Part shown: in pieces, positions 1-34,292 of the stretch | Numbering within the stretch: the first letter of the stretch is position 1 | How the letters are laid out: each line of letters opens with the position of its first letter | From: Rhodospirillaceae bacterium | GTDB lineage: Bacteria; Pseudomonadota; Alphaproteobacteria; GCA-2731375 | DNA length: 34,292 nucleotides | Assembly: GCA_002731375.1 (NCBI GenBank) | Contig: PCBT01000092.1 | Location: 1,319-35,610 of the forward strand | Reading direction: 5' to 3' | Notes under the pieces: generated by a model | Databases searched by the model: none | Told to the model about the DNA's origin: nothing | What the model saw: only the letters and a program-made list of their open reading frames with translations | Made by a program: the position numbers and the translations under genes

Positions 1-82
1 GGTTAGTGGATGTAAACAATTTGTCTTGGCGCCGGTTGCTTAATCATGGGTGGAACCCCCGGTGCTAATCATAGGGAGCAAT

Positions 83-952
83 ATGAGCGGGATGCGATAC
101 CAAGCCCCTGGCTCGGTCGATGAAGCGGTAGCGCTTTTGGCCGACGCAAACGGAGCCGCGCGCGTACTAGCGGGCGGGACCGATCTTTTAGTGCAACTTC
201 GTCTCGGCATGATCAGCCCGGATGTGGTCGTGGATATTAAAAAAATCACCGAGACGCAGGGCATCACCTCGGACGGTGACGGCTTTTGCATTGGTGCCTG
301 CGTGCCTGGCGCGGAATTGGGCGAAAACGCCGAATTGAAAGCGGCGTACCCAGGCGTGGTCGAAGGGGCCGAGCTGATCGGCTCGACGCAAGTACAGGGC
401 CGGGCCACCATGGCCGGCAATCTGTGTAATGCCTCGCCAGCCGCTGATAGCGTGCCTGCCTTGATCGCCGCTGGTGCCACCTGCACCGTGGCCGGTCCCG
501 ATGGGCGGCGTGAGGTCCCGGTAAGGGATGTTCCCACGGGCCCCGGACAGACTTCGTTGAGTAAGGGCGAATTCATCGTCAATATCAGGCTGCCGGCGCG
601 TCCGGCAAATTCGGGTGATGCCTACTTACGGATGATCCCTCGAACCGAGATGGATATCGCCATTGTCGGTGCCGGGGTTAACCTGGTTCTTGATGATAGC
701 GGCACCTGCACCGCGGCTACCGTTGTTTTGGGTGCTGTCGGTCCGACCACGATCACCGTGGCTGATGCCGGTACGGCGCTGGTCGGCACCAAGGTGGACG
801 ATGCCGCCCTAGCCGCCGTGGCGGCCGCGGCAAGCGCCGCCGCTACCCCGATCAGTGATAAACGCGGCACTGCCGAATACCGCACCAAAGTTGCGGGCGT
901 CATGGCCTCACGGGCCGCCGCCATCGCGGCCGAACGCGCCCAGAAAGCGTAG
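83..952 (+). CDS. FAD-binding subunit of a xanthine dehydrogenase-family molybdenum hydroxylase (CoxM-like)
   Basis: This is the medium, flavin-binding subunit of a three-part molybdenum hydroxylase. It would take electrons from the 2Fe-2S subunit and pass them to an acceptor. The 289-residue product has the usual family length. It shows the two FAD-contact segments of the family: AGGTDLL near residue 31 and MAGNLCNASPAAD near residue 110. The start at 83 is preferred because AGGGAG lies just upstream (73-78); the in-frame start at 50 only adds 11 unconserved residues. The gene ends 11 nt before the 2Fe-2S subunit gene, and the subunit order FAD, FeS, Mo is that of cox-type operons. The substrate cannot be told from this subunit. 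Confidence 0.93.
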   Translation: MSGMRYQAPGSVDEAVALLADANGAARVLAGGTDLLVQLRLGMISPDVVVDIKKITETQGITSDGDGFCIGACVPGAELGENAELKAAYPGVVEGAELIGSTQVQGRATMAGNLCNASPAADSVPALIAAGATCTVAGPDGRREVPVRDVPTGPGQTSLSKGEFIVNIRLPARPANSGDAYLRMIPRTEMDIAIVGAGVNLVLDDSGTCTAATVVLGAVGPTTITVADAGTALVGTKVDDAALAAVAAAASAAATPISDKRGTAEYRTKVAGVMASRAAAIAAERAQKA

Positions 953-963
953 GGAGCTAGATA

Positions 964-1440
964 ATGGCGAAACATCATATTACTACGACACTCAACGGCG
1001 AGGAAGCCGAGTACCTGTGCGAGCCGCAGGAGACCTTGCTTGATGTGCTGCGCGACCAGGTTGGCCTGACGGGCACCAAGGAAGGTTGTTCCTCCGGTGA
1101 CTGCGGGGCATGCTCGGTTATGTTGGACGGCCGTTTGGTCTGCTCCTGCTTGGTTCTCGGTGTCGAGGCCGAAGGCAAGACAGTCGAGACCATCGAAGGC
1201 ATGGCGGATGGCGAAGAATTACATCCCTTGCAGCAGAAATTCCTGGAGGAGGCCGCCCTGCAATGCGGTTTCTGTACCCCGGGTGTTTTGGTTGCCGCCA
1301 AGGCTTTGTTGGAAACCAACAACAACCCAACCGAGACGGAAGTGCGCTATTGGCTGGCCGGAAACCTGTGCCGCTGCACGGGCTATGATAAGATCATCCG
1401 CGCCGTCATGGATACCGCCGCTGATATGCGGGGAGCCTAA
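964..1440 (+). CDS. 2Fe-2S iron-sulfur subunit of the molybdenum hydroxylase (CoxS-like)
   Basis: Small subunit carrying two [2Fe-2S] clusters that relay electrons between the molybdenum and flavin sites. The N-terminal plant-ferredoxin-type cluster is seen as GCSSGDCGAC (Cys42, Cys47, Cys50) with a fourth ligand at Cys60 or Cys62. The C-terminal cluster is formed by CGFC (Cys101, Cys104) and CRC (Cys136, Cys138). The length of 158 residues is normal for the family. GGGAG at about 953-957 serves as ribosome binding site. The next gene starts 3 nt after the stop, so translational coupling with the large subunit is likely. Confidence 0.95.
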   Translation: MAKHHITTTLNGEEAEYLCEPQETLLDVLRDQVGLTGTKEGCSSGDCGACSVMLDGRLVCSCLVLGVEAEGKTVETIEGMADGEELHPLQQKFLEEAALQCGFCTPGVLVAAKALLETNNNPTETEVRYWLAGNLCRCTGYDKIIRAVMDTAADMRGA

Positions 1441-1443
1441 GGC

Positions 1444-3708
1444 ATGAATGAACAAGCGAAACAGTTCAAATGGGTGGGTACCCGTACCATCCGCCCCGAT
1501 GGGGTGGAAAAGGTAACGGGCCGGGCCAAGTTCGGCGCCGACTTGGTGCTGCCCGGCATGCTGGAAGGAAAGGTTGTCCGCAGCCCCCATGCCCATGCCC
1601 GCATCAAATCCATCGACACCTCGAAGGCCGAGGCGCTGACTGGTGTCAAGGCGGTGATTACCGGTGCTGATATGCCAGAGGCCGAGTCCAAATTGGTTGC
1701 CGCCGGTGAGGCGATGATTGATTTTCGTGATCTTGCTGCCAATGTCATTGCCAAGGATAAGGTCTTTTACGATGGTCATCCTGTTGCCGCGGTTGCTGCC
1801 GTCACCAATGACATCGCGGTGAATGCTGCCGCGATGATCGAGGTCGAGTACGAGGTGCTGCCGCACGTCATTGATGTCCGGGAAGCGATGAAGGATGATG
1901 CGCCTGTGCTGCACGATAATATCTTCACTGCTGGCGTCAAGCCGAAGCCGGAGAAGCCTTCGAACATCGCCAGCCGGGTTGAATTCGGCATAGGTGACGC
2001 GGATGCGGGTTTTGCCGGTACCGACGTGGTGATCGAACGCGAATTTACCACCCAGGCCGTGCATCAGGGCTATATCGAACCGCACGCCGCTGTGGCCGAT
2101 GCCGGCCAGGATGGCAAGGTGGAATTGTGGACCTCCAGCCAGGGCCATTTCATGGTGCGTGGTTTTTGCGCCAATCTGCTGCAGTTCGATATGTCTAAGA
2201 TCAGAGTGACGGCAGCCGAAATCGGCGGTGGCTTTGGTGGCAAGACAACGGTCTATTTGGAGCCTCTGGCGATCATGCTGTCGCGCAAGGCGGGCCGTCC
2301 CGTGCGTATGTCCATGTCGCGCCAGGACGTCTTCCGTGCCTCGGGCCCAACCTCGGGGGCGGCTATGACGGTCAAGATCGGCGCTACCAAGGACGGTAAT
2401 ATCGTTGCCGCCGATGCGACGCTCTGCTTCCAGGCGGGTGCCTTTCCGGGCTCTCCCGTGGGACCGGGCTGCATGACGGCCTTTACGCCCTATGAAATTG
2501 AGAATGTCCGCATTGTCGGTTTCGACGTAGTCTCGAACCGGCCAAAAGTCGTGGCTTATCGTGCTCCCGGCGCGCCAATTTCGGAATATGCGGTTGAATC
2601 CGTGGTTGACGAGTTGGCGGGCGAGTTGGGTATGGATCCCATCGAACTCCGGCAAAAAAACGCCGCCAAAGAAGGCACAAAGGCGGCCTATGGCGTGACT
2701 TTTGGCGCCATCGGGATGGAAGAATGCCTGGATGCGGCCAAGGCGACGGCGCATTACAAGATTCCGTTGGGGCCAAATCAAGGACGCGGCATCGCCTCGG
2801 GCTTCTGGTTCAATATCGGTGCTGAATCCTGTGCCGGTATCCGGATCAATGAAGACGGCACCATCGGCCTGACCGAAGGCAGTGTCGATATCGGCGGCTC
2901 CCGCGCTTCCATGGCGATCATGGCGGCGGAGACACTGGGCACCGATGTGGAGAAGGTGAGGCCAAGCGTGGTCGATACCGATGCCACCGGCTATCACTTC
3001 GTAACGGGCGGCAGCCGAACGACGTTTGCCACCGGTATCGCGGTGGTGGATGCGACCAAGGCGGTCATTGACGAGATGCGGGCCCGCGTCGCCCAGGTCT
3101 GGGAGGTGGATGTGGATGGCGTGATCTGGGAAGACGGCTATGCCAAGCCGGCATCCTCGAATGTCGGTGAATTCGAACCAATGTCCATCGCCGATATTGC
3201 TGCTATCGCCAACAAGACCGGTGGTCCCATCTCGGGTCATGCCGACGTCAACGCCAAGAATGCCGGTCCTGCCTTCGGCACCCACATCTGTGATGTGGAA
3301 GTCGATCCGGATACGGGCCATGTCACGGTGTTGCGCTATACGGCGGTGCAGGACGTGGGCCGGGCCATACATCCGGGCTATGTGGAAGGTCAATTGCAGG
3401 GCGGCGCGGCCCAGGGCATCGGGTGGGCTCTGAATGAAGAGTACATCTATGATGACAACGGCAATTTGGACAATGCGGGTTTCCTGGATTACCGCATTCC
3501 CGTGGCTTCCGACCTACCCATGATTGATGCGGTGATCATTGAAGTGCCGAACCCGACGCATCCCTATGGCGTGCGTGGCGTGGGTGAGGTGCCTATTATT
3601 CCGCCATTGGCAGCGGTCTCCAACGCGGTCGCAGCCGCGACGGGTGTCCGTTACAACCAACTGCCCCTCTCGCCACCGACCATCCTGGCCGGTTTGGAGA
3701 AGGGCTAG
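1444..3708 (+). CDS. Molybdopterin-binding catalytic subunit, xanthine dehydrogenase/CoxL family, substrate unknown
   Basis: Large catalytic subunit, 754 residues. GGGFGGK at 261-267 fits the molybdopterin-contact segment. The catalytic-base glutamate of molybdenum hydroxylases fits Glu715 in GVGEVP near the C terminus. The active-site loop reads AYRAPGAP (371-378). This is neither the AYxCSFR loop of form I CO dehydrogenase nor the AYRGAGR loop of form II proteins. An annotation as CO dehydrogenase is therefore not supported; an aldehyde, N-heterocycle or aromatic hydroxylase is more likely. GGGGAG upstream and 3 nt spacing from the small-subunit gene mark it as the third gene of the operon. 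The frame is intact over 2.26 kb. Confidence 0.93.
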   Translation: MNEQAKQFKWVGTRTIRPDGVEKVTGRAKFGADLVLPGMLEGKVVRSPHAHARIKSIDTSKAEALTGVKAVITGADMPEAESKLVAAGEAMIDFRDLAANVIAKDKVFYDGHPVAAVAAVTNDIAVNAAAMIEVEYEVLPHVIDVREAMKDDAPVLHDNIFTAGVKPKPEKPSNIASRVEFGIGDADAGFAGTDVVIEREFTTQAVHQGYIEPHAAVADAGQDGKVELWTSSQGHFMVRGFCANLLQFDMSKIRVTAAEIGGGFGGKTTVYLEPLAIMLSRKAGRPVRMSMSRQDVFRASGPTSGAAMTVKIGATKDGNIVAADATLCFQAGAFPGSPVGPGCMTAFTPYEIENVRIVGFDVVSNRPKVVAYRAPGAPISEYAVESVVDELAGELGMDPIELRQKNAAKEGTKAAYGVTFGAIGMEECLDAAKATAHYKIPLGPNQGRGIASGFWFNIGAESCAGIRINEDGTIGLTEGSVDIGGSRASMAIMAAETLGTDVEKVRPSVVDTDATGYHFVTGGSRTTFATGIAVVDATKAVIDEMRARVAQVWEVDVDGVIWEDGYAKPASSNVGEFEPMSIADIAAIANKTGGPISGHADVNAKNAGPAFGTHICDVEVDPDTGHVTVLRYTAVQDVGRAIHPGYVEGQLQGGAAQGIGWALNEEYIYDDNGNLDNAGFLDYRIPVASDLPMIDAVIIEVPNPTHPYGVRGVGEVPIIPPLAAVSNAVAAATGVRYNQLPLSPPTILAGLEKG

Positions 3709-3747
3709 CGCAGGGAACCCGAGAACCGGAAACGCCAGGGTCTCGGT

Positions 3748-4029
3748 ATGGCGAAGGTTAAGGTTACGCTAACCACGGGGACTGCCCTGCAGTTCACCGA
3801 CGGCGCGACCGAAGTCCATGTCGAGGCCCGCAACGCCGATCAAATGGTCAAGGCGTTGGAGGCGCGGTTTCCAGGCCTTGGCACCGCGATTGAGCAGACC
3901 ATGTCCATCGCCATAGATGGCGTGATCCTGCCTGATGCGTTCTTGGAAAAGGTTGACGAGGATAGCGAGATCTCCATCCTGCCTAAAATTGGCGGGGGTA
4001 AAAAGATTTCGAATTCGAAGACCTATTAG
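3748..4029 (+). CDS. MoaD/ThiS-family ubiquitin-like protein with its di-glycine not at the C terminus
   Basis: A 93-residue beta-grasp protein in the style of sulfur carriers MoaD and ThiS, 39 nt behind the molybdenum-subunit gene. Linkage to molybdopterin supply or sulfuration of the hydroxylase is inferred from this position. In the family the chain ends in Gly-Gly, which is adenylated and thiocarboxylated. Here the conserved tail SILPKIGGG (residues 76-84) is followed by nine extra residues, so the terminal carboxylate is not available as encoded. A G5 run (3994-3998) directly precedes an out-of-frame TAA (3999-4001). One extra G would end the protein at Gly-Gly-Gly. It may be frameshifted, processed, or functionally different from MoaD. 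Confidence 0.75.
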   Translation: MAKVKVTLTTGTALQFTDGATEVHVEARNADQMVKALEARFPGLGTAIEQTMSIAIDGVILPDAFLEKVDEDSEISILPKIGGGKKISNSKTY

Positions 4030-4050
4030 GCCATGGTTAGTTTATGATCT

Positions 4051-4079
4051 GGAGCGGCCCTCACCAGTCCGCCCTTTTT
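4051..4079 (+). terminator. Possible intrinsic terminator behind the molybdenum hydroxylase operon
   Basis: GCGG (4054-4057) can pair with CCGC (4069-4072). The stem extends across one A/C mismatch, and five T residues follow at 4075-4079. The stem is short and imperfect, so this is a weak call, but it lies where the operon would be expected to end. Confidence 0.35.
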
Positions 4080-4095
4080 CGTGGCGCTGATGCCA

Positions 4096-4260
4096 TTAGC
4101 CGGGGGGGCAGAGGCGCCAGACCGGCACCAGGAAGATGATGCAGGCAATCAGAAACAGCAGGGATGCTGTCAGATTTATCCAATCGTCCACACGAACCGC
4201 GGTGCATGTGAAAAACGCGGCGGAAGCTGTGAAAAGCAGCTCGCCCGTGACGTTATAGCG
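4096..4260 (-). pseudogene. Small two-helix membrane protein without a start codon (possible YrhK-like remnant)
   Basis: This strand holds 54 sense codons between TAG (4261-4263) and TAA (4096-4098). They encode two hydrophobic segments separated by a short polar stretch (VRVDDW); the second contains FLIACIIFLVPVW. This looks like a real small membrane protein, and its pattern recalls YrhK-domain proteins, but that is only a resemblance. There is no ATG. The upstream bases read ATAGCGC; removing the second A would give ATG CGC directly in this frame and a 55-residue protein. It lies 17 nt downstream of the broken enolase-superfamily gene on the same strand. It is either a decayed gene, a gene with one sequence error, or chance. 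Confidence 0.35.
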
Positions 4261-4277
4261 CTATGCGACCCGCGGCG

Positions 4278-5366
4278 TCATGCCCGATAGACCGACAGGC
4301 CGTTCCAATCGAATTCGACGCCATGGCCGGGCCGTTCAGGGGCCACGGCGTGACCAGTCTCGGTCAAGACCATCGGATTGGCTATGAAGCGCTCCAGCCC
4401 AAAGCCATGCACTTCCAGATAGGATTTGTTCGACACGGCAGCCAGTAGATGCACATGCAGATCATGCACGCCGTGGGAGGTTATAGGCAGATTATTGGCT
4501 TCCGCTAGATGCGCCACTTTCATCCATACCGTGATGCCGCCGCAGTTGGAGACGTCGGGTTCGGGAAAATCAACGCCGCCCGCCGCGATCAAATTACGAA
4601 ATTCGTATAGGGAATGCAGGTTCTCCCCCGCCGCGATGGGCAGACCACCCATTTGGGCAATACGGCCATGGCCGATTGGGTCGTCAGGAATGGTGGGTTC
4701 CTCCAGCCAGACCGGGCGATATTTGGACATTGCCTTGGCGGCGCGGATCGCCTGATCCACCCGCCAGCGCATGTTGGCGTCCACCATCAGGGGAAAATCG
4801 GTGCCCAGAAAGTCGCGCATGGCAGCGATCCGCTCCAGGTCCTCGCTCAAATTGTCGCGCCCGACCTTCATCTTGATAGCCTTGAAGCCCTTGTCCAGAT
4901 TGTCCTGGGTCTGGGCCAGCAGCTTATCTAGTGGGAAGAACAAATCGATGCCGCCGGCATAGGCCAGGACATTGGTGTCATGGCCGCCCAGTAAGCGCCA
5001 TAAAGGTTGTTCGGCCCGCTTGGCTTTCAGGTCCCACAGCGCGATGTCCACGGCTGAGATGGCGAAAGAGGCCGGGCCGCCACGCCCGGCATAATGCAGG
5101 TGCCACCACATGCTTCTGCCATAGATCCTCGATGCGGCTCGCGTCGGCCTCGATTAGCAGAGGCGTTATGTCATCGCGGATCAGGCTTAGAATGGCGTTG
5201 GCGGCGTTGCCGACGGTGTAGGTATAGCCCAGGCCTTCGACGCCTTCATTATCACGGATACGCACCGCGACCAATTCAAAAAGGCTCATCTCGCCATGGG
5301 TTGAATCCGACAGGTTTCGGGCAGAGGAATGGAAAAACGCTCGGCGTCTACGGTGGCGATGTTCAT
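4278..5366 (-). pseudogene. Mandelate racemase/muconate lactonizing enzyme family protein, broken by two frameshifts
   Basis: Enolase-superfamily enzyme that would abstract a proton alpha to a carboxylate; the substrate is unknown. The conserved protein is spread over three segments. Residues 1-18 run from ATG 5366 to about 5313. A middle part in another frame carries SDSTHGE and GLGYTYTVG, to about 5112. The long C-terminal part continues in the original frame. The C-terminal part has the KMK catalytic lysine motif, metal ligands in VDAN, LEEP and AGEN, and the SHG histidine. Relative to the family there is one missing base in ACCTGTC near 5313 and one extra base near 5112. The two shifts cancel, so the total (363 codons including stop) has the normal family length. 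Without repair the first frame stops after about 26 codons. It is either a pseudogene or two read errors. Confidence 0.8.
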
Positions 5367-5380
5367 GGGGTCTCCAAGTT

Positions 5381-6160
5381 CTAGCGCGGCAACAGGGTTA
5401 TCGCTGCAATCTGGCGGCCATAGTCGCTTTCGTCACGGAGGCAGGAGCGGCGATAGCTGTAAAAGCGACTTTCATCTGCATAAGTATCAAGGGCGGTGTC
5501 GTGGCTCTGCTCCAGCCCAAGGCGTTCCAGACGTGACATGATGAAGCCCGCTAGATCGAACTGATGGTGATCTGCTTTGTTCGAGGGTGCGAAGTACTTC
5601 TCGTGAGTAGGATTCTGGACGGTAAAGGCGGCCAGAAACTCCGGTCCAACCTGATAAGAGACCTGCCCGATACAGGGACCCAAAACGGCCGCGATCTGAC
5701 TTCGTTGCGCGCCCTGTTCTTCCATTTTCCTCACCGTGGCCTCCAAGATGCCGGCCAGGGCGCCTTTCCAGCCTGCATGCGCCGCGCCGATGACGCCGGC
5801 TTGTTCATCTGCAAACAATACCGGCGCGCAATCGGCGGTCAAAATGCCCAGGGCCAGGCCGGGCGTGGTGCTGACCATGGCATCGCCGCGCGGCGCCCCG
5901 CCGGGCTGCCAAGCTTGTTCCGCCACGATGACGTCGGCGCTGTGGATTTGGTGAACGGTGATCAAGTTGTCGGGCGCCACGCCAAGACTAGCCGAGACGC
6001 GGGCGCGGTTTTGCCGCACTGCCTCTCCTTCGTCATCGGAGCCATAGCCACAATTCAGACCCGCATGAATGCCATCCGATAGACCGCCTTCGCGGGTGAA
6101 AAAGCCATGCGCGATTTTTTCGCTATCGAATTGCGAATGGGTGATGGGGCGTGGCTGCAT
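5381..6160 (-). CDS. pgeF: Peptidoglycan editing factor PgeF (YfiH, multicopper polyphenol oxidase/laccase fold)
   Basis: Cytoplasmic zinc enzyme of the YfiH/DUF152 family that keeps wrongly built UDP-MurNAc peptides (L-Ser in place of L-Ala) out of peptidoglycan. The 259-residue protein has the family metal-site residues: TVHQIHS (about residue 69), TADCAP (about 108) and AHAGWKG (about 127). The start is ATG at 6160-6158, which overlaps the stop of the upstream methyltransferase gene by one base (TGATG). Starting at the in-frame TTG at 6163 would add one residue. It is the last gene of a compact lgt, midA-like, pgeF operon. Confidence 0.92.
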   Translation of the reverse strand: MQPRPITHSQFDSEKIAHGFFTREGGLSDGIHAGLNCGYGSDDEGEAVRQNRARVSASLGVAPDNLITVHQIHSADVIVAEQAWQPGGAPRGDAMVSTTPGLALGILTADCAPVLFADEQAGVIGAAHAGWKGALAGILEATVRKMEEQGAQRSQIAAVLGPCIGQVSYQVGPEFLAAFTVQNPTHEKYFAPSNKADHHQFDLAGFIMSRLERLGLEQSHDTALDTYADESRFYSYRRSCLRDESDYGRQIAAITLLPR

Positions 6161-7233
6161 CAAATTTCCTCGAACCCAGGTGGTGGCGATTGGCCAGGGG
6201 AACCAATGGCCATGACCTTGAAAAGCTCTCCCATTTGATCCTGGCCGGTCAGGCGATGCAAGGCCGCGTTGATTGCTTCCCGCTGCGTTGTTGTCGCGCG
6301 GCGCTGCAATATCTCCGCCCGAGTGGTGATACCCAATTGCTCCAAAAATGCACCTTGGCCGACCGGACCATGGTTAACCGCCCCAGATGTCGCCTCGGCC
6401 AAAGCCTGAAAATCAACATGCGCGGTCAGATCCGCCTGGCCCGGATGGGCCAATGGATCGACGTATTCATGGGCCCGCATGGCCTGCAAAGTATCACCCG
6501 GCGCGCTATGTTCATGACCATAATCGATGATCAGGCCGGCACCGCCATGTTCAAGCAGATGCTGGCTCAATTCTGACATTGCGGCCGCCCGTGCCGGCGA
6601 AACCTCGAAAATCGCATTCCTGGGCGCGGACTGGACAGCCTTGGGCAATGGGGTACTGGGAATAACGGCGGGATCGAGTTGTAGGCGCAGTTGCTCGCCG
6701 CATATCGCAACCATGCGTTCATGCCAGCCGTCATCCTTGCGCTGGAATTGCCGGATCGGCAGGGTGTCAAAAAATTCGTTGGCGACGGCGATGCTGGGGC
6801 CGGGGGGCAGATCGGCGATATGGCCGTGCCATTGGACCTTTATGTTTGCCAGGGCCCGTTGCTGGGCGCCACGCAATATCGGGCTGGTTTCCACTAGATG
6901 GATCTTCGAGGCCCGGGTAAATCCTGGCATCGCGGCGGCGGCCCGCAAGGCATCGGCCATCAGTGTGCCCCGACCCGGACCCAGCTCGACAAAATTAAAA
7001 GGATTGGGGGCGCCTAGGGCCTGCCAACGATTGGCGCACCATAGGCCGATCAATTCGCCGAACATCTGGCTGACTTCCGGTGCGGTGATGAAATCGCCCG
7101 TCCGGCCCAGGGGATCACGGCTTATGTAGTAGCCCCATTCGGGATGGCCCATCGCCTCTGCCATGAACCGGGCGATTGAAATTGGGCCGTCCATCCAGAT
7201 GCGCTCAACCAGATGCGCCTGTAATTTGTTCAT
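6160..7233 (-). CDS. Class I SAM-dependent methyltransferase, MidA/NDUFAF7 family
   Basis: 357-residue protein of the family whose mitochondrial member NDUFAF7 (MidA) methylates an arginine of the complex I NDUFS2 subunit. In bacteria the target is not firmly known. Visible features are the N-terminal substrate-binding segment GYYISRDPLGRTGDFITAPE (about 35-54), the SAM-binding motif VELGPGRGTLMAD (about 82-94) and the family-typical ANEFFDTLPIRQF (about 149-161). It lies 13 nt downstream of lgt and overlaps pgeF by one base, so the three genes are probably co-transcribed. The gene order lgt, midA-like, pgeF is common in alphaproteobacteria. Confidence 0.9.
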   Translation of the reverse strand: MNKLQAHLVERIWMDGPISIARFMAEAMGHPEWGYYISRDPLGRTGDFITAPEVSQMFGELIGLWCANRWQALGAPNPFNFVELGPGRGTLMADALRAAAAMPGFTRASKIHLVETSPILRGAQQRALANIKVQWHGHIADLPPGPSIAVANEFFDTLPIRQFQRKDDGWHERMVAICGEQLRLQLDPAVIPSTPLPKAVQSAPRNAIFEVSPARAAAMSELSQHLLEHGGAGLIIDYGHEHSAPGDTLQAMRAHEYVDPLAHPGQADLTAHVDFQALAEATSGAVNHGPVGQGAFLEQLGITTRAEILQRRATTTQREAINAALHRLTGQDQMGELFKVMAIGSPGQSPPPGFEEI

Positions 7234-7246
7234 GGCGCCAGTTCGC

Positions 7247-8059
7247 TCATGAAGCTGGGCGCCTAGTGCGCCAGATCAGATACAGTCCGCCCAAGAGCAT
7301 CGGAAGCGACAGCCATTGTCCCATGGTGATGCCCAGGGGTAACAGGCCAATTTGGGCATCGGGCTGGCGCACCAATTCGACTAGGGCGCGGGCCAGGGCA
7401 TAGCCGCAGAGATAAACGCCGGTCAAAAATCCAGGGCGCTGCAAGGCATCGCGGCGCCAGGCCAGCCAGGCCAGTACCGTGAACAGTACCGCGCCCTCCA
7501 GAACCGCTTCGTACAGCTGGCTGGGATGGCGGGGCAGGGGGCCGGCATGGGGAAATATTACCGCCCATGGCAGGTCCGAAACACGGCCATATAATTCGCC
7601 ATTGATGAAATTGGCGATCCGGCCAAAAAACAACCCCAACGGCACCGCGCAGGACATCAGATCGCTAAGGCGCAGCAGTTCCAGTTGCTGCCGCCGGGCA
7701 AACCAAACCATCGCCACCGTGACGCCCAGCAGGCCGCCATGGAACGACATGCCACCTTGCCAGACGGCAAGGGCTCGCATGGGATTGTCCACGTAGTAGG
7801 GCAAATTATAGAACAGCACATAACCCAGGCGCCCACCGAGGATGACCCCGACAATGGTCCAGACCAGCAGATCATCTACCACTTCGGCTGTCGCCATTTT
7901 TGCCTGGCGGTCATTTAAGCGCAGCATATAACGCCAACCCGACAACAATCCCGCGATATAGGCCAGGGCATACCAGCGAATGGCGAACGGACCCAATTGC
8001 ACAAGAACGGGATCGATCTGGGGAAAGGTCAGGGCGGCCAAGGGTGCATCAATTATCAT
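7247..8059 (-). CDS. lgt: Prolipoprotein diacylglyceryl transferase
   Basis: Inner-membrane enzyme that moves diacylglycerol from phosphatidylglycerol to the lipobox cysteine of prelipoproteins, the first step of lipoprotein maturation. The 270-residue protein is strongly hydrophobic with several membrane segments. It holds the Lgt signature GRIANFINGELYG (about 146-158) and the upstream conserved GGMSFHGGLLG segment (about 105-115). The lspA gene, which acts in the next step, lies in the same window at 13018, as does a lipoprotein substrate candidate at 13520. It is first in a minus-strand operon and is divergent from ubiK, with 97 bp between the start codons. Confidence 0.96.
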   Translation of the reverse strand: MIIDAPLAALTFPQIDPVLVQLGPFAIRWYALAYIAGLLSGWRYMLRLNDRQAKMATAEVVDDLLVWTIVGVILGGRLGYVLFYNLPYYVDNPMRALAVWQGGMSFHGGLLGVTVAMVWFARRQQLELLRLSDLMSCAVPLGLFFGRIANFINGELYGRVSDLPWAVIFPHAGPLPRHPSQLYEAVLEGAVLFTVLAWLAWRRDALQRPGFLTGVYLCGYALARALVELVRQPDAQIGLLPLGITMGQWLSLPMLLGGLYLIWRTRRPAS

Positions 8060-8156
8060 GGCTCCGATATAAAGGTGGCGTCAAAGGACCGCAAGACGGC
8101 TTGCGTCGCGCTTCCCGCCCCGCCATAGTGGCGCAGCTTTTCTGGAGAGTAACGAT

Positions 8157-8519
8157 ATGTCCGGTAACCGCCGCCTTCTTGATGATGTTTCCCGCCTCGC
8201 GACCTCCGCCGCCGGTCTGGTACAGGGCGCGGGCAAGGAGGCTGAGATGCTGGTGCGCCAGAGGCTGGAACGTCTGCTCGACGGCATGAATCTTGTTACC
8301 CGGGAAGAGTTCGACGCGGTCAAGGCCATGGCTGCCAAGGCACGTTCCGAGAACGAGGCGCTGAACAAGCGTTTAGCCGCGATGGAAGAGGTGATTCAGA
8401 CCCTCGATGCCATGAGCAGGCCCAAGGCCGCTGCCGCCACCAAACCAAAGGCCGTGGCAAAGACTAAGGCAAAACCTGCCGCCAAGGCTAAGAAAGCGCC
8501 GAAAAAAGCCAAAAAATAG
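8157..8519 (+). CDS. ubiK: Ubiquinone biosynthesis accessory factor UbiK family (BMFP/YqiC-like)
   Basis: Small 120-residue protein of the UbiK (YqiC, formerly DUF526) family, which supports ubiquinone synthesis and binds lipids in Escherichia coli. The N-terminal part is an amphipathic helix region; the core RLERLLDGMNLVTREEFDAV (about 38-57) is the recognisable family segment. It is followed by a coiled coil with KARSENEALNKRLAAMEE. The last 30 or so residues are a Lys/Ala/Pro-rich tail, longer than in E. coli but common in alphaproteobacteria. It stands alone on the plus strand, divergent from lgt. Its position beside lgt and before YbjN/proC is a familiar alphaproteobacterial arrangement. 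Confidence 0.85.
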   Translation: MSGNRRLLDDVSRLATSAAGLVQGAGKEAEMLVRQRLERLLDGMNLVTREEFDAVKAMAAKARSENEALNKRLAAMEEVIQTLDAMSRPKAAAATKPKAVAKTKAKPAAKAKKAPKKAKK

Positions 8520-8652
8520 ATCGTTTGCCGGCGCGTTTTGGCCTGGGTGAGAAGGTTCCGAGAGTCTCCTTGCGCCCTTGGTAGCCATCTGCAAGATTAC
8601 CTCACATGGTGTATTGTCGTATCGACACCACAATATGTGGGGCTATGAAATC

Positions 8653-9153
8653 ATGAGCATGGGTGCGGAGGACTTCGTCACGACAGTGGGAAATCCATTA
8701 GATCTGGTCGAGGATATAGTTTCCGCCCATCAGTGGCCGTTCGAGCGTAATTGCGACGAGGAGCTATCGGTCACCGTGGCCGGCACTTGGTGCGATTATC
8801 ATCTCGGCTTTTCCTTTAATTCGGCCCAGGGTGGGCTGCAGCTGGCTAGTGCCTATGATATGCGAGTGCCGGGAAAGCGACAGGCCGATGTGCATGGTCT
8901 GTTGGCGATGGTCAACGAGCGTATGTGGCTGGGTCATTTCGATCTGTGGATTGAGGACGGCGTGCCCATGTTCCGCCATGCGGTGCTGACCCGTGGCGGC
9001 GGCATGCATGCCAGTCAGATGGAAGAGTTGATCGAGATCGCCATTACTGAATGTGAACGTTTCTATCCTGCTTTCCAATTTGTTATATGGGGGGGTAAGG
9101 CGCCGGCTGAAGCCATTGCCGCCGCCATGTTGGAGACCATGGGAGAAGCCTAA
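8653..9153 (+). CDS. YbjN domain-containing protein
   Basis: Protein of about 166 residues with a YbjN domain, a fold related to type III secretion chaperones and of unproven function. Conserved-looking stretches are NPLDLVEDIVSAHQWPF near the N terminus, VNERMWLGHFDLW in the middle and ECERFYPAFQFVIWGG near the end. The start is uncertain. ATG 8653 and ATG 8659 fit the domain best; TTG 8578 and ATG 8635 would add residues that do not look conserved. proC begins 3 nt after the stop, so the two are co-translated. The YbjN-proC pairing recurs in alphaproteobacteria. Confidence 0.85.
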   Translation: MSMGAEDFVTTVGNPLDLVEDIVSAHQWPFERNCDEELSVTVAGTWCDYHLGFSFNSAQGGLQLASAYDMRVPGKRQADVHGLLAMVNERMWLGHFDLWIEDGVPMFRHAVLTRGGGMHASQMEELIEIAITECERFYPAFQFVIWGGKAPAEAIAAAMLETMGEA

Positions 9154-9156
9154 ATT

Positions 9157-9987
9157 ATGTCGGATATGAGCGCGTTATCCGGAGCCGTCCTTTTGGTCGG
9201 CTGCGGCAAGATGGGTGGTGCTCTGCTGGGCGGCTGGCTGGATCAGGGTATCTCGGCGGATCAGGTCGTGGTGGTGGAGCCGGCCCTTGACGCAGAACGC
9301 AGTGGGGTACCGCAAGGCGTTACCGTACTGGCGGATGCGGCAGCCATCCCGGCGGATTTCTCGCCCGCCGTTGTGATCTTCGCAGTCAAGCCCCAGGTCA
9401 TGGGCGACGTGGTGCCCAGCTACAGCCGTTTCGCGGCGGGTGGTGCGGTATTTCTCTCCATTGCCGCCGGTACGCCGATCAGCTTCTTCGAGGCCAACCT
9501 GGGCGACGGCGCTGCCGTGGTGCGGGTAATGCCGAATACACCGGCGGCGGTGCGCCGGGGCATGTCCGTGCTTTGCGCCAACAGCCATGCCATTGCCGCG
9601 CAGCGGGATTTGTGCGGCGGCCTGATGGCGGCGGTCGGTGATACTGCCTGGCTGGATGACGAAGGCCTGATGGATGCGGTCACTGCTGTCAGCGGCAGCG
9701 GCCCGGCCTATGTCTTTCATTTGATTGAATGCCTTGCGCAGGCGGGCGCGCAGGTCGGCCTGGATCCGGAACTGTCAGCGCGCCTGGCATTGCAGACCGT
9801 GGCGGGGTCCGGCGAATTGGCCCGGTTGTCCGATGATGACGCGGCGCAATTGCGTGTCAATGTCACCTCTCCCGGCGGTACCACACAGGCCGCGTTGCAG
9901 GTCCTGATGGCAGATGGCGGCCTGCAGCCACTGATGACAGCGGCGGTAAAGGCGGCGGAAAAGCGGGGTAAGGAACTGGGCGCCTAG
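9157..9987 (+). CDS. proC: Pyrroline-5-carboxylate reductase
   Basis: Catalyses the last step of proline synthesis, reduction of 1-pyrroline-5-carboxylate to L-proline with NAD(P)H, in the cytoplasm. The 276-residue protein has the N-terminal Rossmann motif VGCGKMGGALLGG (residues 14-26), the VMPNTPA segment (about 125) and the family signature TAVSGSGPAYVFHLIE (about 176-191). The C-terminal NVTSPGGTTQAAL (about 235-247) forms the substrate and dimer region. It follows the YbjN gene by 3 nt. After its stop comes a 220-nt gap before ileS, which holds no clear gene or strong terminator. Confidence 0.96.
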   Translation: MSDMSALSGAVLLVGCGKMGGALLGGWLDQGISADQVVVVEPALDAERSGVPQGVTVLADAAAIPADFSPAVVIFAVKPQVMGDVVPSYSRFAAGGAVFLSIAAGTPISFFEANLGDGAAVVRVMPNTPAAVRRGMSVLCANSHAIAAQRDLCGGLMAAVGDTAWLDDEGLMDAVTAVSGSGPAYVFHLIECLAQAGAQVGLDPELSARLALQTVAGSGELARLSDDDAAQLRVNVTSPGGTTQAALQVLMADGGLQPLMTAAVKAAEKRGKELGA

Positions 9988-10207
9988 GCGTTGGCTCTAT
10001 GGACAGTCGAGCGAGCCCCTGCTACATAGCCGCCATGCTTAAAGATGCCTCCAGCCGCCCTATCGTGGGCTGCATAATCTGAATTACTGGCCCGGTCCCC
10101 CTGTAGTGCCGGGAATACGTTCGACCGTTCGTTCGGGCTGTCTTCAGCATCAAGACCGGCGGGTGCCTTAACAAAATTCTGTTTCTTAAATTCGGGGATA
10201 CGACCCC

Positions 10208-13015
10208 ATGACGACTGATTACAAAGCCACCTTGTTCCTACCGCGAACGGACTTTCCCATGCGCGGTGGCCTGCCTAAGCTGGAGCCGAAATTGCTTGAG
10301 CATTGGGACAAGATCGACCTGTTTGAAAGCCAGCGCGCGGATGCCAAGGGCCGGGAAAAATTCATCCTTCATGACGGCCCGCCCTATGCCAACGGTAACA
10401 TCCATATCGGTCATGCCCTGAACAAAATCCTCAAGGATATCATCAACCGTAGCCAGCAGATGTTGGGCAAGGATGCCAACTATGTGCCTGGCTGGGATTG
10501 TCATGGCCTGCCCATTGAATGGCAAATCGAAGAGAAATACCGCAAATCTGGCAAGAACAAAGACGATATTCCCATCGACGAATTCCGCAAGGAATGCCGC
10601 GCCTTTGCCGATAAATGGATCACCGTGCAGACGGAGGAATTCAAACGCCTGGGCGTGATCGGTAATTGGAAAGATCCTTATACGACCATGGCCTATGGGG
10701 CGGAGGCTCAGATCGTCGCCGAATGCCTGAAATTCCTCATGAACGGTGCGTTGTATCGTGGTTCGAAACCAGTGATGTGGTCGGTGGTGGAGAAAACCGC
10801 CCTAGCCGAGGCGGAAGTTGAATATCATGACCATACCTCGACCACCATTCATGTGCGTTTTCCCGTGATCTCCACCGCCGATGAACGTGTTAAAGACGCC
10901 AGTATCGTTATCTGGACCACCACACCGTGGACCATGCCGGGCAACCGGGCGATCTGTTACGGCCCCCGTCTAGCCTATAGCTTGATCGAGGTCGAGGCGG
11001 TGGTCGAAGGGTCCTTGGCCAAGCCAGGGGAAAAAATGGTCGTGGCCGACAGTTTGTTGAAAGAAATCTGCTCCGAGGCCGGGATCACCACGCACAAAGT
11101 CTTGGGCGATGTGGACCATGCTGTTCTGGCTGAAACCGTCTGTGCCCATCCCTGGCGCGGCAAGGGCTTTGACTTCGATGTGCCGCTTTTTGCCGGTGAT
11201 CATGTCACCGATGAAACCGGCACGGGCTTTGTCCATACTGCGCCCGGCCATGGTGCGGAGGATTTCGAGGTCGGCATGGCGCATGGCCTGGAAGTGCCGC
11301 AGACGGTGAATGGCGATGGTCTGTTTTTTGCGCATGTGCCGATCTTTGCCGGCCAGCATGTTTTTAAGGCGGATGCGTCGGTGGTCCAGGAATTGACCGA
11401 CGTTGATGCGCTGTTGGCATCCGGCAAGCTGGTTCATAGCTATCCCCATTCGTGGCGCTCGAAAGCGCCGCTGATCTTTCGCAACACGCCGCAGTGGTTT
11501 ATCTCCATGTCCACCACGGACCTGCGCGCAAGGGCCCTGACGGGCATCGACAATGTGCGTTGGGTGCCCAGATCCGGGCGCAACCGCATTCATGCCATGA
11601 TCGCCGACCGTCCGGATTGGGTACTGTCGCGGCAACGGGCCTGGGGCGTGCCTATCACCCTGTTTGTGGATAAACGCACCGGCGAGCCCTTGAAGGACAA
11701 AGCGGTGAACGAACGGATCATCGCTGCCGTGCGCCAAGAGGGCGCCGATGCCTGGTTCAATTCCAAGGCAGCGGAGCTTCTTGGGCCGGAACATGATCCG
11801 GCCAATTTCGAGAAGATTGAAGATATTCTCGACGTTTGGTTTGATAGCGGTTCGACCCACAGCTATGTGCTGGAACAGCGGCCTGAACTGCAATGGCCGG
11901 CGTCGCTGTATCTGGAAGGTTCGGATCAGCATCGCGGCTGGTTCCATTCCTCTTTGCTTGAAGCCTGTGGCACCCGTGGTCGCCCGCCCTATGACGCGGT
12001 TCTAACGCACGGTTTCACCCTGGATGACAAGGGTCGAAAGATGTCCAAATCTCTGGGCAATGTGACCGCGCCGCAAAAGTTGTGTGACCAATACGGCGCG
12101 GATATCCTACGTCTTTGGGTGGTCAGCTCCGACTATGCGGTGGATCAGCGGATCGGCAACGAGATCGTGAAGGCACAGGCAGATGCCTATCGCCGCCTGC
12201 GCAATACGCTCCGGTTTCTGTTGGGCAATCTGGCTGAATTTGACGACAGCGAACGCCTGGATGTCAGCGATATGCCGGAACTGGACCAATGGGCCCTGCA
12301 CCGGGTCTCGGAACTGGATCAACTGGTGCGCCAATGCTGTGACGATTTTGATTTCCATCGTCTCTATGTGGCCTTGGGTAATTTCTGCACCAACGATCTG
12401 TCCGCCTTCTACCTCGATATTCGAAAGGACGCGCTGTATTGCGATGACTGCGCCTCGATCCGGCGGCGGGCTGCGCGCACGGTGCTGGATCATGTGTTCT
12501 CCCGCCTAACGGCGTGGCTGGCGCCGATCCTCTGCTTCACTGCGGAGGAGGCTTGGCGCGTCCGCTTTCCAGAAGATGACAGCGTGCATCTTCGGCAGTT
12601 TCCTGAGACTCCGGGCGATTGGCGTAATGATGCCTTGGCGGAACGCTGGTCCAAGGTACGTACCCTGCGCCGCGTGGTCACCGGTGCCCTGGAAGTGGAG
12701 CGCAGGGAAAAACGCATCGGCGCCTCGCTGCAGGGCCACCCGTTGGTCCATGCCCCCGCCGAATATCTGGCTGCCATGGATGGCTTGGATGCCGCCGAGA
12801 TCTGTATCACTTCTAGCGTCACCTTGAACGAAGGCGCGGTGCCGGATGGCGCCTTTATGGTTGAAGATGTCGCCGATATCGGTGTCGTGGTCGAACTTGC
12901 GGAAGGGGGCAAATGCGCCCGTTGCTGGCAAATCCTGCCCGAGGTCGTAGCCGATGATGAAGACGCTGTTTGCCAGCGTTGCAACACCGCCGTCGCGGCT
13001 CACGTCGCTGCCTGA
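10208..13015 (+). CDS. ileS: Isoleucyl-tRNA synthetase
   Basis: Charges tRNA-Ile with isoleucine and hydrolyses mischarged valine in its CP1 editing domain. The 935-residue class I synthetase has HIGH at 66-69 inside GPPYANGNIHIGHAL and KMSKS at 611-615. The editing-domain segments WTTTPWTMPGN and GTGFVHTAPGHG are present. The C-terminal zinc finger is seen as CARC (Cys903, Cys906) and CQRC (Cys922, Cys925). The length is normal for the bacterial-type enzyme. The start has GGGGAT about 9 nt upstream. lspA begins 2 nt after the stop, the widespread ileS-lspA arrangement. The frame is intact over 2.8 kb, which speaks for generally good sequence quality here. Confidence 0.98.
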   Translation: MTTDYKATLFLPRTDFPMRGGLPKLEPKLLEHWDKIDLFESQRADAKGREKFILHDGPPYANGNIHIGHALNKILKDIINRSQQMLGKDANYVPGWDCHGLPIEWQIEEKYRKSGKNKDDIPIDEFRKECRAFADKWITVQTEEFKRLGVIGNWKDPYTTMAYGAEAQIVAECLKFLMNGALYRGSKPVMWSVVEKTALAEAEVEYHDHTSTTIHVRFPVISTADERVKDASIVIWTTTPWTMPGNRAICYGPRLAYSLIEVEAVVEGSLAKPGEKMVVADSLLKEICSEAGITTHKVLGDVDHAVLAETVCAHPWRGKGFDFDVPLFAGDHVTDETGTGFVHTAPGHGAEDFEVGMAHGLEVPQTVNGDGLFFAHVPIFAGQHVFKADASVVQELTDVDALLASGKLVHSYPHSWRSKAPLIFRNTPQWFISMSTTDLRARALTGIDNVRWVPRSGRNRIHAMIADRPDWVLSRQRAWGVPITLFVDKRTGEPLKDKAVNERIIAAVRQEGADAWFNSKAAELLGPEHDPANFEKIEDILDVWFDSGSTHSYVLEQRPELQWPASLYLEGSDQHRGWFHSSLLEACGTRGRPPYDAVLTHGFTLDDKGRKMSKSLGNVTAPQKLCDQYGADILRLWVVSSDYAVDQRIGNEIVKAQADAYRRLRNTLRFLLGNLAEFDDSERLDVSDMPELDQWALHRVSELDQLVRQCCDDFDFHRLYVALGNFCTNDLSAFYLDIRKDALYCDDCASIRRRAARTVLDHVFSRLTAWLAPILCFTAEEAWRVRFPEDDSVHLRQFPETPGDWRNDALAERWSKVRTLRRVVTGALEVERREKRIGASLQGHPLVHAPAEYLAAMDGLDAAEICITSSVTLNEGAVPDGAFMVEDVADIGVVVELAEGGKCARCWQILPEVVADDEDAVCQRCNTAVAAHVAA

Positions 13016-13017
13016 GG

Positions 13018-13515
13018 ATGCGCCCGGCCCTGATTTTATCCGCTGTTATCGTGATTCTAGATCAGCTGAGCAAAGCCTGGCTGATTGGCTGGGTGCAGGA
13101 CCAAGGGGGCTGGCAGCAGATCACCGGATTTTTTAATCTGGTAATGGTCTGGAACCGTGGCATTAGCTTTGGCATGCTGCAATCGGGCGATACCGGGCGC
13201 TGGTTGTTGGTGGTGTTTTCTCTAGCCGTCTGTCTTGGCTTGGGGTTTTGGTTGCGGCGGCAGATCAGGCGCTGGCCCAGCTATGCCCTGGGCGCGGTGA
13301 TCGGTGGGGCGTTGGGTAATATTATCGACCGTATCTGGCGTGGCGCAGTCGCTGACTTTTTTGATTTCCATTTGATGGGTTATCATTGGCCGGCCTTTAA
13401 TGTAGCCGATAGTGCCATTACCATTGGCGTCGCCATGCTATTGTACGATAGTTTTCGCACAGAGAGCGATGGGGACGAGGGGAGCGGTGACGACGTTGGA
13501 GCGAAGGACGCGTAG
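13018..13515 (+). CDS. lspA: Lipoprotein signal peptidase (signal peptidase II)
   Basis: Inner-membrane aspartyl protease that removes the signal peptide from diacylglyceryl-prolipoproteins after Lgt has acted. The 165-residue protein has four hydrophobic segments and the family motifs VWNRGISFG, GGALGNIIDR (97-105), VADFFDFH with catalytic Asp113, and FNVAD with catalytic Asp131. The start at ATG 13018 is chosen because it lies 2 nt after the ileS stop and gives the normal N terminus; an upstream in-frame ATG at 12970 lies inside ileS and adds an unlikely basic stretch. The DUF3035 lipoprotein gene follows after 4 nt. Confidence 0.96.
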   Translation: MRPALILSAVIVILDQLSKAWLIGWVQDQGGWQQITGFFNLVMVWNRGISFGMLQSGDTGRWLLVVFSLAVCLGLGFWLRRQIRRWPSYALGAVIGGALGNIIDRIWRGAVADFFDFHLMGYHWPAFNVADSAITIGVAMLLYDSFRTESDGDEGSGDDVGAKDA

Positions 13516-13519
13516 GAAC

Positions 13520-14122
13520 ATGGCGAGGCGCAAGACTAAATTTTTGACAATCATCGGGACGGCGGCGCTGCTGTCGGGCCTATCGGCTTGCGATACCTTC
13601 AAGGAGCAGGTTGGGCTTACAAAAAATGCGCCTGACGAATTCACCGTCCTGGCCAAGGCGCCTTTGGTGATGCCGCCTGACTTTTCCCTACGTCCACCGC
13701 GCCGGGGCGCCCAACGGCCGCAGGAAGTGCAGCCGCGCGAAACGGCCAAGACCGCTATCCTGGCGGCGAGCAGGAAGGCTGGTAAATCCGGTGCGGTTCT
13801 AGTTGGGGCCACGGGTACAGGCACGGCCGCCGAACCGACCGGAGGTGAACTCGCCCTGCTGCAAAAGGCCGGCACGAAGGAATCTGATTCCTCGATTCGG
13901 CAAATCGTCAATCGGGAGACATCCGTGCTGGCGGAAAAGGATAAGTCTTTCGCTGACCGCCTGATATTCTGGCAGGATAAACCTGCCTATGGCGTTTCTG
14001 TTGATGCTGGCAAGGAAGCCAAGCGCCTGCGCGAGGCAGCGGCGGCGGGTGATCCTCCGAACAAGGGCGAGACGCCAATCATCAAGCGGCGCAAGCGCGG
14101 TTGGCTGGAAGGTGTTTTCTAG
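13520..14122 (+). CDS. DUF3035 lipoprotein, BamF-like component of the outer-membrane assembly complex
   Basis: Secreted lipoprotein of 200 residues. Its signal peptide ends in the lipobox LSAC, with Cys24 as the lipidated residue. The DUF3035 core is seen as NAPDEFTVLAKAPLVMPPDFSLRPP in two halves around residues 34-58. Members of this family were found in the alphaproteobacterial BAM complex (BamF in Caulobacter), where they sit at the inner face of the outer membrane. The start at 13520 is 4 nt after the lspA stop and is the only one that gives a clean signal peptide. Placement directly behind lspA fits a protein that needs lspA for maturation. The C-terminal part is basic (KRRKRG). Confidence 0.85.
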   Translation: MARRKTKFLTIIGTAALLSGLSACDTFKEQVGLTKNAPDEFTVLAKAPLVMPPDFSLRPPRRGAQRPQEVQPRETAKTAILAASRKAGKSGAVLVGATGTGTAAEPTGGELALLQKAGTKESDSSIRQIVNRETSVLAEKDKSFADRLIFWQDKPAYGVSVDAGKEAKRLREAAAAGDPPNKGETPIIKRRKRGWLEGVF

Positions 14123-14235
14123 CTCACCTCACGAGGCCTTGAGCGTTATTTTTCAGTGAAAGCTTGCGCTACGCCTTGCCGAGGTCATATCAGGTTATTG
14201 CTGTGTTTGGATTTCGGGGAAGGCCGCGTTAAATC

Positions 14236-15582
14236 ATGTTTCGCATCATAGCTGCATTCACCATCCTGTTGACCGTTGCTGCCTGTTATGCACCAGTGGC
14301 CCAGGCGGCATTATTTCACCCCAAGACGCGCACCCTGGCCAATGGCATGCAAGTGGTGGTTATCGAGGATCACCGGGCTCCGGTGGTGGCGCACATGGTT
14401 TGGTATAAGGCTGGCGCCGCGGACGAGCCGGCGGGCAAATCAGGGATCGCGCATTTCCTGGAACATCTGATGTTCAAGGGTACCCCAACCGTCCCTTCGG
14501 GGCAGTTCTCCAAGATCGTGGCGCGCAACGGCGGGCGCGACAATGCCTTCACGTCCTATGATTACACCGGCTATTTCCAGAATGTCGCCAAGGACAAGCT
14601 GGACCTGGTCATGCGCATGGAAGCTGACCGAATGGTCAATTTGGTGCTGACCGTTGATGATGTGAAAACGGAGCGCGATGTGGTTCTGGAAGAACGCCGC
14701 TCGCGCACCGACAATAACCCCGCCGCCCAGTTGCGAGAGGCCATGAGCGCTGCGCAATATATGGCGCACCCCTATGGCATTCCGGTGATTGGCTGGAAGC
14801 ATGAGGTAGAGGCGTTGAACCATGCCGATGCTCTGGCTTTCTATAAGCGCTATTACGCCCCCAATAATGCCATCCTAGTGGTTGCTGGCGATGTGGATCC
14901 GAATGCGGTCATTGCCATGGCCGAGAAGCATTTTGGACCCTTGGAACGCGCCGATACGCCGGCGCGCAGACGTCCCCAAGAACCGCCACAACTGGCCGAA
15001 CGACGCGTGATCTTCAAGGACGCCAGGGTCAGTCAGGCTGATTGGCGGCGCGGTTACCTGGCACCGACCCGCAGCGCGGGCGAGAGCAGGCATGCCGTTC
15101 CCTTGAGCCTGTTCGCGGACTTGCTTGGCGGCGGTACGACGTCACTGCTATATCGGGAATTGGTGATGAAGCAAAAACTGGCGGCTAATGCGGGCGCCTA
15201 CTATAGCTCCACTAGTTTGGATCAGAGCCGTTTCATGCTGTATGCGACGCCGTCTCCGGGGGTAAGCTTGGCAAAGTTGGAGGTGGCCATAGATGCGACC
15301 CTGGTAGCCGCCTTGAAGGATGGTTTTACGGCCAAGGCATTGGAACGGTCGCGCACGGGCCTATTGGCGGCGGCGGTCTATGCCCGCGACAATCTGTTTA
15401 CCTCGCCCAGGATCTTTGGCGATGCCTTGACCTCCGGCCTCAGCGTGGCGCGGGTGGAGGCCTGGCCGGATGAGGTTCGGGCGGTAAGCATGGAGCAGGT
15501 GATGGCGGCGGGACGCGCGGTTCTGGACATGCGTCGTTCGGTGACGGGTCTGCTGTTACCTGAAAACGGGGAGGCGAAATAA
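14236..15582 (+). CDS. M16-family zinc metallopeptidase, catalytic partner
   Basis: Periplasmic peptidase related to mitochondrial processing peptidase and pitrilysin, 448 residues. The inverted zinc motif HFLEH is present at about residues 75-79 (HxxEH), with the downstream glutamate in VVLEERRSR. An export signal covers residues 1-24. Two processing routes are possible: VAAC matches a lipobox with Cys17, while AQA/A at 24/25 looks like a signal peptidase I site. The next gene encodes a second M16 protein and overlaps by one base (TAATG), so the two are translated together and probably form a heterodimer. In alphaproteobacteria such pairs commonly lie behind ileS-lspA. The substrate is unknown. 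Confidence 0.92.
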   Translation: MFRIIAAFTILLTVAACYAPVAQAALFHPKTRTLANGMQVVVIEDHRAPVVAHMVWYKAGAADEPAGKSGIAHFLEHLMFKGTPTVPSGQFSKIVARNGGRDNAFTSYDYTGYFQNVAKDKLDLVMRMEADRMVNLVLTVDDVKTERDVVLEERRSRTDNNPAAQLREAMSAAQYMAHPYGIPVIGWKHEVEALNHADALAFYKRYYAPNNAILVVAGDVDPNAVIAMAEKHFGPLERADTPARRRPQEPPQLAERRVIFKDARVSQADWRRGYLAPTRSAGESRHAVPLSLFADLLGGGTTSLLYRELVMKQKLAANAGAYYSSTSLDQSRFMLYATPSPGVSLAKLEVAIDATLVAALKDGFTAKALERSRTGLLAAAVYARDNLFTSPRIFGDALTSGLSVARVEAWPDEVRAVSMEQVMAAGRAVLDMRRSVTGLLLPENGEAK

Positions 15583-16916
15583 TGCGGGCCCTTGCGAAAT
15601 TACGCAGGGCACCGCTGTTTCTGGTGGCCGCTATTCTGTGGCTGCCACATATCGCCTTAGCCACGGAGATACAGGTTGTCCGCAGTCCTGGCGGCATCAC
15701 GGCCTGGCTGGTGCATGAGCCCTCTATCCCATTGTTGAGCGTTAGCTTTTCATTTGCCGGTGGCGCCTCCCTGGATCAGCCATCGCGCAAGGGTACCGGC
15801 AATCTGGTGAGCGCGTTGTTGGACGAAGGGGCTGGACCATATGATTCCCTGGCATTCCAAACCCGCTTGGAAGAACTGGCTGTGCGGATGGGTTTTGATG
15901 CCGATCGCGATAGTTTTTCAGGTAGTCTGCGGACCCTGAGTGCCAACCGGGATCCCGCTTTCGAGCTGTTGCGACTGGCCCTGAATGAACCGCATTTCGA
16001 GGCCGAGGCGGTGGAGCGTATCCGGCGGCAGATCCTGACTGGATTGATCGAGTCCCAGGAGGATCCAGATGCCATCGTCAGTAAAACCTGGTTCGCCACG
16101 GCCTTTGCCGATCATCCTTATGGCCTGCCCAACAGCGGCAGCATTGAAACCGTCAAGGCGATCAACACGGCGGATCTGCGAAAGTTCATGGCCAAAGCCC
16201 TGGCCCGCGACCGTCTGACTATCGGAGTGGTTGGTGATATCTCGGCCGCGGATCTCGGACCGTTGTTGGACAGGACGTTTGGCGCCCTACCAGCCAGTGC
16301 CAAGATCGCTACGGTTCCAAAAGCCACGCTAAAGGGACCGGGCCTTTTAAAGGTGGTGGAAAAAACTATTCCGCAAAGTCGGGTGATGTTTGGTGCGCAG
16401 GGTCTGAAGCGAGATGATCCTGATTGGTATGCGGCTTATGTGCTGAACTATGTCTTGGGTGGCGGTGGTTTTTCCTCCCGCCTAAACGAAGAGGTGCGTG
16501 AGAAACGTGGTTTGGCCTATTCGGTCTACAGCTATCTTTACCCCCTTGATCATGCCGCCATTCATCTGGGCGGTGTCGGCACCCAGAACCAACGGGTGAA
16601 GGAAACCCTGAAGGTTATCAAGGAACAAATCGCCCGCGCAGGCGAGGCGGGTATAACGGCGGAAGAGCTGGCCAATGCCAAGACGTACCTTAATGGCTCG
16701 TTCCCCCTGCGCCTGACATCGTCTGGGCGAATCGCCAGGCTTTTGCGCGTCATACAGCGGGAAAACCTTGGTCTGGACTATCTTGAACGCCGTGCGGTTT
16801 TCATCAATTCCGTCACCCTGGGGGACATCCGCCGGGTTGCAAAACGGCTGTTGCGCCCGGAAAATCTGTTGATCGTTGTGGTCGGCCAGCCGACCGGCCT
16901 GAGCAGCAGCGAATAG
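15582..16916 (+). CDS. M16-family peptidase-like protein, non-catalytic partner
   Basis: 444-residue secreted M16-type protein with a signal peptide ending near ALA/TEIQ (about residue 28). The zinc motif is missing: where HxxEH is expected the sequence reads NLVSALLDEGAG. It keeps the C-terminal REKRGLAYSVYSYL segment (about 307-320), which in M16 heterodimers supplies the substrate-binding Arg and Tyr. This is the usual split of work in M16 pairs, with one subunit holding zinc and the other completing the active site. The start overlaps the stop of the catalytic partner gene by one base. Confidence 0.92.
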   Translation: MRALAKLRRAPLFLVAAILWLPHIALATEIQVVRSPGGITAWLVHEPSIPLLSVSFSFAGGASLDQPSRKGTGNLVSALLDEGAGPYDSLAFQTRLEELAVRMGFDADRDSFSGSLRTLSANRDPAFELLRLALNEPHFEAEAVERIRRQILTGLIESQEDPDAIVSKTWFATAFADHPYGLPNSGSIETVKAINTADLRKFMAKALARDRLTIGVVGDISAADLGPLLDRTFGALPASAKIATVPKATLKGPGLLKVVEKTIPQSRVMFGAQGLKRDDPDWYAAYVLNYVLGGGGFSSRLNEEVREKRGLAYSVYSYLYPLDHAAIHLGGVGTQNQRVKETLKVIKEQIARAGEAGITAEELANAKTYLNGSFPLRLTSSGRIARLLRVIQRENLGLDYLERRAVFINSVTLGDIRRVAKRLLRPENLLIVVVGQPTGLSSSE

Positions 16917-16964
16917 GGCTGTGGTGGTGCTTTCAGCCTGCACCGGCCTCTGTTAGCGTGCGGC

Positions 16965-18242
16965 ATGGATAGGATTCCAATAAGCCAGGATATCGCCGGC
17001 TGTTTGCAGCTGGCGGGGTTGAGCCAGGACGACTTGGTGCCATTGTTGCGGCAATGCGAAGCCACACGGTCACGTTTGCGCGATGATCTAGCGGCTGAGC
17101 CAGGCAGCTTGGCACCGCTGGCGATAGCCCGACGGCGCGATGATTTGGCTGCCCTGGAGCAAATCGCCCGGGATTGGCGCCAGCGGTTCCGCCGGGTGGT
17201 GCTTTTCGGCACCGGTGGCTCCGCACTCAGTGCCCGTACCTTGGCCGCGCTTGCCTCCGACGATGGACCGGAACTGTGCGTGCCCGATAATCTTGATCCG
17301 GATCTGATGACGGCTGTCTTGGCACCCGATCAACTTTCCCACACGGGGTTCTTGTTGATTTCCAAATCGGGGAGTACGGGGGAAACCTTGGCGCAAGCCT
17401 TGACGGCAGTCTCTGCCGTGCGGGAACATTTGGGCCGGGACGGGATGGCGGGGCGTTTTTTGGCTATAACCGAGCCCGGCGAAGGCCCCTTGCGCCGGTT
17501 AGCTGCGGATATTGGCGCGCCGGTATTGGACTATGACCCAAATATTGGCGGACGATTTTCAGTGCTCTCGCTGGTTGGGATGCTGCCTGCGATGATCCTG
17601 GGTCTCGATGCCGCTGCGGTACGGGATGGCGCCCATGCGGTCTTGGACCATGCCTTGGAGACAATTGATAGTCCTCCGGCGGTTGGTGCTGCCATGCAGG
17701 TTGCTCTGTTGCGTAAGGGCTTGAGCCAGTCGGTGTTGCTGGCATATAGCGGACGCTTGAAGCCGTTCGCCAGGTGGTACCGCCAACTTTGGGCGGAAAG
17801 TCTGGGCAAGAATGGTCAGGGCACCACGCCCATTGATGCCTTGGGACCGGTTGATCAGCATAGCCAGTTGCAGCTTTATCTTGATGGCCCGCGGGACAAG
17901 CAGTTCACCGTGCTAACCCTTGATCAGGCTGGACGGGGCCCCATAATTGATGCGGCTCTGGCCAAGTCCCTGGAACAAGATTATTTGGCCGGGCGGACGA
18001 TCGGTGACTTGATCGCGGCCATGCAGACGGCTACGGCGGAAACCCTTGAAAAGCATGGCCGGCCCGTGCGCCGATTGACGGCGGCAACATTGGATGAGGT
18101 GACGTTGGGCGCTTTATTCATGCATTTCATGCTGGAAACCTTGTTCGCCGCTGATCTGGTGGGTGTCAGTGCCTTTGGCCAGCCGGCGGTGGAGGAGAGC
18201 AAGGTGCTGGCCCGGCAATATCTCAGGGACAGCGCGCCGTGA
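16965..18242 (+). CDS. pgi: Glucose-6-phosphate isomerase-like protein (short form)
   Basis: Sugar isomerase-fold protein of the phosphoglucose isomerase superfamily, which interconverts glucose 6-phosphate and fructose 6-phosphate. At 425 residues it is clearly shorter than the 550-residue E. coli enzyme but close to short bacterial forms. Seen in order: the sugar-phosphate-binding [11 protein letters not shown] (about 84-94), [12 protein letters not shown] (about 131-142), [12 protein letters not shown] (about 281-292) with the active-site Glu, and [16 protein letters not shown] (about 300-315) with the catalytic His. Its stop overlaps the GTG start of mutL by 3 bases, so it is coupled to DNA repair only by position. 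Another sugar-phosphate substrate is possible. Confidence 0.85.
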
Positions 18243-20023
18243 ACCATCTGCGCCGCCTGCCGGAGGTTATGGTCAACCGCATCGCCGCCGGTGAGGTAGT
18301 GGAACGGCCTGCCTCCGCCTTGAAGGAATTGGTGGAAAACGCAATCGATGCGGGTGCGACGCAGATTGACATTGTTTTGCTGAACGGTGGCCGGCAACTG
18401 ATATCGGTCACCGACAATGGGTCCGGCATGGGGCCGGACGATTTGGCCCTGGCGGTGGAGCGCCACGCCACATCGAAACTGCCTGACGAGGATCTTTTAC
18501 ATATCGAATGGCTGGGTTTTCGCGGCGAAGCGTTGCCTTCCATCGGTGCCGTCGCCCGGCTGAGCATTGCCTCGCGGACCCATGATGCTGATGAGGCCTG
18601 GTGTATCAATGTTGATGGCGGCGAGGTCAGCGGCGTGACACCAGCGTCCCTGGCGCCGGGCAGTCGGGTCGAAGTGCGTGATTTGTTCTTCGCGACCCCG
18701 GCGCGGTTGAAGTTTCTCAAAACGCCGCGCACTGAATTTCAGCACGCCGCCGATACGGTGAAACGGCTGGCCATGGTACGGCCCTATATTGCCTTTACCC
18801 TCTCGGATGGGGAGCGGCGCAGCCTGGATCTCAGCATCAGCGGTGGCGATCTGTTCGATGCCTGCCTGGCCCGCCTGGGGGCGGTCATGGGGCGGGAATT
18901 TGCCGACAATGCCCTTGCCATAGATGCGGAACGGGAAGGTCTTCGCCTGACCGGTTATGCCGGCCTGCCGACCCTGAACCGTGCCAATAACCGTATGCAG
19001 TATCTGTTCGTCAATGGCCGACCGGTGCGAGATCGCTTATTGGCCGGCGCCTTGCGAGTCGGCTATATGGGTGTTCTAGCTCATGACCGCTACGCTATGG
19101 CGGCGCTGTTTCTCGATGTGCCGGCTGAACTGGTGGATGTCAATGTGCATCCTATGAAGACGGAGGTGCGTTTTCGCGATCCCGGTCTGGTGCGTGGTTT
19201 GCTGGTTTCGGCCTTGCACCATGCCCTGGCCGGCGCCGGACACCGGAGCTCTTCCACCATCAGTGCGATGGCTCTGGGCCGGGCACATGAAGGGAGCCTT
19301 AATCTGCCCTATCGCCAGCCTGTTGGCCACGGCAATGTGGGCCTGATGGAGGCCGCCACCGCATTCCAGGCGCCTTTAGCCCACGCCACTGAACCCTCGG
19401 CCCGCGTGGAGGCAATGGAAGACGATGTGGTTGCTGCCAATGATTACCCCTTGGGCGTGGCGCGGGGACAATTGCACGAAACCTACATTGTGGCGCAAAC
19501 CGCAAATGGCATTGTCATCGTGGATCAGCATGCGGCCCATGAACGTCTGGTGATGGAACGCATGCGGGCGCAGCTGGACGCCAATGGCGTGGCCGGACAG
19601 ATGTTGTTGCTGCCCGAGGTCGTAGAACTGAATGACGACGGCGCCCAGCGCCTGGCCGCGCGTGCTGTGGAACTGGCTGAACTAGGCCTGGTTTTTGAAG
19701 CCTTTGGCAATGGTGCCATCGTGGTGCGCGAGGTTCCGGCCCTATTGGGGGAGAGCGACGTGCAGGGCCTGATCCGTGACCTGGCCGACGAATTGGCCGA
19801 AATGGACCAGGCCTTGGCCCTGCGTGAGCGTCTGGACCAGGTATGTGCGTCCATGGCCTGTCATGGGAGTGTCCGGGCCGGTCGCCGTTTGACTGTCGAG
19901 GAAATGAACGCGCTGTTGCGGGAGATGGAACGCACGCCGCGTTCGGGACAATGCAGCCATGGCCGGCCCACATATGTGGAATTGCAGTTGGGCGATATAG
20001 AAAGCCTGTTTGGCCGCCGCTGA
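18239..20023 (+). CDS. mutL: DNA mismatch repair protein MutL with endonuclease motif
   Basis: ATPase and endonuclease that links mismatch recognition by MutS to strand removal. The N-terminal GHKL ATPase motifs are [12 protein letters not shown] (about 32-43), DNGSGM (about 60) and [16 protein letters not shown] (about 98-113). The C-terminal half has the DQHA(x)2E(x)4E metal-binding nicking motif at 429-440, with [12 protein letters not shown] and CSHGRPT further on. This marks a self-nicking MutL, as in bacteria without MutH. The length is 594 residues. It starts at GTG 18239, overlapping the upstream stop. Its TGA (20021-20023) abuts the rsmD stop (20024-20026) on the other strand with no base between. 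Confidence 0.96.
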
Positions 20024-20590
20024 TTAGTTATCCCAGCACAGAAACACGATGCGCGCGGCACCGTAGGTTCGCTTATCAAGGACCGTAAAGCTGGTGCCGG
20101 CTTCAAACGGCTCCTTTTTGGCCAGCTCGATGCAACAGATGGCGCCTGCGCGTAACCAACCTAAATCAGCCAGGGCGCGTAGAGAGGGCTCAGATCGCCC
20201 GGTACGGTATGGTGCATCCATCAAGACGAGGTCAAAACCATCGCGGGCCTGTCCGGGCCGGATGGCATCGCGGATCAGAACGCTGACCTGATCTGCCTCG
20301 TCCATGTCCCTTGCCGTTTCCCGGATCGCCCGTGCCGCCACACGGTCTTGCTCCAGAAAACAGACTGACGCCGCACCCCTGGACAGTGCTTCCAACCCAA
20401 GGGCACCGGTGCCTGCAAAGACATCCAGGACGGCCAGGCCCTGGGGCATGGGGCCGTCCGGGCCGGCGTAATCCCCGTGGGAGAGAATATTGAACATCGC
20501 CTCCCGCGCCCGGTCCGAAGTTGGGCGGATCACCATGCCCGCAGGCCCGTTCAGGCGCCGTCCCTTGTGTTTGCCGCTAACAATTCGCAT
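20024..20590 (-). CDS. rsmD: 16S rRNA (guanine-966 N2)-methyltransferase RsmD
   Basis: Methylates G966 of 16S rRNA in the small ribosomal subunit. The 188-residue protein opens with MRIVSGKHKGRRL and PTSDRAREAMFNIL (about 27-40), typical for RsmD. It has the SAM-binding motif VFAGTGALGLEALSRGA (about 57-73). Motif IV, normally DPPY, reads DAPYRTG (about 124-130). This is a small deviation in the target-base pocket and is not expected to abolish activity. It is convergent with mutL at zero distance, and its start is 52 bp from the divergent dehydrogenase gene. Confidence 0.92.
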   Translation of the reverse strand: MRIVSGKHKGRRLNGPAGMVIRPTSDRAREAMFNILSHGDYAGPDGPMPQGLAVLDVFAGTGALGLEALSRGAASVCFLEQDRVAARAIRETARDMDEADQVSVLIRDAIRPGQARDGFDLVLMDAPYRTGRSEPSLRALADLGWLRAGAICCIELAKKEPFEAGTSFTVLDKRTYGAARIVFLCWDN

Positions 20591-20642
20591 GTTCGTTTTC
20601 TTTTCCTATTCCGCACCGCGCGTGTTGGTTATCCTAACCGGC

Positions 20643-21497
20643 ATGAGCCAGGTTGGAAGTGGAGATCTCGTGGTGACAAGGCAGACCATTGGTTTTATCG
20701 GGCTGGGTGATATGGGCCAGCCTATGGCGGCGCGGCTGCTCGGCGCGGGGTTTCCGGTCGTTAGTCACGCCCATCGGCGCCGCGAGGCGATCGAAACCTT
20801 AAAACGCCTGGGCCTTGAAGAGGTGGCCAATGCCCACGCAGTGGGTGAGCGAGCCGACATAGTGATGACCGTTGTGACGGACGAGGCACAGACAGATACG
20901 GTTCTCCGCGGATCGAAAGGCGCCTTGGCGGCAATGGCGCCGGGCGGGGCCGTGATTGTCATGAGCACTCTGGCTCCAAAATATTGTCAAGATCTGGCGG
21001 CGGAGGCCACCAGCAAGGAAATCGCCGTGCTGGATTGCCCGGTCAGCGGCGGCACCATGGGCGCGGCACAAGGCACGTTGTCTATGTTGACAGGCGGCAG
21101 TGGGGCGGCGGTGGAACAATGTCGTGAGGCCTTGGAGTCCATGGGCCGAATATTTCATTGCGGTGACATTGGCATGGGCCAAGTGGCCAAGCTGGCCAAC
21201 AATAGCATACTTTTTGGTTGCGCTGGTTTGCTCTGGGAAGCGCGGAAGCTAGCCAAGGCTCATGGCATGGTGCCCGAGGCATTGATGGAGATATTGGGGA
21301 CTTCGACTGGCAATACCTTTATGGGTGAAAATTGGGATTTCTTTTCCGATCCTGGTATGTGGCCGCATTTCATTTCGATGATCGCCAAGGATACCGCGCT
21401 TGCCATACGTGCCGGGGATGATGCCGGAACACCTATGCTAATGACGCGGCAGACACGCGCCCTGGATTGGCAGTCCGTCCGGGACGGGCCTGATTGA
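20643..21497 (+). CDS. NAD(P)-dependent 3-hydroxyisobutyrate dehydrogenase-family oxidoreductase
   Basis: Beta-hydroxyacid dehydrogenase of about 284 residues. The N-terminal Rossmann motif IGFIGLGDMGQPMA appears near residue 16, the substrate-binding segment DCPVSGGTMGAAQGTL near 130, and the catalytic-lysine segment GQVAKLANN near 179. The natural substrate (3-hydroxyisobutyrate, tartronate semialdehyde, other) cannot be told. The start is uncertain. ATG 20643 has no clear ribosome binding site. GTG at 20670 or 20673 follows GGAAGTGGAG and would remove about 10 unconserved residues. An upstream ATG at 20490 lies inside rsmD and is rejected. Confidence 0.87.
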   Translation: MSQVGSGDLVVTRQTIGFIGLGDMGQPMAARLLGAGFPVVSHAHRRREAIETLKRLGLEEVANAHAVGERADIVMTVVTDEAQTDTVLRGSKGALAAMAPGGAVIVMSTLAPKYCQDLAAEATSKEIAVLDCPVSGGTMGAAQGTLSMLTGGSGAAVEQCREALESMGRIFHCGDIGMGQVAKLANNSILFGCAGLLWEARKLAKAHGMVPEALMEILGTSTGNTFMGENWDFFSDPGMWPHFISMIAKDTALAIRAGDDAGTPMLMTRQTRALDWQSVRDGPD

Positions 21498-21525
21498 GGC
21501 TGCGTTACTTTTTCTTTTTTTGGGC

Positions 21526-22344
21526 CTATTTTCTTGCTGGCTGCTTCTTTTGGGGCCGTTTCGCATCGCCCTCTGTCGCGGCCAGGCCAAAGCGGGCGGC
21601 GTTGCCACCCAACTGATCACGCAGAACACGTCGGGGCACCGCCGAGACCTCATCACGGGACAGATCACCCAATTGAAACGGGCCGTAGGAGAGCCGAAAC
21701 AAGCGTGTGACCTGCAGATCAAGATGTTCCATGACACGGCGGATTTCCCGGTTCTTGCCCTCCGTCAAGGATAGGCTGAGCCATGAATTGCCGCGCTGGG
21801 TGCTGTCCAAGGTGGCTTCGATCCCGCCATACGAGATACCGTCAATTCGCACACCGCCGGCCAAACGGGTTAGGGATTTTTCATTCACTGTGCCATGTAC
21901 CCGGACTCGATAGCGCCGCCGCCAACCAGTGCTGGGCAGCTCGAGAAAGCGGGCCAGATCGCCATCGTTGGTTAACAGCAACAGACCCTCGGTATTCAGA
22001 TCCAGACGTCCTACGGACAAGACGCGAGGTAGGTCATCGGGCAGCTTCTCGAAAACCGTGGCCCGACCCTCGGGATCATTGTTGGTAGTCAGCAGCCCCT
22101 TGGGCTTGTGATAGCGCCACAGCTTGGTTGGCTCGGCCCCCGCTAGGGGAATGCCATCCACCTCGATACGGCTTTTGGTTGTTACCACACAGGCAGGTGT
22201 TTCAAGGATTTTGCCATTGACCTTGACCCGGCCGGCGGTAATCCAGCGTTCCGCCTCTCGTCGGGAACATAATCCCGCACGTGCCAAGCGCTTGGCTATC
22301 CGTTCACCGTCTTCGGGCTTGACCGTTTTTGTATTGCTGCTCAT
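21526..22344 (-). CDS. RluB/RsuA-type 23S rRNA pseudouridine synthase
   Basis: Ribosomal RNA pseudouridine synthase of the RsuA/RluB/RluE/RluF group, 272 residues. The N-terminal S4 RNA-binding domain is seen as RIAKRLARAGLCSRREAERWI (residues 15-35). The catalytic motif VGRLDLNTEGLLLLTNDGDL has the active aspartate in RLD at about residue 118. The GKNREIRR segment near 200 is also typical. RluB (U2605 of 23S rRNA) is the likeliest assignment, but sequence alone does not separate RluB from its relatives. The last 20 residues are basic. After the TAG the same frame continues for six codons rich in lysine to a TAA. Its start is only 9 bp from the divergent tadA start. Confidence 0.88.
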   Translation of the reverse strand: MSSNTKTVKPEDGERIAKRLARAGLCSRREAERWITAGRVKVNGKILETPACVVTTKSRIEVDGIPLAGAEPTKLWRYHKPKGLLTTNNDPEGRATVFEKLPDDLPRVLSVGRLDLNTEGLLLLTNDGDLARFLELPSTGWRRRYRVRVHGTVNEKSLTRLAGGVRIDGISYGGIEATLDSTQRGNSWLSLSLTEGKNREIRRVMEHLDLQVTRLFRLSYGPFQLGDLSRDEVSAVPRRVLRDQLGGNAARFGLAATEGDAKRPQKKQPARK

Positions 22345-22353
22345 GGTGGCAAC

Positions 22354-22815
22354 ATGCCCATTCAGCCCACGAAATCAACCTTCATGAACCTGGCACTGGA
22401 CGAAGCCCGTGCGGCGGGGGCACGGGACGAGGTGCCGATCGGCGCCGTGCTGGTTGATGGTGTTGGAAATATTCTGGCCCGGGCGGGCAACCGCACCGAG
22501 GCGGGATCTGATCCCACGGCCCACGCCGAGATGGAGGTGATCCGCCAGGCCTGTAATTTGCGTGGCGCGGCTCGCCTGCCGGGTTGCGCCCTTTACGTCA
22601 CCCTGGAGCCGTGTCCCATGTGCGCTACGGCGATTTCTTTTGCCCGTCTGGCGCGTCTGTACTACGCCGCCCCGGACCCCAAGGGGGGTGGGGTCGAGCA
22701 CGGGCCTAGAATTTTTCACCAACCCAGCTGCCATTATCGGCCCGAGCTTTATCCGGGTATTGGCGAAGGCGAGGCAGCGGCATTATTGCGCGCCTTCTTC
22801 CAGGCGCGGCGCTAA
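22354..22815 (+). CDS. tadA: tRNA-specific adenosine deaminase TadA (cytidine/deoxycytidylate deaminase fold)
   Basis: Zinc deaminase that converts A34 of tRNA-Arg(ACG) to inosine, widening codon reading. The 153-residue protein has the zinc and proton-shuttle motifs HAE (57-59) and PCPMC (86-90) in the TadA spacing. EVPIGAVLVDG (26-36) and the ARLARLYYAAPDPKGGG region (about 97-113) agree with TadA rather than guanine or cytosine deaminases. The start at 22354 has GGTGG upstream; ATG 22384 is an alternative that removes a ten-residue N-terminal stretch. Start codons of tadA and the pseudouridine synthase lie 9 bp apart, so their promoters must lie inside each other's coding sequence. Confidence 0.9.
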   Translation: MPIQPTKSTFMNLALDEARAAGARDEVPIGAVLVDGVGNILARAGNRTEAGSDPTAHAEMEVIRQACNLRGAARLPGCALYVTLEPCPMCATAISFARLARLYYAAPDPKGGGVEHGPRIFHQPSCHYRPELYPGIGEGEAAALLRAFFQARR

Positions 22816-22889
22816 TCGGCTAACATCTTGACCTTGTCAGGGTGAGATGGGGGCGGCGCATTTGCAGTTGCTAGCGGGAGTGAGCAATA

Positions 22890-23282
22890 ATGACCCAACA
22901 GCTGATATGGCGCGACGACTATTTGATCGGGGTTGAGAAACTGGACTGGGAGCATCAGGATTTGTTCGAACGTCTGAACGAACTGCATGACGTCCTATCG
23001 GATAGTGACGATCCGGCGGCTATTGAGGCTTGTCTGGGTGAAATTCATGCCTGGCGGCATCTCATTTCGCGCTGGAAGAATAATACATATGGGCCAACAA
23101 ATTCGCCTATTACGACGTCCACAAGGAGGAACACGATAACTTCCTGGAAGTCACGGTCGAGCTTGCACTGAGCATCCTTGATAATCAGATCCCGAACGGC
23201 GGGATAACCTGGAATTCCAATTACAGGCCGGGTGATTAATCATATCATCACTTCGGACAAGGATCTGGCCACGGTAGGATGA
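22890..23282 (+). pseudogene. Bacteriohemerythrin pseudogene (two frameshifts and one nonsense codon)
   Basis: Oxygen-binding di-iron protein family. The intact ancestor would have had about 130 residues, the normal family length. The first part (22890 to about 23055) has the N-terminal WEHQDLF ligand helix. After about one lost base near 23055 the second frame carries SHFALEE, then an in-frame TAA (23081-23083), then WANKFAYYDVHKEEHDNF and ALSILDNQIPNGG. After about one extra base near 23210 the original frame returns with VINHIITSDKDLATVG and TGA 23280-23282. Between them the three parts supply all the expected His, Glu and Asp iron ligands. As written, translation from 22890 gives only a 93-residue product that loses most iron ligands. 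Confidence 0.85.
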
Positions 23283-23315
23283 TGATAATTTGTATGCAGT
23301 GGAGGTAGTCAGAGG

Positions 23316-23780
23316 ATGACGTCACAGGCAAAGCCGCGGGGCATGTATTTCGAGGATTTTGAGATCGGCATGGAATTGGTCACGCCGCGCCGGACCATTA
23401 CCCTGACCGATATTGTTAATTTCGCTTCGCTTTCAGGAGATTTCAACGCGCCCCATTGCGATCATGAATTCTGTAAGACCCAGCCCTATGGCGAACCCAT
23501 TGCCCATGGCCCCTTGGTCTGGGCCGTAGCGGGTGGGCTCAGCTATGCCTCCGGCATCAATGACGGCACCATCGTTGCCATGCTGGGAGTGGACGCCTGG
23601 CGCATCCATCTACCGGTCAAACATGGCGACACCATCCATGTGGTGCAGCGTGTAGAGTCCAAACGAGAGACCTCCAAGCCTGACAAGGGTATTGTCGAGT
23701 TCGACCGCGAGATCCGTAATCAACGGGATGAAGTGGTGCAATCCGCCAAGGGCACCAATATGTATCTTCGGCGGACCTAA
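23316..23780 (+). CDS. MaoC-family (R)-specific enoyl-CoA hydratase-like protein
   Basis: Single hot-dog-fold dehydratase of 154 residues. It would hydrate an enoyl-CoA or dehydrate a hydroxyacyl-CoA. The segment GDFNAPHCDHEFCK (about 42-55) contains the Asp and His pair typical of the hydratase 2 motif. AHGPLVWAVAGGL (about 64-76) forms the substrate tunnel helix. The start at 23316 has GGAGG at 23301-23305. The stop TAA (23778-23780) overlaps the stop of the convergent CaiB-like gene by 2 bases. Together with the neighbouring CoA-transferase and acyl-CoA dehydrogenases it suggests degradation of an organic acid through CoA thioesters. Confidence 0.9.
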   Translation: MTSQAKPRGMYFEDFEIGMELVTPRRTITLTDIVNFASLSGDFNAPHCDHEFCKTQPYGEPIAHGPLVWAVAGGLSYASGINDGTIVAMLGVDAWRIHLPVKHGDTIHVVQRVESKRETSKPDKGIVEFDREIRNQRDEVVQSAKGTNMYLRRT

Positions 23781-24982
23781 ATCACGCCGTTGGTTCGAAA
23801 GGCTACGATTTCATCGACGTCGTAGCCTGCTTCGCCCAAGATTTCCTCGGCATCGGCGCCAGGTGCCACGGGCGCGCGGTCAATGGAAGCGCCGCCATGG
23901 GCCAGACGAAAACCATTGGCCACCAGTTTCAGGGAGCCAAAGGGGCTTTCGACCGTTTGCAACACGTCCCGGTGTTCCAACTGCGGATGGTTGATGGCCT
24001 CCTTGAGATTGCGCACTTGGGAGGCAGGCGCGCCGGCCTCCGCCAGACGGGCCTCCCAGGTAGCGATATCGTCAGAGGCAAAGGCGGTCTCGATAATCTC
24101 CCGCAAGGCCGGTTCATGCTCGGTCCGGCCATGCCAGTCGGCGAAGCGTGGATCATCCAACAGTTCGGGCTGGCCGATCGCGCCCATCAAGGCTTGAAAC
24201 TGCTTCTCGGTATTTACCGCGAGGAGCAGATTATCGTCGCCTACCTTGAATAGATTGGCGGTGGGGCGGCGGCTGATGGCCTGGTTGCCATATTGGCCAT
24301 GGACGTGGCCGGTGGTGGTGTGCTCGCTGATCAAGGGAGAGAGAAACGCCAGAGTGGAATCCAGCATGGCCACGTCGATGCACTGTCCCTTGCCTGTATG
24401 GGTACGCTGAAACAGGGCGGAGGCAACGGCGAAGGCGGAGGTCATGCCCCCGATGGCATCGCAGACCGCGAACCCAGCGCGCGTCGGGCCAGTGCCTTCA
24501 TGCCCCGTAATGGACATGATGCCTGAGACCGCCTGGATACGGCCGTCATATGACGGCGTATTCCGCTCCGGTCCGTTCTGGCCGAAGCCGGAAACAGCGC
24601 AATAAATCAGCTGTGGATTAATGGCCGATAGCGCTTCATAACCGATGCCGAGGCGCTCCATCACGCCAGGCCGGAAGTTCTCCGTCACCACGTCGGCGTT
24701 CTTAACCAGACGCTTGACGATTTCCAGTGCTTTTGGGTCTTTCAGATCAAGGGCAATGTTCCGCTTGTTGGCATTAATCGCTAGCCAGCCTGGCGCCATG
24801 CCCCGGTCGCTCCATTCCCTGGACAAGGGCCCATTGCGCATTTCCTCGCCGCCGGGCCGTTCCACCTTGATCACGTCGGCGCCCAGGACAGCCAGTTGGT
24901 AACTGCCGAAAGGTCCGGCGAAGACCTGGGTGAAGTCGAGGACGCGGACGCCCTCGAACGGTTTCGCGGATGCTTCACTCAT
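23777..24982 (-). CDS. CaiB/BaiF family CoA-transferase (class III)
   Basis: Class III CoA-transferase of 401 residues. It moves CoA between an acyl-CoA donor and a carboxylic acid by way of an aspartyl-CoA thioester. The N-terminal segment VRVLDFTQVFAGPFGSYQLA (12-31) is strongly typical, as are VIKVERPGGEEMR, NKRNIALDLK and VTENFRPGVMERLGIGYE. The catalytic Asp is probably that in SYDGRIQAVSG (about 168). The start at 24982 follows GGAG in the end of the upstream gene; an in-frame extension to 25138 lies within that gene and is not conserved. It begins 8 nt after the stop of the probable selenoprotein gene, so the two form an operon. The substrate is unknown. Confidence 0.92.
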   Translation of the reverse strand: MSEASAKPFEGVRVLDFTQVFAGPFGSYQLAVLGADVIKVERPGGEEMRNGPLSREWSDRGMAPGWLAINANKRNIALDLKDPKALEIVKRLVKNADVVTENFRPGVMERLGIGYEALSAINPQLIYCAVSGFGQNGPERNTPSYDGRIQAVSGIMSITGHEGTGPTRAGFAVCDAIGGMTSAFAVASALFQRTHTGKGQCIDVAMLDSTLAFLSPLISEHTTTGHVHGQYGNQAISRRPTANLFKVGDDNLLLAVNTEKQFQALMGAIGQPELLDDPRFADWHGRTEHEPALREIIETAFASDDIATWEARLAEAGAPASQVRNLKEAINHPQLEHRDVLQTVESPFGSLKLVANGFRLAHGGASIDRAPVAPGADAEEILGEAGYDVDEIVAFRTNGVI

Positions 24983-24990
24983 AATGATAC

Positions 24991-25962
24991 TTACTCCGCC
25001 GCATCGGGCTGTTTGGTCTTTAATCCTGCGGCTTCCCGTCGGCCCTTGGCGATTTCCTTGACCACATCGTTTTGCGCTCGCTGGCGGGCAATTTCCTCTG
25101 GTGGGATACGTTCGATATTGCGGAAATTGAGCTTCCATTCCGCATCGTCATTCCAACGCTGTGGTGATTGCAGAGTGGTGCGGGGACCTGTAGCGCTTTC
25201 CAGCAGATCCAGGGCCATGGCCATGGTTTCCGCCTGCGATTGCGGATCATCGGGTTTGCCGCCTGCATTGCCCAAGGGGAAGTCGCTGAACAGAAAACGC
25301 GGCACGCCGCAGAGTTCAACTATGTCCTTGGCACACCCCATGATGACGGTGGGGATGCCGTTTGCTTCGAGATAACATGCTGTCAGACTCACGGTCTGAT
25401 GGCACACTGGTCAAGCCGCAACAATGACCGCCGCTTCAACTCCGTCTTCCCTCAGACGTCTAAGTACTTCCGGGCAATCCTGCTCTATCGTGGTGACTTG
25501 GCTGCGGTTGGTCGGCGTGCCCTGGAAATGTTCAGCTAGGGCGCCGATCCGGCCCTGGTTGGCGGCCTTTTTCAACTGCGCCAGGGGGAAATAGGTGTTG
25601 ATGTCGGCGGCGGTTGTATAGGTCCGGTCATAGCCGAGATGAGAGATGCGCACATCCGGCTCATCAGCGACCTCGCCGGTATAGACCTGATAAAACTTAG
25701 CCGAGGCGTTATAGGCCGCACCTGGGCCCTGATCGCCCCGGTCGGGCTGATAGGGGGCCGAGGTAACCACCAAACCTACCTTGGTTTTCCACAATGGTTT
25801 CTCCAGGGGCGTGAATGGCACGGCCGTGTACTGTGCCCAGCGGTAGGGGTTGCCATAGCCCAAGGCTAGGTAATAGTCCTTCAATCGTTGCATATAGGGC
25901 ACCGGAATATCATGCGCTGCGGCAAAGCCCAGGACGTCATCTTCTTTTGTTCGTTCTGCCAT
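24991..25962 (-). CDS. Glycine/sarcosine/betaine/D-proline reductase B-like protein, probable selenoprotein (Sec184)
   Basis: Reductase-family protein (GrdB/PrdB-like) of 323 residues if TGA 25411-25413 is read as selenocysteine. Codons before the TGA give EAAVIVAA; those after give PVCHQTVSL and EANGIPTVIMG. These are the two sides of the family's active-site selenocysteine, here as Sec184-Pro-Val-Cys187, a UxxC redox pair. Both flanks are in the same frame with no other lesion, and a hairpin directly follows the TGA. In clostridia the family acts in glycine or proline reductases. Here the neighbours are CoA-transferase, MaoC and acyl-CoA dehydrogenase genes, so the role is unknown. AGGA upstream of ATG 25962 is a good ribosome binding site. 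Without Sec insertion a 183-residue fragment results. The alternative is a nonsense mutation of a Cys form. Confidence 0.82.
25374..25408 (-). promoter_or_regulatory. Candidate bacterial SECIS hairpin just after the in-frame TGA
   Basis: Read on the minus strand after TGA 25411-25413, UCAGAC and GUCUGA form a perfect 6-bp upper stem (25399-25383) closing the 5-nt loop CGUGA. Below a 2x2 internal loop, a 7-bp lower stem with three G-U pairs extends from 25408 to 25374. The loop starts 18 nt after the TGA and has G as its second base. This agrees with the known bacterial rule of a small apical loop with an early G, about 16-37 nt past the UGA. No folding energy was calculated. Confidence 0.7.
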
Positions 25963-26126
25963 CGAAACATCCTTTCGGAAAAATCATTACCGCGACACCA
26001 TAACACATACCAAGCTACAAACTGATAGGAGACTCTGATCATCACAGGCGCTACATTGGCCAGACGCAAGAAATAAACGATGAATATCCGGGCGTGTACG
26101 TGCCCGCTAGGAAGGATAGGTAAGAG

Positions 26127-27335
26127 ATGATCCCAGAATTTTCTGACCGCTCGAAGGATTTGCAGGAGCGGCTGCTGAAATTCATGGACGATACGGTCTA
26201 CCCGAACGAGGACCTTTACCAGGAGCAGCTTAATCAGAACGCTGACCGCTGGAACGTTCCGCCGATTTTGGAGGAAATGAAGGCCAAGGCCCGCGAAAAG
26301 GGCCTTTGGAATCTCTTTCTGCCGGAGAGTGAAGAGGTGGAGCCGATGTCTAACCTCAACTATTCACCTCTGTGCGAGATCATGGGCCGGTCGCCCATCG
26401 CGGCTGAATCCACCAATTGCTCTGCGCCAGACACCGGCAATATGGAAGTGTTCACCAGGTACGCCAATGCCGAGCTTAAGGAACGCTGGCTGACACCGTT
26501 GCTGGATGGCAAGATCCGCTCCGCCTTCGCAATGACGGAACCCGCCGTGGCTTCCTCCGATGCTACGAACATTGAAACCGCCATCGTGCGTGAGGGTGAT
26601 GAATATGTCATCAATGGCCGCAAATGGTGGACATCCGGTATTGGCGATCCCCGTTGCGAGGTTCTGATCCTGATGGGTAAGACGGATCCGGATAATGCCG
26701 ACCGTTACCGCCAGCAATCGATGATCGTCGTGCCTCGCAATACGCCGGGTATCACGGTGGAGAAAATGCTGCACGTCTTCGGTTATGACGATGCGCCCCA
26801 TGGCCATGGCCAAGTGTTGTTCGAAAACGTCCGCGTGCCCGCCGACCATATTTTGTTGGGCGAGGGGCGCGGTTTCGAGATTGCCCAGGGCCGCCTTGGG
26901 CCTGGACGGATCCATCACTGCATGCGCCAGATCGGCGTCGCCGAGCGCGCCTTGGAGAATATGTGTAAGCGGGCCAAATCCCGCTTTGCCTTTGGCAAAC
27001 TGGTCTCCGAGCAATCGGTGACCTCCGAGCGCATCGCGGAAGCTCGCATCGCCATCGATCAGGCCCGTTTGCTGGTGCTGTACGCGGCCCACAAGATGGA
27101 CACGGTTGGCAATAAGGAAGCCCGCAAGGAAATCGCCATGATCAAGGTGGCGGTGCCGAACATGACCTGCCGCGTGGTCGACATGGCCATGCAGGTGCAT
27201 GGCGGCGGCGGCGTCAGCCAAGTCTTCAATCTGGCCCATGCCTACGCCCACTCGCGCACCCTGCGCTTTGCCGATGGTCCCGATGAGGTGCATCGCGCAC
27301 AGATCGGCCGTTTGGAAATGCGCCGCTGGAACTAG
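26127..27335 (+). CDS. Acyl-CoA dehydrogenase family protein (ACAD10/11-like)
   Basis: Flavoprotein of 402 residues that would introduce an alpha,beta double bond into an acyl-CoA and feed electrons to ETF. Visible are [15 protein letters not shown] (about 138-152) and NGRKWWTSG (about 167-175), which contact FAD and substrate. Further on are [11 protein letters not shown] (about 256-266) and the C-terminal [11 protein letters not shown] with FADGPDEVH. In ACAD10/11-type enzymes the aspartate of ADGP (Asp383 here) stands where the catalytic Glu is in medium-chain enzymes. GGTAAGAG precedes the start. It is divergent from the selenoprotein gene, with 164 bp between them. It closely resembles the partial gene at 33289. 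Confidence 0.92.
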
Positions 27336-27357
27336 GCGAATACGACGACTACAGGGT

Positions 27358-27399
27358 GGGGCGGAACCGGTTAGTTTCGGTTCCGCCCCTTCTTGTTTT
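27358..27399 (+). terminator. Strong rho-independent terminator after the acyl-CoA dehydrogenase gene
   Basis: GGGGCGGAACCG (27358-27369) and CGGTTCCGCCCC (27378-27389) form a perfect 12-bp stem with an 8-nt loop. The T-rich tract TTCTTGTTTT (27390-27399) follows. It separates the dehydrogenase gene from the DUF2817 pair, whose first start codon comes only 21 nt later. Confidence 0.92.
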
Positions 27400-27420
27400 A
27401 AGAAGAGGTTGAGAAGTCTT

Positions 27421-28503
27421 ATGGCAATCGACGATTGGTTTTCCGCCAGCTATGGCGAGGCACGGGCAAAATTTCTGGCGGCGGCCAAGACCGCCGGAGC
27501 GGTCCAGACAAGCTATGCGCATCCTTTACAAGGTCCCGATGGCGATGATCTGGCCATGGATTTGGCCTACCTGGGCCCGGCCGACGCAGCCAAGGTGCTG
27601 GTGACTTCATCGGGCACCCATGGTGTCGAAGGCTTTTGCGGCTCGGGCTGCCAAATCGGTTTCCTGCAAGATGGCCTGCACACTGAATTACCTGACGATA
27701 TGGCGCTTTTGCACGTGCATGCCCATAACCCCCATGGCTTCGTTCACGAACGGCGGGTGACCGAAGACAACGTCGATTTGAACCGCAATTTCATTGATTT
27801 CGAAGCGCCACTGCCGGAAAACCCAGCCTATGACGAAGTCCACCCCTGGCTGGTGCCTAGTGATTGGGATGGCCCGGCCCACCAGGCAGCCGACGCGGCG
27901 ATCAAGGCATATATCGCCGAACATGGCATGTTAGCCTACCAGGCAGCGGTTAGTGGTGGCCAGTACGACCATCCCGACGGCCTGTTCTATGGCGGGCAGG
28001 CGGCAACCTGGTCGCGGTGCACTATTGAAACCTTGGCCCAAGAACATTTGATCGGACGCAGCCATGTGGCGCTGATCGATTTCCATACTGGCCTGGGGCC
28101 TAGAGGTTACGGCGAACTGATCTCGGTCGATGTGCCCGGTGGGGCCGAACATCTGCGCGCCGTGGCCTGGTACGGTGACGAAGTTCGTACACCGGGCTCC
28201 GGCGATAGTGTTTCGGCCAAGGTCAACGGCACCATCGAGAGCGGCTACCATGCCTTATTGCAAAATGCCGAAAGCACCACCATCGCCATTGAATTCGGTA
28301 CCTTGCCTCCCGAACAGGTTCTGGGCGCCTTGCAAGCTGATAACTGGCTGTATCTGCACGGCGATGTGGCCTCCGCCAAGGGTCGGGACATCAAACGGCA
28401 AATGCGGACCGCGTTCTACGGCGAGGACAGCGAATGGAAGGCCATGATCTGGCAGCGGGGTCTGGAAATCGCACGTAAGACTATCCAGGGCCTGAAGGGA
28501 TAG
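27421..28503 (+). CDS. DUF2817 family protein, M14-like zinc carboxypeptidase/deacylase fold, copy 1
   Basis: 360-residue protein of the DUF2817 family, related to M14 zinc carboxypeptidases and aspartoacylase-type deacylases. The likely zinc ligands are His and Glu in GTHGVEGF (about 63-70) and the His in IDFHTGLGP (about 220-228). DLNRNFIDF (about 119-127) matches the M14 substrate-binding Asn-Arg, and EFGTLPPEQ (about 291) may bear the general-base Glu. No signal peptide is seen, so it should act in the cytoplasm. The start at 27421 follows GAGGTTGAGAAG; longer versions run back through the terminator and are rejected. A second copy follows after 6 nt. The true substrate of the family is unknown. 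Confidence 0.85.
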   Translation: MAIDDWFSASYGEARAKFLAAAKTAGAVQTSYAHPLQGPDGDDLAMDLAYLGPADAAKVLVTSSGTHGVEGFCGSGCQIGFLQDGLHTELPDDMALLHVHAHNPHGFVHERRVTEDNVDLNRNFIDFEAPLPENPAYDEVHPWLVPSDWDGPAHQAADAAIKAYIAEHGMLAYQAAVSGGQYDHPDGLFYGGQAATWSRCTIETLAQEHLIGRSHVALIDFHTGLGPRGYGELISVDVPGGAEHLRAVAWYGDEVRTPGSGDSVSAKVNGTIESGYHALLQNAESTTIAIEFGTLPPEQVLGALQADNWLYLHGDVASAKGRDIKRQMRTAFYGEDSEWKAMIWQRGLEIARKTIQGLKG

Positions 28504-28509
28504 CTGAAC

Positions 28510-29568
28510 ATGGCTAGCGACAGTCATTTCCGACCGGATTATGCCGCCTGCCGGGAGCATTTTCTAAATTTGTCGAATGTTTTGGGCGGCGAATTGATGC
28601 GCGCGATCAATCCTGCCTCTGGCCCTGACGGGTTGGAATTGAGCACGGATTTTCTGCGTCTTGGTCCGACGGATGCCGAACGCGCCCTAATCCTGGTTTC
28701 GGGCACCCACGGGGCGGAAGGTTTCGCGGGCTCGGCCATCCAGTGCGCCTGGCTGGCGGCTCATGGTGGACAACTGCCTGATAATCTTGCCGTGGTCATG
28801 GTGCATGGCCTGAATGCTTTCGGCTTCGCGCATTTGCGCCGGGTCAACGAAAACAATGTGGACTTAAACCGAAATTTCATCGATCACGAGGCCGACCATC
28901 CCCATAACGACGGTTACGCCAAGGTGGCCCATTTCCTAGCGGTCAATAGGTTGGATGGCCCGGAACGGGAGGCCGCCGATAAGGAATTGCTGCGCCTTGG
29001 TGTGGAAATGGGCCATATGAACATCATGCGCGCCATTGGCGGACAGTACGATGATGCCGAAGGCATGTTCTATGGTGGCCGGGTGCCGTCGTGGTCGAAC
29101 CGGGCTCTGCGGGAATATCTGCCTAAGATGTTGCCGAATGTGAAGTTGGCGGCATACGTCGACATTCACACCGGCTTGGGGCCATCGGGATACGGGAGCC
29201 CCATGTGTTACCACTTGCCGAAGTCGGCTGATTACAACCTGGCCAAGGCCTGGTGGGGCGGGGATGTTACCGCCGCCGCTGCCAAGATCAACCATGGCAA
29301 GACTGGGGTTGGCGCCATGGAGGCGTTGATGGGCGCGCGAGTCATCTGCTTGACTTTGGAATTCGGCACTTTGCCTTTTGATGGCATTCTGCCGGCCTTG
29401 CAGGATGAACATGCCTGGTGGTGGCATCACCGTGACCGGGACGGCAGCACCATCAAGGCGAATTTCAAGGCGGCCTTTTGCCGTGATGACCGGGAATGGG
29501 AAAGTCAGATCATTGAACGCGGCCTGCAAATCGTGGCGACATCCATCGAGGGCTTGGTGAAGAATTAG
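28510..29568 (+). CDS. DUF2817 family protein, M14-like zinc carboxypeptidase/deacylase fold, copy 2
   Basis: 352-residue tandem paralogue of the preceding gene, 6 nt downstream and clearly in the same operon. The same motifs are kept: GTHGAEGFAGS (about 63-73), DLNRNFIDHE (about 118-127), VDIHTGLGPSGYG (about 217-229) and LEFGTLPFDG (about 285-294). Both copies keep every putative metal and substrate residue, so neither looks like a dead partner. They differ widely elsewhere, so the duplication is old. They may act on two related substrates or form a heteromer. It ends 120 bp before the convergent CoxE-like gene. Confidence 0.85.
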   Translation: MASDSHFRPDYAACREHFLNLSNVLGGELMRAINPASGPDGLELSTDFLRLGPTDAERALILVSGTHGAEGFAGSAIQCAWLAAHGGQLPDNLAVVMVHGLNAFGFAHLRRVNENNVDLNRNFIDHEADHPHNDGYAKVAHFLAVNRLDGPEREAADKELLRLGVEMGHMNIMRAIGGQYDDAEGMFYGGRVPSWSNRALREYLPKMLPNVKLAAYVDIHTGLGPSGYGSPMCYHLPKSADYNLAKAWWGGDVTAAAAKINHGKTGVGAMEALMGARVICLTLEFGTLPFDGILPALQDEHAWWWHHRDRDGSTIKANFKAAFCRDDREWESQIIERGLQIVATSIEGLVKN

Positions 29569-29688
29569 CGGGACCGGAGTGTGTTTCCGCAATACTCGAT
29601 CTACTTGATCGGCCCGCGAGCCCCCATGGGTTTATGTTTCGCCCACAAATTTTCGGCCATCCTCTAAATTACAGCTTCTTGTCGGTTA

Positions 29689-31086
29689 TCAGGCCCGGGC
29701 GTAGCTTTTCAGGATGTCATCGACCACGCGTTCCAGGTGCAATACGGTGCTGCATGTCTTGGCGACATGGCAGAACTGGCGGTAGCGGGGCATTTCGCTG
29801 TCGCCGGTGCCCCAAAACGTTTCCGGTTCTGGATTTAGCCAGATGACGGAGCGGGAGCGGTCGTGGATGCGGCGCATGATGTCGATACGCGGGTCGGTGA
29901 AGTTGGAACGGCCGTCGCCCAGAATGATCACCGTGGTTTGTCGGTCCAGATCATCCATGAAGCATTCCTCGTAATCGAGCAGGGCCTGGCCATAGTCGGT
30001 GGAGCGGAAGCCGATGGTGTTCATGATTTCCGGTATAGCCTGTTCCACATCGTTGTTTTCCAGAATGTCGCCGACGCTGACCAAGCTGTCGGAAAAGGCA
30101 TAGGCCTCCAGGTGGGCGATCACTTCATGCATGGAATAGAGGAACAGCAGCAGGAACCGCGCGGCCGCCGCGACGGATTTAGAAACATCGCAGATCACCA
30201 CGATCTTGGGCCGTTCGATCTTGATCTGCTTCCACAAAACTTCAAATGGGATGCCGTCGTGGGGCATGTTACGGCGCATGGTGCGGCGAATATCCAGTTG
30301 GCCGCGCTTGGTATGTTTGCGCCGCCGGCTATAGCGCGAGGCCAGGCGTTTCGCCATACGGCGGACGATGCGGTGCATGCGGTCGAAATCCCGGTGCTCC
30401 AGGTTCGACATGCGGGTTTCCATAAGGAATTCCTCGCGCAAGTTTTCACCGTTGGCGCGAGCGTATAATTCGTACTGCCGCTCCACATATTGCCGGGATT
30501 CTTCGAGCAGATAACGCCGGCCCTGTTCCAGGCGTTTAGCTAGGTCCCGCGCGGCGTCACCTTCGCCGTCTTCATCCCCTTCGCCGCTACGCCGTAGCGT
30601 CGCAATTAACCGCTCCAGATCGCGTAAGCCCATGTCGTCGAGGATGCGGCGTGCAAAATAACCCCGTTGAGAGAAAAATTTGATCTCCGTCGCACCGACA
30701 CGATTGGCGGATTGTTCCATGGCCGCCGCCAGCTCGCTGCCGTCGGCATCCATAACCATTTCGGCCAGGGGTACGTTGCTAAGTTGATCAGCAAAGTCGG
30801 CGTCGCTTTCCACACTTTCAGGTGCCTGGCTGCTGCCGTCCTCGTCATCGCTGTAATCGCGGTCGGCGAATTCGTCACGCTGGAAAAACATCTCGAAGCA
30901 TTCTTCGAAATTGGCGACTTCGTCGGGTGTTTTCGCCAGGGCCACGCAGAGCGCATCCTTGAACAACTGTCGGTCGCCGTAACCGACTACGTCGACCGTG
31001 CGGTGGGCATCAATGCTTTCCGCCGGCGAGACACGGATATCAGCGGCGCGCAGGGCGCGGAAGAAGTTCTCAAGTGGTCGCTGCAT
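29689..31086 (-). CDS. VWA domain-containing CoxE-like protein
   Basis: 465-residue protein of the CoxE family: an N-terminal region of unknown fold, an acidic middle (about 80-110), and a C-terminal von Willebrand factor A domain. The metal-ion-dependent adhesion site is complete: DVSKS in VICDVSKSVAAA, the threonine in STDYGQAL, and the aspartate in ILGDGRSNF. CoxE works with the MoxR-type ATPase CoxD, which in CO dehydrogenase maturation helps build the active site. The gene overlaps the upstream MoxR gene by 17 nt, so the two are made together. In this window the pair sits about 26 kb from the molybdenum hydroxylase genes and beside acyl-CoA dehydrogenases, so its client protein is unknown. 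Confidence 0.9.
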   Translation of the reverse strand: MQRPLENFFRALRAADIRVSPAESIDAHRTVDVVGYGDRQLFKDALCVALAKTPDEVANFEECFEMFFQRDEFADRDYSDDEDGSSQAPESVESDADFADQLSNVPLAEMVMDADGSELAAAMEQSANRVGATEIKFFSQRGYFARRILDDMGLRDLERLIATLRRSGEGDEDGEGDAARDLAKRLEQGRRYLLEESRQYVERQYELYARANGENLREEFLMETRMSNLEHRDFDRMHRIVRRMAKRLASRYSRRRKHTKRGQLDIRRTMRRNMPHDGIPFEVLWKQIKIERPKIVVICDVSKSVAAAARFLLLFLYSMHEVIAHLEAYAFSDSLVSVGDILENNDVEQAIPEIMNTIGFRSTDYGQALLDYEECFMDDLDRQTTVIILGDGRSNFTDPRIDIMRRIHDRSRSVIWLNPEPETFWGTGDSEMPRYRQFCHVAKTCSTVLHLERVVDDILKSYARA

Positions 31087-32038
31087 AGCCTCGGTCCCCG
31101 TCCTGACGTGCCTTCCGGGTCAATTCGGCGATCTGTGGTCGTATTGCGTCAATATCCGTTTCGAACTTCAGCAACACATTCAAGGTGTCGCGGACCATAT
31201 CGGGGGCCAGATCATCGGTATGTAGCAGCATCAGTACACGGGCCCAATCCAAGGTTTCGGAAATGGATGGCAGCTTTTTCAGGTCCTGTACCCGCAGCTG
31301 TTGCACGAATGAAACCAGTTTACGCCGCAGCGTGGCCTCGATATTCGGTACGCGAGCGGCCACGATCTGCTCTTCCAGTTTGGCGTCGGGCAGGGGGATA
31401 TATAGATGTAGGCAGCGCCGCTTCAGGGCGTCGCCCATCTCGCGCATATTGTTGGAGGTGAGGAAGACCAGAGGCGGCACGGTGGATTTAACCGTACCGA
31501 TTTCGGGGATGGTGACCTGATAGGCGGAGAGGATTTCCAATAGGAAAGCCTCGAATTCCTCGTCGGATTTATCGATTTCATCGATCAAAAGTACGGCGCC
31601 ATGTTCTTGCCGCAAGGCCTTCAACAGAGGGCGGGGTTCGAGAAATTCTTTGGAAAAGAACATATCGCCAAAACCATGCAGTTTCTGCATGGCGGCTTCC
31701 AGGCCTGGGGCATCACCCAGCACATCGCCCATTTTATCCTTTAGGATCTGGGTATAGAGCAGCTGTTTGCCGTACTTCCATTCGTACAATGCCTTGGATT
31801 CATCCAGACCCTCGTAACATTGCATACGGATCAACGGCAGGCCCAGCCAGGCCGCGGAGGCCAGGGCCAGTTCGGTCTTGCCGACGCCGGCGGAGCCTTC
31901 GACCAGGATCGGCTTGGTCAAATTCTCGGCCACGAAGATAGCGGTGGCAATTTGCCGGGAGGCGATGTAGCCCTGATCGCCAAGTCCGGCGACGATGTTT
32001 TCAACGTTGTCGAATTCGGCTGTACTTGGTTCGGTCAT
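31070..32038 (-). CDS. MoxR-family AAA+ ATPase (CoxD-like)
   Basis: AAA+ ATPase of 322 residues from the preferred start. MoxR ATPases are chaperones that, with VWA partners, mature or activate metalloenzymes. Walker A is GSAGVGKTE (about 52-60), Walker B is LLIDEID (about 151-157), and sensor 1 is in VFLTSNN (about 190-196). The start at ATG 32038 is preferred; GTG 32056 would add six residues and lacks a ribosome binding site. It overlaps the CoxE-like gene by 17 nt. CoxD-like members are involved in CO dehydrogenase assembly, but similar MoxR/VWA pairs occur in many settings. Confidence 0.9.
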   Translation of the reverse strand: MTEPSTAEFDNVENIVAGLGDQGYIASRQIATAIFVAENLTKPILVEGSAGVGKTELALASAAWLGLPLIRMQCYEGLDESKALYEWKYGKQLLYTQILKDKMGDVLGDAPGLEAAMQKLHGFGDMFFSKEFLEPRPLLKALRQEHGAVLLIDEIDKSDEEFEAFLLEILSAYQVTIPEIGTVKSTVPPLVFLTSNNMREMGDALKRRCLHLYIPLPDAKLEEQIVAARVPNIEATLRRKLVSFVQQLRVQDLKKLPSISETLDWARVLMLLHTDDLAPDMVRDTLNVLLKFETDIDAIRPQIAELTRKARQDGDRGYAATT

Positions 32039-32093
32039 GGGTCTCTTTTCAATCACTTAGTTTACAGTCTTCATTTACGGCGCGCGGTCAAAA

Positions 32094-33221
32094 TCAACTG
32101 CTACTCAACAATGTCTGTCCACGCTTGCGGGCTTGAAGGTCTCGTGCCGTGGCGGCAATGCCCAAGGATTTCACAAGGTCTCGATTGGCGATGGAAAGCG
32201 CGCCCGATACCTCTATATCCCACGTGTTGATGAATGCCTCAACCGCCCGCTCGACATTCCTTGAGGTTTCCCGTGCGGCGGCGGCTAGCAACGACAAGGT
32301 TTCATCCACATCATCGCGCCCGCTATCCAGCAAATCAGCAGCCTTGCCCGCGATGGCTGACAGTGCTTCGGGCATGGCGATAAGACGACCAAGGGCAAGT
32401 TCAATTTTCGCATCCAAAGGTTTTTCCGCCGCGGCCCGGCATAACAGACGAAATCGGTTGCGCATGGCGCCGGCGGTCTTGGCTGAGCCCAAGGCGTCCT
32501 CTACCCGGCGCATGGGAAGGGATATGGCGTTGAGGGCATCGCCCAGCGGGCCCAGTCGATTGCTGGCCGGAATGCGCACATTCATGAGTTTCAGGCCGCA
32601 ATGGGGGGAGGGGTGCAGAAAATCGACTTCCACGCCAGCCGTGATTTCCAGGCCCTTGCTGTACTTTGGTACAATGAAGGTTGTGAAGGAACGCCGGCCA
32701 TCGACTTCATCCGTGATTGCCAGCACCAGAAACAGATCTGCCAGGGGACCATTTGTCAGATAAGCCTTTTCCCCGTTCAAGATTACGTCGTCACCGACAA
32801 ATTCGGCGCGTGTGGAAAGACGTTTTGGATGCGCGCCGGCGCCTGGTTCCGAGATTGCCATGCAGGCGGTATGCCGCCCCTTGGCCATGTTCGGTAGATA
32901 CTGCTGTTTTTGCTCATCCGTCCCTAAGCCCAGGATATGCAAGCGCGCATTCAAGGCTTGGCCCATCCAGGATATGGCCACGCCCTGATAGCCACCAACG
33001 TCCGCCAGGATTTCCAGGGTCGTTACCAGGGCCCGATAGTCGCCGCCCCGGCCGCCGTATTGTTCCGGTAGGCCGATCGCCATCAGGCCAGCCTCTCCCA
33101 TGGCGGTCCATAGATCGGCTGGGAATTCATGTTGTTCACCCAGCCCCTCGCGCATCGCGATCTGGCTGCGGGCGAATTCTGTGACTTCCGCTTTTAGAGC
33201 TGTGTGATCAAAGCTTCCCAT
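32094..33221 (-). CDS. Acyl-CoA dehydrogenase family protein with an atypical C-terminal half
   Basis: 375-residue member of the acyl-CoA dehydrogenase superfamily. The N-terminal domain shows [16 protein letters not shown] (about 50-65), the middle shows [14 protein letters not shown] (about 122-135), and [20 protein letters not shown] (about 149-168) is the FAD-contact beta domain. RVEDALG (about 238) lies where helix G begins. The C-terminal half is poorly typical; the usual active-site Glu loop and a YEG or ADGP motif are not visible. It may therefore work as a different oxidase or as an inactive partner. It is upstream of the MoxR/CoxE pair on the same strand (55 nt gap to the MoxR start) and divergent from the next dehydrogenase gene. 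Confidence 0.85.
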
Positions 33222-33288
33222 GACGCCACTCCCATACTTCGTCTATACTGACCGCCAGCATACCCCAAGCATACTGCGGAGAAAGCAA

Positions 33289-34292
33289 ATGTACGAGTTT
33301 ACGGATCGTTGCAAGGACTACCTCGAACGGGTGCAGGTCTTCATGGACCGCCATGTCTATCCGGCGGAGAAAATTTATGCGGAGCAGACCCATGTCCCTG
33401 AGACCCAGTGGGATGATTTTCCGCCGATCCTGCAGGAGCTGAAGGCCAAGGCCAAGGCCGAGGGGCTGTGGAATATGTTCATCGCCGAGGAGAAGTTTGG
33501 CCCTGGCCTTTCGAACTATGAATTCGCGCCGATCATGGAAATTCTCGGCCGCACGCCCATGGCGCCGGAAGTCTTCAATTGCGCCGCGCCGGATGTGGGC
33601 AATATGGAAGTGTTGGCGCAGTTTGGCAACGAAGCCCAGCAGGAACGCTGGCTAACACCTCTACTGGATGGTCAAATCCGTTCGGTCTTTTGCATGACGG
33701 AGCCGAATGTGGCCTCGTCCGATGCGACCAATATTGAAACCAGCATCGACCGGGATGGCGACGAGTATGTCATCAATGGGCGCAAATGGTGGAGCAGCGG
33801 CATCGGCCACCCAAAATGCGAGATCGCGATCGTCATGGGCAAGAACGATCCCACTGCCGAACGCCATAAACAACAGTCCATGGTCCTGGTGCCGACCAAA
33901 ACACTGGGCCTGGAAGTGGTCCGCATGCTGCCCGTATTCGGCTACGAGCATGCCCCCCATGGCCATGGCGAAGTGCTCTTCAAGGATGTCAGGGTGCCGG
34001 TAAGCAACATGTTGTTGGGCGAGGGACGCGGTTTCGAGATTGCCCAGGGCCGTCTTGGGCCTGGACGCATTCACCATTGCATGCGCCTGATCGGTAAGGC
34101 GGAGCGCGCCCTGGAGGAGATGATGCGCCGGGCCAAGGCGCGGGTCGCCTTTGGCAAACCCTTGGCGGAACGCGACACGGTTCGGGCCGATATCGCCAAT
34201 TCCCGTTGCGAGATTGATCAGGCCCGTTTACTGGTCTTGAACGCCGCCTGGAAGATGGACAAGGAAGGCAACAAGGGCGCGCGCAAGGAAAT
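33289..34292 (+). CDS. Acyl-CoA dehydrogenase family protein (ACAD10/11-like), cut by the window end
   Basis: Open from ATG 33289 to the window end, about 334 residues without a stop; the full protein should have about 400. It is a close paralogue of the gene at 26127, sharing [37 protein letters not shown] and [16 protein letters not shown] precedes the start. The C-terminal active-site Asp lies outside the window. One short part (34007-34092) is much more alike at the DNA level to 26847-26932 than the rest of the gene. It is divergent from the preceding dehydrogenase, with 67 bp between start codons. Confidence 0.93.

Follow-up and report, generated by a model that had tools for sequence, protein, structure and literature searches.

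A GrdB/PrdB-like selenoprotein gene and its probable CoA-transferase operon in an alphaproteobacterial genome

The window, meaning the whole stretch of 34,292 nucleotides that was analysed, comes from a marine Rhodospirillaceae bacterium and contains a minus-strand gene with an internal TGA, flanked by genes for a CoA-transferase, an enoyl-CoA hydratase, an acyl-CoA dehydrogenase, and two DUF2817 proteins. The features are listed below by coordinates and strand.

24991-25962, minus strand: selenoprotein gene, GrdB/PrdB-like, 323 amino acids, with start ATG at 25962-25960 and stop TAA at 24993-24991
25411-25413, minus strand: in-frame TGA codon, assigned to Sec184, the first residue of UxxC (Cys187), from the homologue column and the alignment with annotated PrdB
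25383-25399, minus strand: predicted bacterial SECIS (bSECIS) hairpin, with stem CAGAC/GTCTG, one outer U-A pair, and loop CGTGA, from comparative pairing and covariation
23777-24982, minus strand: family III (CaiB/BaiF) CoA-transferase, with its ATG at 24982, 8 nt past the TAA of the selenoprotein gene
23316-23780, plus strand: MaoC-like enoyl-CoA hydratase, convergent with the CoA-transferase and also found in the closest relative, G004
26127-27335, plus strand: acyl-CoA dehydrogenase, divergent, a neighbour conserved in the genus
27424-28503, plus strand: first of two DUF2817 proteins, a neighbour conserved in the genus
28510-29568, plus strand: second of two DUF2817 proteins, a neighbour conserved in the genus

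The start codon of the selenoprotein gene is preceded by AAAGGA. Two open frames in the same register, 25962-25411 (183 codons, ending in TGA) and 25410-24991, meet at the TGA, as the original prediction had described without giving the strand, and both were recovered on the minus strand. Reading the TGA as selenocysteine yields a product of 323 residues with the motif U184-P-V-C187-H188 (UPVCH), exactly the length, the Sec184, and the Cys at +3 that had been proposed. An annotation halting at the TGA would split a real selenoprotein into two false genes.

The codon is retained across relatives. Among 77 homologues from the class and the phylum, the Sec184 column holds TGA in 52 and the cysteine codons TGC or TGT in 25, with no other residue, which answers the question raised by the original prediction of whether homologues carry U or C at this position. 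All ten other same-genus genomes examined keep this frame and carry the TGA at the corresponding codon (11 of 11 with the host); four of these ten relatives are marine alphaproteobacterial metagenome-assembled genomes (MAGs), from Rhodospirillaceae and other Alphaproteobacteria, and are 80-90% identical. The TGA is also conserved in genome G013. On the homologue tree, the Sec/Cys state switches at least seven times along well-supported branches, as expected of an exchangeable Sec/Cys site. Substitutions on either side of the codon are mostly synonymous, with dN/dS of 0.07-0.10 upstream of the TGA and 0.10-0.18 downstream; by these ratios, both halves of the gene are under purifying selection.

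These observations bear on the reading that the TGA arose by nonsense mutation or through a sequencing error and marks a pseudogene derived from an ordinary cysteine gene. The host genome is indeed a fragmented MAG (115 contigs, 96% complete, 6.7% estimated contamination), and isolated stop errors or mutations do occur in it: the paralogue L007 (G000:C46:35841-36902, minus strand) has a second in-frame TGA at domain codon 28, where two of the three relatives compared have Trp and the third has Phe, and this extra TGA probably stems from an error or a mutation and does not encode another Sec. Against such an origin for codon 184, the same TGA is shared by all same-genus genomes, by eight paralogues, and by members in other alphaproteobacterial families, purifying selection persists past it, and the hairpin described below is restricted to TGA genes. 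The conservation of the TGA, the selection, and the distribution of the hairpin rule this reading out, leaving it a vanishingly small probability.

Bacterial SECIS elements form a hairpin just past the UGA; its apical loop lies some 16-37 nt from that codon and carries a G near its start. The predicted hairpin conforms to this rule: it begins 12 nt after the UGA, and its apical loop, CGTGA, starts at a distance of 17 nt. Of 47 unique Sec genes, 45 can form all five inner pairs, compared with none of 25 Cys genes, while in 500 synonymous-codon randomisations the number of Sec genes (of 47) with all five averaged 3.9 and never exceeded 11. The stem variants CAAAC/GTTTG and CGCGC/GCGCG represent changes on both sides of the stem, and 27 compensatory cells were counted, a level that none of 500 shuffles produced. 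Additionally, the covariation score is 0.371, compared with 0.143 in the shuffles, none of which (0/500) reached 0.371, and the pairing is lost once the partner is shifted by one to three columns. When the host gene is folded thermodynamically by itself, the region after the UGA does not exceed shuffled sequences in stability (z -0.09), so the evidence for the hairpin is comparative only.

The host genome encodes the machinery that selenocysteine insertion requires. The original prediction had proposed a search for these genes, and all of them were found: selA (580 bits) and selB (427 bits) are adjacent on contig C63, a Sec-containing, Sec-type selD (381 bits) lies on C46, and tRNA-Sec (73 bits) with anticodon TCA lies on C7. 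A second selD match in the host, at C53:73670-74587 (G000), has no TGA and lies within a 756-residue open frame; it is probably an oxidoreductase-SelD fusion, like those reported from the GOS survey.

A further reading holds that UGA is translated as Cys or Trp through a changed code or a suppressor tRNA, which would accord with the cysteine found at this column in homologues lacking the TGA. TGA is, however, an ordinary stop in 8 of the 25 window genes checked, and Trp is encoded by TGG, so there is no general reassignment of TGA; the tRNA with the TCA anticodon is tRNA-Sec, the selA/selB/selD set is complete, and a SECIS-type hairpin would be purposeless. A code change is thus ruled out by the TGA stops in the window, the homologue column, and the hairpin, and its probability is very slight. 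As judged from this sequence evidence, the gene is a genuine selenoprotein gene, whose internal TGA is predicted to be decoded as selenocysteine.

The affiliation of the protein is broader than its best-scoring name implies. Residues 43-181 match the Pfam family PF07355 (GRDB) with 38 bits against a gathering threshold of 22, and the best NCBIfam match is PrdB (TIGR04483). The TGA had been said to fall at the selenocysteine position of the family, and Sec184 does align with the Sec of three annotated clostridial and enterococcal PrdB proteins, from Terrisporobacter, Enterococcus, and Peptoclostridium, all of them TGA-encoded and sharing the UxxCH motif. Homology to PrdB extends over residues 50-258 at 25-31% identity, while the window protein differs in having N- and C-terminal extensions. 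In comparison with GrdB (PF07355, TIGR01917/01918), it covers only the C-terminal half of the models, in which the Sec region lies, and lacks the N-terminal half; full-length GrdB has about 430 residues (431-position models). The RefSeq protein WP_207415257.1 of Roseomonas haemaphysalidis is 58% identical over 90% of the protein, has a similar length, and shares PVCHQT, but it carries Cys (TGC) in place of Sec, and the Sec-type hairpin is missing. RefSeq names the Cys members "glycine/sarcosine/betaine reductase selenoprotein B family protein". No relative turned up when PDB sequences were searched with a profile. An AlphaFold2 model built from five close sequences had a pLDDT of 42, and the best hit when that model was searched against PDB folds (RuvC, E 0.018) was not significant; both results were discarded.

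The protein might accordingly be read as a true D-proline reductase PrdB, or as a B subunit of glycine, betaine, or sarcosine reductase, working in a Stickland-type pathway. PrdB is the best NCBIfam match, authentic PrdB has the same UxxCH and Sec column, and the passages of the ocean surveys on this family use the name PrdB (PMC1088965, PMC2398784). The score, however, is only 86.3 bits, below the equivalog cut-off of 300, whereas authentic PrdB scores 424.7. The neighbouring genes encode a CoA-transferase and an acyl-CoA dehydrogenase rather than PrdA, PrdC, or PrdD. No match to the pyruvoyl subunit model PF09338 (PrdA), which does recognise real PrdA proteins, was found in the host genome or among 385 genomes from the class, 51 of them with members of the selenoprotein family, although the control genomes gave no match either; GrdA (PF04723) was likewise unmatched in the host genome, as it was in the control genomes. 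With the controls matchless, absence of the pyruvoyl partner from these genomes is likely rather than proven. The assignment to D-proline or glycine reductase was rejected on the score and the missing partners, and it is highly improbable. Of the proposed GrdB/PrdB-like reductase, the relationship to the superfamily therefore stands, while identity with a glycine or D-proline reductase subunit does not, given the missed PrdB cut-off and the failure to detect a pyruvoyl partner or GrdA.

This kind of selenoprotein is already known from ocean surveys. The Sargasso Sea survey lists 42 "PrdB" sequences in its passages on the family (PMC1088965), and the corresponding passages of the GOS survey count 235 Sec and 110 Cys members (PMC2398784); in these passages, counts and motifs are drawn from metagenomic sequence, with homology as the ground for assigning proline reduction. 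The survey family (pfam07355) is described there with UxxC, Sec with Cys homologues, and a marine setting, all of which the window family shares, and no operon, partner, or per-genome paralogue count appears in the survey passages on marine PrdB (PMC1088965, PMC2398784). The window family is very probably the same family, the two being equated by description rather than by direct sequence comparison, and the window gene is an additional member of it. One of the most abundant marine selenoprotein families bears the name of a proline reductase though the partner subunit was not found.

The UGSC selenoproteins, which the GOS survey describes in its account of them as likely to have a thioredoxin-like fold (PMC2398784), show a more distant resemblance. 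In a profile comparison, Sec aligned to Sec with P = 8e-5 and an hhalign probability of 61%, compared with 0.43 for the reversed profile, and the spacing from U to the LE..GIP.V stretch is identical in the two families. Authentic PrdB independently matches the UGSC model (NF041046) with E = 9.5e-5. The window protein itself scores 14 bits against NF041046, below the cut-off of 125, and its motif is UPVC, not UGSC; UGSC proteins are shorter, have other residues around Sec, and have hairpins that differ in sequence from those of the window family. The profile evidence suggests that the UGSC selenoproteins are distant relatives, forming one superfamily with the GrdB/PrdB-like family. The host genome contains seven UGSC-family matches, each with an in-frame TGA, for example L146 (C52:4338-4757), and some members in relatives (L150, L155) are fused to a long C-terminal domain with a GWTDGLP motif.

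The selenoprotein and family III CoA-transferase genes probably share an operon. Within the genus this pair is kept, usually together with the divergent acyl-CoA dehydrogenase and the two DUF2817 genes, the second of which encodes a protein weakly resembling aspartoacylase-type amidohydrolases. Outside it, a CoA-transferase also lies downstream of the Sec-form homologue in G217, from another family, and adjoins the Cys form in several genomes of family f171. Family III CoA-transferases account for 10 of the 29 downstream genes scanned, a link that is therefore recurrent but not universal. A scan for viral contigs found none.

Seven further paralogues are present in the host genome, each with TGA at the corresponding codon. 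Their neighbours include an AMP-dependent ligase with amidohydrolases, a TPP enzyme, an acyl-CoA dehydrogenase, and a TauD-type dioxygenase, as well as another CoA-transferase accompanied by an enoyl-CoA hydratase. Since the paralogues adjoin differing catabolic genes, they may serve different substrates. A subfamily comprising L006 (G000:C89:396-1208), L078, L083, and L099 has UPLD or CPLD in place of the usual motif, with Sec or Cys kept and the second Cys replaced by Asp; the resolving Cys is thus not essential in that branch.

Taken together, the evidence makes it highly probable that the window encodes a Sec enzyme belonging to the GrdB/PrdB superfamily and produced through the usual bacterial Sec decoding, along with its CoA-transferase operon. 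Comparative genomics gives strong support to the decoding, in which SelB and Sec-tRNA-Sec read UGA 184 owing to the hairpin that starts 12 nt downstream. In the proposed mechanism, the selenoprotein would be co-transcribed with the family III CoA-transferase. Sec184 would serve as the catalytic nucleophile and Cys187 as its putative redox partner in UxxC, a partner not needed in all members, and the enzyme would subject a small organic acid to thiol-driven reductive cleavage or exchange, the CoA-transferase activating this acid or releasing it as a CoA ester. The selenoprotein probably works without the pyruvoyl subunit of the glycine and D-proline reductases, a point resting on the negative search in which the control genomes also gave no match. 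That the substrate is a CoA-activated acid is guessed from the neighbouring genes, and the CoA-linked reductive mechanism is offered tentatively, as the best guess for the reaction.

A role for Sec184 in redox chemistry or detoxification, such as reduction of peroxides, disulfides, or organometals, with the CoA-related neighbours being incidental, appears rather unlikely, although UxxC is a common redox motif, the neighbours of the paralogues are very diverse, and the CPLD/UPLD paralogues dispense with the second Cys. The pairing with a family III CoA-transferase is nevertheless kept across Sec and Cys forms and across distant alphaproteobacterial families, and ligases, hydratases, and acyl-CoA dehydrogenases recur around the paralogues. 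For the CoA-linked reading, a wider and equally speculative picture can be drawn: a large pyruvoyl-free GrdB/PrdB branch, maybe including UGSC, could have expanded in marine alphaproteobacteria until a genome encodes about 15 such selenoenzymes, every one linked to a catabolic operon of its own; the window's branch and its family III CoA-transferase would together perform an undescribed CoA-linked reductive reaction. Less expected is that numerous paralogues, the lack of a visible pyruvoyl partner, and an accompanying CoA-transferase occur in combination. A direct route to the real substrate leads through the genomes rich in paralogues, the pairing with the CoA-transferase, and the culturable relatives that carry Cys versions.

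Elsewhere in the window, a three-gene molybdenum hydroxylase operon (FAD, 2Fe-2S, and molybdenum subunits), xanthine dehydrogenase-like and followed by a ThiS/MoaD-like protein, occupies 50-4029 on the plus strand, and a pair encoding a MoxR-type AAA ATPase and a CoxE-like VWA protein lies at 29689-32056 on the minus strand.
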